From Zopfochytrium polystomum (taxonomy: Eukaryota; Chytridiomycota; Chytridiomycetes; Chytridiales; Chytridiaceae): a stretch of 64,000 nucleotides of DNA. The DNA is taken from positions 372,001-436,000 of the forward strand of contig JAIVFJ010000006.1 in the NCBI GenBank assembly GCA_025765615.1, read 5' to 3'. The position numbers and the translations under genes are program-made. Under the pieces are notes generated by a model. The model searched no databases and had not been told where the DNA came from. It saw nothing but the letters and a program-made list of their open reading frames with translations. Positions 1-64,000 of this stretch are shown here, piece by piece. How positions within the stretch are numbered: position 1 is the first letter of the stretch; each line of letters begins with the position of its first letter.

Positions 1-2
1 AA

Positions 3-503
3 GAAGATGCCTCAAGATTTGCCAACACTCACAGAATGGACCATGACCTTGCTGTGGGTCAGCAAGTTTGGCTTCTGAGGAAGAACTTGCAGACCAAAAG
101 ACCAAGTCCCAAGCTAGACAACCTCAAGTTGGGACCTTTCAAGATCTTGGAGCAAATCAATCCAGTCACCTTCAAGCTGGATCTCCCTCCATCCATGAAG
201 ATCCACCCAGTTTTCCATGTCAGCCTTTTGGAGAAGTTTGTGGCCAACTCCATTCCAGGCAGAGTTGTTCCTCCTCCTCCTCCAGTTGAGGTAGAAGGTG
301 AAGAGGAATTTGAGGTTGAACAAATCTTGGATGCCAAGTGGTTTGGAAGGACACTCAAGTTCCTTGTCAAGTGGAAAGGTTACTCAGATGCTGACAACAC
401 CTGGGAACCTGAGTCAAACCTCACTCACTGCCAAGACCTTCTGCTCAAGTTCAAGACCAGGTACCCCACCAAGTTGCAGAAGAGGCCTAAAAGGGGGAGA
501 TGA
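3..503 (+). CDS. 3' end of Ty3/gypsy retrotransposon polyprotein (integrase C-terminus plus chromodomain), partial
   Basis: The reading frame is already open at the window edge (from base 3) and ends with TGA at 501-503. The visible ~166 residues are the last part of an integrase: a GPF/Y-like module (VWLLRKN, KLGPFKIL, then KIHPVFHVSLLEKF, the typical 'HPVFHVSLL' signature of gypsy integrases), a proline linker, and a chromodomain (FEVEQILDAK, FLVKWKGY, NTWEPESNL). In this family the chromodomain helps target integration to marked chromatin. The stop is followed at once by a polypurine tract and an LTR, so this is the true C-terminus. The rest of the element lies left of the window; whether it is intact cannot be seen. 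Confidence 0.93.
   Translation, partial: EDASRFANTHRMDHDLAVGQQVWLLRKNLQTKRPSPKLDNLKLGPFKILEQINPVTFKLDLPPSMKIHPVFHVSLLEKFVANSIPGRVVPPPPPVEVEGEEEFEVEQILDAKWFGRTLKFLVKWKGYSDADNTWEPESNLTHCQDLLLKFKTRYPTKLQKRPKRGR
489..503 (+). other. Polypurine tract (plus-strand primer) of the gypsy element
   Basis: The purine run AAAAGGGGGAGATGA overlaps the last codons of the polyprotein and abuts the TG that starts the LTR, the standard place for plus-strand priming in LTR retrotransposons. Confidence 0.75.
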
Positions 504-811
504 TGTTATGAATCACCCTCTGGAAACCTCTGGAACCTTCTAGAACATTCCTTCATGGAACCTTGTGGAACCTTCTGGAACCTTCTTTGCTTTCCTGACT
601 TGTCTTGTTGTCATTGGTATCATTGGTATCATTGTATTACTAATTGCTCTTTCTGGAACTTTCTTTGAGTCTTGACAAGGAACACTCTCAAAAGGTATAA
701 AAGGGGGATGGGGGCCCTGTCCCATCCCTCAAGTGAATTATTGTTTCCAATACAATCATCACTCCTCTCAGTTCCTTGTCTGCCTTGTCCTGTCCTGCCC
801 TGTTCCTGACA
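504..811 (+). repeat. 3' LTR of the gypsy element (about 308 bp)
   Basis: The segment begins TGTTATGA directly after the polypurine tract and ends CCTGACA, giving short imperfect terminal inverted repeats (TGTTA/TGACA). It contains a TATA-like box (GGTATAAAAGGG near 695) and repeated CTGGAACCTTCT motifs in its U3 part. The 5' LTR is outside the window, so the right boundary rests only on the terminal CA and general structure. Confidence 0.7.
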
Positions 812-1440
812 GTAGATTGAACTCTCAGGCGTTGGGGACTGCGCAGGGCACGGCCACCAACACCCTCACAGGGTCGACAACGCCACCGCCGTCACCTCTG
901 CAGCAACTGTGATCCTCACTCCAACACAGAGCCAGCAGTGTAACACAGTCAGTGGTGGGGCCAGCAGCATTCCCCACCCGCGGCCCATTAAGAGGAGCCC
1001 CTGAAGGGACCATGTACTCACCTGGGTGTGTACCACCTCTCACTTCCCTCACCATCGCAAGCCAGATGGATTTGAAGGGACTCTGTATTGGTGCCAAAGG
1101 ACCAGAAATCAGATTGAAGAAAAAAGGAAAAGCGAAATGGCCCAAATACAGAGAGAGAGAAAATTGACAAGTCTGGGTTAGGCCCCAGGGTGGGCACCAC
1201 TTAGATCTTCCTTCTTTCATTTTGCCGTTTTGGGCACCCTTTTGTTTTCCCTAATCTTTTGCAGTACTCTCCTCAGTAGTGCCTTCCCTGATACGTTTCC
1301 TTTCCTTGCCCTGCTACAGTTTTCCCAGATTGGTCAATTTGGTTTGGGGTTTTCACCTGGGCAATGGTGTTTTAAATTCTCTCACTCAGTTTCTTTCTTT
1401 GAAGTAGTTTTGCTTTTTAAGGCGCTTGTGCAAGGGGGAG
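812..1440 (+). other. Intergenic / degenerate retroelement sequence, ending in a second polypurine tract
   Basis: No convincing coding region. The right end (CAAGGGGGAG at 1431-1440) looks like the polypurine tract of a Ty1/copia-type element and is followed by TGTTGGAATATG, a start typical of copia LTRs. The element itself would be a decayed or truncated copy. Confidence 0.4.
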
Positions 1441-2221
1441 TGTTGGAATATGCCCTTGCGAGAGAAAATGGAAGATTCAATAGAAGGAAAAAACTTGACT
1501 TGTCACACGCCCACTCATCTGCTCCCATAATCTGTCGCTCCTGCGATCGCTCGCAACATCGAATTTCAACAAAAATGTAGCATTTGGGTCTGATCCAGGT
1601 GATTTGTATTTACAGTAAAAAGTCGAATAACAGTCTGATTCGGCGCCGTTCAAGCTAATTTCCTAAAATTATCGAATCAAACATCTGACAACCCTCTGAA
1701 ATTTGTTGTTTTTCCTGTTCGGAATATCGAATTGAGTCGAGTCGGACTCTGTTTTTGACCAATCCGTGTTGGCTAGCCACACCAAGGCCGGTTCATGGAA
1801 ACACAGTGGCGCGGTTCTGTCCAAATTCCAGATATGGAGACGTAAATAGTCTAGCTCAAACACCGGCTCGCGGCTTCGCACTTTGCTACGAAGTTACGAC
1901 CCCGTACACTCCATTAAAAGACAAGTATAAGTGGCGCTTTCTAATTTGAAATAACAACTCTAAGGAGTGAGTATAGTCTTACAGGAGCAGCCCAGACTTT
2001 TTTTTCTCTTTTTTTTTTCTGTTTTCGTTTGATCATCATCCCCAGGCGCTCACGGTGCTAATAACCATTCAATAAAATTTGAAAGCTGTCTGAACAGCAT
2101 TGTCTTGGTTTCTTCTCTGCTTTCAATACCCAGTTCGCAGGAAGTGCAATTGACCTTCATCGGCAAAATCACAAAAAGAACCTCCGCCGCGAAGTGTCAA
2201 GCTCAGGCTAGAACGGTGTTA
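1441..2221. other. Possible LTR remnant, then gene-free spacer
   Basis: A copia-like LTR start (TGTTGGAATATG) at 1441 is the only recognisable signal; I cannot place its 3' end. The rest up to the RPF1 stop holds short frames without family similarity and a T-rich run near 1998-2020. Confidence 0.35.
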
Positions 2222-3588
2222 CTACGACCTAAAATCAACGAAATCTTTCACCTTGTGCATCCATTCATACTCGCCATTCCTGAGGTCATAGATGCCCTTT
2301 TGAAGCCACTTGAGTTTCAAAGTAAAACGCGGTCCCAATTCTTGCAAAACGCATTCTTTTTCTTCGTTGAAAATGTACCTGTGACCGAAGATATCGCGGT
2401 CCGCCATTCATCAACCACATCAGAATGTAGAGACTACATCACAGGCTCGGTCGCTCACCGATGTCGCCGAAAGAAAATAAAATCGCGCTGGTTATGAAAG
2501 GTGGCGACTTGACGCCCTTTGAATTCGGGTACATGCGGGAACAGCGCGGCAAACATCCGACCAATCGTGTGTCCAAGGCGTGTGTTGAAGTTGTTAAGGA
2601 TAAGTTCGGGCTTGTGGGGTCCGACACGGCCATGGCCCTAGCCAGGGGAAGAATCCCGTGTGAATGTTGCATTACAATCGATGGAGACGGATCGTTCAGA
2701 ACATACCCGGATTTCCTTATTTAGTTTAATGCTGGACAATTTAAAGTGGGCCGTTGGACCGTCGGGAAGATGCATAAAAGTGATGGCGTCTTTCATGTGA
2801 ACGCCGGGATGTGGACTAAGAAACAAGCTACCATGAAGCCCCGACTTACTTGGTTCTCCCTTGTCTTCGCTGACAATGACCAGGTCGGTGTACTCTCGTT
2901 TGTTCGCAATCTCGACAATTCTTTGGATGGTAAACTGTTGTCCACGCTTCACGTAATGCGCTGCAGGAATGATACTGCGAAATTCCTTCGCAAATACAAT
3001 CGTATCCTACATGGCGTTCATTATCCAGAACGGTACCTTGCATTGTACGTGGTGAACACTCTCACAAACCTTGTCCGCTCGGCGGCACGTCGTTACAAGA
3101 ACCTTTGGTGTGAGGCCGTGCACGAAATACTTCGCGAACTCGTCCGTCTCCTCATCCTGCATAACCTCATCATCCATTTCGGGATCCACAATGGTGACGT
3201 CTAGCTCCCTCGTATTTTCCAAGGTGCGTGGAACGTTAGTAGCAAGCCGTTCCTCCTTCAGGGCTGGATTCTGCTCCTCCGCCTTCTTAATGGCAAGACG
3301 AGCTTTGAGCTTCAAATGCCGTATCTCCGCCGCTTGACGTTGGAGGATTTGCGAGCGTCTCATCTTATTTGCAATGTCGGCTGGGTTTGTCCGGCGCAAT
3401 CCCCCTGCAGTAGCTGCAGCAATCGCGGCTGCCGAAATGGAAATAGCAGTGGACGGTCGTGGGGGTGTCATTCCGCTCGGTTGTCGCCGGTTAGAGCGCT
3501 CGGAAAAGTCCGATCTCAATTCGGGCGTGGCCTCCGACGACGACCCTTGCGTTCGGCGCCTGCCGCTGATCGCTGCTGCTTTTGGCAT
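2222..3588 (-). CDS. RPF1: Ribosome production factor 1 (Brix domain, pre-60S assembly)
   Basis: Reconstructed as complement(join(2222..2378,2459..2637,2707..2789,2850..3006,3070..3588)), 364 aa, five exons, four GT-AG introns of 60-80 bp, all phases consistent. The protein matches Rpf1: a basic/Ala-rich N-terminus, a helix around residues 70-100, then [10 protein letters not shown] and DEFAKYF before the Brix domain ([78 protein letters not shown]). Rpf1 binds 27S pre-rRNA/5S RNP in the nucleolus for large-subunit maturation; family size 295-350 aa. It lies 56 bp downstream of RPN8 on the same strand. No upstream TATA box is evident. Confidence 0.93.
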
Positions 3589-3644
3589 GGTTGCCCCGAC
3601 TTGTCAGTTCAAGAAATGAAAAGCAAAAAGTCACGTGTTACTAT

Positions 3645-5200
3645 TCACTTCTTCTCCTTGCCCTTGTCGCCTTTCTCTTCCTTTGCCTCCATTCCGTCCT
3701 TGCCCTCTTTGCTCTCTTTAGCGTCCTTGTCCTTCTCCTTCTCTTTATCCTTGCTCTTGCCGTCTCCACCGCCGTCAGTCTCCTTCTTGTCCTCCTCTTC
3801 TCGGTTTGACAGTTTGTTTTCGATGAGATTGTGGAGGGCGATCACCGCTCGTGCTAGGGATGAAAGATAGATAACCAGCAGCTCGTCGTTGGTTGCAACC
3901 GCGAATGATTTCACCGTCTCAGGCGCGGTGAGGTTGGGCAAGAGGTTGAATACATCCTGTAGATTGTATATAATTTGATGATTCACGGGGAGTTCGCCGT
4001 TCACGACCTTGACTAGGTAGTCACCGATTTCCTCAAGCCGCTGTTGGAGCCCCTTCAAAGAGTCCAGCTGGTCCGTGATTTGACTTGATAAAGTTCCAAC
4101 CGCGTTGTCTTTTATGTCCCTGAGAAGGTGCTCAACGCCAATTTCCTCAGCTTCCTCCGCTTCGATTGATGACGGTATGTGGTTGAACGTTTTTGTAGTT
4201 GCCGTTCCGTCCTATTCAATTGGAAGAATCGACACTCAAGACGAGTCTATCCCCGAAAATTGAAACCTACATCATGAATTTCATCCACGGCGAAATAGGC
4301 GTCTGTAGGAAGACCTATGTCCTTCGGCCGAACATCAACAATCACAAGGACTGGATTGGGAACGTATCGCTTGAATAATTCGTTGATTTCCAGATCAGAC
4401 GGTCGGAGTTTCGGTCCGGTGTGGTACCACCCAATCATCTTCTCCTTGGCTGAGCACGTCGTTTGTAACTATGTTGAAATAGAAAAAAGGGTAGAGCTCA
4501 CCATTGACTTTCTTGAACATGTCGTACATGGCTTCGTGGTAATTGTGGTCCAAAAACCAAACAGACGAGTCTTTTTCATCTTCTTCAAAAGGCACTGGCG
4601 CAATTCGTTAGAGGTAAAAGCATGAGTTGAAACGTACGTGCGTAGCTGTTGGCAACGTTCACAACGTTGTCCACAACTTGGCCAAGCAACACCCCAACTA
4701 CACGCTTTTTCGTGTTCCGTGCAGCTCGAAAAAAGTGATCGGTGACAGATAGGAGAACAAGTGGGTGTACCTTCCTGAAGTTGGGGACAGAACGATTAGT
4801 TCGCCGGAACAAAATTTCACGAGTGGACGCGCGTCGTGGTACAGCGAGCATTCCCGGCAAACGGCAAAAAGTGGCAACCCTTCCACATATTACGACAGAA
4901 GAATTCAGAGAGTATGCGAGTGGGACGCCGCTTCTTGCATCAGTACAGCGACGAAGAAGGTGGCGCTCAGGTACGGGAGATCGAAGGAAATGTAGTCCGA
5001 AGAACAACGGATGGGAATGGGTCTCCGTTCGCGGATACAGATGGTGGTCTGCCTGCACAACACAGCACACCACGCCCTCGAGGTGAAATTGAAACAAAAT
5101 TCAAGAAGATCGCGGCCCTGGGTGGAGCAGGGATGCGAACAGTAGACCGGGCGCGGTGTGGTACTCACACAAGCTCGGGGGTGGTTGTGCTGGTTGGCAT
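3645..5200 (-). CDS. RPN8: 26S proteasome regulatory subunit RPN8 (PSMD7), MPN domain
   Basis: complement(join(3645..4211,4271..4449,4502..4594,4638..4774,5169..5200)), 335 aa; introns 59, 52, 43 and 394 bp. The MPN domain is complete: [71 protein letters not shown]. As in other Rpn8 proteins it lacks the JAMM zinc ligands, so it is the non-catalytic partner that pairs with Rpn11 in the lid. The middle holds [13 protein letters not shown] and [16 protein letters not shown]; the C-terminus is the usual Lys/Glu-rich tail. The first exon codes only ten residues ([10 protein letters not shown]). The start codon lies 67 bp from the divergent MICU1-like start, so the two share one promoter region. 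Confidence 0.95.
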
Positions 5201-5267
5201 TTTGTGAAAGGCAGTCACGATTCGCGATCTGTGGTCGTTGTGAAAAGTTCCGGTGTCGCTTTCAAAA

Positions 5268-6966
5268 ATGTGGCGAAGGGTGCTTCATTACTCAGGCGCG
5301 CTCTGGTCCAGGGCCCGCCCTGTTCATGCGGGCCTCGTTGGCGCTGGAGCTGCAGCCGTTGCGACGGCCATCTTTGTAGAATCAGCGAATGGAATCGATC
5401 GTACAGCCAGTGTCGATGCGGCTCTCTCGTCTGTCGGGAATGCAAGTTTGAGCCAACTGCTCATGCCGCCCTCAGCGATTGAGGCGATCGAGGCCGCCAG
5501 TCGTACTAGGGTTGTGGAATGCGAGGAAATGGAGGAGCCAAAGCGCAGCTGGACAGACGTTCAGCTGGGCGAGTACGAAAATAAGCTGCGCGCCTTCTCC
5601 CATCCTCAGAAAGTGTTCAACTACTTCGCATCCCAGGTAGGACAGACACACCGCGTCGGAGCCCGATGAGCGCCTCGTTGAACTTGACTCCGGACCACAG
5701 AAACATGGAGGCACACATTACATGACCATCTACGATCTCCTCCGTTCCCTCATTCCGTATCGATCGTTTTACGAAATCAGTCGCTCGAGCTCGGGGAATA
5801 TGCGGCAGCGAGTACCCAGTGCAGAAGAATTCTTTTCAATGGCCGACGCCAACGGAGACGGGCTTATATCGTTTTCGGAGTATGTGACCTTTTTGACCTT
5901 GCTTGGTGTTCCGGCTGAGAATTGGAGAGTGACTTTCAAGAGTTAAGTGTGAGGAATCCGCGCGTGATCCCCTGACCGTTCCTCCAGTCATCGACGCTGA
6001 TGATAGTGGACTGGTCTCAAAGTCGGAATTCGAGCAACTCATACGGTATCATGTGGACAGTCTATCTTCCGTAGGGCGGTGCGTATATGACAATTAAGCA
6101 CTGGAATTACTGAATGTCCTTCGATTCAAACTTTTAGAATGGGGTCTGTCGAGAAAGAGAAGGCACTGGACTTCAGTCATTCTGGTATGATCATGTGCTC
6201 GCCTGAGCATTTATTGTTGACATCTTCCCGATGTACGATCCAGGCGTATTTGCACACTTTTTCGGTTCCGATGGGAAGAAGCAGCTGACGTTTGGTAGGT
6301 GTATGTACTGCAAAGTAATGCCTCACAACTTTCAGAGGAGTTTGCCAAGTTTATGAAGAGACTCAACCGAGAGATACTCAACTTAGAGTTTCATGAATTC
6401 GTCACGGATGAGAACGGCACTATCTCACTTAAAGATTTTGGCAAAAGTGTCGTTGCCCATGTGCCTCAACGGCATTTGTCAGAGGCGCTCAAACGACTGA
6501 AGACCCTTCCTGCATCGGAGGCTCGCGTGACTTTTGAAGAATTTGCACAGTACGACAAAATGATAAGGGAGCACTCGCAACAAATTGGTGTGCAGATGGA
6601 GTTTCACCCCACCCTAACTAACTCACGCTGCTTTCGTCCAGCCATTGCGTACAAGTCTTTTCCGTCCATTCATCGCGGGCAGTGGACCAAACAAGAATTC
6701 AAATCGGTAATGAGGAGGCTTACAGACGTGAGCTTGTCGGATGCCCAGGTCGATGTTATCTTCCATCTTTTCGATAAGGTAGTATACTATGAGGTTCTCT
6801 TTCACCGCGCGAACTAAAACTTGTCAAGAACGACGACGGGCACCTGGACGAGCGAGAATTCTATGAATACGGCGTGAAGGGCCGTTACAACAGAGGCCTG
6901 GTCTCGGCTCAACCGAGCAACCCGTTCTCGCTCAAACGGGTTTGGGCTTGTGTGACGCAGACATAG
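5268..6966 (+). CDS. MICU1: Mitochondrial calcium uptake protein, MICU1-like EF-hand regulator of the uniporter
   Basis: join(5268..5636,5701..5941,5988..6078,6138..6184,6244..6294,6336..6587,6642..6778,6829..6966), 441 aa, eight exons, seven short introns. The N-terminus (MWRRVLHYSG, basic, then an Ala/Gly-rich hydrophobic stretch near residues 20-40) suits mitochondrial import and a membrane segment. The body matches MICU1: FNYFASQ, MTIYDLLRSLIP, a first loop DANGDGLISFSEY, a second DADDSGLVSKSEF, FAHFFGSDGKKQLTF, EILNLEFHEF, and a last EF-hand NDDGHLDEREF (an Asn replaces the first Asp). In other eukaryotes MICU1 gates the MCU channel from the intermembrane space. An in-frame GTG/ATG choice exists; the first ATG is at 5268. 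AATAAA follows the stop at 6969. Confidence 0.9.
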
Positions 6967-6968
6967 AG

Positions 6969-6974
6969 AATAAA
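6969..6974 (+). terminator. Polyadenylation signal AATAAA of the MICU1-like gene
   Basis: A perfect AATAAA starts 3 bp after the TAG stop. The convergent ARL3 stop is only 53 bp further on, so the two 3' ends probably overlap. Confidence 0.55.
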
Positions 6975-7026
6975 GCCACTCTTATTCACCCTTAATTTAA
7001 CTGCGTCGAATGGACCAATGTTTCAT

Positions 7027-7795
7027 TCACTTTTTCGCACCGCATACGGACATTGCCCACTCCATTCCCTCGGTGATCCCGACGCCTTCGACCGCTGAAC
7101 ACGCCTGTATTTTCCATTGCCGATCCCTGATGGAATTCAAGTTGAGGCCAATCGCAATCTGTCGTTTGAGCGATTAAGGAGGTTTGCAATACTTAGAATC
7201 GTCAGGTTTTTTGAGATCTTACCTCGTCAGCGGGAATCGCGTTTACGAGATCTTGCTTGTTCGCAAAAACTAGAACTGGCACCCCGGATAACTTTGACTC
7301 CTCCAGCAATTGGTTAAGTTCTTGTCCTCTAAAATTTTCAACCATTAGAATCGAGGAGAATTATCATCCACTCGTACGTTTCTTCCAGTCGGCGCCGGTC
7401 TGAGCTGTCAATAACGTAGATCTAATAGTTGTACAGTGGTTACACGGATCGAGACCATTGACGCTGCCGAACCAGAACATCCGTGCTATCAAAATAGTTC
7501 CGCCAATACGCTCGAATCGCCTCCTGGCCTGGGAGTTGGAGTTAGTCCTTCGGCACAGAAAAAACGTCCCAAGAGTTATTATACCTCCAATGTCCCACAC
7601 ATTCATTTTCAAGCCATCCTGGTGAACTGATTTGATATTGAAGCCTTGGGTGGGCTTGACTTCCGTAATATCTTCGCAGGCTAGACGCTTGAGGATGGAG
7701 GTCTTTCCGGCATTGTCAAGGCCCAAAAGTAGCAGTCGGACCTCGCGCTCTGCTGCGCGACGCAAACGGCGAAGGAGAGTGAAAAGCGTATCCAT
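7027..7795 (-). CDS. ARL3: ADP-ribosylation factor-like GTPase ARL3 (ciliary cargo release)
   Basis: complement(join(7027..7158,7223..7328,7378..7421,7473..7528,7585..7795)), 182 aa, the same length as animal ARL3; four introns of 49-64 bp. G-motifs are complete: GLDNAGKT (P-loop), TQGFNIKS (switch I with Thr), [17 protein letters not shown] (switch II), NKQD and the CSAVEG (SAL-like) motif. ETGQEL is present as [13 protein letters not shown]. In cilia and flagella ARL3-GTP releases lipidated cargo from PDE6D/UNC119 carriers; the family is found mostly in organisms that build cilia, so it marks a zoospore-forming host. The neighbour on the left is convergent (MICU1-like), the one on the right divergent (SNARE, 69 bp between start codons). 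Confidence 0.94.
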
Positions 7796-7864
7796 CTTGT
7801 TTTTAGACAATTTGAAATTGGCGAAGAGTGTTTTTCTTCAGCCCCAGCGACCACCAATCATGTC

Positions 7865-8811
7865 ATGGTGGGTGTGGCGTCCAGTTGCCCCAAGTCTGAA
7901 GGTCCATTTTCCAGGGAGGCCGATACCGATGCACTTAACGAGGCTGCAGACGACGCATTCACAGCGATCCAGGAAAGAAAGCAGGCTATCAAGGCAGGTC
8001 TACCCGTCAGTCAACTTGATGAACGCATTGCGAGGGGGCTGGATACACTCAAGTCGGGCATTGGTGGTTTGGAACTCAAGTTGGAGGAGGCGGAGAGGGC
8101 TGGCAGGTGAGCTGGATGACTACGTCCATTACACGGACCTTTTACCTCTATGCGGTGGACAGATCGAAGGATGACCTGAAAAAGTGGGAATCGGCGATTT
8201 TGGCGCTGAGCAAGCAGTCCGATCGCCTTGAGTTCATGAGCAGACCAGATGACGATGCTCGGTAAGGATCGCCTGCGCCACCGATTTCAGCTTCTGGCGA
8301 TGAACTCTGACCATATCAGGAGCCAATTGCTTCTCTCACGATCCTCTTCACAGCAGACCAAGGCACGACTGAGCCAGGGAGGGTCAGCCCTTACTTTTTC
8401 GACGGTAGCTGCTGAGGACGTTCGTGCTTTAGAGTCCGGCGAACTGGTTCAACTACAAAGCCGAATTATGGATGGTAAGGGGCTCACTTCCCACTCTTCT
8501 TTGTGTCACCCGTTTTTGGTAAATTTCCTTGCGACCAACCAGAGCAGGACGCTCAACTGGACCAATTGAGCGAGACTCTCTTACGCCATAAAGATATCGG
8601 TTTACGAATCGGGGATGAACTGGATCATCATATTGATCTTCTGGAACAGACAGAAGCTGACGTCGACGCCACGGAGGGCAGACTGGGAATAGCGGGTCGA
8701 CGCCTGCGCACCGTCACCGAAGTTTCGAAGTCGGCAACGACTGGAAATACTCTTATTGGAGTCCTTATAGTTATTCTTGTTTTGGTTATCATCATTGCAA
8801 AATGGACGTAA
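7865..8811 (+). CDS. Qc-type SNARE, Syn8/syntaxin-8-like
   Basis: join(7865..8106,8163..8261,8320..8474,8543..8811), 254 aa. The C-terminal ~90 residues form a Qc SNARE motif (QDAQLDQLSETLLRHKDI, then GDELDHHIDLLEQTEADVDATEGRL) with the zero-layer Gln inside HHIDLLEQ, followed by a 20-residue membrane anchor (GVLIVILVLVIIIAKW) ending the protein. The N-terminal half is helical with a conserved-looking LDTLKSGIGGLELKLEEAE segment. Endosomal fusion is the known role for fungal Syn8/Fsv1. It might instead be a Tlg1/syntaxin-6 type; length and the short luminal end favour Syn8. Confidence 0.85.
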
Positions 8812-9298
8812 AGATTGTGCCCCTTTGGGTTCTGTGGCCAAGTTCTCTAAAATGCATTTATTCATGTGTGGTTGTGGCTTCATGCCTCACCAGCAGGTTG
8901 AGCAAGAAGAGGAGCACATTTTAAATGTCATCGCGTCGGAGGGTGTTCAAGCGTCGGCTTCGGCGTCGGTGGTAACAGCTACTCAAAAAGTGTGGCTGTT
9001 GGGAAATGGAAGGACCAGTCGTTTCTGTGGACGAGCTCTGGGAAAAGTAACCACCCGGTGTTCCTCTTTCAATGTTCGCTCAAGGCAGGAAGGGTGCAAA
9101 CCGCCCGAAGAACCGACCAAGCGGGCGTTTCAAGGCAGCAGGATCGCCGCATTGCCCCCTTTGCGTGGAATCTTCCTCCAAACACGATGTTTCCGTATTC
9201 TTCAATATATTCTCGAACGTTGCATTCAAACCAAATGCACGAATGAAAAAAGATATTGACAACGACCAACGAAGGCACTCTGACAACCAGGCTGAATA
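8812..9298. other. Convergent intergenic region, nothing recognised
   Basis: This lies between the 3' ends of the SNARE gene and the next minus-strand gene. Short frames occur on both strands (for example one opening at 9072 on the plus strand that is rich in Arg/Lys), but none shows a family signature and none can be extended by plausible splicing. Confidence 0.4.
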
Positions 9299-10451
9299 TC
9301 ATGCAGACGGGGCTGTAACCGCTGCTGCCGCAATACGTTCCCGGTCAGCTTCCGGCACAATTGCGATATCGAAAATGCTGCCGCCGATTTGCTTCCGGCC
9401 CGCTTTGAGCATGTCCACCGCACTCTCGAAATCCCACGGGTCCACCGGTGGCGCATCCATGGCCGAGCTGGAAGCTTTCTTAGAAGCCGAGCCCTTCTTT
9501 TTCTTCTTGTCATCAGCTTCTTCATCATCTTCACCCTTCGCCTTTTTCTTCTTGTCCTTTTTCTTCGAGTCCCCGGCCGCTTCGTCGTCCGCATTCGACC
9601 GCTTCGGTTTCTCCCCGATCATGGGCGTTCCCGTCCAAAGAGACTCCAACTTGTCGGGCCACCGGCTGATGTTTTCGACATGAGTTACCACAGAGTACAA
9701 GACAGCGAAAGAGAAGCGAGGTGATGACATACTTGGTTTTGGGAAACCGTTCGGCCAGCGAGGTCCCGAGTGCAAGGGCCGCCTTCACGGCAGACCGGAC
9801 GGATGGGAGGAAGCCTTCCGAGAAAGACGCCATACCAACTAACTTCTCGGCAGTCGATATCCACGCAGCACCGTACGCGTTGTAAACGTCCAATGCCCTC
9901 TTTTTCGACTCTGGTGTGGCGTACTCGGTCGTCGCCCAAGAGTCCTTAGATTGGAGGAAGAGTGTGAGGGCTTCGAGATGCGCGAAAACAGACTTCCAGG
10001 CGGAGAAGGGTGACTTCTTCTTGTTGGCGTTCTTGTAATGCTTCATGACTACTCGGAGTTGATTTTCGATGACTTCAATCTCAGCCAGCTTGAAGAAGTC
10101 AGGGGTAGTTTTGCTGTCAGCGTAGAGTATTAGTTGGACGTCGGCGACCGCCTGCGGACAACTAGTAACTTACAGTCCAAAGGTCTGGGGGTTTCTGTTG
10201 TCCAACTCCTTTTGCATTTCCCGCATCGTTTCTACCGAAAACTTGCACCACACATCACCATCGATGCGCTCGGTGGAGGTGTAGTCGGTGGTGTCCTATG
10301 ATGCGTGCCAATAGAGTTATGGAATACCGAGGAGTGAGAACGGCATCACGAAGAGAACGGTGAATTCGTCACGCCAAACGGCCGGCTGGCAGTCCGATAA
10401 GAGGTGAAGAGGGAGTGCAGAAGGTGCGGCTCTCACCAGTTGAGAAGACAT
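9299..10451 (-). CDS. Uncharacterised helical protein with Lys/Asp-rich linker
   Basis: complement(join(9299..9665,9733..10113,10174..10295,10437..10451)), 294 aa, phases consistent, starting MSSQL. I do not recognise a family. Residues 1-190 look like an all-alpha domain (VWCKFSVETMREMQKEL, FFKLAEIEVIENQLRVVM, FAHLEALTLFLQ, ALDVYNAYGAAWISTAEKLV). Then RWPDKLESLWTGTPM is followed by a charged linker of alternating Lys and Asp/Glu runs, and a short ordered C-terminus (DFESAVDMLKAGRKQIGGSIFDIA). No signal peptide or membrane segment. The gene is convergent with the SNARE gene and its upstream side is a 1 kb repeat-rich spacer. Confidence 0.65.
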
Positions 10452-10643
10452 GGTTCAAGAAGTTCAGAATCGTGAAGGGGCGCCGGCAATTTGAAACGAA
10501 CGGAGTGAATCACTTCAGTGTGGAACGTGCTTTGTGCTTGATGCCAGAGATTTTATACTGTGGAAGTGTGGTGAAACAGGAATGAAGGAGGGAAAGAGCG
10601 GAGGCACAGCGGAGCAAGTGCGGGGGGGAGAGAGAAAGTGAGT

Positions 10644-10697
<54 letters not shown>

Positions 10698-11532
10698 GAG
10701 AGGAGAGAAAAGATCACGAGCACAAGCAAGCAAAACAGCCTCGTTTGAACCAAGGTCAGATGGGTTGGACCCCATGGCCGGACCACCCATTTGGGGTGGC
10801 ACGGTTGGAAGAAAAAAAAAAAAAAAGAAAAAAAAAAAAAACAGGAAGAAAACGAAGCAATGGAAAGAAAAGCCAGGAAGGTCAGCCGGAAGCAAAAAGA
10901 AAAAAAGCGCGCAAAAAACGCTTGCTGTGCCTCCACCTCCACAGCATCCCCATCCAATTTGTATGGTCGTCTTGTCTCGCAAGGAGTGAGTGACTGCGAG
11001 TGACTGGCTGCCTGGCTGGATGGTTGGTTGTTCTTGTTTAGTCCAAATTGTCTTCTGCTTTATTTTTTTTTAATTTTTTTTTTTTTTTTTTTTTTTAGCA
11101 AGGCCTTCGCAGGCGGTCACGGGTCATGTTCTTACCAGGATCAAAAGCTGCATAGCAGCAGCAATCCACGTGAGCACGGCGTCTATGCTTTGGACGGGGA
11201 CGGGGTTTCAATTTTTTTGCCGACTCATGTGATGGTCACAATATCGCATTGCTTCATCTGCGCAACTTCATGGTGTTGGATTTCGGCCGTGATATTTGTG
11301 CTTTTTTCTTCTCGACAACACCTGCCCAAGCTGTGAATCGAGGCTGGCTTGATGACGTGAGCAGGATGAAGTAAAGGAGCGAGGGCAGGAGCGTGTGGCG
11401 CTCTGGCCATCGAGGGCTGACAACAGGCCCAAGGGCTCGTCTGGTTGGATTGTTTGTGGCAGTTGTTTGTGGCAGTGGTTAGCGGTGTCGGTGGAGTTTT
11501 GCACATTTCGAACCAATGCCTATTTTATTACA
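10452..11532. other. Gene-free spacer with simple repeats
   Basis: It contains a (GA)n tract (10641-10705), two adenine runs (10811-10841) and two thymine runs (11063-11097). Open frames through these tracts encode only SLSLSL or ERERER and are artefacts. A TGACTGGCTGCCTGGCTGGATGGTTGG stretch near 11000 is mildly repetitive. No tRNA or ORF with family similarity was found. Confidence 0.6.
10641..10705. repeat. (GA)n microsatellite
   Basis: Nearly uninterrupted AG dinucleotides with one CAG interruption. Confidence 0.9.
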
Positions 11533-12843
11533 TTAGAGAAGGTCTGAAGGGGGAATGGAGAGCATGCACAGCCGAGCAGCCAGTCCAGACACCTGCACAA
11601 TGGACTGCACCCCCTCCAGCATTCGCATGTGAACAGTGCCCACTTCCTGGATGCGATAAACATGGATGTTGGCTTAAGCGGAGCTGCAGGAACCTTACCT
11701 TAATAAATTCAAGCTTCATGTATTCTGGCATATCGTACTGCTTGATGACTTTAAAGAGGGTACCAACAATGTCGACCCCACTGTATCCATCCAACCAGAG
11801 CTTTTCAAGTCGCGTGCATGCAGCGTCGACGTCTGCAGTAAGGCAGCAGTTGATTACTTGCCCCATCACAACCGGGTTCGGTTGGTCGCACACTTTAAAA
11901 ACATTCTCAGCATTAACAAATCCGAACCCTGACTGGGTAGACTGTAGATTGTTGATGGCTTGGCGCATATCTCCTTCGGCTGTAAATATGATAGCCTCCA
12001 AGCCCTCCGGAACGTACTTGACCTGAACGGCGGGAGGAAAATTGAGTGTAAGCAGAGTAGCGTTTCCACACCTTTTCCATTTCGCAGACTTCGAGAAGGC
12101 GCTTCAAAAGTTGCGAATCGCTCAGTTTTGAGTAACGCAAAATCGCGCATCGGCTTTGAATTGGCTCAATAATCTTGCTGGACAAGTTGCATGCCAGAGC
12201 GAAGCGTGTAGTTGAGGAGTAAATCTCCATGGTTCTCCGCATTGCTTGCTGAGCGCCCGGCGTCATGCTTGCCAAATTGGTTAAGATATCAATCACCCTT
12301 TCAACTTTCAATGAACCGATACCTGTCTGCCTCGTCCAGGATAACAATTTTGTGCCGGCCCGGCGGAAGAGTAACCTTTTTTTGCGCAAACATCTTAATT
12401 CTGCTTCTAACAGTGTCGATACCTCTATAATTCCGATGTTTAAGTCATGCTCTGCAAAGCAAAACCGGAGCTTACCGATCATCAGACGCGTTGAGCTCCA
12501 GTACAGCCTCTTTAAAGTGGGGACCAAGCAGCTCGTGCGCCAGACAGAGAATGCTTGTAGTTTTGCCGATACCTGGTGAGCCAGATATGATAATGTTTGG
12601 CATATTTCCATCTTTAGCGATCACTTGGAGACGTGAAACGGTTTCTTCGTTTCCAACTATTTCCTTCAGAAGAAGGGGTCTATACTTTTCCACCCTGAGA
12701 AAGCGTTAGTTAAGGCTGCAATAAAGTCTTACTACATACCAAGGCATGCTGTAGATGCTTTGATTGCCTTTGAATGCGGTGTCATCGATCGAGCTGGCCG
12801 CCTGTTGGGGTTGCGCAGTGGCTTGGGCTGAGGATGCGGACAT
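11533..12843 (-). CDS. RFC2: Replication factor C subunit 2 (human RFC2 / yeast Rfc4), AAA+ clamp loader
   Basis: complement(join(11533..11646,11699..12022,12072..12267,12323..12424,12476..12694,12740..12843)), 352 aa (human RFC2 is 354). The AAA+ core is complete: [17 protein letters not shown], Walker [21 protein letters not shown], Walker B VILDEAD, the SRC motif [11 protein letters not shown], and sensor 2 [20 protein letters not shown]; the C-terminal collar starts [14 protein letters not shown] loads PCNA onto primer-template DNA. The choice among the RFC small subunits rests on the [17 protein letters not shown] signature. Its ATG overlaps the candidate ATG of the divergent Nudix gene; a later Met (SMPW) is an alternative start. 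Confidence 0.94.
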
Positions 12844-13703
12844 GCCGGACGAACAGACAGAACTGACAAGGAAAATGATCCTTGATGGCGCAACCATTTC
12901 GACGATCGCCCGTCGCCTTGCGGCAATCTCTGCACCAGCAGCCAACACCTCAACATTAGGGTCGAGGCCATCTGCAGCTGCGGAGGCCTCAGCACTTGGC
13001 CACATCAAGTGGAAATATAAATCAGTCCCACCCCGCCAAGCTTGCGTCCTGCTCCCGCTGTGTCATGTGGCGGGTAGAGCATCTGTTCTGTTTACTGTTC
13101 GGTCCTCTCAGCTTCGCAACCATGCCGGTGAAGTTAGGTTCGGTCAGTTGTGCCCGATCGCGAAAGCACTACTCACGCTTGCCTTACTCTTTAAGCTTTC
13201 CGGGTGGTAAAAGGGACCCCACAGACCCGTCCCTTGCCCATGCTGCACTTCGTGAAACAGAGGAAGAAATTGGAGTCACAGCCGTTCGCCTGCTTGGAAA
13301 GCTAACACCACTTCCGGATAAATCGCTGACAACGGAGGTTCATCCATTCGTTGGGGTCCTGTTTCCTCACGAATGGCATGCCAAGCACCCAGAGCCGCAC
13401 TCTTTTCGTCAACTATTGCTTCGGCAGAGCGATTCCTTGAAGCAGCAGCCCCCACAATACCTGATAGATGAGTGGGATGTACCGGGAGACTTAGATGTTC
13501 GGTCCCTCATTCTCAACCATTCCGAGGTCGAGTATGCGTTTACAATGGCACTGGAGGAGTTGCTGGACCCCGCAGCTCGATCGTATGAAAGATTTCGTGA
13601 AATGACCCACGTTTTAGCACCGTATTGGCGAGGACCGATGGAGGAAAGGATTTGGGGGTACGATTTCTTCTCCTTCCTTTTCCAGTGCACCACACTAAGC
13701 TGA
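12842..13703 (+). CDS. Nudix hydrolase, CoA diphosphatase type (NUDT7/Pcd1-like)
   Basis: join(12842..13137,13196..13703), 267 aa if the first ATG is used; a second in-frame ATG at 12872 is equally possible. The intron (58 bp, branch-like ACTCACG) joins HAGEV to SFPGGKRDPTD, which is the diagnostic N-terminal side of the CoA-type Nudix box; it continues ALRETEEEIGV. Upstream, VLFTVRSSQLRNHAGEVS fits NUDT7/NUDT8 and Pcd1. These enzymes cut CoA or acyl-CoA to phosphopantetheine and 3',5'-ADP, usually in peroxisomes or mitochondria. The C-terminus (CTTLS) is not a clear PTS1. The gene is convergent with the amidohydrolase gene. Confidence 0.85.
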
Positions 13704-13852
13704 AGCTGGTCTAGGTTAACTGCATTTATTCTTAACGAGTCTCTGGCGAAAGTATTCGCGCCCGCCTCTCAGGACAGTGAATGATAAAACTTGGGGAAAC
13801 ATTCACACCAAAACAAAATAAACAATGATGACCTCTTCATGAAGGTATTTAT

Positions 13853-15464
13853 TCAACCTTTGGTCACAGTACCGTGGGAATCATCTTGGGACACAGGGAA
13901 CACTTCTTGGAAGCCTAAAATCCAACAAACGTTTGGTGGTCGGCATGAAAGCCCTCGAAAGGAAAAGATGCCTCCAACCTTTCAGGACATTCGTGACATT
14001 CTTTCCCAAGGTCGCCACATCATAGCCTGGACTCGCATTAAGTCTCAGCAAAGGAAAACAAATCGGTCTGGGTCTTACCGCCCTCCATGACGAACAGAGT
14101 TGGCTTTTGGACTGAGGCGATCATTCGACCGATATCAATGAAGCAGTCCGATGTCAACATGAAATTGCCAACATTGTCCTCAACGTATGTGTCTACACCA
14201 AGAGAGACAACGAGAACGTCTGGCTCGAACGGTTGGATCGTGTTCGAAAGTGCGTCTCGAAGAGACAGAAGGTATTCTTCGTCTCGCGTTCCCAGGGCAA
14301 GGGGTATATTACGAGTGAAGCCAAGGCCAGCGCCTTTTCCAGTCTCGTTGGATGACCCTGTGTAATATGGGTAATCTGGCTGTCCATGAATCGAAACAAA
14401 TAGGGGATTTTCGCAGTTTTCGAAGATGTCCTGAGTCCTATGCAGTGAATCAAATTAGTGAGAACAACCAGAAAGCCCAGCTGTTGTACCCATTCCCTGA
14501 ACAAAAGTTAGTAGAAAGTGCAGGAAAGAGGCACACACCAACCATGGTGGTAATCGATGTCGAGAATGGCAACCTTTCCCACTTTTTTTACATCGATCAA
14601 ATACCGAACCGCGATTGCCGCATTGTTAAAGAAGCAGTAACCACCAAACAGATCGCGGGACGCATGATGGCCTTAAAAACAGGAGTCAGCGATGAGACTT
14701 CCGCCGAGAGCCTACCAGGAGGTCTACAAAGCGCAAAAACCGCGTTTTCCTTCTCATTTACAAGGATATCGGCAGCTGTCAGCGCGACCTGAGCAGCATC
14801 GTAAGCTGCGACGTATGTGCCCTCGGCAATGACGCCTGTGAGATCAAAGCAGCTACGACATTGAGTCAGCGAAATAAAAACTCTGGAGTCGCGTCTCACA
14901 AATATCCAGGTTGACCCATCGAGTCGGTGTCAAGAGGTGCTGCATCGTCCCGGTTCCGTGGCCGGACAGCGAAAACGTCTGGGAAGACGCCTTGGGGGTT
15001 CCCACCTGGCGAAAGACTGTAGCCGAGTCATGTAACACTTGTTGCTCACCTCGCCCGACCCACTGAACGCCGTTCAAGAGGGAGCCCATTGCAAAGAGAC
15101 CAGCAGTAGCGTTCAGCAATACATTGACGCCCGCAACTATCACTTTGTAGATACTCACGTTCGCGTATGCAGTTTCTAAATATGTGACATACTCTTTGGA
15201 GTGAACACTGTATATGGGGCCCAGACCATGGTCGCTGGCAGGCCGAAGAGGCTCTGTGAGCAGTGGTGGGGAGGTGCATTGAGCAAGCGCTTCAAGGATC
15301 GCATCTGCACGTTGGGGCGATTCCTTGTATGAAACGAAGTACCCCAGCTCCATTTCAACCGGCGGATCGTGGAGCTCGTGGGCTTCTGACCAACATGCCT
15401 AGTAAGAAGAAAGCTGAGGGAAAGTTCCTTGCAAACTGTATGTTGGATCAGAGCAGACCTTCAT
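13853..15464 (-). CDS. Acetylpolyamine amidohydrolase, histone-deacetylase fold, with micro-exons
   Basis: complement(join(13853..13914,13979..14026,14079..14437,14490..14496,14543..14671,14716..14852,14900..15005,15050..15062,15159..15398,15459..15464)), 368 aa, ten exons including ones of 6, 13 and 7 nt; phases all close. Family signatures: WSEAHELHDPP, ESPQRADAIL, VFAVRPRNR, CRPPGHHA (catalytic His pair), GYCFFNNAAIA, AILDIDYHHGNGTQ (zinc ligands), SIHGQPDYPYYTG, SLGVDTYVED, EGGYDVATLG. Such enzymes remove acetyl groups from polyamines; the short bacterial-like form differs from nuclear HDACs. The 7-nt exon supplies the GNG of HHGNGT. The first donor (GTCTGC) is weak, so the first exon is the least certain. 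Confidence 0.9.
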
Positions 15465-15665
15465 TGGGTGCTGCTGGATGTGGTTGAGCAGAGGCGAAGT
15501 CGGCGGCCAAGTGACTTGTCACGGCGATTTCGGGCAGGTCCTTCCTTTTCAGTTCCTTCCCTCTTCACACTTTTTTGCTGGCCCTGATCACTGTGGACTC
15601 GGTTCTCCTCCCTCGGTCTCATTGTCGCTGGGTCCTCGCTGACTTCAAGAGGATCGTCGAGCATA

Positions 15666-17783
15666 ATGTCTTCCGAGAAGCTCACGCGGATAGCGATAGT
15701 TAATTCTGACAAATGCAAGCCAAAAAAGTGCCGGCAGGAATGCAAAAAGGGATGCCCCGTCGTAAGAATGGGTAAAGATGAGAGGGCAGCGCATTTGAGT
15801 CGAAGTCTAAACTCGCATTTGATCACAGGAAAGCTTTGCATTGAGGTCGACCCCTCGTCTAAGATCGCTTTCATTTCGGAAGAGCTTTGTATTGGCTGTG
15901 GCATTTGCGTGAAGAAGTGCCCATTCGAAGCGATAAACATCATCAATCTGCCGACGAACTTGGAGAGAGAGGTCACCCACCGCTACTCAGCAAATGCTTT
16001 CAAGCTCCATAGGCTTCCAGTACCCCGTCCTGGCCAGGTTCTTGGTCTCGTTGGAACGAACGGAATCGGGAAGTCAACCGCACTGAAGATTTTGGCTGGA
16101 CAAGCGAAACCTAATCTAGGTCGATACTCGGTAACATGTTCACTTTCCCTTCGAGATGTACATCCATATTGACCCAATTTAGGATGCCCCGGATTGGGAA
16201 GATATCCTGAAGTACTTTCGCGGCAATGAACTTCAAAATTACTTTACGAAGATTCTGGAGGACAACTTGAAGGCGTACATAAAGCCTCAATATGTCGACT
16301 CAATTCCGAAGTTTGTGAAAGGACAAGTCGGAACTCTTTTGGAAAAGAAGGCGGAGAAGGGCAATTTGGACTACATCTTAAACGCTCTAGGTTTGTACTT
16401 TTCAGTATAATCCATCTAATTCGCTGCTAGACCTCAAGGGTGTTTTGGAGCGTGATGTGGAAAATTTGTCGGGTGGAGAGCTGCAACGCTTCGCCATCGG
16501 CTTTGCATCCATCCGCAATGCTGACATATATATGTTTGACGAACCGTCCAGTTACCTGGATGTAAAGCAACGCTTGAACGCTGCGCGAGTGATTCGCAGC
16601 CTTCTGGCACCGCAAACGTAAGTATTTTTCGCGTCAGAAAGTGAATAACTCACCTTCCTTGGCAGGTATGTCATTGTGGTCGAACATGATTTGAGTGTTC
16701 TAGATTATCTCTCTGACTTCATCTGCGTGCTTTACGGGATGCCTTCAGTGTACGGTGTTGTTACCTTACCATTCTCCGTCCGCGAAGGGATCAACATCTT
16801 CCTCGATGGAAAGGTGCCGACAGAGAACTTACGATTCCGCGATGAGTCTCTTACGTTCAGGCTGGCGGAGACGGCGGATGAACTGCAAACCGACAAACAT
16901 AGGCGTTTCCATTACCCAGAAATGACAAAAGACCTTGGGTCTTTCAAGCTAACTGTTGAAGAGGGTGGTTTCACCGACTCGGAAATTATCGTCATGCTGG
17001 GCGAGAACGGAACGGGGAAGGTGCAGTTCTTTTCTCCTTTTTTTTTTTCTTTTGTTCTTTTTCACTGATGGATTTGGCAGACAACCTTCATAAAAATGCT
17101 GGCTGGTATTCTCAAACCCGACGACGAAGATTCCCTTCCAGAGCTTAATGTCTCGTACAAGCCTCAAAAGATTGCTCCAAAGTTCCCCGGCACTGTCCGG
17201 ATGCTGCTACTGAAGAAGATAAAAGCCGCGTTCATGTTCCAGCAGTTCCAGACAGACGTGCTCAAGCCACTCCAGATCGACCCGATCCTTGACAATGATG
17301 TGATGACTTTATCTGGCGGTGAGCTCCAGAGAGTGGCCTTGGTTCTTTGCCTTGGTCAACCGGCGGACATCTACCTGATTGACGAACCAAGTGCTTACTT
17401 GGATTCGGAGCAGCGTATCATTGCTGCTAAAGTTATCAAGAAGTTTATTTTCCACAGCCAGAAGACTGCTTTTATTGTCGAACACGATTTCATAATGGCG
17501 ACCTATCTTGCTGACCGGGTTATTGTCTATGACGGTGTCCCTTCTGTGGAAGCCACTGCTCGCGCGTTAGTATCCACATTTGTTCTTTCGAAACGTTGTA
17601 TTCTTACCAAATATCACGGCTAGGCCTGAGGCACTGCTGTCGGGAATGAACCGGTTCCTCGAAATGCTGGAAATTACATTCCGTCGCGATCCCACTAACT
17701 TCCGACCAAGAATCAATAAGATGGACTCGGTGAAGGATAAGGAGCAGAAGTTGTCCGGAAACTTCTTCTTTTTGGACGAGTGA
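15666..17783 (+). CDS. ABCE1: ABCE1 / Rli1, iron-sulfur ribosome-recycling ATPase
   Basis: join(15666..15771,15829..16130,16183..16390,16431..16617,16666..17020,17081..17565,17624..17783), 600 aa (human 599), introns 40-60 bp. Two 4Fe-4S sites: [15 protein letters not shown] and [12 protein letters not shown]. Two ABC halves: Walker [10 protein letters not shown] and GENGTGKTT, signatures [10 protein letters not shown] and [10 protein letters not shown], Walker [11 protein letters not shown] and [11 protein letters not shown]-loops VEHD in both, and the hinge RINKMDS near the end. It splits 80S ribosomes after termination and helps initiation. All catalytic residues are intact. The start is divergent from the amidohydrolase gene with 200 bp between. 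Confidence 0.97.
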
Positions 17784-18018
17784 ATTGGTCTTGAGCGATC
17801 GGTTTTCAAATTTTCGATGAGTGAAATGGTGCACTCGAGATCGGTCACGAAGAATAAATTGGTGACATGTCTAATTTCCACGTGACTTTCAGCCACACCC
17901 CCCCCCTTGTTCGGAGAAAACTGAAAGGAAAAAGTGGGAAAAAGTTGGAAAATAGCTCAGACCAGAAAGAAAAGAAAGAGAAAGTGAAACTCACAAACCA
18001 CACCACTCCCCAACAACA

Positions 18019-18798
18019 ATGGCTGAACAGGTGTGTGACGGGATCCTGTGTCGTTGAACGTCGGATCTAGGCATTCGCCAAGCCTGCAGTGACTGCGATC
18101 ATAATGGGATCTGGACATTTGACTCTCCACCTGTGTTTCAGCGGAACCCTTCGATGAATCGGTTCGCACGACCAGATGATCTACGCCGCCCCCTGCAGCG
18201 CACCCTCCCATGCTTCTTCGAATAACGTTAACCGCGATGAACTAACAATCTGACTGGCTTCTTCAACTGCAAAACAAGACTGAAAGGGCCTTCCAGAAGC
18301 AGGACGGAGTTTTTCTCAACTCGAAGCTCGCCCTGAAGAAGAAGGGCAACCCCAAGCGCTGGTACTGCGATGTTGGTCTTGGTTTCAAGACTCCGAAGGA
18401 AGCGATCGAAGGAACCTACATCGACAAGAAGTGCCCATTCACCTCGGGCTCTGTCAGCATCCGCGGCCGTATTCTGTCTGGTGTAGTTGTTTCGACCAAG
18501 ATGAAGCGGACCCTCATCATCCGGCGTGAATACCTACACTACGTTCCCAAGTACAATCGTTACGAAAAGCGCCACAAGAACTTGGCAGCGCACGTGAGCC
18601 CCGCCTTTATTGGGGTAGAGGCTGGTGACGTTGTTACCGTCGGTCAATGCCGGTATGTGTACGATGTAGTTTAGATTGAAAGCTAACTGTTCGGTTCGTT
18701 TCTTCAGCCCTCTGTCCAAGACTGTCCGTTTCAACGTGCTGAAAGTTCAGAAGAAGGTGGTCAAGAACGTTGGAGCCAAGCAGTTCTCGAAGTTCTAA
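18019..18798 (+). CDS. RPS11: 40S ribosomal protein S11 (uS17)
   Basis: join(18019..18030,18279..18652,18708..18798), 158 aa, equal to animal RPS11. The first exon codes only MAEQ, followed by a 248-bp intron, a usual layout for ribosomal protein genes. Key stretches: [67 protein letters not shown]. It binds 18S rRNA in the small-subunit body. Confidence 0.97.
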
Positions 18799-18963
18799 TT
18801 TGTTGGGGTTGTGTTTGGGATGAGGGGTTTTGTCGTGGGTGAACCTGCCATTAGCTGCGGGAATCGTAGTGTTCCCTTGTACTTTGCATGAGGAGCTGAA
18901 CATGCAAGCAGTCTGTTTTCAAAAGCAACTCGCGAAACGCTGCAATGATGGTTTATTTCGCTT

Positions 18964-19518
18964 CTACCACAACATTTTCCGACGCATCCGATCAATGGCT
19001 GTGACTTTCTTAGAAATAGGCAACCTCTCGAACTCTCGTTCCCGCTGCTCCCGAAGAAAGGCCTTCCGCTCTGCCGGGCAAGGCGCGATGCTCAGAATGA
19101 AGCCGGGAAATGTGTTGTAACGCTTGGCAAGTTGGGAGACTGTCCAGGTGTCAGGGTCTGATTCGCGCAGCTGCCGGCACTCGTGAATTTGAGCTTCAGT
19201 GAGGATGGACCGCTGAGGATAGGCGCGGCGAAGGCGAGGAGGCAATACAATGGGCGCGTTTGCGGCTGTATGTTTCGACGACTGGTTCGAAGAAGTTAGG
19301 GCATCCAGAACAGCGCTCGCCGTCGCATCCGCGTCCGCTCCCGCAACGATGTTTTTCGCCAAAGGAGAGGGCGCTTTCCGCAGGGTCAGAATAGAGCCAT
19401 CGTCTAGTCTGAGCTGATTTGCTGGCTTCTCGATCCGATGCGTGTAGAAAGAGCGGGCAGGCGAAGGAGTATTGATTGTTCTCGTGTGGAGCGAACGAAG
19501 GAGGAATGCACACGACAT
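18964..19518 (-). CDS. MRPL20: Mitochondrial large-subunit ribosomal protein mL58 (MRPL20 family)
   Basis: Single exon, 184 aa from the ATG at 19516-19518 (in-frame upstream codons exist, but the divergent gene begins 40 bp away). The N-terminus (AFLLRSLHTRT) is a plausible mitochondrial targeting signal. The C-terminal half carries the family pattern: LTEAQIHECRQLRESDPDTW, VSQLAKRYN, then basic RKAFLREQRE and a final MRRKMLW. The assignment is to fungal mL58 by this pattern; the middle is low-complexity. Confidence 0.75.
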   Translation of the reverse strand: MSCAFLLRSLHTRTINTPSPARSFYTHRIEKPANQLRLDDGSILTLRKAPSPLAKNIVAGADADATASAVLDALTSSNQSSKHTAANAPIVLPPRLRRAYPQRSILTEAQIHECRQLRESDPDTWTVSQLAKRYNTFPGFILSIAPCPAERKAFLREQREREFERLPISKKVTAIDRMRRKMLW

Positions 19519-19558
19519 TCTTTCTTTTTTCTCTGCTTTTGTTCGGGGCTTTGTCCTG

Positions 19559-21354
19559 ATGGAAACAGACAGCCACTCCCGCGCCTTCTCCGAGGCCTTC
19601 ATGTTCTCGTCCAACACGTTGCAAACGTCAGATGCAGCGCGGCGCGAGATAGCTACTACTTGCTTGGACGACATCGTCAAATTTCTCCGGCAATATTCGT
19701 TTCTTTGGAAGCATCACGCAGTCGACTTCTATCTCAATGACTACTGGAACACTTCAACTGACTTCCCATCCGAATGGAAGGAGCCTCTGCTATCTTCGTC
19801 GTTCAACGATCTTCTTACTCTTGCTTCTGTTGGGTCCGTCCGCTCAGACTGGCCAGCCTCCTTGAAGCGCTTCGTGAGCGACTCTCGGACGATTCCCCTA
19901 AATCGGTCTCCAACCGCGGCTGACCACAAGGCTGAGTTGATCACCCAGCAATGTACGGTCTTGTCAAATCTGCTCTGCCACCCCACCCTCATCGACCCAA
20001 AGCCCAAAAACTCGACCAAAAACAAATTCAGGGAATGTCACCGAAGAAGCAGCTCGAAGTTCAGGTGCTCGCAGGCCTAGTTCACAGCGTCGCAGAAGAA
20101 TTCGGAATTGATTTGGTTATGGACCTTGGGGCTGGCCAAGGCTATTTAGACTCGGTCCTTTGCTATCAGTACGGCAAAATAGTCATCGGCGTTGATGATG
20201 ATCAGGTGCAGACTTGTGGAGCGAAGCGACGGTCCAATCGCCTGCTGGAGCAATACGGAATGACAAAAACAAGGGCGGCGATGTCTCTCACCGCCCCTCA
20301 CCCTTCCGGCCTGAATGTTCCCGAGAATGGTGCAAATGCGAGCTGTGGCCGCATGTTTCACATTAATCGACGCGTTTCACACGCAGAATCTTTCGCGTCA
20401 TTGCTGTCCGAGGTTGTACCGACGATGGAGGCAAGCATGGAGACTGCCAATGCATACAATTCAAAATTGAAAGAGGGCTGGCTGCTGTGCGGTCTTCATT
20501 CCTGTGGAGACCTGTCTGTTGCAGCCATCCGGCATTTTTTAGAGAGCGACGCCCGTGCGCTCGTTCTCGTCAGCTGTTGCTATAACAAACTGTCCGAATA
20601 TTCAAACAAAGCGGGACGAGTGCTTGCCGAAGACGAGTCCAACATGGCTGAACTCGGAGGATTTGGCTACCCCCTGTCATCATACTTGCGGAAGTCCTGC
20701 TTTACTCTTGGATTCACTGCGAGGACACTGGCTTGCCAAGCGACATGTCGTTGGGACGAGGATTGGAAGGATTCCTCCTCGACGGAGCCGGCGGTAGTGC
20801 AGGAGTCTTTGAATCACGAACCCGCTGGTGTGTCGCCCTTCACACGGCACCACTTTAGAGCGCTTCTTCAAGTTCTCTTAAAGGAAACTGGACTACTGGA
20901 CTACGCTCGCCAGCATTCTGCTAGCAGCCCCGAGCAGGATGTTATTGTTGGCCGCTTGCGGTCCACTGCATTTAACAGAGGTTTTGTCGCATACGCCAAG
21001 GTTGCGCTCCCGAAACTTGGAATCGATCTTATTCCTGACTTGGAATATTCCCCCGGCCACAGTTTGAAAACCCAACACCCTGCGCGACCTACTATAGTGG
21101 AGTCCGTGGCTTCAGGCATAGCTCAGCGCTTCGCATGGAGAGAAAAACAAATTGCAGCTGTTTGGACTCTTCGTGCAATGATGGGATCTGCAATTGAGTC
21201 GCTGATACTGATCGATAGAGTTTTGTTTTTGGCGGAGGCTTCCGAAAATGTGGACTCTGTCAAACTTTTCCCCCTCTTCGACCCCGTCGACTCGCCGCGT
21301 AATATGGTGCTCGTTGCCACGAAGAAAAGAAAGGGTATCGTGCAGAGAAAATAA
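19559..21354 (+). CDS. METTL25/RRNAD1-like methyltransferase
   Basis: join(19559..19957,20032..21354), 573 aa. The second exon has the family core: GMSPKKQLEV, SAM site MDLGAGQGYLDSVL, acidic GVDDDQV, GLHSCGDLSVAAIRHF, VLVSCCYNKLSE, YPLSSYLRKS and ARTLACQATCRW. The N-terminal exon contains the FLRQYSFLWKHHAVDFYLNDYW region seen in METTL25 relatives. The 74-bp intron is inferred because the frame changes; its donor (GTCTTG) is weak, though the acceptor (AAATTCAG) is good. Substrate unknown in this family for the most part. The start is 40 bp from the mL58 start (shared divergent promoter). Confidence 0.82.
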
Positions 21355-21472
21355 ATGTGAAAGTAAATATTCCCCAATAACTGTTAAAATATTCCTTCGG
21401 CCTTCGGCAGGATCAGTTTATTTCAATTTCAAAAATTAGATCCACACATATGGTATCCCTTCATTCCCTGCT

Positions 21473-23570
21473 TCACACCACATTAACCCAGTAGGTTTTC
21501 ATCAGCCCTTTTCCCTGCAAGAAATGTTTTATACGTCAGTCTTTTGGATGAACTAAATAGAGTATGTTGACCTTAATATTCATCTCCTCAGGACCAGTTA
21601 TATCAAAACTGCCGTTTTTAATCATGTTGTAGGTAGATTCGCTGATATGAATCTTCATGGGCTTGGAGGTTGATTCCATACTATGATCGAGGTTGTCCCA
21701 ACGGACCGTGAGCCGGTGTTCCAAAAAAAGGAATGGACTTACCGAGAAGCTGTGTTAACGGTGTCGCCAACGATACACCAGTGAGGGTTACTGTCCCCAA
21801 GAATGCCTGCTGTGATTGGACCAGAGTTGAGACCGACTCGGGACATAATTTCCTCGTTATTAACCGTGCGGAAGTTTTTGACCATTTTAATCACATCTGC
21901 GGAAGGGTTAGTCAAATACACTTCCAAGAAAGCCTAAAATCACCGATGGCAAATTTGGCCGCACGCTCCGCATGGTCAGGAATCCTTTCCGGTGCTCCAA
22001 TCACTCCCAAGAAGGCATCGCCAATTGTTTCCACTTTGTACATTCCCCAGCGACGGCAAATTACATCGTATTCCTGCCAAAGCTTGTTCAACGTGGCCAG
22101 CATGTCCTTGGTGCTTGAGTGGCTTGACAGCTGAGGGAAATTGGTAATGTCACTGAAAAAGACGGTAACAGAAGCGTATTCCTCGGCACCCGTCTGAGTC
22201 CCGTTCTTCAACTGCTCAATTAGACTATCGAGAAAATGGGTCATCAGTTTAACTCTACGTTTCGCTAACCAACTTGCAAAAAAAAATAGAGAGAAACAAC
22301 ATACCCAGGCGGCATCAATTTTTCGAGCAGTTTGTCTGATTGGGCCATTTGCTCCTCCATTTCAGACGTAAGGTTCACCATCTTGTTATACCGATCGTTG
22401 GAGCTTTCTTCCAAGGTTGCGCTGACCAGAATCAACGTCAAGAACACTTTCCCAAACAAGTCGGAAATGCAGAAGAGAAGCTCTCCAAATTCGAACGACA
22501 CGAGTTCCCTTGAAACAGAGTGTCTTTCAGAGACAAGGGCGAGCAGCCTACAATCAGAAACCCACCCGCGCTGAATGTACCAAACAAGTGTGAAAGCGTT
22601 CCAAGCGATGAATGTGGTTGCACGGGCGTTGTAGAGCGAAGAAACGTCCAACTGACAGGGCGTTTCGCGGCGGATTGCGCGATTGTACATCCACATGAGA
22701 TTTGCCAGAGTGTAGCAGAAGAAGCACGTAGACAGCGTTGCGAACAGCTCGCTGTACGGCTGCTTAACCATCGCTGCGATGAATCCAGCCGCGAGAAGAG
22801 AATAGTCCATGGTGGCTGTAAGGGAAGCATACTCGCTGTTACGAGTAATGGCCGCAATGAGGTAGACAAGGATGGGGCAGGTGGCGAACCACTCAAAAAA
22901 GCGAGAAACATCCACTGGGTGCCCGACAAAATCAAGGAAGCAAGGCGTGAGACGGTATGCTTGGATAATGTAGGAAATGCACGCGACAATGTTGATGCAA
23001 ATCAGAATCTTTCGAATGCAGGTTAGCTATAGCGTTGGAATACATTGAAGCACGTACTTTTGACAGCTCCTTCTTTTCGGAAGACTTTGACGTGAAATAG
23101 GAAATGCAGGCATAGCAAATGGCAAGAAAGAAAGCAAGGGCGTTGAACATGTAGAACTCGTCCGAAAATCCTCGGTCGAACTCTGGTCCGGGAACTGCGA
23201 GGCAGTATAAGACACCAAGGGCAGTGACAACGGACCAAATGGCAAAGTTGCGTATGATGTAGTAGCTGGCGCCACTGAGGTTCCGCTCTTGCTTGGCCGC
23301 CTGCAGTTTTTGCTGCCAAGTCAATTCTATTTTGGTTGGGAATGAAGAAGAAACATTCAGCGCGTCAGAGCACAGCAGCAGCTGGGAGCATCCAGAAAAT
23401 TGAAGGACAGTACTTTGGCCTGACTGAGGGGCGGAGGCCTCTGCGCCCAGCACCTTGTGGAAAGAAAGGCCGTGGCCGCACCGGTCGCAACGCTTTGAGC
23501 CCTCACTCTTCTGATACTCGCGGCAGCCGCAGTCACGGCACTCGCCTCGACGAACGTCGCCCTCGGCCAT
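21473..23570 (-). CDS. Rhodopsin-guanylyl cyclase (RGC), conventional member
   Basis: complement(join(21473..21514,21572..21680,21743..21896,21944..22224,22305..22508,22566..23008,23058..23326,23414..23570)), 552 aa, eight exons. N-terminus: zinc-ribbon-like Cys/His cluster (C11, C14, C16, C28, C31, H33, H38). Then an extra membrane helix before a seven-helix opsin: TM3 SRFFEWFATCPILVYL (R178, counterion E181, T185) and TM7 CISDLFGKVFL (D306, Schiff-base K310). A coiled-coil linker (SDKLLEKLMPP) leads to a class III cyclase: metal Asp in FFSDITNF and ETIGDAF, guanine-selecting Glu (KVETIGD) and Cys (HWCIVGD), transition-state Asn and Arg (VNTASRMES). All catalytic residues are present. Light-driven cGMP synthesis guides zoospore phototaxis in related fungi. 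Confidence 0.93.
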
Positions 23571-23856
23571 GGTTGGCTGTGCGTGAGTGAGCGTTTCGAG
23601 TTGCCAATTATTTGTTTTTCTCTTTCTTTGTCTTCGGCCAGCTGGGGCTGCAACACAAAAGCTTTATATGCGTTCTTTCGGGTTGACCAGACAGACAGAC
23701 AGACAGACACGACTGCTTCGAAGGTCTAAAATAGAGCAATCTGGAAAATCGTTCTCCTGCTCGAAGCCTTGAAGGGAGAATTCAGACGCGCGATCCTGGC
23801 TCTCTCGCGCTTCGATTCGGTTCAAGCACCAACCAGAACTGTTGGTCGGACGGTCG

Positions 23857-23906
<50 letters not shown>

Positions 23907-24142
23907 CTCACAAACACGCACACGCACACGCACACGGGCACACCCTCTTTCACTCTCTCTCTCTTTCTCTCACTCTCGCAATTCAGGAATCGCGAGGAGG
24001 GATCGGCGGGCCATGCTGTTTCCGAAAATAGAGGAGTGTCATGGATATTTGTTGGGTTCTTTCCCAAAAGCAATGCTTCTTTTTATGGACACACATTGTG
24101 ATTCTGGAAGGTTTCATGGACCTGGATGCCAGAGAGAGAGAG

Positions 24143-24215
<73 letters not shown>

Positions 24216-24456
24216 CGCCACAGAACGCACGCCACAGGCCCCCAATTCGCATTTTTAAAACCGCCCACCCTCCCAACCCCCCCGGTGTTACCAGACCAAA
24301 GCGCCTATTGGCCCTAAGAAACAAAAAAAAAAAACAAAAACAAACAAAAAAAAAACGAACGTGTGAAAGCAAGAAAAACAGCAAGAAAACAAAAGATCAC
24401 ATCGAGCTCCAGAAAACTTCGACCGCGTCCCTGATCGCTGCGAGATAGCTCGAAAG
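23571..24456. promoter_or_regulatory. Shared divergent upstream region of the two rhodopsin-cyclase genes
   Basis: 886 bp separate the two start codons. It contains (CT)n (23858-23908), a short CA-rich stretch, (GA)n (24131-24213) and A-rich sequence (24317-24355). No other gene is visible. Promoter elements cannot be named from sequence alone; a shared bidirectional promoter is inference from the head-to-head layout. Confidence 0.5.
24131..24213. repeat. (GA)n microsatellite
   Basis: About 80 bp of AG dinucleotides with one CG interruption, within the divergent RGC upstream region; a (CT)n tract of similar type lies at 23858-23908. Confidence 0.9.
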
Positions 24457-26313
24457 ATGTCCACCAAACGCAAGTGTTCCCTCGCAAACGGCCGTTAGCG
24501 CCAAGTGTGAAGGGTGGTTCTCTAACTACTTCCCCTAACAGGCCAGAAGTGGGAGGAGAAAATTCAAACCGACAGCGGCCATGTAGACCAGTCGATGATT
24601 TTCCCATGGCTCAATTTCATCGTGTGGATTGTTCTCACTGCTATCATCACGTACTTTCGCGTCACGGTAGCCGGCTCTGTCAAAGTCTTGAACAGGGGGA
24701 CGGCCGACTGGTGGTACAAGTGCGCAACTTACACTTTCGGGGTTGCTTTCGTCCTAGCCTACCTGGGCACCAAAAGTACGCGCGACAAAGAAAAAAAGGC
24801 TACGATATCATGCTTCATGTTTATTTTCTCCGTTGTTGGCCTGTCTTGGATTATTTCATACCTTCGCCTGACGGTGACCCTTGTTGACACGGCCCGAAAC
24901 CCCCTTGACCTCTGTCGATGGACGGAATGGATTCACGATATGTGCTGCATTGCCTACATCATTGGTCGAGTTACAAACGCCGACCCGCGGAACACCTACA
25001 CAAGCATCTCCTCGTCCTTCTGGATTGGCGCCTTTGGATTCCTGGCCGCGCTTGCTAGACAACCTTACTGTGAATTTTTCGCCACTCTCTCAACCGTGTC
25101 GAACCTGCACGCGTTCGCTCACATGGAATACTCGTTCCAAAGAGCTATCGATGGGGAGAAATCGTGCAAGTATGACGTTCCAACGTTGAAGGCCATTCGA
25201 GCAGTTACATATTTTGCTTGGACTTTTATAACGCTCGCTTGGTACATTCAAAAAAGGTTTGGGGCGCCCATCCGTTGATTTTGTTTGTCTAGTAAATGCG
25301 ACTGACTTCAATTGCAAGCCTGCTGATCTCATTCGCTGCTGGGGAGGCTGGAATTTTCATTGGAGAATGCATTGCGAAGATCGGTCTTATGCTCTTAATT
25401 ATAAACAGCTCGAGCGACGATACAGGCAAAAAGGTGGACCAAATGGCCATGATCAGTACTGAAATCCAGTCGGCAATGGAAAATACCGACAAACTGCTGG
25501 AGAAAATGATTCCCTCCAGGTATTTCGACTCTGTAACTGATGTAGGGCCATCTAACTGTGACATTGTGATAACTTCCAGTGTATTGGATCAAATCAAAAG
25601 TGGCCAGGCAGCAAGTGCCGAAGAATATGCAAGTGTTACTGTTTTCTTCAGCGACATTGCGAACTTCACTGTTCTCTCCGGGCGCACTTCTGTGAGTTAC
25701 CTGCCTCATATGAGTTGGTCATCCACTCATCATCTTTAAGACGAAAGATATGCTTGCGTCATTGAACAAAATGTGGGTCGAGTATGACGCGATCTCCCGA
25801 AAGTACGGCATGTACAAAGTGGAGACTATCGGGGATGCGTTCCTCGGGGTTGTGGGTGCTCCAGACAAAGTTGCCGACCACGCGGAACGGGCCGCCGACT
25901 TCGCTCTCGGTAATATAGCAAAAGAAATCACTGCCGATTTAATACATCGGTCTCCAGATATTATTGAAATGATCAAGACTTTCCGCACTGTTACCAATGA
26001 GCCTATTCAAATTAGGGCGGGATTGTGCTCTGGGCCTGTAACAGGTGGTATTTTAGGCGAGTCGAACCCTCATTGGTGCATCGTCGGTGACACCGTCAAC
26101 CTCGCCGCCAAGATGGAGTCATCATCAAAGGTTATGCAAGTGCACATTGCACAGTCTACCCACGACCTCCTGAAGAGTTGCCAACGATTTGTATTGACGG
26201 AAGGCGACGACGTTAACATCAAGGTGAGTGTTCACCTTATTCAGCCGGCTGCCTGTTCATTCCCTTGAAATTAGGGACAAGTGATTAAAACGTGGTTCTT
26301 GACGCGCAAGTGA
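24457..26313 (+). CDS. NeoR-type rhodopsin-guanylyl cyclase (predicted far-red/near-infrared sensor subunit)
   Basis: join(24457..24493,24542..25256,25319..25519,25580..25691,25741..25909,25958..26223,26275..26313), 512 aa, seven exons. Starts MSTKRKCSLANG; no zinc cluster. An extra helix (WLNFIVWIVLTAIITYF) precedes the opsin. TM3 is RWTEWIHDMCCIAYII with E141 and D145; TM7 is FIGECIAKIGLMLL with E267 and Schiff-base K271. This Glu/Asp/Glu triad is the one known for NeoR. Linker MENTDKLLEKMIP, then cyclase: FFSDIANF, KVETIGDAF, HWCIVGD intact, but VNLAAKMES has Lys463 where the transition-state Arg normally sits. Intron positions match the divergent paralogue, except that one in the VNTASR region is missing here. 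Predicted to work as a heterodimer with that paralogue. Confidence 0.92.
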
Positions 26314-26700
26314 AATGGAACGAAAAAACTTGTACCGTCTAATCTCCTTTCTTCGAACTCCGAAATTGAAATATATCCTGCTTTGCTGATCAATCCTTTA
26401 TAATCAAGCCTCGAAGAAAGTGGTGTGGGATCTTCCAGTATCCGGATTCCTATCTACATCATAGTAAGGATAAAAACGGTGAAATGGGAGGATCAAAAGG
26501 ATGGACGTTATTGAGACTAAATGAAAACGCAGTATTTCCGTTGTTTATTTTTAGGGAAAGTCTGCAGCAAATGATCTGCGAGAGCAAACTACACGTGATG
26601 AGCGTCCACAAAATTTATCAGCTGTGGTAATATTACTGCACGCGAAACCGCTTCGAGTCGCCGTCTTAAGGGCAATAGTTAGTTTCGTCACTGGAACCTC
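26314..26700. other. Convergent intergenic region, nothing recognised
   Basis: AT-rich spacer between the NeoR-type and U1C 3' ends. A GTGATGA resembling a snoRNA C box occurs near 26597 but has no D box partner nearby. Confidence 0.5.
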
Positions 26701-27604
26701 TCATTTACCGTCGGCGCTGTCTTCACCCACTCGTTTCCGTGCTACAATTCAGTTGGCCATTTCAAATTAGACGTGAACGCACAATTGCGTACGTACCGTC
26801 GGAAGAAAATGCTCCACTCATAGCTCCGGGTGCTGGTGGTAGTCCGCCAGCTCCAGGCCCACTCATCAAATGTGGCGGCGGTGGTAGCATCATTCCAGGA
26901 GGCGGTCTCCAACCTGGTGGCGGAATCATCATTCCTGGTGGAGGCGGACGTGCACCGCCTGGTGGCAATGGCATTCCTGGCATGCCCATAAAGGGTGGGC
27001 GCAAGAATGGTGGCATTCCGGGGGGTAGCATCCCGGGTGGCAGCATTCCTGGGGGTGGCATCATCCCAATCATTCCAGGGGGCGGTCGCATTGGCACTAA
27101 TGCAAATGGCAGGCGTTACATCGGTTGAAGGAAAGACAAGAATGCATAGTTACATCCGAAGGGGATCCCTAAAGGTGGAATTGGAGCGAAGTCCGGTGCA
27201 CCAAGCTTTCCCTCGTAGGCTTTTGTTATTTGATCAATGATTTCTTGAACTTTGTCCTGGCTTAAGGCTTCGCGTCGGCAAAGGGCAAATAAGCGAGGGA
27301 ACTGCGGTAATTCGATCAAAAGAGCAGTACACCAACCAGAGTAGTAGTTTTGCACATGCATCTTGTGCTTCCATCCACTATTGTGCGCCTTCCGGACGGA
27401 GGGCGAGTCGTGCGTCAGGAAGATGTCACAATAGTCTGACGTTTAAGAAAAGAGCTGTCCTTTAACGATTCATCGCGTGAGTAGTGAGAGACCTCGATCG
27501 TCCTCGCATCGTGCACTCAACGACGCCTCATCGCATCACAGGGTACAAGAAACGCGATCCTCTCAGTTGATCTGGTCCACCTCACCACAATAGTACTTCG
27601 GCAT
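26701..27604 (-). CDS. SNRPC: U1 small nuclear ribonucleoprotein C (U1C)
   Basis: complement(join(26701..26741,26797..27096,27154..27267,27337..27435,27586..27604)), 190 aa. The first exon codes MPKYYC; splicing restores the U1C-type C2H2 zinc finger [21 protein letters not shown] followed by [14 protein letters not shown]. Next comes a helix ([17 protein letters not shown]), then a long Pro/Met/Gly-rich tail (repeats of PPGM) as in animal U1C, and a short charged end added by the last exon. U1C stabilises U1 snRNA pairing with 5' splice sites. The 4th intron is in frame and could be retained. Confidence 0.9.
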
Positions 27605-27969
27605 TCGTTCGTGTTTCGCTTTTGTTGCACCTTGTCAAAAGAAAATTGGACCACCGGACCAGCCAAGCCCGACGAATGAGCCTTCCTTCCCAAAACACGA
27701 AAAAGAATACCAGCACTTTGAGAAGAAACGGGAATGTGCGCTTTCGAAGAGTAATGACGAGAAAAATGAGGAGCGAGAAGTACAGCAAGAGAATGTGTGA
27801 AAGAGATGGAGATGGAGATAGAGAGAGAGAGAGGGAGAGAGAGAGAGAGACATAGATAGATAGATAGAAGTTAAGGGTGACTGAGATAGAATTGGAGGAA
27901 GGCTTTTGGGGGTACGTTCATCATAAATGTTGCGAAATACTCGCTTTAGCCTTCGCTCCGCTAATCAAT
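27605..27969. other. Spacer with (GA)n and (GATA)n-like repeats
   Basis: GAGA tract at about 27816-27851 followed by a short ATAGATAGATAG run. No coding signal. Confidence 0.6.
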
Positions 27970-30439
27970 CTAGGCAAAAGTTCGAAAGAATCCCTTCAGG
28001 CGGCGGGAAATGCCGTCAACGGTCCGAACAAACGTCCGCCGGCCAAAACTTAATTTTCCAGCGTTTGCCCAGAGAGAAGATTGATCGACCATTTCGCTTT
28101 CTGGCGACCCCAAAGACGTGGCGCCACCAGTGCTTGCAGCCGTGCCTTCGGTACCGGGGGTGCTTGAAATGGAGATATTCGGCCTCACAATTGGTTTGAG
28201 CCCTGTGGAGAGGTCGTAATGATGCTCTTCCCGAGCCGCGCCAAGAGTGCTGGGACCCACAGTACGGTCAGAGATTTTCGTGGAGATTTCGAAGTTTTCA
28301 TCCGTCGGCCCTTGTTTGGGAGTCTCATCCTCCACCTGACTAGCGGACAACCCCGGAATTCCTGCCCTGACCGGCTCTGCGCACCGATTCAAATCCGTCC
28401 CTTCTGCTGGATCATTTTGACCCTTTTCGACTTCCAATGCTACTGAAGAATCGGTCGGTTCCCTTTGATCCAGACAGTCGACCTCATCCGCCAGGAAAGG
28501 ATTGGACGGAGACGATGAGAGCTGTTGCAATGTCCCCGAGCTGATTTCTGCAAGGAATGATTTTGCCTCATCCAAGAACCGGATTGAATCTTCTGGAGGC
28601 CGAAGAATACGATACGCCTCACCGCGAGGGCCACCCTCAAGTTGCAAGGTTCTCATTCGTTCCTCCCACGTAGTGTTGAAAACAACCTCCTCCTGCAAAG
28701 CTTTGGACCAAGAGATCTGAAATTGCGTCAGGTCTGAAATCTTGTTTAGAAGCGATCGTTGGTCTGTTTCGTTTGCAATGGTTGCGACAAGGCATGTTCG
28801 AACTGCATCTACTTCCTGGGTATACTTCTCAATGACTTGCTCGCGCATAGAGCGTAGTAAGTGCAAAGCATTAGCCGTCATGTCGCGATGAAGAACACGA
28901 CAAGCCACAATCTTGACGTGACGAGGAGAGAACTGTATTCCGCTCGTCAGATACACGTCATGGAGTGCATGCAAATCGGGGTCCGCGGAGGCGCGCGAGA
29001 TAGCGTCTGTAGCCTCCGTGAGTGGATTAACGCACATTCCAGGCCCTTACCGTCAAAGCATGCCATTGCAAATCGGTGATTTGCACCGTAAGTTTTCAAA
29101 ACCCATCTCCAAACGGGGCACGGATTAGCCTTCATGTAGCTTCGGGTCGACGGAAAGGCGTCCGGGCGGTCGATTGGGGCCCCTGGCACTCGCATAAGAG
29201 CAATCTCCATCGCCGATTCCGTTATCGGAAAATTGTTCATGAGGAAGTCTAGAGAATCTGGGTGAAAGCTCCAACCACGCAAGGTTGGTCCCATCAAGTC
29301 AAACAAAGCCTCTTCTGCGCAAATTTGAAGCTCGGCACTTTTCACCATGCTGCGAAGAACCTGAACGGTGCATAGGCGGCCCATTTGAAGCCCTCGCTTC
29401 ACAGCCTCCCGGCTCAAAGCAAATCCCGAGTCAACGTAGGATCGCACCAGTTTCTCTGAAACATCCGGGCGCCATAAAACGCGCTCAATAACCGCATCAT
29501 TTATATCGTACAGGCTAAGGCCGTTCGATACGAGTTGTTTGATAATGGGTAAATGCAGTTTGGATAAGAGCTATATAAAAGTTACAATGGAGATGAGGAC
29601 CGACACTGCAAGAAGAACTCACATATACGGATTCGTCGACTGGAGAACCAAGCCCTGTCATGGGAACAAAGCCGAATTTGTAGACAAGATTCTTGACAGT
29701 GTTGATACCATCCTCGGTGGTGACGGTTGTGCCGAAAAGGCATCTTTCAAATCGAGAAACGTCCTTTTCCGCGATCACGGTCAGAACAGCCACGTGGGTC
29801 CAAAATACTGTCAACTTACATCTTCCTTGAAATCCGCTTCATTTCCGTACAGTTTAAGCCCGGCATTTAAGAAAAAAACGTAGAGGCTTGCAGAAACAAT
29901 TTTCTGAGAGGAGTCTGTACTTTGATGGTACTTGGAACGGTGAGATATCGGGCTACAGACTTGCAAAAAAGCACCTACAGCTTTGCTAACCAATTGAACC
30001 AAGAAGCGAGGGATTTGGCAACCTGACGCGAGCATGAGCTGTCCAACCTTCGCAGTGGAAAATGAGGTGAAAGTCAGCGATAGAGATCGAGTGATGGACA
30101 AGCAACGACCTTAGGATCAAGCATATCAAGATGCCCTCGAAAACCATGATAAAAGGCAAGCTCACGGCCATAATGCGTAATCAACCATCCACATCGAGCG
30201 TGGGGATCCCGCGAAATATAGCGAAAGGTCCGACAGACTTGCCCAAAATGTTGTAGCGAGGATTCCTTTACATAGGTGTAGATTTTGGACCATATCTCAA
30301 ATGCTAGTAGCTGTAGGACGCTCGTACGGATGTGGTTAGTGACTGTTGTCCCACGGGCCGAAAAGCGTTGAAGGCAGGATGGGTCACGATGAGGCGTAAC
30401 ACTGTTCAAGTCTTGGCCATCGGGTGTGGTGGAGTGCAT
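27970..30439 (-). CDS. F-box-like protein of a chytrid-type family
   Basis: complement(join(27970..29006,29051..29570,29623..29763,29820..29903,29979..30047,30110..30439)), 726 aa, six exons, introns 44-75 bp, phases consistent. The N-terminus resembles an F-box (LLAFEIWSKIYTYV, LQHFGQVCRTFRYISRDP) followed by RCGWLITHYGRELAFYHGF and ASGCQIPRFLVQLVSKA, a pattern of repeated short helical segments. The region around residues 200-360 continues with VIERVLWRPDVSEKLV-type helices; the last ~250 residues are Ser/Pro/Glu-rich and probably disordered. Function not known; F-box proteins recruit substrates to SCF ubiquitin ligases, but no motif here proves that. Confidence 0.7.
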
Positions 30440-31468
30440 GAGTTGCGGTTAAGCAGTGAAGCCGATCGGACTTAACCAGTGATGAGGGTGAGAAGTTGAA
30501 AAGGTATTATTGTCAATCGTGGCTTATTGGGAATGAGGTATGCAGTAAGACATACGGAAAATCGCTTGGATTCGTCGACAGCCCTGCTTCTCTAGCTCCA
30601 CAGATGAGGACTTTTGACCGATTGGTTCGAGGAGGGCTTTGACAACTTGATACTTAAAGAGCAAAGAGCGCTTGGAGTGAGAGATCGCCAGGGGAATGAA
30701 GACCGCGCAGCTGATTTTGATGTTGCATGGCGCGCTCGTGCGCTCTGCTTCTCCCTTTTGCATTTGTTTCGATTGCAAACTCCGCCGGAGTTCAAACCCA
30801 GAATGGCCCAGCAGAGGCGCGGTGCCTCCGGAAAACATGACGAAAAGCAAAGTTGCCCAACGACTGACAGGAGAGGGTCCAGCACAATGCGGAAGCGATC
30901 TATAAATTTGCGGTCCTGGGCCAGTGCGGATACACCGACCGGTCTACACACATGCGATCCGGCGTAATAACATGTTTGGGACATTATTGGCAAAATACAG
31001 AGTCGCTTTGGTTCCCACAGGCAATGAGCTTCAGGAAGCAGAAAGTACAAATAGTGGAATACCAGCGTCCATTGGGGAAAAAAGTAATGCGTTCGATAAA
31101 CGGCAGCCGGCGCAGAGTGTTTGGGTAATAGAGGAATTGTCGCAAGTCGGAGTTCCAAATTCATAAGCGCAGAGAGCACCACAACAGGGACGTGACGAGG
31201 CCAAGATATCGGCAGAGAAGCCGCCAAACAGCAGCCGAAATATGGTCGCTGTGGTGATGTCGAATGGCGAGGACGTCGTCGCGTTTGTGGGCAACGGAGG
31301 GGACGGGTTCGATCTAAACGAAAGGACGGAGAGAGTCGACGCCGTATGCGCTCGACTACCGGGGAGGAAACCGACCGATCACGTTGTCAGTGGGTCTGTG
31401 TGCGCGTGTGTGCGTGTGTGGTGTGTGTGTGAACATCTGTGACAAGGCAGTGCAAATCCCACTTTGCC
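30440..31468. other. Divergent spacer of about 1 kb, unassigned
   Basis: It lies between the starts of the F-box-like gene and GPHR. Frames of up to about 210 codons occur on the minus strand (30592-31227) but begin with non-ATG codons, show no family motif and do not splice convincingly. A GT-rich run (31390-31432) precedes the GPHR start. Confidence 0.4.
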
Positions 31469-33501
31469 ATGCTCCCCTCCCTCGCATCCGCGTTGACTGT
31501 CGCCTTGTCGTTTGCCATGTTCTGCTATCTCGGTCACCTCATCTTCAGCGTAACCCTCCTATCACGGGGCGGAGGTGCACGAGCGTCCGGCGCGATGAAG
31601 AAAGTCGGCCGTGCGTCAACAAGTTTTGCTTGGGCAACTAAACAATTTCAAACCAATGGCCTTCATGTCACCACCACCAGCCGACCGGGCGTTCGCCTCG
31701 CTTTCGCTTGGACATTTGGAGCCTCTTGCTGCATTTTTGAGCTGATCATATTCGAAATCGCCGGCCTTTGGGATCCCAGGTATCCTTCTTATATTCAAAC
31801 CCACGCTCAATCTTTGTGAAACAGTTCCCGTTGGTTCCATTGGAAGGCGAACTTATGCTTCTCGCTCATCAACGTGATAGTTGTCCTTCCGCTCTTTCAA
31901 CTCTACGTCGCCTTCGCGAACTCAGAAAATAGTAAGATTGAAGTCGTTAATTGGAAGACTGACAGCATTTTTCAGAGATAATCCAGCGCCAACGTTACCT
32001 CTTCTCAACTCTCTCCTGGTTGGTCCTGGTACAGCTGTTTTGGAAACTTGGCGACGATTTCAGTTTGAACAGTGCGAGATGGTTTTCAATCTTTGGCAAG
32101 TAAAGATTTGATGTGGTCGACTTCTGACAGTGATCGGAAGGAATCTTTTCCATTGCGGAAAGTATGACGCGGGTTGGCGTCGTTGGCGTTACCATTATGG
32201 CAATTCTCTCTGGGTTCGGTGCAGTGAACACTCCATATACCACCCTTTTCATGTTCATCAAAGGTGCAACGGACAACGATGTTCTGATCGCCGAAAGGGA
32301 GCTGGATCGAACCTCCGACATGATCCTCGAGAAGCAGAGGCTCTTGATAGATTTGATAGATTTGAGGGAAAGGAAGCCCAGCCCAGACGCGGTGAGTCAG
32401 TGAATGAAACAAAAAAAAGTGAACGATTTGGTGGTATATAGAGGGAAGCCAGTGTTGGCGGTTTTATGAGGCGGATCTTTTCCAAAGTGAAAAACGGCTT
32501 CTCAGGAAACAATGGTGTGGTTGCCAGAGATGGGTTGCACTGATTCTGAACTAACTGCCTTAAAGAAATTTCCACACTGAAGCTCGAAATCGAAGCTCTT
32601 GAATCGTTGGCGGAAAAGATGAATGCTGAGTTGGAGGAACTCCTTCAAGACAGGGTATGCTTGGTGATTGGAGAATTAGTGAACTAAGAGCGAGACAGGA
32701 GAAAGCTCGGACGTCAAAGACGGTTCGCGGTCAACTGGGTAACCTTATCGGTTATGGCTTCTCCTTTTATTGTGTGTACAAGGTTTTACAGGTGAGGCGA
32801 TCGGAACTCACTTCTTCTCTGAAAGTTGATCCGTCAGTCCCTGGGGAATATTGTGTTTCCACGATCCAATGGCACTGACCCTGTGACGCACAGTATAAAC
32901 ATATTGGTTAACAACTTGGGTGTTAATATCGACGTCGACCAACTGTCACAACAGCTTTCTTTTGCTTTCGTTGGAGCTCTTGTTGTGTTTTCCATGAGAG
33001 GTTTACTGATCCAATTTTCAAAGGTATTTGGAGCTCTGTAAAACTCAAGGCATTAATGCTTTATTCTTACAGGCGTTTCGCAAGTTTTCGGGGAAGATCT
33101 CGACAGACTCGATTATACTATTTCTTGCTCAAATAATGGGAATGTATTTTCTATCAACGGTTTTAATGCTACGAATGAACATGCCTGAACAGTACCGGAC
33201 TATCATTACAAACGTTCTTGGCAACATTCAATTCGATTATTATCACCGCTGGTTTGACATTATCTTCGTCGCCTCCGCCCTCACCTCCGCCATCCTTCTG
33301 TATGTAATCAGCGGCCCAAGAGAAATACGCAGACCTGGTGTAGAGCATGTTCAGCTTGGATTCGGGTCCGAGTATGTGTCCTCCTTGCAGGGAAGCGGCC
33401 CTGTTGATTCGCTTCTTTGGGTCGACGGACGAAAGCTCACGAAAGTGCCTGGTGATTCTCTTGGCAGGCCATATGGCAGTCGTGAAGGGTTGTTAGGATG
33501 A
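31469..33501 (+). CDS. GPHR: Golgi pH regulator / GPR89-type anion channel (GPHR)
   Basis: join(31469..31779,31825..31931,31976..32099,32163..32391,32442..32514,32566..32654,32699..32791,32838..33023,33073..33501), 546 aa, nine exons, phases consistent. Family signatures in order: CIFELIIFEIAGLW, SRWFHWKANLC, QRYLFSTLSWL, RVGVVGVTIMAILSGFGAVN, the central coiled coil (ALESLAEKMNAELEELL), GYGFSFYCVYKV, TDPVTHSINILVNNLG, MRGLLIQFSK, FLAQIMGMYFLSTVLMLRMN and QFDYYHRWFDIIFVASA. About nine membrane spans. Longer than the human protein (455 aa) because of an N-terminal insert (residues 35-75) and a ~55-residue C-terminal tail. In animals it supports Golgi acidification; plant orthologues are GTGs. 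Confidence 0.94.
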
Positions 33502-34679
33502 CAAAAGGAGACAGAGCACATTTGCTTTCAATTGTGTTAACAATGCTCGGTGCTCCTGTTCAGAACAGCTGAGCACATGATGTCCCTCTAAAAAAAAATG
33601 CCGGGTGTGTCGGGTTTCTGTCTCGGTGACTGCAGGCCTACTAATATTAATTCTATCAGCACCAAAACGCATTGCGACACAAGAAACAGAAATTGTACTC
33701 CATTGCGCAGTTGATTTTAGTCACAGGCAGTGTAAAAACATTGTTTCCTTGTTGGACGAATTCTCGGATACCGCTTACCCCTTGGGAGGCGTTCTTCCAA
33801 TTTCCAGCAGCATGGTTACCTATGGGGGACACTGCCCCAATACCAGCAATCAAAAAATACCAGTAATCAAAACTCGGCGCGGGGTTAACGAAGACGTCAG
33901 ATATCTTTTAGTAACTTCGGTTCTGTTGAAGACGACCCAAAGAAACAGGCTTTGACAAAAAAGTACATCAATCATCATCAATCACACCAAAGAAAACAAG
34001 TCTCTCCCTCTCTCTTTCGAGCGGGGGGTAAGGGGGGCAGTAGCCCCCCCACCGGGTGGCTCATGGGGCTCCCGCCCCCTGACTCAAAAACATATTCCCC
34101 TCTCTGTCTCTTATCTCTATCTGTTTCTCTCTACAAGCTGTTTGTGTTTCTCCCTCTGGGTTCTGTGAGCACTTTGGAGCCAGTGCCCATGTCTGTTGCA
34201 GTCAACAGGCTGTCAGTCTTCCTGTCGCAGTCAAATGGGTTGCTGCATGAGCAGCCAAGGGCTGCAAGGGCAGCACTCAGTTTGTCAGGGGTTCTGGGTT
34301 TGCCAGTGTGGCTGTGCTGAAAGACTGCAACTTCTCTCTCTCTTTCTGTCCTTCTTTGTCTGTCAGTGTGTCAGTGGCTTGGGGCTAACACCCTGAGCTT
34401 TGTCACTCTCCATGTAGCATGCCACGTGATGCTCATTGTGGCATGCCACTTTCCTTTCAATCCAGGGACAGATTGCCTGTGTGTGGGACTACCAATATGC
34501 ATTGAAGGCTTTGTCTTTAATCATGTTTTCTCTTCTTCCTTTTTTTTTTTTTTTTTTTTTTTTGGCAAGGATTGCTTACCAGTCGACAAGCATCCCTAGT
34601 CAACCCACTAAAAAAAAAAGGCTTTGCAGCTAAACTGTTTTTCTAATTGCAAGGCTAATTTTTTGTCTTTGGTATTGAC
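33502..34679. other. Spacer entering repetitive DNA
   Basis: No gene recognised. G/C-rich repeats (34020-34080), TCTCTG-type simple sequence and a 24-base T run (34540-34563) suggest insertion of old retroelement copies, possibly a minus-strand insertion ending in the T run. Confidence 0.45.
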
Positions 34680-34870
34680 GTCAGATCTTTGTCAGGTCAA
34701 CGTCAGATTGTCTCCAGACCATCAGATCATCATCAGATTGTCGCCAGATTGACTCCAGATGATCACCAGAACGCCTGATTGTCGTCAGATTACCAGATAA
34801 TCATCTGATTGTCGTCAGATCATCGTCAGATTGACTACAGATTGCTGCCAGATTGCCTCCAGCAATTGCT
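34680..34870 (+). repeat. Degenerate minisatellite of CAGATTG(T/A)C-type units
   Basis: About a dozen copies of a 10-16-base unit around GTCAGATTGTCGTCAGATCATC, with spacing and bases varying. It sits directly upstream of the LINE ORF1-like region and could be its 5' untranslated repeats. Confidence 0.7.
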
Positions 34871-36153
34871 GGCCTCACCTCCCAAACCAGACTGCAATCA
34901 CCCCTTCACCACCATTGGGATTGCTGCCCCCCTATTTATGAGCGGCCCACCTCCCTCCATGTTCTTTGGCACCCACACTGATCAACACACATTGACAATC
35001 ACCACTCAGCCAGACCCCACTATTACCCCACTCACTGAACTTGATATAACCTCCACTTGCAACCTCACCATCTGACAGCAGCCCTTGCTCTCCAGACTTC
35101 TTACTCGCTCCGCCTTCTGCATCCTTTGTTGGACAAACAGGCTGCCCATCTTCAGACCACATCCCCACACATTAAATTTTCTTACACCTGTTGACTACCA
35201 GCTGCCTCCACAGAATTCACCAACAAACCTGCCAACCAACTCGTCCTCCAACACCTGGCTCCTGGAACTACTGGAAAAAAACTTTGATGAGCTGAAGGAC
35301 TCCCTGCGTCATGCAATCACCTCTGCTTTATCCTCCTGTGGCTCCATAATGGCTATTCATTTTGCACACCACCAGCTTTCCACCTCCGCATCTGCCACAG
35401 TTCTTTTTGACTTTTTGATGGCCCTCCTCACAATCCCCCTCAGTTCATAACTATTATGGGTGTGGGCGTCACAATTCGACCACTGGAACCTTCTGCAGAA
35501 CCAGCGGCGAGCCAGACAGCTCAGGCCGCTCCTGACACCACAACTCCCCTACCTGTCCCACCTGCCCCCCCTTCTGTCCCTCCTCCAGAGCTGCAGTCAA
35601 TTTTGAAGGTCCTTGCAACATCCAGCAACAGACCTCCTTGGGCACAGAGCTGAAAGAGCATCAGACCTCAGTGCGCACTGATATCCAAAAACTCACCACT
35701 CAGCTTACCCAACTTGAGCCAATTCCTGCAGTACTGGAACATGGCCTAGCAAAGGTGGACCACAACATTCAGAGACTTGCAGCTGCTGCAGCCAACGTGG
35801 ATACTTCACTCAAAAACCATGCTGGCGCCATCCAGAACCTAAATCAGCGAGTCACCACACTGGAGCCACTCACTGCACAATTGGACAGCCGCCTCACAGC
35901 AGTGGACACAACCACCCAGCTCCTCAGCTCTCGCCTCTGGACAATTGAAGAATGGTTGAAATACAATGACCCAATTGATGAGGACCTTGATGACTGTTCC
36001 TCCACTGAACCTTCTTTTACTACTACTGTCCCAGCTCGATCAGCTGTCACAACACACTCAAGCTCCAGTTCCTCTTCAACTTCTCCCAACAGAACTGCCC
36101 CCAAACCTGCCCCAAAAACTGCCTCAAAAACCAGGACCACTGCCTCAACTTGA
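34871..36153 (+). pseudogene. Decayed LINE ORF1-like region with coiled coil
   Basis: Four overlapping frames make up a broken coding region rich in Pro/Thr/Ser. The last (35638-36153) encodes a clear coiled coil with heptads (IQKLTTQLTQLEPI, NLNQRVTTLEPLTAQLDSRL) and a Ser/Thr/Pro-rich tail, as in ORF1 proteins of L1/Tad-like elements. Frame changes and lack of a conserved nucleic-acid-binding domain argue that it is dead. Confidence 0.55.
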
Positions 36154-36333
36154 CCAATATCCTTATTCATTCTTTTGTGAAAGCCCCTTTGCTATTGATA
36201 TCACTCTTATTTCTCCAAAAAAAAAAAAAAAAAAACAGAGACATTATTAGCAGGACTTCCTGCACCCCTTAGTCAACTACGTCAACTAGCCCTGTGTCTA
36301 GCACACCACCCCCAACACCACCACCCCTCCCTC

Positions 36334-36474
36334 GCTTTGCAACTTGGAACATCCGTCGTGCCTTCCCCACCAAGGCTGCATCTATCTTCCACTGGCTCGA
36401 TCACACCAAAACCACCATCCTTGCCATTCAAGAAACTGGCTGCTCTGACACAGAGGCCACCCTGTGAGACTGTG
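36334..36474 (+). pseudogene. LINE ORF2, N-terminal part of the endonuclease (EEP) domain
   Basis: RFATWNIRRAF followed by IFHWLDHTKTTILAIQETG is the start of an apurinic-type endonuclease (the N and E active-site motifs FATWNIR and IQETG). The frame stops at 36472-36474, where foreign sequence begins. Confidence 0.8.
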
Positions 36475-37454
36475 CTCTCTAACTCCTCACCTAGGGCTAT
36501 AGGTGGAAACTAGAGCATGGACCTAAATACCAATCCTGACTAATGAAAGGGGGCAAAAGGAGGGTGTCTAGGGGCACTAGACAGGAAAGTGTATTTGGAG
36601 TCTTAAAAAGCCCAAGAAAAACACAAATAAATCTCCAACACAAAAGAGGGGTTTCTCACACCAAAGCATGAAACAGACACAATCACAAAAGAAAGCATAA
36701 TCCTCTGGTGCAAGACACAGAAGGGTTTCATCTGGGGCACAAGGCCAAAGCCAAGTTAGACCAGAGACAGAACCGACTTGATCGGTAAGACCGACTGAAT
36801 CGGTAAGGGGAGTGACAAGCCACTACAACCCATCAAAAGAAACAACAAAAGAAATAAACAACAAGTCAAACCCTGAGTTGGAGGGGGTTGGAGAGACAAA
36901 GGGCAGACACAAGGAACAGTTAGTGTGCAGAGGTGCCTGTTGAACCAAATCAGAACTGTTTTCCACTTAACAGAACCAGACACAACTTGTCTCACTCCAA
37001 GGAGAGTGTTCCAACTCAATCCAAGGAAGAGGGTGCAACCAGGGTGGGAGACAGTGGGACTCTTCTTGCTACATCCTACCAGGAGACAGACCTCTGCCTC
37101 ACCAGGCCAGAGAGAATAACCTGTCTTAGAAGCAAGGAAGGTCAATACCCACTCCCACACACAAGGAAGACACCAAAGACAACCACAGGTATTAGCATGA
37201 AAGGAAGAGGGTCTGAACCCAGTGAACCAGGCCCACCAAAGGCCAAAGGAACCATCACCAGGGACAGGGAGGAATACCAGAGAGACCATACCACCACATA
37301 ATACCTGACCAGCCAACTCATTCATATCACCTTGAGAGACCTGGATTTGAAGCGATGTATTGACAGGAACCGGCGAGGCACTGCCACAGTTTTACCCTCC
37401 CACCGTCCATCATCAAGTAGCTCCTACCCCAGACCAGCCTGAACAGTATGTGCA

Positions 37455-37570
37455 GAATGGTGAGGTGCACTGGGACTTGAACCCAGCACACTGCCATAAA
37501 TGGCCAAGAGAACCAATTCTCCTGTCACACACCAGGGGACTGCCACCCCCAGCTCATACACACAGTCAGA
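37455..37570 (-). repeat. tRNA-derived segment (SINE head candidate)
   Basis: On the minus strand there is a perfect T-arm (CTGGG TTCAAGT CCCAG, B box GGTTCAAGTCC) and a possible D stem (CCTG...CAGG). The acceptor stem and anticodon arm do not pair well, so it is not a working tRNA. Confidence 0.5.
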
Positions 37571-38233
37571 GAAGGAATAAGGGCAGGCAAGAAGACTTCA
37601 GGTACAGGTTCTAAGGGGCAACAAGAATGGGGGGTGGGCTGCTTAAATAGGAGAGGGTTGGAATCAGCAGGGTGAAGGAAGAAGGAAGGGAAAAGAGGGG
37701 AAAACATATACAAAAGAACAAAACAATAAATAAAACAACAAAGAAGAGAGAGGAGGAGTGAGTCACCAAACAATGGGGCTGAGCCATCAAACAAGGAAGA
37801 CAGCTCAGAAAATCATGGAGCATTTCTTGGCATCAGCTGCCAAGAAAGATGGAGGAGATGGAGAGAGCTGGTTGGTGCAAAGAGGAAGACAGTCACTCAC
37901 AGCCACAAAAGAAAAGAGAGACACACACAGAGACAATAAACAAACAAATAAATAAAAGATAAAACAGTAAAAACAAGAAAAACAGGATAAACTACTAATT
38001 GAAAAAATAAGTAAAAATCATCAAATAAAGAAAGGAGAAAAAACCCTATGATCTCATACCCTTTCATGAGGCCTTTCATCATGGTAGCTTATGTAGCAGC
38101 TCTGTGTTAGCTCTGTGTACACCTGGACTCTGTACTTCTACCCACTGAAGCACATCATCCTAATCCATTTCCAAAAGTGAGGGGGCAAGGCCTAGTCATT
38201 GTGCAGAACTTAGCATTTCTGCATCATTCAGTC

Positions 38234-38312
38234 AGTGACTGCCAGCATGTCTCGAACTTAGCACCTTTCCCATTGAAGGGAGCGCTCTACACCACTGAGC
38301 TAGAGGGCCTCT
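38234..38312 (-). repeat. tRNA-derived segment (SINE head candidate)
   Basis: On the minus strand TAGCTCAGTGGTGTAGAGC gives a good A box with a perfect D stem (GCTC/GAGC), followed by a partly paired anticodon arm and a weak B box (AGTTCGAGAC). It differs from the copy near 37.5 kb, so at least two tRNA-related insertions exist. Confidence 0.55.
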
Positions 38313-38580
38313 GGCCAAGAGTGCAGAGCAGCCTGAGCCATTCGGCCTGCAACTTAGTGCGTAATAATAACATGAATAAAATACATGGCCGCGGCTAAGA
38401 GACAGTCCAAATCTCAGTGGTTCGGCTTGCAGGGACAATAATAACCCATGAAAATAATAAGAAATGGGGTCCAGCCGTGTTACGTCACTTTCGTGAAACG
38501 TTGTTTGGTCAAGTCAAATTGATAATCCTCACAAGTTATCAGTTAAAAAAGCGGGGTATACTCTTTTATTTGAGGTCGCA

Positions 38581-40700
38581 GGCTCAACAGCCTGTCGTCC
38601 TCACAACCCACTCCATTCGTTACATCACTAGTAATTACAAAAGTTTCTCCATATCCTCCACCCCCTCCTGTCATGCTGGTGTTGGTTTCATCATTTCATC
38701 TTCCCTGGCACCACACATCACTGCCGTCTCCCACTTTGGAACTCGTGCCATTGCCCTCACCTTATCTTTTGCTTGACACTCCCTCCTCCTGCAAAATATT
38801 TACTGGCCTGCTGACCCCCATTCTGAGGAACTCCCTGACTTGCAAAAATGGTGCAACTCTCTTGCCTCATCTGACTCCACGCTCACCCCACCAAGCCTAC
38901 TGGTTTGGTGACTGGAATGCATCACTGACCCCCTTGACCACTCCACCAGAGCCCCACACCTCCTTCCTGCCACAGGTTCCTCCTCACCCTCTCCCTGAAA
39001 GGCTTTGTTGATTCCTTTCGACACCTGCACCCAGACTCAACCTCTTACACACACACTGCTGGCTCCTACTCCTCTCGTTTGGACAGCATTTGGCTCTCAC
39101 CACCTTCTCTTGACTACGTCACTGAAGCTAACATTTCTTCTCCACTTGAAGAGCCCCATCTCACTGACACTTCAGACCACCTCCCCTTCAACATAATTCT
39201 TGCTTCCTCCCCCTTCCACACTTTTCCCTTCTCCCCTCTGTGCCGGCAGGTCACCAACCCCTGGAAGCTTCAGAAGTGCAACTTGACAATTACAGGTCAG
39301 CTGTCTCAGTTGAGCTTGCCCCCCTCTCAGCAGCCCTTGCAGCCTTGGACAGCATTCTTCTCCCCTCCGAGCTTGAGTTCCTCCGTTCTCCATCTCTACC
39401 CTTTCAATACCCCTCCCCAGAACGTGCATCACTCCTTGTCAGCCACTTTGACACACTCTCCACATCATTTCATGAGTTGCTGCTTTGGCTTGGCAAAAAG
39501 TTCGTTCCTCACAAGGGAACCTCCTCAGCAGCGCCAAAGATAGATTGCCGCGCCAAGCCATTTCTCATTGCACGTTGGAAAGTAGAGAAACTGTGGGCAC
39601 TTGCCAAACACCCTGCGCATGATCTGGCTAACATCTTCCCTTCCATTCCTTTGACCCCATCTGAGTGGGGTGCAGATCAGTCTTACTCCTTCTTGTCCCA
39701 CATCCACTCTCAGTACAAAGCTCGCTTCTTTGGCACAACTGACTATCGTGATGTTTTGCTCCCCGCCCTCAACTGCCATTGTCAGGCCATCCACTGTGCC
39801 CAATGCCAGGCAGCAGAAAAGCACAAAATGGAGACATTGCCACAGCTCTCACACATAGACATGACCTTTTCTCTTCTGGCAAGATAAACACTGTCCTCAA
39901 CAACATCCTCAACTGCATGCGCAACAACTCCAGCATCGACCACATTCGCTATACTACTTACGAAGGTCCCTCAATCACCCACGATCCCGACCTTGTCCCC
40001 GGTATCTGCCAACAACAGGTTGAACACTGGTTTCGCCCTCGTACCCTCACTCCCTTCCCACCATCCTCTCCATTTCACTCTGAGATGCAACCCTGTCCCA
40101 CATCCCCCCAGATCTTTCTCCAAGGTTATGCTGCCCCCTTCTGCCAACGACATCAAAAACGCTCTCACAACTCTTGCCTCAAACAAAGCCCCAGGCCCCT
40201 CCCAAATCTCCAGAGAGCTCCTCCTCACAGCTGGTCCTGATGCTCTTGCATTCTTCTCCTCCCTCATCATTCGCTCTTTTCTCTTCCTTGACATCCCGGA
40301 CTCTTGGGCATCTTCCTCCATCTTCCCCATACCCAAGTCTCTCTCACCATTTGGCACTTCTGAACACCTCAACCTTTGCCCACATCACCCACAACCCTGA
40401 CCTTGTTCAATGGGAAGCCACGTTTCTTGTTCTCCACTCTGGAATTAAACCTTTTTCCCTCTTTGGCACCATCCCTGGCTCTGCTTGTTGCACGTATCGA
40501 CTTCAAATCTTCAGCAACACTTTGCCCACCCAAAAAGTTCTACACTAATGACACCCTCATGACTACCCTGATGGGCTCTGTCGTCGATGCCGCCACACTT
40601 TGGAAACCACAGAGCATGTCTGGCAATGCCCTGCAGCTGCTGACGCCATTCCCAATATTCGCAACACCTTTGCTGAAACTCTTTCTTCCTCTGTTCCTCC
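38581..40700 (+). pseudogene. LINE ORF2 remainder: endonuclease, partial reverse transcriptase, Cys/His end, many frame breaks
   Basis: Endonuclease motifs continue across three frames (VGFIISSSL, then YSSRLDSIWLSPPSLDYV and TDTSDHLPFNIIL, the SDH motif near 39180). A reverse-transcriptase start is visible at about 40160-40270 (NKAPGPSQISRELL), but the catalytic YADD block is absent, so the palm is deleted. A C-terminal CRHTLETTEHVWQCP knuckle follows at about 40585-40640. The order EEP, RT, zinc knuckle indicates an L1/Tad-type non-LTR element; it cannot be active. Confidence 0.8.
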
Positions 40701-41706
40701 CGCACCTCATGGTTGCTCTCCTCCCCAAGCCCATCCCATATACTGGCTCTCCCCGCCCTGAATTTCTCTTTAATCATCAATCTTGTATCAATTTTTCCTC
40801 CCTCCTTCGTGGCTTCATCCCTCATTCCTTTTATGACTCTTATTCTCACATGATAACCCTACTGCCTCTGTCCTTAAAACCTTTGTCACAGCTTTCCATC
40901 AGCTCCTTCTTGACTTGATACCCATCGACGTATTTGGATTCCCCGTTGCGACGACACTATCTCTTGGGAGAAGTCAAAGTCCATCATGCCCTCTGACAAG
41001 CGTCCAAGCCCTGCAGATCCCCTCCACCAAATTCCCAGGCCTCTCACCCTCGTTCCGCAGCCTCTCACCCACTGTCTTCTCCAAATGCCAACTCTTCCAT
41101 CCCTCCCACTCCATCATCCCACAGAACTCGTAACAGCTCTTCACAACCCTCTCAACCTTGCTGCACCACGTGTAGTCGCCGGCACTCCACTGACACTTGC
41201 CCAGGCATCTGGCTCTGCGCACCAAGGCTTCTTCTCGATGGATGGACCACTACCTCGGCTGCATAAAACTTGTTGCAGGCATTGTCTGGCTTCACCACAC
41301 AATACAACTTCCCTCCTGCCAACAAGCAAGAGCCACTCGTCACCTATCTCCTGCTGAGCCCCCCCAACGTTCACTGAGCCCACTGTTGCCCCTCTCAATC
41401 TTGACATGGGCCGCAGCCTAATCTGACTTATCCCAACCCTCTGACTTTTCACAGCTGTTCCCCTCTCTTACACTGACCTCCTTCTGATTTACTTCTCTAT
41501 TTTCTTGATTCTGTGTTTTTCCCTTCTCCTTTGATCATTGTGGCTTTATGATCAGTGGAGATGCCTGATGACCCTGTAAGTCTGTAGCGCATGGGGTGGG
41601 TTTGCTGAGGTGACACCTGGACGTAGTCCATTACGGTTCACTGTTGGTGGCTCATTCTCTTCCCGCCAGCCTCTCTGGGGCTGTAACAATAAAAAAAAAA
41701 AAAAAA
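40701..41706 (+). repeat. LINE 3' region ending in a poly(A) tail
   Basis: After the knuckle the sequence has no open frame and ends CTGTAACAATAAAA with 16 adenines (41691-41706), the expected 3' terminus of a non-LTR retrotransposon inserted on the plus strand. No target-site duplication was identified because the 5' end is unclear. Confidence 0.65.
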
Positions 41707-41739
41707 TCATCAGAGTGAAAGAGAGAGGTTTTTTGTTTC

Positions 41740-41797
<58 letters not shown>

Positions 41798-41827
41798 CTC
41801 TCTCTCTCTCCTCTCTCTCTCTCTCTC

Positions 41828-41861
<34 letters not shown>

Positions 41862-42270
41862 CTCGCTTCTCATCTCTCTCGTTACCAAGTTGAGATGGCA
41901 GCGAGAGCGAGGGAGACATTCTCCTTCGCCCGCTCGAAAGTATCGAAAGAGTCGGTTACAAAGCGAGGAGCTAAGATAAAAGATGTGAAGGCAAGCAGCA
42001 CGCCTGGCATACTCAACAGACCGCGTGATTGAAACCAAGAAGAAGGGGGGGGGAAAAAAGGATGTGTCTGTCTGCAGTGCCGCCAAACAACGGATCGCCA
42101 AACCGCTTCTTGTTATGTTGAAACAGAGAATCCAGCCGAGTAAAGGAGACACCAAAAAAAAAAAAAAAAAAAAAAAAGGAAAAAAAAAGAAACCGCAACG
42201 ACGACGACAGGAGGGAAAAAAGGAAAATACAAACACACACAAACACACGCAAACGTCTTCTATACTACAT
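41707..42270. other. Spacer with (CT)n and poly(A)
   Basis: (CT)n from about 41744 to 41870 and a 24-base A run at 42154-42177. It lies downstream of the Rab gene; nothing coding recognised. Confidence 0.6.
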
Positions 42271-42703
42271 CTACTTCCCGCAGCAGCTGGTCGAGCTGTT
42301 CGTGGGCGTGTTGTTGATCGACACAACCGCCGGCTTGTCCCTCTTCTCATCCGCAGTGTCAATGAGCCGCTTCTTGATGTCCCTGCATTAGGGAATGGGG
42401 AACAGGCGGGAAAAGGCAGCCATGGCAACCAAAACAAAAAAAGACATCACGATAGGTTCGACCTTGAGAGTTGAAAATAGTGGTTGGAATTACCGCGCCA
42501 GCGTGAAGAAGCTCTCCTCGACACCTGTCGCACTCCTGCCGTTAGAACTCCACTTTGGAACGATGCCCATCCTCACACCCTCAGGTCGTACCAATGTTGG
42601 ACTTTGCGCTCGTCTCCAAGAACTTGATTCCGTACTCGTCAGCCAACGCCTGGCCTTGCTCCTTGCTGATAACCTGGAGAGGGGGTGAAGAGCGAGCGAG
42701 CGG

Positions 42704-42756
<53 letters not shown>

Positions 42757-43444
42757 CAGAAAAGGCACGATGGTGCCGCTGTTCAATGCACATGAAAATC
42801 GGGGATTTTTTTAAGGCCTGCCTTCTTGTCCAGCATATCGCACTTGTTCCCGACGAGAATCTTGTTCACTACCCTCGCTCGCGTGCTGCTCAATGTTGCG
42901 AATCCAGTTTCGAATGTTGTTGAACGATCGTTCGTCGGTGACGTCGTAAACGAGAAGGATTCCCATAGCGCCACGGTAGTATGCTATTTGGTGGCGTAAA
43001 TCGAACAATTTAGAAGGGCAAAAGAAATGTTGTGGGAGATGGAGGGTTGAGTGTGAGGGACGGCAGGTTGTCTTTCCTCCGGTCATATAGTGGGCCTTTG
43101 GCTGAAAGGCAAGCATGACGGATGATACATACCGGTGGTGATGGTCCTGAATCGTTCCTGGCCAGCAGTATCCCAGATCTGAAGCTTGATGCGCTTCCGT
43201 CCAGCTCAATGGTGCGGATCTTGAAGTCAATCCCGATCGTTGTGATAAAAGACGGCGTGAACGAGTCGTCCTGAGAAACGGAGGAGAAGGCACGACTTTC
43301 CGACGCCTGGAAGGTGTGGGAATAGGGGGATACTGTTTAGGGTGATCGTCATGGCGAAAGAAAACCAAGTTCCACCCAACCACTGTCCCCGATCAGCAGG
43401 AGCTTGATGAGGTAATCGTAGCTAGCATTCTTGCTGGTGGCCAT
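42271..43444 (-). CDS. Rab8/Sec4-type GTPase with apparent single-base frame breaks
   Basis: Exons complement(join(42271..42382,42494..42524,42592..42673,42822..42983,43143..43306,43381..43444)). Family parts: [16 protein letters not shown] (P-loop), [66 protein letters not shown], and C-terminal TSCCGK (CCXX prenylation). Sec4/Rab8 drives post-Golgi exocytosis. As given, the frame is off by +1 near 43272 (RFS|DDS), -1 near 43196 (DG|KR) and +1 near 42873 (ASE|VNK), so a continuous protein cannot be read. Sequencing errors are the simplest reason; a decayed copy is the other. One intron appears to be GC-AG (donor at about 42821) and holds a (CT)n tract (plus-strand (GA)n). Confidence 0.82.
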
Positions 43445-45461
43445 TTGGTCTGGTTGAAGAAAGAGTGAGGCAAGGCGATCGAGACTTCGCGAGGGACGGG
43501 GGGGGGGGGAGGGGAGGGGGGAAGTTGGGGCGAGCGATTAAGGGGAACTGGTAGGCCGTGAAACGTGGAAGTTCTGGCACCGATCGCGTCATGCAAGGCC
43601 GCCGGTGGCCTGGTTCTCTTTTTGGGAACCACTCGCGGCCGGATCTGCTCGCTCACCAAGCTCAAGAGATGGTGGCGAGCGCCTGGACGCGTGTCATCTC
43701 TTCAGCAACTATTCCTCCAGTTTTAGGAATCCATCGATGCGACGATGCTGCCGATTCCAGCGGGAACCTGCTAAGGGAGCGGGAAAAGATTGTCCGCGTC
43801 TAAGACGTCCAACCACCACCATCCCGCCGTTTGGAGTACCCACTCCACCCATCGCTCACACTCTTCACGCGAGCGCGCACGCGCGCTCGTCGAAGGAGCC
43901 GACGGCCGCGTCTGCGACAACCACCACACAAACGCGCGCTGGATGGCCGGGGAGCGGGTTCGCGTCGCCGCCTCTCTCCGCTCACATCGCTCACTCTTCA
44001 CGTCCTGTCGGCTGTCCCGGGCCCTTTCTCCCGTGTTGGCGCGCGCTCCTGCCCCCCGCCGCCGGCAGCCCATACCTTCTTCGCCTCTGTCGCTTGGGCG
44101 CCCGATTTTTTTTGGCTTTTTTTTTCTTTTTGTTTCTTTGGCAACCTCCCTTCTCTCTTCTCTCTCCCTCTCTCCCTCTCCTCTCTCCCTCTCCCTCGTC
44201 TCTATCTCCTCTCCTCTCTCTCTCTCCTCCTCTCTCTCTCGTCCTCCTCCTCTCATCTCCCCTCTCTCCTCCTCTCTCTCTCTCTCTCTCATCTCTCCTC
44301 TCCGCCTCCTCCTCTCGTCTCTCCCTCCTCTCTCTCGCTCTCCTCTTCCTCTCTCTCTCCTCTCTCTCCTTCTCCTCCTCTCCTCTCTATCTCTCACATC
44401 CGCTCTCTCGTCTCTCTTCCTCCTCTATCTCTCCTCTCTCTTCTCTCTCTCTCCATCGCCGCTTCCCTGTCTCTCTCCCCGCTCAACCAATTTAAGGGAA
44501 CAACAAAAGGCAGTTGTAACAAATTTGTGAAACCGCCAGATTTCTGAACCGCCGCACCAAGGTTTCGGTGCCACGTCATGCCCCTGTTTCGACAGCTATC
44601 AAACACCCAACCCCCCAAACAGGTAACTTGCTCTTCGGTCGGCTGACACGCGCTACCCCTGCTGACTCGCTGTTGAGGTTTAATGCTTGAAGAAACGACA
44701 AGTCCCCACGACAGTTTCGCCGCCGCCCACACTTCGTATGGGCATGACGGCGATATGACCAACGAAGCACGAGACATACTCTGGGAGGTGGCGATTACTA
44801 CTTTGGGCAAAAGACGAGACCAAAAAAAAAATCGCTGGCAAACGCCTGGTTCACAAAAAAAAAAAAAAACGTTCCACTACAAGTAGCAAAAGGCCGGCGA
44901 AACTATTTTTTGAGCTAACGTGAATTTTTATTTGGGAAAGCCTTCGTGTCCTAACTATGGAAAATTTAGCATCGGTGCAAGCAGCTTGCGTCCCGCGGAA
45001 GGTCAAATGACCTTTCCTAGCGTCCTAATGGCCGACCCATCCAGTTTATGCATATGCGATTTTTTATTTACCGAGGCTTGTAAATGAACTTTGAATTGAC
45101 AATTCGTTCCTTCGTGAATGGAGCATTTATTTTCATGCTCTTAATGCCGCTTCTTGTTGGATGGGGAAGAGGGTTTGAAAAAAGCAAAAGGGAGTCAAAG
45201 AAGCAGGGTTGGGCCGACCGGGCCTGAAGGGAAAAGGGGATTGGAGAGAATGATGATAGACAAGCTTTCTCGCGAAATAATAGCGACCCGACGCCACTCA
45301 GACAAGGGTAAGAACAGACTGGGAAACGGGAAACGGAAGGAGAAATGCATCAACCGCGGCATAATAATAGAGCGAGATAAACGTAAAGATTGAGGGATGT
45401 GTGCGCGCAGTTGAAAGGTCATTGTCTCACACGCGGACAAACAGGAGCAAACACTCCGACT
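43445..45461. other. 2 kb spacer, CT-rich low complexity
   Basis: Upstream of the Rab gene. 44150-44475 is almost pure C/T; frames through it read only S, L and P. Short A runs occur at 44822-44830 and 44857-44870. No gene recognised. Confidence 0.6.
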
Positions 45462-48400
45462 CTACACGAGCGCGGCGACAGCAACAGCGACTGCGAGCGG
45501 AAGCGCCACACCAAGAGCTCCGGCAGCCCCCGACGCGCTTGAACGTCACCGCTGTAGAACAGGTTCGCCGCCTTAGTCGACGTCGCCGGCGCCGCCGCCC
45601 CACCGTAGCTGGGGGAGGTCGCAGGGGCCGCCGCCTGACCGGTCTGCTTCGCGCTGTAGCTGTGGCACCCACCGTAGGCGAGCGACGTCGCTGGAGCCGC
45701 CGCCTGGCTGGTCTGCTTCGCGCCGCCGTAGTTTGACGTCGCAGGCGCCGCCGCCGCCGACGTCGCCTTGCCACCCGCGTACGGAACCGTCGACGCTCCG
45801 GCGACCCCCGACGGTCGCACCGCACGTCGTACCCAGCCGCCGTCCCGTTGCGTCTTGCCGCCCGCCGGCGTAACCACCACAACGGGCAACCTTATCCCCG
45901 GCCCCCTGCGGGCCCGCGGGCGACCACGACCGCGCTCGTGTCGATCCCGCAGTCGACGCCCGCAAACGGCTTCTGGCACACGCATCCTGGTTCCCGCAAG
46001 TCCCGCGGCCGGGAGCACCCGTTGACGCACGGGTTTCGTGCCGAACCCGGCCTGCGCCGCTCTGTCGGCGGCGGCGGCGGCGGTGTCGGCGTCGCACGAA
46101 GCCTGCTGGCGCTGGGTGCGGGTCGCGCAGTAGGTGTGTAGGACTTGAGGTGGCCATCGCAGAAGAGGAGGGAGCCGCCCGTGGTTCAGGATGTCGGAAC
46201 GCGCAGGATGCGATCGACTGGGCGCGGGCGAGCGGGTAGGCGGGCGTCGCAACCGGGAACCGTTAGGAGGGGTCGTGCAGTAGGCGGTCGCGTTCGCGAC
46301 GGCGTCGGGCGGTGGGAGGGTGTAGCTGGGCGGGGTAGTACGGTGTGCCCGTGGTGGTCGTTGCGGGGGATGAGGAGACCGTGGTGCCTGGCGCAGCGAC
46401 ACGTGAGGTGCCGTAGAGGGACGCCGCGGACGACGATGTCGCAGTCTGCGACGACGACCAACGACGGGGCGGCAGCACTACCGGTAGAAGATGCGTCGCC
46501 ATAGGAGACGGAGGAGGGGTACCACAGCGCTTCCCGTGCTGGCGACGCTGCTCGAGCTCGCACCGTTGCTGGACGTGACCTCGCCGTAGGTGGTGGATCC
46601 AGATGGAGCCGCCGCGCTGCCGGTCGACGCCAAGTCGCTGCTGGTTGTGGGGGTGGCCGACGGTGGCGCCGTCGTAGGCAGGAGTGTTGTCGTATGAGCA
46701 CGTGCTAGGGTTGTATTTCGGAACCGACACAGTGGAGGAAGACATGGGGGTCGAGGACGCTTGTGGTGGCAGTGGTGGACTGCGTCGGCGCGCTAGTGAG
46801 GCTGCCGGGCCGACGAGGAGGCACTCGAGGAAGCACCGGCCACAGAACTGATACTGCTCACGACGGAAGAGGAGCCGTACACATTGGAAGTGATGGACGG
46901 CGAGGCTGTGGAGGACGAGGAGTCGGACGTGGAGCTCAGGAACGAGTCAGTTGAGGATGAAGAGTCGCTGGCGGACGACGAGGACGAGCTGGCGGTGGAC
47001 GACGCCGAGGAGGACGCTGTGTCGACTGAGGATGAAGTTCCTGCGGACGAGGATGACGCGTCTGAGGATGAAGTTCCTGCGGACGAGGATGACGCATCTG
47101 CGGCGGACGACGTGGACGTTGCGCCGGAAGCTGTTGAGGACGCCGACGACGACGAGTCAGAGACACTCGAGGACGGCGCAGTGCTGGAAGACGAAGTGTC
47201 GGAGCCGTAGACCTGCGATGACGACGACAGCAGAGAGTCTGCGCTGGTGGAGGACGAAGCGGTGGAAGACGACGCGGACGAAGTGATTGACGCACTGCTG
47301 GAGGACGACGCGGTGGAACTGACTGTCATGCTGTCGGATGAAGTAGCACTTGCGGTCGACGAAGAGTCCGAGGACGCACTGGGCGACGCGGAGCTGGAGG
47401 AAGTCGAAGACGACACAAGCGAGTCAGTTGCGGCGGTTGACGATGAGAAACTGGATCCAGCGTTCGCCGAAGACGTCGCCGAGGCGGCATCGGAGGAGGG
47501 CGAGGAGGTTGCGGAGTCAGTCGTGGAAGCGCTGGACGATGACGCAGAGAAGGTCGTGGAAGCGGTGGACGAGGAAGCAGAGTCGGTCGTGGAAGCGGTG
47601 GTGGAAGCGCTCGACGAGGACGCAGAGTCGGTCGTGGAAGGAGGGGAAGCGGAGGACGACGAAGTGCTCGAGGCCGAGTCCGTGGAGGATGTACTGGAAT
47701 CTGCGTCGAAAGAAGATCCAGAAGATCCGTCGGACGACGACGACGAAGGAGCGGCGGCAGACGAGGTGGAAGAAGCGCTAGAGCTGGTTGAGTCTGACGT
47801 GGTGGAGGAGGAAGCCGACGACGACGAAGACTCGGCACCGTAGGAAGTGGAGGAGTCCACGGTGGACGAAGAAGAAGAGTAGGAAGTGGAGGAGTCCACG
47901 GTGGACGAAGAAGATGAGTCGGCACCGGACGAGGTGGAAGAGTCGAAGGAAGTCGACGACGAAGAACGGGCTCCGTACGAGGTGGAAGTAGTCACGGAAG
48001 AACTGGTGGAGTCACTCGAGCTGCTGCTACTGCTGCTACTGCTACTAGCGGCGCCAGCTGGCGACGTCGAAGATACCGCCGAGGACGACGACGCAACGGA
48101 CGACGAAGAGCCAGACGCAGAGCTCGCAGAGGACGACGACGACGACGACGACGACGGAAGGGTGCATTGGTTTGTGTACTTGCGGTCCTTGATGCCGTCC
48201 TTTGGCTTGTAACCCTTGCCGACGTTTGCGCCGTCAATGTCCCTGTGCAGCGGGTGGCGGACAAAGTCCTTGTACACGCCGTGGAACATGGACTCCTCCG
48301 ACTTGACGCGCCACGACTCTACGAACTGCTCCACCTCGGACCACCAGTGCGACGCCCCCCAGAGGTCGATCAGCGCGCCCCCGGTGGCCTTGGGCGAGTT

Positions 48401-49540
48401 GCACAGACCGCCGAGCGAGTCAGTGTAGCCGGGGGTAGCGTGCACGATAATGTCAAGGTAGTTGAAGCGGGTAGATGTCGTCGCATGTCGTGCAACCGGT
48501 GCTGTGGGCCCAGTTGACGATGACCTGCGAACCGTCGTCAAGATCAAAGATGTAGCTGTCGCCGTCGACTCGGTGCTCGATGCCGTCCAGCGAGTCGGTG
48601 ATGCGCTCGAACTGCGGCCGCTGGCGGGACGACCAGTCCGGGTCGCTGAATTTTTCGCCCGTGATGGAGATGACTCCGGCAGAGTTTCCGTAGCGAATGG
48701 CGACGGCGCCCGTGCAAGTCGCGCCGACAATGTTCTCCCAAATGGTGCAGGCGAATTGGTAGACCTCGACGACCAGATACTCAGTTTTAACGAGGTAGAA
48801 AATACCCTTGCCTTGGTGGGTGAAGACGCTGCCGTCAAAGGTCGTAAAGTGCGGGTCGCCGTACGAGGTGCAGGAGTTGGTCTTCTTGACTTTGCGTTTG
48901 GTTGGGAGCTTGCACTTGTACTTGTGGTAGTTTGCGTCGCAGGGAGCGTCGACGTCGGCGATGAGCTCGCCCTTGGCATCATCTTCCTTGTCGTTAAAGT
49001 CGTGGATGGGTACTACGTGGATCGGTTTTGGCTGGCGGCGTACGGGAGGGCGCGAAGTGAAATCAACACCACGTCAGCCAGGTTGAAGCAAATTACGATG
49101 AATGAATTTTTTCTCACCTTGTCCCAGTCTTCGGGCGAGAAATCAATGCTGGGAACGTCGAACCTCCACCCGGAGGCGGACAGCGCAATATTCACGGCGC
49201 CCACCGGCTTCGACGCCAGGCAGACGGAGACCATTCCGTGAAAGTCGACGTCGTCAAAGTCGATGATGCTCGGCGTGAAGACGACGAGGCTCGAGTTGTC
49301 GCCCCCCTGCGCGTTGGCGCCATTGTTGCCCTTGTTGTCGTCGCTGCGGCCGTGCCAGAGGTTGCCTAGACCGTTGAGCACGTTGGACAGCAGACCGCCA
49401 CCGCCGGCGCCATGGCCGCCAAATGTGCGGCGGAAGAGACTGGTGCCGATATTGTTATTGTCCTGCGACGCCATCGGCGTTGCGGACGCAGCGGAAACGA
49501 TAGCCGTTAGCGCCGCGACTGGGGCGAGTAGGCGAACCAT
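45462..49540 (-). CDS. Large secreted surface protein: VWD domain, Ser-rich stalk, EGF-like module, probable GPI signal; frame-broken
   Basis: Exon 1 (49118..49540) encodes a signal peptide (MVRLLAPVAALTAIVSAASA) and a Gly-rich segment; a GT-AG intron leads to exon 2 from 49031. A von Willebrand D domain follows (CTSYGDPHFTTFDG, FACTIWENIVGATC, YLDIIVHATPGY, GGLCNSP). A stalk of about 450 residues, mostly Ser with Ala/Thr/Asp, follows to about 46800, then Ser/Thr/Pro-rich sequence, an EGF-like module near 45910-46030 (NPCVNGC, GCVCQKPFAGVDCG) and a C-terminal hydrophobic tail (GALGVALPLAVAVAVAALV) like a GPI-anchor signal. The frame shifts by one base at several points (48468, about 46800, 46500, 46030 and near 45540). 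Role unknown; adhesion to host or substrate is plausible. Confidence 0.72.
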
Positions 49541-49965
49541 TTCTTAGTGGGGTTGGGGGGTTGGAAGGGTGATGTGGTGGGGTTTTGTTTGAACAGTAGG
49601 ACTCTCTAGAGACGATTGTATAGGTAGCTTTTTCAGCTGCAAGTGTACAGTCTATGTGAGTGGTGAGCCACTGCTTTACTGTAGTGAACGGAGGACTGGG
49701 GGGAGAATTTATATGCATTCGCCTGCAAAGGGCACAAAACGGAGGGGGTGATTAGGTGATTAGAGAGAGAGAGAGACACGAAATCTAAAATGAAACACAA
49801 ACGAAGAGAAAGCGAAAAATTCTCTGCTGTCAAAAATGAAATTGCCCGTTTCATTTTTAAAAAAAGGCGTTATTATTGGACCAATCAACGTCTGTCTCGT
49901 CCGCCCGCGCCACAATTGTTTGGGCAAAGCTACAATTTTCGTTCCGTTTATTTCATTTACACGGC

Positions 49966-50003
<38 letters not shown>

Positions 50004-50162
50004 CCCTCGGCGTGGGCTGTGCCGCGGCACTTTTTTTGTGAGGCGCACTCCTTCGGCTGCCGCACACACGCACACACACACTCTCTCTCCGGAAAAGGCG
50101 CACCCGCGGGCGCGAAATTGAGCAGGCGCCTCCCAACGGACGGTTGCGGAGTCATGGATGGA

Positions 50163-50256
<94 letters not shown>

Positions 50257-50380
50257 GTGTGTGAGTGACTGAGTGAAGAAACATTACATTTATGCCTGAT
50301 GCAAATACTGATAGCGAGAGAGAGACTGGTGAGACAAGGCATGAGAGCGCTACAATGCCAACTCCATTTCAACATTCCGT
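49541..50380. other. Spacer with poly(T) and (GA)n
   Basis: A 37-base T run (49967-50003) and (GA)n (50169-50251). It is the upstream region of the surface-protein gene and downstream of VPS72. No coding signal. Confidence 0.6.
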
Positions 50381-52951
50381 CTACACTGCTGGAGACCCTT
50401 CAAATGGACCGACCATTCCGCCGCCTCCAACAGCAGCAGCCATGCCCTCGGGATGTGAAACCGGACCTCCTGCCAAACCGCCACCACCTGCTCCGCCAAC
50501 CACGGTCATACCCCCCATCCCAATCCCGACAGGCCCGGCCACTGGGCCGCCCATACCGCCGCCGCCGCCTCCGCCCCCTCCCCACGTCCCCGGCGCGTTC
50601 CCGACCTGCAGCATGCGCCCGTCAGGCCCGACCGCGACCCCGACGGGCCGACCAAACGAGCACTCGAGCCACCCGACCGGCGCGCGTCGCACGTGCACCG
50701 TCTCGAACGGGTGCACGAACCCGTCCAGGAGCGGGCTCCACGCGAACCGGTGCTCCTGGCACAGCTTGATGATCGTATACGCCTCCTTGTTGGCAAACGG
50801 TGTCGACGTGTGGGGGTCCCGGTACCGCGCTGGAAGCCCCGTGATCGGACACACCGACTTTGGAACCACCGTCGCCACCGCCGCCACAGCAGCCGGCGGA
50901 CCGCCCGCTCCTGCTCCTGCTGCAGCCCCACCCGCTCCCGCGCCCGCACCCACCGTCCCAGGCGAGGCGGGGTTCGTTGGTGAAGATAGAGACGATGACG
51001 ACGACGACGACGACGACGAAGACGAAGACGAAGACGATGCCAACGTCGGCCCGGCCGCCGTCGCTGTCGTCGACATTGCCAAGGCGCCCGACGCCGGAGT
51101 GGTCGGCGTCGACAGCGGCTGCGGCGGAGGCAATTGCGGAGTTTGCGGCGGCGGCGAGGAGGACCTCAGCGACGACGGCAGTAAGGATGCCTGGCCCGCA
51201 TCGTCCGCTGGTGTTGGGCCAGAGTGCGGTTGAGCGAGCGCAGCCTGCGGGTCGGCTGCAAAAGGAGGCTGCCCGTGCTGGGGCGCCGGCGTCGGAGCCA
51301 TTCCAGTCCCTGACCGCCCCGCCATTCCAAGCGGGTCCAGCAACGGAGGTAGAGAACGCGTCGCCATCGGCACGCTGTCCAAAGTGGGCAATCGGTTGAG
51401 GTGAGCGTCGGAAATACAGGAAACTGACTTGCGATGGCTCTTTGGCGCCACTCTTTTCTCCGCAATGGAAGAGTCTGGTGGCGCCGTAAGAACAGGTTAC
51501 AAATGAGCGATAGACAGCGGGCAAAGAAGTTTGCTTCAAAGCTACACTCACCGACTCGCTTCATCCATCTCCACGGATCCTTCTCGTAACCAGAGAAAAT
51601 CAGGTAGTTTCTCGTGTATCTCTCCTTCTTCCTTTGGCGCTCCAGTTCCCTTCGTTTCGCGGGCCTTAAAAATTCTCCGCCGTTCTCGGCGGCTGCTCTG
51701 CCCGTCTCTCCCATAATAAATTCATCATCATCCTCCTCATCGTCGTCGTCATCGTCGCTACTGCTTCCGCTACTGGACTCGTCCAGCTGGGATACGCGCC
51801 TCCCGAGTCCGTCCACTGTAATTGACAGATACGTAATCGCGCGGCCAGTGCCACGGCGGCGTTCCTTCGCCGCCTCCGCCGCCTTTCGGGCGTTAGCGTG
51901 CCATTCGTCCTCCAAGCGGCTAACGTCCTCCAGATACTTGAGATTCATCGGTTCGGTGACCTCCAACGCCTCCGCAATAAGCTCGGTCTGTGTCAACTGT
52001 TGCGGCTGCGGGCGATTCGGTGCGGGAGTTTGATGTTGCGAGTCGTTCTGCAAACAGAGCGTGGCGGGAGGTCCGAAAAACCCACCATATTCTGTCGGTA
52101 AGCGGGAAGGTGGGAGCGGGCGCGAGTTCAAAGAAACTTCAAAAAGACGAACAAACCCTGCGTGCTCGCATTCGCGCCTCCAGCCTCTGCTTGCTCCTTA
52201 CAGTTGCTGGCCGGTCGGACGTGCGTCGTCCCACTGCTGCTTCTGCTCCGTCGGGAGTCGCCCAAACATCGCGCCGCGGCTTTCGCACTCTCGTCCTGGT
52301 CGCATTGGCGGGTGTAAAGGGTGCAAATGGCGACGACGCTGCGCCCGGGGTTCCCGGCGTCCCGGCCAGCGATGGCGAAATTGGGTATCCATCGACCGAT
52401 CCTCCAGGGGTGTCCGAGCCACCTCCGGGCAGCGAGTGACGCGGACGATTGAGTAGAAGGTGCGGTTGTATCCGACGCTGAAGATCATCACGAGGGTCAG
52501 TGGGCGCTTTGATGAATCCCAGGGCTTCATTGGTGGGAGGGAGGAGCTAACCACCTTTCGACGTGGACGCGAGTCCTCATCGTCATCATCGTTCGTTGCC
52601 GTCCGTGACAGGGGTGCACGACCCGCAGCACTGCCGGCTAGTCGCAAGGACGTGTAGTTGGCCAGATCGTGGTACTCTTCGTCGTCCAGATCCGCGTTGT
52701 CGTCCTCTTCGGTGCTTTCAAAGTCGGAGTCGATTACATCGTCCTCCTCTGCAACGTACGACTTAGGGGAATCGAGGGAAACTGGGCTAGATTCATGTTG
52801 TCCTGGCCAACTTACCCTGGACAACGGCGTCCGCATCGTTCCAGTCGTCCGCGGCTGCTACCGCCACCTCATCGGGTATTTTTGTCGACGTTGCGCTAGC
52901 TGCAGTCGGGACTGCCGAAGATGAAAGAAATTCTTTGATCAAGAGCTGCAT
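50381..52951 (-). CDS. VPS72: VPS72/Swc2 (YL1), histone H2A.Z-binding subunit of SWR1
   Basis: complement(join(50381..51423,51552..52047,52157..52477,52555..52781,52816..52951)), 740 aa. The N-terminal YL1 region has the acidic H2A.Z-binding motif (EEDDVIDSDFESTEEDD), basic RRK segments and VRSKQRLEARMRARR. The middle has QLTQTELIAEALEVTEPMN and LEDVSRLEDEW. The C-terminal YL1-C domain is CPITGLPARYRDPHTSTPF and ANKEAYTIIK. Between them is a Ser/Ala/Pro-rich insert with a long Ser run, and the end is Gly/Pro-rich, making it about twice the animal length. SWR1 deposits H2A.Z. The first intron would be only 34 bp, so that junction is the least certain. Confidence 0.88.
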
Positions 52952-53124
52952 CCTGTTTCCCGCATTGCTGTGAAGGGGAGAGGGGGCCGCGGGGGCGATT
53001 TGAGAAGGACGTTTGGCGCTTCAGCAATGCTGGCAATGTCCCTCTCCACGTTCGAAGATACCTCCTCCGTTCTCGGTCCAGCATCGCGGCAGTGATTTGT
53101 ACTTTGGTGGTACGGACCAGTATT

Positions 53125-53160
<36 letters not shown>

Positions 53161-53203
53161 CTTTGGTTCTTTCTTTGATTGCGAGACCAAGAGTGACCGG
53201 ACC
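52952..53203. other. Short intergenic region with a T run
   Basis: A 32-base T run at 53129-53160 lies between the VPS72 start and the end of the TPR gene. Confidence 0.6.
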
Positions 53204-55637
53204 TCAGTGCGAAGGCCGACGGCTGGGCAGCAGCCCCTCCAAGTGCTCACCAAACCAACCAGTCGCCACAAGCACAGCGATACCCGCAACGAAAACGCCC
53301 AAGCCAATCATTATGTCTGTCCAGTGGCTACTAGCTGCCCTCCGTTGTTGATGTTGTTGTTGCTTCTGCTGCCGTTGCCTCGACGCTTGGCCGCCACCAG
53401 CAACCCCGCCGCCGTCGATATTGTGCTCTCCGTTCTCGCCGGCTTCTCCGCCATCGCTCTCGCCCAACCACTCCTCTCCCTCCTCGTCCGAGTTTCGATC
53501 ATAACCCGACGGAGACTTCGTGTCCGTTCCAACGACTGGGTCACGAACGTCATCAGGACTTGACACATTGTTCATCCCTGATTCGTTGCCCTTCGCCTTT
53601 TCCTCTCGCTGGTTATCAACTCCGCTCGCAGGCTGCTCCTCGAGTCCCTGATAGTAGCTCTCCAAGAACTCGAACACTTTCTGCTCATCGTCACAAGTGT
53701 AAAAAGTTGGTGCGGTCCACTTTGCTGGCTTCTTTCCGTCTGCATCTTCTTCCACATCGTCCTCGGATTCGTCAACGGCCAGCCTTGGCAGCCACCATCG
53801 CAGGCGCCCTTTCGAGCTGCCAGAATCGGTGCTTTCGGACACAGCGTCTCCACCAACATCGTCAGCCCACATTGCCATAAAGTCGACCACAGTTTTTGCT
53901 TTCTTGGACACAATCGATGCGTATGTCCCATGCTTCTTCAGGTGGGGAAGTAGAGATGAGCGAACAAGCGAGCCAGCAACCGGTCCCAGCTTGGCCTCCG
54001 AGGGGGGAACGCATGAGTGCGTCCAAACCATTGACCATGGCGCGAACTCCGGATAAGCTTTGTTGAAAAGCCGACAGTAGAGAAGGGCCGTGATAAGCGG
54101 TGCATTCGGAACAGTGTACGAGATCCAAGATGTTGCAGTCACATCTGGCTGGAGAAACGAGTTACGCGTTAGGTCAATCGTCGCATGTTGATTTCTTTCC
54201 TTTCCGTCACCTTAAAGTAAGGATTTAGACCAACTGGTGACATCCCGCGGCGGAAATTCGGATAAATCAGTCTCATAGTCTTTTCGACGAACTCCGCGAA
54301 TTTCGTGTCGGATAGCTGAGGCACGACTTTTTTGTCCCAATTCTTGAAGTCAAAGTACGAAATTGGTTGATTCTTTTCGGACTTAAAGAACTGTTTCAGG
54401 TCCTTGATTTTGGAGGAAAGATGTCAAACGTGCGGAAAACTACCTTAAAATGAAACACCACTGTGTCTCACCCACGACTTGTATCTCAAATCCATCATCA
54501 TTCCCATAATCCGTTTGTCGAATCCATCACCTCTGCGCGAATTTCTTGAATTACTGCTTCCATTCGACGGGGACTTTTCAGCTAGTGTCGAGGCTTCCAT
54601 GTATGCTTTCTTCAGCAGGGCGTCATCTGGTGCGTGCTCGAGCCCGCATTGGAAAGCATGAGCAGCTGCCGTGTACTTTTTTCGTTTCAAGTCCACATTG
54701 CCTTCGCGTGAACTTGTCGTCAAGACTAAGTCTCGTGCAAAAATACTCACCTTTGCGCAACCAGGCTTTCGGCCACTTTGGGTTTACTAGAGTGCACCGC
54801 TCCGCCATCTGTCTCGGTGCAAGTTAAAATGATAAACAGGAAACTGTTCAGTTGGTTACCTCAGCTGCTTTATCCAACTCATTTAATTTAAGGTAGGCAA
54901 GGCTGAGATTCGATAGTACACTTGAGTTAATCCTGTCCAATTTCAAGGCCTCCTCCCACTTCTCGACCGCTTCCATGACCTTTCCGTCCTGCTGAGCGCT
55001 AAGCCTGGTGTCAGCAGCGAGTGTTGCAAGGAGTACCTTAAATAAACTGTTTCCAGACTCTTTCAGCTCTACAGCCCGTTCCGTGTTGGATGCCTCCTTC
55101 TTGAGCATTTCTGTCACCGCCATCTTGAACACTTCAGCTGACTTCTTGTCACCAAGCTTGGTGTAACATTGGGAAAGTCGCGCCGCAGCAGCTGGGTGAG
55201 TCGCATAGCATCCTGGAGCAATCTCGTCAGGGAGCTGAACGTTTGGAAGCGAAAGCACTGTGCGACAGTCGGAGATTGCGGCTTCGAACGATTTTATCTG
55301 GAAAGCGGTGCATCAGACGCCTTTTGTTCAGCCTTTGTCCAGTTACCTCCATGACTGTAGGAGCGTTTCGCGGTTTTAATTGGAGAAACAAGGAGGTCAG
55401 TTCAAGCAACGGCCCAGCAAGCGGGAGAGGAGCCAACAACACGCTTTCAGTTTGGTCCCTACAGCAGGTCGACCTGGACAACAAGGCAAGGGCCGCATTT
55501 GGAAGATTATGATTATCGATAAGATCGGAGAAGGCAGCCACGGCGGCTTTGTAGTCTTTCCGTGCTGAGGCTTGCTGTGCCGCGAGGAGAACGCTGCGCG
55601 TGTCCTTGTCGGTGACGGCTGCTTGTGCGGACATCAT
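53204..55637 (-). CDS. TPR protein with C-terminal membrane anchor
   Basis: complement(join(53204..54148,54211..54402,54472..54701,54751..54808,54860..54991,55037..55297,55347..55637)), 702 aa, phases consistent. TPR-like repeats fill the N-terminal half (SARKDYKAAVAAFSDLI, SVLSNLSLAYLKLNELDKAAE, AERCTLVNPKWPKAWLRKG, KYTAAAHAFQCGLEHAPDD). A second region (ISYFDFKNWDKKVVPQLSD, YCRLFNKAYPEF) is not recognised. The last ~150 residues are Asp/Glu/Gly-rich with a Gln-rich stretch, and one membrane segment (IMIGLGVFVAGIAVLVATGWF) about 20 residues from the end makes it a tail-anchored protein. It resembles chaperone-binding TPR receptors such as Tom70 or OEP64 only in layout. Confidence 0.72.
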
Positions 55638-55691
55638 TGCGGGTGGCCGCTGTGGAGGAAGTGTTCTGTGACAAGATTTTTGTATTGGTGA

Positions 55692-56142
55692 TCACCACAA
55701 AGCCTTCCTCACGCCTGGAAGCTCCCCCGCCAGCGCTTTTTCTCTAAACACGATCTTGCTGAGCTTGAATTCTCCAATGTAGCCCTGTTTGAGAGAGGAC
55801 AAACGAATCGCGTCAGAGAGATGGATACAGAGAGATAGAGAGAGGAGAGAGGAGTGAGTGCGCGGACTGTTTCGACTCTTTTCTAATCAGCATCAACCTC
55901 TCGCCCCTCGCACTCACTCACTCACTCACCCGCGACTTGCCCGACTCGATGCAGCGTGAGTGAAGGGCCGACGGGCGCGCGTAGCGGGAAAACTTTTGCA
56001 GCTCGAGCTGCGCCTTGAGGCGGAGCATGAGGGGGAGGGACTTGTCCTTCATGACCATGCGGAGAGCCTGCCGCTGCGGCTCTTGCTCGGCGACGACGAA
56101 ACGGGCGATGCGATCGCGGAGTCTGATGGCTAGGGCTGGCAT
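55692..56142 (-). CDS. MRPS14: Mitochondrial small-subunit ribosomal protein uS14m
   Basis: complement(join(55692..55784,55930..56142)), 101 aa. It matches uS14m/Mrp2: a basic N-terminus, LPLMLRLKAQLELQKFSRYARPSA, SRCIESGKSR-GYIGEFKLSK and IVFREKALAGELPGV. The bacterial zinc ligands are missing, as in mitochondrial forms. The 145-bp intron contains a GAGA tract. It binds the head of the mitochondrial small subunit. Confidence 0.9.
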
Positions 56143-56572
56143 TATTGCCGCTGCTGCTGCTGCTGCTCCGTCGTCCGATGTGCTATCGTCGTGTTGAGGT
56201 CGCGTTCTTGGGCGGCTTGGGTGCTGTTATTGTGTTTTGGGCCCTTTTGGAATGGAGTCGCCCTTGTCAATCCGCGAACACCGGCGAGAGTCAAGAAGAA
56301 AAACACCAACCAGGAGACATTCAGAGATCGTCATCATCATCACCATTCCCATCTTCTGCTTTGTGCCCAGCACTCGCCCAGTCAGTCGCTCGGCCCCAAA
56401 TCGTCTCCGCTTCATCGCTTCGCCCTCGTATCGCCAATCCATCGCTCCGTCAGAAACCTGGCTCTGTCTGTTTCAGCGTTTCCTCCGCACCCGCACGCCC
56501 CCTCGCTCCTTCTTCCCACCCCACCCCACCACCAACGCCCGTCCGGCGGCGATCTCCTCCTCATCTCGGGTT
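56143..56572. other. Divergent upstream region of uS14m and the EI24-like gene
   Basis: 430 bp containing a (GCT)5-like run near 56150-56165. An open frame runs in front of the EI24 ATG (from about 56237), so an upstream in-frame start cannot be excluded. Confidence 0.5.
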
Positions 56573-58137
56573 ATGAGCGAATCGCGGTCAACCCAAACAG
56601 CACGCCCGCGGCAAGTGGCGTTCACCACCCCGTCTTTCCCGGACGCTGGCATCGACGCCGACGACGAGGACTCCCATTCGGACTTCTCCGGATCCCCCGC
56701 CGCTTCGCGCTCGTCGACCGGCCTGGCGTCGGGATCCTCGGCCACCACCCGGACCCGGATCCCGCCGTCGTCCAGAACAGTGGGCCTGTCGCCCTCGCGG
56801 AACGGAAGGGGCTCGGTCGCTTCGCAGTCTGACGGACCCGAAGGCGCTTCTCAAAGTGGCAGGTCCGCTAGTCTCGTCGAGTCCACCGCGTTGGTGCTGT
56901 GGCATGTGTGGCACGGTCTCACAGACGCGTTTGCATGGCCCGCGTCTCTTATCACAATTTACGGGTGAGGACATGGTCGACCCGCTCTTTGCTCTGCATG
57001 GTTGCTCTGGAGAATGCGTAATCATTGCAATCACCCCACATAGTTCGAAAACGATCCAAGTTGCGTCGTTCAAGTGCTTGTTTCTAAATTTTGGCGTATT
57101 TATCGGATCATGGCTGTTGTATCGATACGCAGTGTCGCCCCTATTTCATTTGGTCGTCAGTCCGGTCCCAATCGGTGACAGTGTGCCTCTTGGCAAATTG
57201 TCGGAAACTGACACAGCCACAGCCGCAGCCGACGGCGTTGCGAATTGGTTTCGTTCGCTTCTTCGTCATCTGCGACCATCTTACTATGTAAGTGGTTGCT
57301 TTCTCCTTACTTTTTCAATGAATATAAGCTCACATAATTGATGGCGCCAATGTGGGCTGAAACAGATTCTCTGGGACTTCCCAGTTTATGCAGCTAGTTT
57401 CTTGCTAAACACGTTTTGGTATCAACAAATCGCCGATCGCGCGTACACTATTGTTTATGGAAAACCAGTTGCAAACCCGCAAACTTACGACTGGTACTTT
57501 TTGAGCTCATTTTGAAAGTGGCTCAAGAAACATTAAATATCTAATATCTCCGCATTCGTTCAGGTTTCTAAAACGTGTCGCCGATGATTCCTATCGATAT
57601 CTCCTCCTGCTCAACTACATCATTATCACTGCACTGGCGGCTTCACTTCCTTACGTTGGACTGGGAGTGTCTTTTATGTTGTGCAATTGGCTGGTGGCCT
57701 TCTTCTGCTTTGAGTACAAGTGGGCAAGTCGAGGTTGGACGCTTGAACGGCGAATCGAGCACTTTGAAAGCCGCTGGGCATACTTCGCTGGTTTCGGTAA
57801 TCAGCGTTCTCGTCAATGAAAATAATCTTTTTACTGTGGAAATCAGGGTTACCGTGTACGGCACTTGCTTTCGCGTTTCCAATCTTCCTCAGCGCTGGAT
57901 TCTTTGCAATGCTGTTTCCTGTGGTGCGATGATGTTTGATCGCCAAACGATGTACTAATCATCTTCCTTCGGTAGTATATCATCATGGCGAATCGTGCGT
58001 CGCCAAGCCCCAAGCCCTCTGAAGCAGTTCGATACACTCTTTGGCCTGAGCGGATGGCTATATTTTCGATTCCAAGCCGGGTGAACAACGCCATACTGTC
58101 TGCCCTTTGCGGCCCCAGGAGAGCGCGGCGGCAGTGA
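56573..58137 (+). CDS. EI24-family ER membrane protein
   Basis: join(56573..56964,57044..57287,57366..57493,57564..57796,57847..57923,57976..58137), 411 aa, six exons. After a ~95-residue Ser/Arg-rich N-terminus come WHVWHGLTDAFAWP, IQVASFKCLFLNFGVFIGSW, WDFPVYAASFLLNTFWYQQIADRAY, CFEYKWASRGWTLERRIEHF, ESRWAYFAGFGLP and AFPIFLSAGFFAMLFPVYII. This order is that of EI24/PIG8 (etoposide-induced 2.4), a multispan ER protein needed for autophagosome formation in animals. In-frame ATGs lie up to 336 bp upstream, but MSESRS fits best. Confidence 0.86.
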
Positions 58138-58825
58138 TAGAGGGCATCGATCTTTACGCGCCTACTTTACACATTCTTTCCTGGCACAGCGGTGACCGTC
58201 GGCCTATCTGTTTGCTATTTGTTCGTCCTCTCTTTCTTATTTCCACCCCACCACTGTTTCTCCTACTTTCTTTTCTCGCCAATCCTTTTATCAAACGCTC
58301 ACACACACACGCGCACATAATCGTGGATCTCATTGCAACGGATTGCTCCGAATAGTGGAGCGCCCCCTCTTCCGTATCGATTTTTAGGGGGAGGGGGTTG
58401 GGGTCCACCTCCAAATTTCCACCGGCATGCAGGTAGTCACACACCCCCTCCCGTCCTTACAGGCGACGCGCGCCGACTGGCGGTTGAGGTTTATTTCCCT
58501 CTCATCCTTCCTTATTCGCGCGCGCAGCTCCCTGCGCTCCATTTTCTTTACCTGATTTTGTGCGGATGCTTGTGTGCGGGAACTTCGCTTGCGTACAGTG
58601 CAGAATAGGAAAAGTTCTTGGAACAACGCGAAATGTGTCGTCGCTTCATCAAGATCATGCTCGCTTGAACAACAAATAGCTCGGTGCTGGCTGCTGCCAC
58701 CACCACCACCACCCCAGAGTGTGATATATATTAATAGAATAGAAAAAGCAGACACCCAGCCAGCCGCCTCTTCTGAGGAAAAAAACAACACACAACAAAC
58801 AATCAACCATCCAGCCAGAACCAAA
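58138..58825. other. Intergenic region upstream of cyclophilin A
   Basis: Nothing coding recognised. A (CAC)n run (58698-58712) and a TATA-like TGATATATATTAATA (58720-58736) lie about 100 bp before the cyclophilin start and could serve as its promoter. Confidence 0.5.
58720..58736 (+). promoter_or_regulatory. TATA-like element upstream of cyclophilin A
   Basis: TGATATATATTAATAGA about 90-105 bp before the ATG, within a region otherwise of mixed composition. Inference from position and base content only. Confidence 0.35.
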
Positions 58826-59789
58826 ATGCCCAACCCGCGCTGTTTCCTTGACATCACCGCCAACGGAAAGCCTCTCGGACGTATTGTAGTGGAGGCACGT
58901 TTTTTCATCTTGCGCGCGCGCGCGCCCCCACCTACGTACGCCCCGGCTTCCTCCCCACGCAAATACGCATACCCACACACTCTCCCCTCTCCCGGTGGCT
59001 GAGGCAAAGGCACGGACCGGGTTCAGTCTTGGCAGGCTCCTCTTCTGCGGACGGCAGAGTCTTTGGGCTGCGCAGAGCCTTCGTGCAGAGCGCTGGGGCA
59101 TGCGCCGTCTGCGGCTTCACTCAAACGCTAGCCAACTATTCCACATTGTTCTCAGTTGTGATGCGGTTATCCCAGGCCCCCTTCCCTTCTGAACTCATCC
59201 GCTCGCGCTGTCTTTCTGATTATCCCGTCTGTTTTTCGCCTGCACCAACGCACAGCTCCGTGCCGATGTTGTCCCCAAGACGGCCGAGAACTTCCGCGCT
59301 CTTGCGACGGGCGAGAAAGGGTTTGGCTACAAGGGAAGGTGAGGAGGGCCTTCCTCGATTCGCGCGATGTCGACGACTGGATGGCGTTTCCGCTGTTTTC
59401 ATTCCACTCTCCTCTCAAACAATCACCTCCTCTACTCGCTATCCAGCACGTTCCACCGTGTCATTCCCGACTTTATGATCCAGGGCGGCGACTTTACGCA
59501 CGGCGACGGCACGGGCGGCAAGTCGATCTACGGGGAGACGTTTCCGGATGAAAACTTCAAGCTCAAGCACACTGGGCCAGGCATCCTGTCGATGGCCAAC
59601 GCCGGGCCGGGCACCAACGGCTCGCAGTTTTTCCTGTGCACCGCGAAAACGGCCTGGCTGGACGGCGCGCACGTTGTGTTTGGCTCCGTCGTTGAGGGCA
59701 TGGACGTTGTCAAAAAGGTCGAGTCGTACGGCAGCGAGGAGGGCGACACGTCGGCCAAGATTGTGATTGCGAACTGCGGGCAACTGTGA
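58826..59789 (+). CDS. Peptidyl-prolyl cis-trans isomerase, cyclophilin A type
   Basis: join(58826..58894,59256..59338,59447..59789), 164 aa, the size of cytosolic CypA. Active-site residues are present: [16 protein letters not shown] (Arg, Phe, Met, Gln), [24 protein letters not shown] (Trp and His). It is the cyclosporin-binding protein in fungi. No signal peptide or targeting extension, so cytosolic. The first intron begins GC (VVE, then GCACGT) and ends CGCACAG; it is 361 bp. A GC-AG intron is needed to keep the conserved [16 protein letters not shown] junction. Confidence 0.95.
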
Positions 59790-60290
59790 AACTGAAGTGG
59801 CGCCCTTTTTTTGACGCGCTTGCACGCCCAACAGCGAAATGAATAACCATGATGTGAATAAGTTGCTCCTGAGGCTGAAGATGCAGCGGCTCTTGCCTGC
59901 CTCCACCATGCGAAGCGCGCAACCTGCAAACATATGCGGGGCGGGATTTACCACGTATGTAATTCATGCCCAACTACTCGCGGAAAAGTGACAAGCGAAA
60001 AGAAATGGTGCGACAAGAGTGGTTGCTTGATTCCCGATGGGACCTGACAATCGCTTCGGGAGAAACGACAAACAAAAACTAGAGCAGCGTTAACAACAAA
60101 AACGAGCGACATTGCGACAGCGAGCGACGAACGAACGGCCTCTTCGCGCTCTCCCCCCGCCTTAAATACATAGCAAGCAGAAGTACGAATCAATTACAAC
60201 CGCAGCTGCCAGCAACAACAGCAAACATCACAACACTGGCAACACCACCACTACCACCACCACCACTGCATAAGGCTACCACCACGAGGC
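59790..60290. other. Intergenic region, nothing recognised
   Basis: Between cyclophilin A and the large membrane protein gene; (CAC)n and (CAACA)n-like simple sequence just before 60270 forms part of the likely 5' leader. Confidence 0.5.
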
Positions 60291-63200
60291 ATGGCTGTCG
60301 GCGGCGATGACCACCAGTTGCTGGCCACCAACAGCACACACGAAGGCAGCGGCGAGAGAGACAACCACCAGATCGGCGGCGTTAGCAGCACGAACGATGA
60401 CGTTGATGGCGACGGTGACGACGACGATGTCCTAGTCGAGGTTTTTCGCGAGCAAGTTCACAGCGCAATGCGGCGTGAGGGCGCCGGCGTCATTGGCGGC
60501 GGCGGAGAACTGCAACTCCATTCACAGCAAGGTATGGAACGGTAAAACGGGGGGAAAATGTTTTCACAATTGGGTTACAAAGACACTTACGCGCGAAATT
60601 ATCCAGCAACTGCTCTCTCTCCCAGCCACTTCTCCCATCGTCGCAGCTCAGCCGGTTTTCGACTCGCTCGGCACTCCATTGCTGGGGACTATGCGGCCGA
60701 CAGTCCTCGGCTTGCGATACACCGTCAAACCGGATCCACCCGCGCCTCCGTTTCGTATTCGTCTCACCACCAACACCTGTTCCACCCGGAGACCGCCACC
60801 TCGTCCTCGAACAACTACTTGCCACCACGGCAATATCCTTCGTCGTCGACGCAAGCATCCCTCTCGCTCCTACACAATCCGTCATCCAGCTTTCACCTTC
60901 CCTCTCAGCACTCCGTGGCTGGGGCCGAGGGCATCGCGTCGCCTAAGAACTTCCTCTCGGCGTCGTCGAGCTTCCTGCAACACCAGCGCGCGGCCAGCTC
61001 CGCGGCCGCTTCCAGTGCTGCATCGTTCGGCCGACCGGATATTGGACCGAACCGGTCCACTTCGACCATTGGTGCCGAGTTGTTCTCGCTGGGCTCCCTG
61101 TCTAGGCTCTCCAAAGCCCGAGCCGGCGTGTCCCCGAACGAGTCGTACATCCGCTCGCAGGGCCGCTCCTTTCAGCAGCTTTTCGCCATGCGGGACATTG
61201 ACTTCAGCGACGGCGAGGACAGCAACGGCAATGACGATGGAAGCGGAGGAACCGGCCGCGAAACACTGTCCCCCGCGTACTGGGAGGACAATGTCGTGCA
61301 CGATGAAGCGTTCCGCGAAAAGTTTTTCTGTGCAAACCACGAAACCGCACGCGAAGTGGTCCAAAACTTTACCTTCGGGGCTCTGGCTATCGGCATTATG
61401 TGCTGCTGCCTCGCCCTCATCGGCGCCTCCTCCTTTTGCGTGACCTTCGTTTCCCTTTCCCGCGGATCCGGGGAGTGGGCCGTCGTGTACGGCTCTTTTA
61501 TAGTTGCTTTCGACTTGTACTGCTTGGTCCTCCTGATTACGTGTCGGACCACTGTATCCAAGATTAGGATGCGAGGGCACGAGGCAGCAGCAGCAGCTTC
61601 CGCCGCGGCCGTCGTAGAGCCGGTCCGGGCGCTCAGGCGCCACGTAACGACCCGTACGCGCAGCAAACCGCAGCCACAAACTAGTCGCGGTAGACCCGAA
61701 ATACGGAAACCTTGGTACCGGCGTTTCCTCCCATGCATCGACTGGACACTGCTGGGGCCCGGATCATCCGGAAACTGCTACATACAAATTCTCGCCTGCT
61801 GTTCGTCGAGCGTTTTTGTGACGGTTATTACGTGGGGCCTTAGCTCATCCGCACAGGAACTCAGCCGCTTTGCGATGGTCGCTGTTTTCAGACTGATATC
61901 CAGTATCGCGACCCTCCTCATATTGATTGAACGAGACCGCACGAAGTCGTTTTTGGAACGATTGAAAGATTCGTTTTGCACTGCCGTGCTGAACTTTACT
62001 GCAATAAATGTAAGGGGCCCACTGAAGAAATTATCGCGTGGTCGTCGACGCACTCACGATTCTCGCGTTTCAGATTGTGCGCTACTGCCTTTTGTTTTCC
62101 GTTTGGGCTTCTCTTAGGTTTCTGAAAGGGGCCGGCTTTGCTATTTTGGTCCAAATGATTCTGGAAACGCCCTCGTTATTGCTATCGCTGTACCTACCAG
62201 AAATTCCTTTCTTCCGACGGATCTTTCTTCGAAGCCTCACTCCAAGCATTTTAAAACTGTATGCTGTGGTAAACCCCAGACTACTATTGCAGTATCCACA
62301 AGTCCGATCGAGAGCTGTTGCAAGGAGAGGGCCGTCACTATTCGAAACGGCAAAAGAGACACTCGAGGAGCTGGGATGTGCTGCATCGGCGTTGGCAAGC
62401 TACACTCTAGCCATTCGAATATTGACATGCTACCCGTCCAGGCTTATCCTGCTCTTTGCTGTTGATGACGTCGACTTTGCCAAAGCCGCCGTCGCCCTGT
62501 TCTTGTTGCAGTGGATCGTCCTCGGTGCTTCTATCATCCAAATTTCATCACACTCTTCCTTTCAACCTCGCCATTGCCCCGTGTACATTGGTCAACTGCT
62601 TCCGATTTGCCCTTACGACACACTTCATTCGTACAAGTACGCTGCCGCGCGCCATGGGAAGCAACCCGCCCCAATGACGGCGAAAGCAGCACTGATGGCT
62701 TCGGATGCAGTCGGCCGGCCAGCTGCGTCGACTACCACCATAGGCGCGCGCGGGTCGACCGCCGCCAACCGCGAGTCCCACTTCAGCCTGGTTGCCGCCG
62801 CGAATCGCGCTAAGTCTCTGTCGACGCTCACCTCACGCCAACCAGCTGCGTCCTCCTACTTTGAAGCGCAAGGCAACATGCTCCCACGGCGCTCGGAAGC
62901 GTTTTTGCTCTCCTTTTCGACTCCACTCATTGCCACATCTACCGACGCTCCTTCAGCACCGGCGGCGACAGCCACAGCTGCGGCGGGGACTCGGTCGGGG
63001 AACGCGCCGCCTCAGAGAGATGGCACCGCCCCCGCCACAGCCTCCGCCGCCTCCGCCGCGGCAAACCCGCCATTCAGTGGCTGGGCCCGCCTGCGGCTCC
63101 TTGCACTTAGCCACCTCCTCATCGCCATTACCTCCGGCCTCGCAACCGTCTTTGCCGGTGGCTTCCTCATCCTCGTCGTCCAGCCCATCATCTATTTCTC

Positions 63201-63612
63201 GTCACCCTCCTCTCCCTCGTCCTCTTCGTCCTCTTCGTCGTTCGCCGCGCCCACCTCTTCGCCCTCTGGGTGGAGCTCAACGGGCGTCAGTATCGCGGCC
63301 TCCAGCGGGGCGCTCGCGGCGCGCGGCTGGAACGCGGCGACCCTCAACGCGTACGTTTCGTGGCCGCTTGCTGCCCGCGTGCTCGTCATCGTCGCGGTGG
63401 ACCTGAGCATTGCGGTCGCCACGGCCGCTTGCATTGCGCGGCCGCTCGGCGTCCGTTACGGCCGCGCTGACCTCACGGGCATCGTCGGCCGTGAGATTTT
63501 GTCGTGGGACCCGCGCCTGTACCTAATGAGCCCCGTTGACGGCGCTCTGCTGATTGTTACCGTGCTGCTGACCACCGCCGCGGTGTTTGCGGGCCTCCTT
63601 GGGCCAACGTAG
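60291..63612 (+). CDS. Large multispan membrane protein, unrecognised family
   Basis: join(60291..60531,60583..62009,62074..63612), 1068 aa, phases consistent. N-terminal ~330 residues are Ser/His/Arg-rich and probably cytosolic. Membrane segments follow: FGALAIGIMCCCLALIGA, WAVVYGSFIVAFDLYCLVLL, IQILACCSSSVFVTVITWGL, FRLISSIATLLILI, then after FLKGAGFAILVQMILETP several more (LILLFAVDDVD, AVALFLLQWIVLG), a ~200-residue Ala/Ser-rich loop, and a final group (LLALSHLLIAITSGLATVFAGGFLIL, VLVIVAVDLSIAVATAA, GALLIVTVLLTTAAVFAGL). About nine or ten spans. No pore or transporter signature seen; function unknown. Confidence 0.72.
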
Positions 63613-63782
63613 ACAGGTTGGGCAGCGAGAGAGGGATGGGTTGCATATCACTCCTTGTTTGAAAAAGAATAAGCAACCCAAAACTGGTTACAGCACTGCG
63701 CTCAAGGAAGTCCAAACTTTATCTTTCGGTTCGTATCATGACTCTGTATTGAGTTTAGGTTTATTTCTTCTACCTCCGCGGC
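63613..63782. other. Convergent intergenic region
   Basis: Short spacer between the 3' ends of the large membrane protein gene and the gene that runs off the window. Confidence 0.5.
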
Positions 63783-64000
63783 TCATTCGCGCGGATCACC
63801 TTTGGATCCCAAAAAAGAATCCAACACAGACGGCCTTATCCGGTCCGCATCGTCCTCCACCTCAAATGCCCGAACGTCACCGGCGTCGCCGCTACCGGTG
63901 GGGATCGCCCCCGTTGCAACGTCTCCAAAATCCCCGTCGCCAGCACCCGGCGACGGTTCTGGTGGGGGCGGCGGGGCAGGCGGCGGGGGCAAGAATTGTG
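63783..64000 (-). CDS. C-terminus of an unrecognised protein, partial (5' part beyond the window)
   Basis: The frame is open through the window edge and ends with TAA/TGA-type stop at 63783. About 70 residues are visible: Pro-rich (PPPPAPPPPP), then acidic Gly/Asp-rich, ending RIRPSVLDSFLGSKGDPRE. No domain can be named. It might be an artefact of GC-rich sequence, but the ordered acidic end supports a real coding tail. Confidence 0.45.
   Translation of the reverse strand, partial: QFLPPPPAPPPPPEPSPGAGDGDFGDVATGAIPTGSGDAGDVRAFEVEDDADRIRPSVLDSFLGSKGDPRE

What the first reader, a model, noticed from the sequence alone, without database searches (positions are those of the whole stretch)
21473..26313. 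Head-to-head pair of rhodopsin-guanylyl cyclases: a probable two-subunit, two-colour light sensor
Two paralogues (552 and 512 aa) with the same architecture (extra helix + opsin + coiled coil + class III guanylyl cyclase) diverge from one 0.9 kb region and share most intron positions. One has conventional opsin residues, the other has NeoR-type residues. Fungal RGCs of this kind are known to form heterodimers; here the partners sit next to each other, which makes pairing and co-regulation a direct prediction and would allow one locus to encode a complete dual-wavelength cGMP switch.
Basis: partly seen in the sequence, partly recalled or inferred. Interest (0 to 1): 0.95.

Follow-up and report, generated by a model that had tools for sequence, protein, structure and literature searches.

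The report
Chytrid paired light-sensing cyclase genes
Two neighbouring genes of a zoospore-forming fungus read as the two halves of a light sensor already known from related fungi, one half of the visible-light type and the other of the far-red type, so this is a clean new example of a known system rather than a new one.

Summary
Two rhodopsin-guanylyl cyclase genes diverge from an 886-bp region: a visible-type subunit (minus strand, 23570-21473, 8 exons, 552 aa) and a neorhodopsin (NeoR)-type subunit (plus strand, 24457-26313, 7 exons, 512 aa). Five intron positions are shared in place and phase. The minus protein has the conventional E181/T185/D306/K310 site and an intact cyclase NxxxR; the plus protein has the NeoR triad E141/D145/E267, K271 and NxxxK. 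In a 68-protein tree each falls in its expected clade with strong support. A truncated public protein, otherwise identical to the minus protein, shows that the genome is Zopfochytrium polystomum (Chytridiales). The arrangement is not new: published work on Rhizoclosmatium globosum shows NeoR/RGC heterodimers and a divergent gene cluster, and calls this common in chytrids. 'Two-colour switch' is overstated: in R. globosum the visible subunit drives the enzyme, and NeoR switching had a 1.4-fold effect in one pair and no significant effect at saturating GTP in the other. New details: a corrected RGC model, a NeoR that I did not see annotated, and a Cys/His-rich exon 1 seen on visible-type proteins and on no NeoR. 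Verdict: new member of a known kind.

The parts
21473..23570 (-). Visible-type rhodopsin-guanylyl cyclase gene, 8 exons: 23570-23414, 23326-23058, 23008-22566, 22508-22305, 22224-21944, 21896-21743, 21680-21572, 21514-21473; 552 aa
   Evidence: Splice model with GT..AG introns; Pfam Guanylate_cyc and Bac_rhodopsin; 74% identical to Cladochytrium tenue P0050, 63% to R. globosum P0028, which carries the residue numbers published for RGC1
23414..23570 (-). Exon 1 of the visible subunit: C11-x2-C14-x-C16 ... C28-x2-C31 ... H38, zinc-ribbon-like module
   Evidence: Strict motif in 23 of 37 visible-type proteins with a long N-terminus (23 of all 90 that start with M), 0 of 24 NeoR-type proteins; AlphaFold2 pLDDT 87-88 for residues 11-40, mean 76, pTM 0.50; no significant fold match
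22415..23147 (-). Opsin domain of the visible subunit (Pfam match, residues 113-321, introns included): E181, T185, D306, K310, T282
   Evidence: Pfam range; residues; coordinates worked out from the exon bounds
21473..22224 (-). Exons 5-8, holding the visible-subunit cyclase domain with all catalytic residues present: D383, E423, D427, C492, N499, R503
24457..26313 (+). NeoR-type rhodopsin-guanylyl cyclase gene, 7 exons: 24457-24493, 24542-25256, 25319-25519, 25580-25691, 25741-25909, 25958-26223, 26275-26313; 512 aa
   Evidence: Splice model; NeoR clade 100/99; 57% identical to Chytridiales sp. JEL 0842 P0001 over 94%. The short first exon is the least certain part
24542..25519 (+). Exons 2-3, holding the NeoR-type opsin: E141, D145, E267 triad, Schiff-base K271, T243; TM3 reads E-W-I-H-D-M-C-C
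25580..26313 (+). Exons 4-7, NeoR-type cyclase domain: metal D343 and D387, base E383 and C452, but N459/K463 in place of NxxxR
23571..24456 (.). 886-bp shared upstream region; holds a (TC)n tract 23858-23909 and an (AG)n tract 24131-24213, each within 244-339 bp upstream of its gene and (GA)n in the sense direction of that gene
   Evidence: other GA/TC tracts occur in the window, so no function is claimed

Best explanation
The locus encodes the two subunits of a chytrid heterodimeric rhodopsin-guanylyl cyclase. Shown here: gene structures, clade membership, residues, no second copy of the pair found in the genome. Inferred from the R. globosum system: the subunits pair; visible light on the minus-gene opsin turns on cGMP synthesis at the one competent site, built from base and transition-state residues of the visible subunit (E423, C492, N499, R503) and metal aspartates of NeoR (D343, D387); the mirror site, with K463 in place of arginine, is non-catalytic. 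The NeoR opsin is expected to be far-red absorbing, bistable and fluorescent and to modulate at most. The cGMP would steer the zoospore through a cGMP-gated channel (not looked for here).
For: Both proteins in their expected clades (NeoR side 100/99; minus protein in a 19-protein visible clade 100/100; 68 proteins). The R-position is K in 20 of 24 E-type proteins and R in 84 of 95 D-type proteins, with K463 and R503 here. Triad and lysine present. Five shared introns mark the two as products of one duplication. Published biochemistry of the R. globosum pair: no light response of single subunits, response on co-expression with NeoR; one active site with RGC1 base residues and NeoR metal residues; NxxxR absent in NeoR.
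Against: No expression, spectrum or interaction data for this species. The NeoR pocket differs from the R. globosum-like sequences at several sites (for example M, C, C at 141-143 in place of E, A, N), so its colour is not certain. N459 is kept here, whereas R. globosum NeoR has T455; and introducing N and R into R. globosum NeoR-cat did not restore activity, so the K is a marker, not a proven cause. Three of 24 E-type proteins keep R (P0057, P0083, P0102). No RPE65-type carotenoid oxygenase (PF03055) was found in the genome, so the retinal source is open. In 8 of the 16 organisms no same-length contig pair is listed.
Confidence: 0.88

Rival explanations
1. Two independent homodimeric light-activated cyclases that merely sit side by side.
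For: The visible subunit has a complete active site; the isolated R. globosum RGC1 cyclase domain is active as a homodimer; homodimeric RGCs exist in Blastocladiomycota; a listed abstract says cryo-EM indicates NeoR homodimers (PMC12046560).
Against: NeoR-type cyclase has K463 at the arginine place; full-length R. globosum subunits show no light response alone; both proteins fall in the clades of the heterodimer subunits.
Confidence: 0.06
2. Heterodimer in which the far-red NeoR chromophore is itself a full second input (true two-colour cGMP switch). This is a stronger form of the best explanation, not exclusive of it.
For: Far-red background or pre-illumination raised RGC2/NeoR photocurrents in one study; the NeoR triad is kept here.
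Against: No photoresponse in the red in the action spectrum; no significant effect of NeoR switching on RGC1/NeoR at 2 mM GTP, and some decrease of turnover; the 2025 authors report no significant effect in HEK293T cells.
Confidence: 0.12
3. One of the two is decaying or a pseudogene.
For: Long end branch of the plus protein (0.64 against a median of 0.26); the public protein set seen here holds only a truncated copy of the minus gene.
Against: Both reading frames are whole after splicing, with chromophore and metal residues kept; the truncated public copy matches our model exactly once one retained 57-nt intron (19 aa) is taken out.
Confidence: 0.03

Closest known systems
Rhizoclosmatium globosum NeoR/RGC1/RGC2 heterodimeric rhodopsin-cyclases (PMC7655827, PMC8815786, PMC12264004)
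   Same: Opsin + linker + class III cyclase; E-D-E triad in NeoR; the NxxxR arginine replaced by K in NeoR and kept in RGC1; divergent gene order
   Different: Here one visible partner instead of two (no other copy found in the genome); NeoR TM3 motif HDMCC instead of HDEAN; T282 where RgRGC1 (P0028) has A278; N459 kept where RgNeoR has T455
Chytridiales sp. JEL 0842 pair P0001/P0020
   Same: Nearest listed NeoR relative; both types listed with one contig length (65336)
   Different: 57% identical NeoR; the public model of the visible subunit starts without the Cys-rich N-terminus
Blastocladiella emersonii BeRGC/BeGC1 (P0038), homodimeric
   Same: Same architecture, E-T-D-K site, N-terminal Cys/His motif
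   Different: Functions as a homodimer, single RGC gene, 626 aa with a longer N-terminus

Membership tests
NeoR (plus gene) | Three carboxylates E136/D140/E262 (Rg numbering) with Schiff-base lysine | tested here: met
   E141, D145, E267, K271 in aligned columns
NeoR (plus gene) | Falls inside the NeoR clade | tested here: met
   100/99 support in the full-length tree of 68 proteins. Its place within the clade is unsettled: first branch among 19 in that tree (89/62 for the 18 others), but next to the Chytriomyces-type group in a quick cyclase-only tree (83)
NeoR (plus gene) | Cyclase NxxxR motif degenerate | tested here: met
   N459/K463: the arginine is replaced, the asparagine is kept
NeoR (plus gene) | Far-red absorption, bistability, fluorescence | not testable with these tools
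   Needs purified protein
Visible subunit of heterodimeric RGC (minus gene) | Conventional E-T-D-K site and complete cyclase residues | tested here: met
   E181, T185, D306, K310; D383, E423, D427, C492, N499, R503
Visible subunit of heterodimeric RGC (minus gene) | Falls inside the visible-subunit clade that holds R. globosum RGC1 | tested here: met
   19-protein clade 100/100, next to Cladochytrium tenue 100/100
Heterodimeric RGC system | Divergent gene pair | tested here: met
   Opposite strands, start codons facing, 886 bp apart
Heterodimeric RGC system | Activity only on co-expression | not testable with these tools
   Needs expression assay
Heterodimeric RGC system | Coiled-coil linker | not tested
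   Linker aligned (13 of 44 identical); no coiled-coil prediction was run
Rubredoxin-like zinc ribbon (exon 1 of minus gene) | Significant fold match | tested here: inconclusive

The most novel reading that the evidence does not exclude
The Cys/His-rich exon 1 is an ancient zinc-binding module of rhodopsin-cyclases that serves placement of the receptor in the zoospore eye and not catalysis; NeoR lost it, so each heterodimer carries exactly one tag, on the visible subunit, and NeoR reaches the rumposome only as a passenger. This would help to explain strict pairing in the cell. It fits the published finding that truncating residues 1-43 of the homodimeric CaRGC does not impede but rather increases activity (PMC8575461 passage). 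Zinc binding and placement are both untested.
Probability: 0.2. Interest if true: 0.6.

Novelty: new member of a known kind. Interest (0 to 1): 0.32.

Why it matters
It adds a NeoR, not seen annotated in the search made here, with a different TM3 motif (HDMCC) to a small set of very red-shifted fluorescent rhodopsins, and a corrected model of its partner gene. Since both types of this species fall inside their own clades, the duplication is older than the split of Zopfochytrium from the other NeoR-bearing species sampled. It does not open a new kind of system.

Tried and rejected
Two-colour switch as stated: weakened by published data. Shared promoter from GA tracts: each gene has a sense-strand (GA)n tract within 244-339 bp upstream, but six uninterrupted GA/TC tracts of 42 bp or more occur in the window, two of them here, so I claim nothing. 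Extra RGC copies: none found (first 358 aa of the minus protein as query: 6 matches, all at this locus). Zinc-ribbon fold by structure search: not significant. The alignment A1 shows all six Cys/His invariant, but its members were chosen by the motif, so that is circular; the fair counts are those. By eye, from the first 70 residues printed, 8 of the 14 long visible-type N-termini that miss the strict pattern carry a near variant (such as CxxCxxC...CxxC...H; P0101 lacks the H, P0073 is printed only in part). 'NeoR branches first in its clade': only 89/62 in the full-length tree and not upheld by the cyclase-only tree, so not claimed. Retinal supply: PF03055 gave 0 candidates, the phytoene/squalene synthase family gave 5 matches; a gene cut into short exons could be missed. 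Downstream cGMP-gated channel and coiled coil: not searched. Zinc in the RGC literature: seen as listings only, and word searches in five papers (see full report). Species in RGC papers: one search lists 7 papers naming Zopfochytrium, none on rhodopsins by title; the 2023 survey cited as Broser et al. 2023 is not held under the DOI I tried, so it may already include this species. What I know of that survey is recalled, apart from the sentences that cite it.
Full report
What is there. Two genes lie head to head. The minus gene (23570-21473) has 8 exons and codes for 552 aa; the plus gene (24457-26313) has 7 exons and codes for 512 aa. The start codons are 886 bp apart. Seven and six introns of 47-87 bp were modelled; five sit at the same alignment column and phase, which chance placement does not give (mean 0.02, maximum 2 in 100,000 trials). 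Two minus introns and one plus intron are not shared. Four introns are multiples of three that read through without a stop; there the splice rests on relatives and shared positions.

Which organism. Database protein P0094, named by its source as Zopfochytrium polystomum, is identical to the minus protein over 304 aa once 19 aa, one retained 57-nt intron, are taken out. NCBI taxonomy places the species in Chytridiales, Chytridiaceae. That public model is 323 aa, starts inside the opsin and keeps the intron. In one search, of 268 hits the best 120 are listed; the only one of this species is P0094 (49% over 59%). So the NeoR seems to be unannotated; models outside 0.55-1.75 times the query length would not have been seen.

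What the proteins are. Minus: Pfam Guanylate_cyc (E 1.1e-53) and Bac_rhodopsin (E 2.6e-23); plus: Guanylate_cyc (E 5.8e-48), no Bac_rhodopsin hit at E up to 1. The plus opsin aligns with rhodopsin phosphodiesterase chains (7d7q, E 9e-13) and with full-length chytrid rhodopsin-cyclases. Site residues are E181/T185/D306/K310 in minus and E141/D145/E267/K271 in plus. The published NeoR triad is E136/D140/E262 (PMC8815786 section 7 part 1; PMC7655827 section 9). P0008 (Rhizoclosmatium sp.) and P0005 carry exactly that numbering, and P0028 that of RgRGC1.

Phylogeny. Of 131 proteins aligned, 68 were put in a tree. The 20 proteins with glutamate at the second counterion site form one side of a branch (100/99). 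The minus protein is sister to Cladochytrium tenue (100/100) inside a 19-protein visible clade (100/100). The plus protein branches first among 19 NeoR-type proteins if the odd environmental P0057 is set aside, but support is moderate (89/62), and in a quick cyclase-only tree it sits next to the Chytriomyces-type group (83). Its place inside the clade is therefore open.

Catalytic asymmetry. In R. globosum only one of two sites works: RGC1 gives the base residues and NeoR the metal residues (PMC12264004 section 12), and NeoR lacks NxxxR (section 13). In the window the visible subunit has N499/R503 and NeoR N459/K463. Across the aligned set the arginine position is K in 20, R in 3 and T in 1 of 24 E-type proteins; it is R in 84, K in 6 and a gap in 5 of 95 D-type proteins. 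So the window pair fits the published polarity. Putting N and R into R. globosum NeoR-cat did not restore activity.

Colour. The visible subunit triggers the enzyme in R. globosum; the action spectrum shows no response in the red, yet 660-nm light enlarged the RGC2/NeoR response, about 1.4-fold. For RGC1/NeoR, NeoR conversion gave some decrease of maximal turnover and no significant change at 2 mM GTP.

Gene order elsewhere. From papers: the R. globosum genes are clustered with neor on the complementary strand, an arrangement called common in various chytrids (PMC12264004 section 7; PMC8815786 section 5). From the tables, classed named organisms other than Zopfochytrium have a NeoR-type protein, and in 8 a visible-type protein is listed with the same longest-contig length: JEL 0842, Phlyctochytrium planicorne, Dinochytrium, Physocladia, Entophlyctis luteolus, Chytriomyces hyalinus, Chytridium lagenaria, Chytriomyces sp. 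MP71. The other 8 show none, which fragmentary assemblies could explain. Orientation was not readable.

The N-terminal module. Exon 1 of the minus gene encodes a C-x2-C-x-C ... C-x2-C ... H motif. The strict pattern is in 23 of 90 visible-type proteins that start with M, or 23 of the 37 that have at least 35 residues ahead of the alignment anchor, and in 0 of 24 NeoR-type proteins, of which only 1 has such a long N-terminus. Many short N-termini may be model errors. It also occurs in homodimeric BeRGC (P0038). The exon-1 peptide is predicted with pLDDT 87-88 over residues 11-40 (mean 76, pTM 0.50), but no fold match is significant. The intron after it is at the same place and phase in NeoR, whose exon 1 codes for 12 aa. 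Truncation of residues 1-43 in CaRGC does not impede but rather increases activity, so a role outside catalysis is likelier; placement in the eye is my inference. Word searches of the main texts of PMC12264004, PMC8575461, PMC4046227, PMC9616733 and PMC8815786 gave 0 occurrences of zinc; one search found 3 papers holding all of BeGC1, rhodopsin, guanylyl cyclase and zinc, and one search listed 10 of 18,360 looser matches, none on these proteins by title; both seen as listings only.

Rest of the light-sensing repertoire. No further rhodopsin-cyclase was found in the genome. Two closely similar conventional opsin loci lie on contigs C168 and C462. No RPE65-type carotenoid oxygenase was found.

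A side result. Two environmental proteins combine the two types crosswise. P0057 has a NeoR-type opsin (100/99.8) with a visible-type cyclase (99/93.8; grouping with NeoR cyclases rejected, AU p 0.010). P0024 has a visible-type opsin (99/87.8) with a NeoR-type cyclase (99/92.3; grouping with visible cyclases rejected, AU p 0.0065) (48 proteins). Against it: both are long branches; the groups were named after the first trees were seen; the larger quick cyclase tree leaves P0024 unresolved at the base; profile scores separate P0057's opsin only narrowly (182 against 176 for the homodimer profile) and did not flag P0024 as mixed; and among the 120 listed of 4380 hits no relative of P0057 was nearer than 57% over half of it or 47% over nine tenths. 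Misassembly is not excluded.

Verdict. A real, well-modelled, new member of a known kind. Papers: I read named sections of PMC12264004, PMC8815786 (5, 10 and part 1 of 7) and PMC7655827 (part 1 of 5, and 9), and passages of PMC8575461, PMC4046227 and PMC9616733; PMC12046560 was seen as a listing with the start of its abstract. The 2023 survey was not available.

Noticed in passing
P0057 and P0024 (environmental proteins, source lgn): Crosswise combinations: NeoR-type opsin with a catalytic-type cyclase (NxxxR intact), and visible-type opsin with a NeoR-type cyclase (GxxxK). Could be natural opsin swaps between the two subunits, or chimeric assemblies.
   Followed up: partly
P0042 (Synchytrium microbalum) and P0048 (environmental): Visible-type opsins with K in place of the transition-state arginine (NxxxK), outside the NeoR clade; may be separate origins of an asymmetric pair.
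   Followed up: no
G000 C168:113372-113954 and C462:33811-34300: Two closely similar conventional fungal opsin loci with DWTLTTP and D-x3-K motifs; possibly two haplotype copies.
   Followed up: partly
window 23858-23909, 24131-24213, and 10648-10689, 41745-41794, 42711-42752, 50169-50252: Long GA/TC repeats; in the shared upstream region each gene has one at a similar distance.
   Followed up: partly
G000, whole genome: No RPE65-type carotenoid oxygenase found although retinal proteins are present; a published survey reports carotenoid oxygenase in two other Chytridiales species.
   Followed up: partly
P0083 (environmental, 464 aa): Glutamate at the second counterion site with A at the D140 place and an intact NxxxR.
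   Followed up: no
window 19951-21354, plus strand: A 467-aa open frame ends 118 bp short of the stop end of the minus rhodopsin gene, tail to tail; looks like a methyltransferase-like protein by eye, not searched.
   Followed up: no
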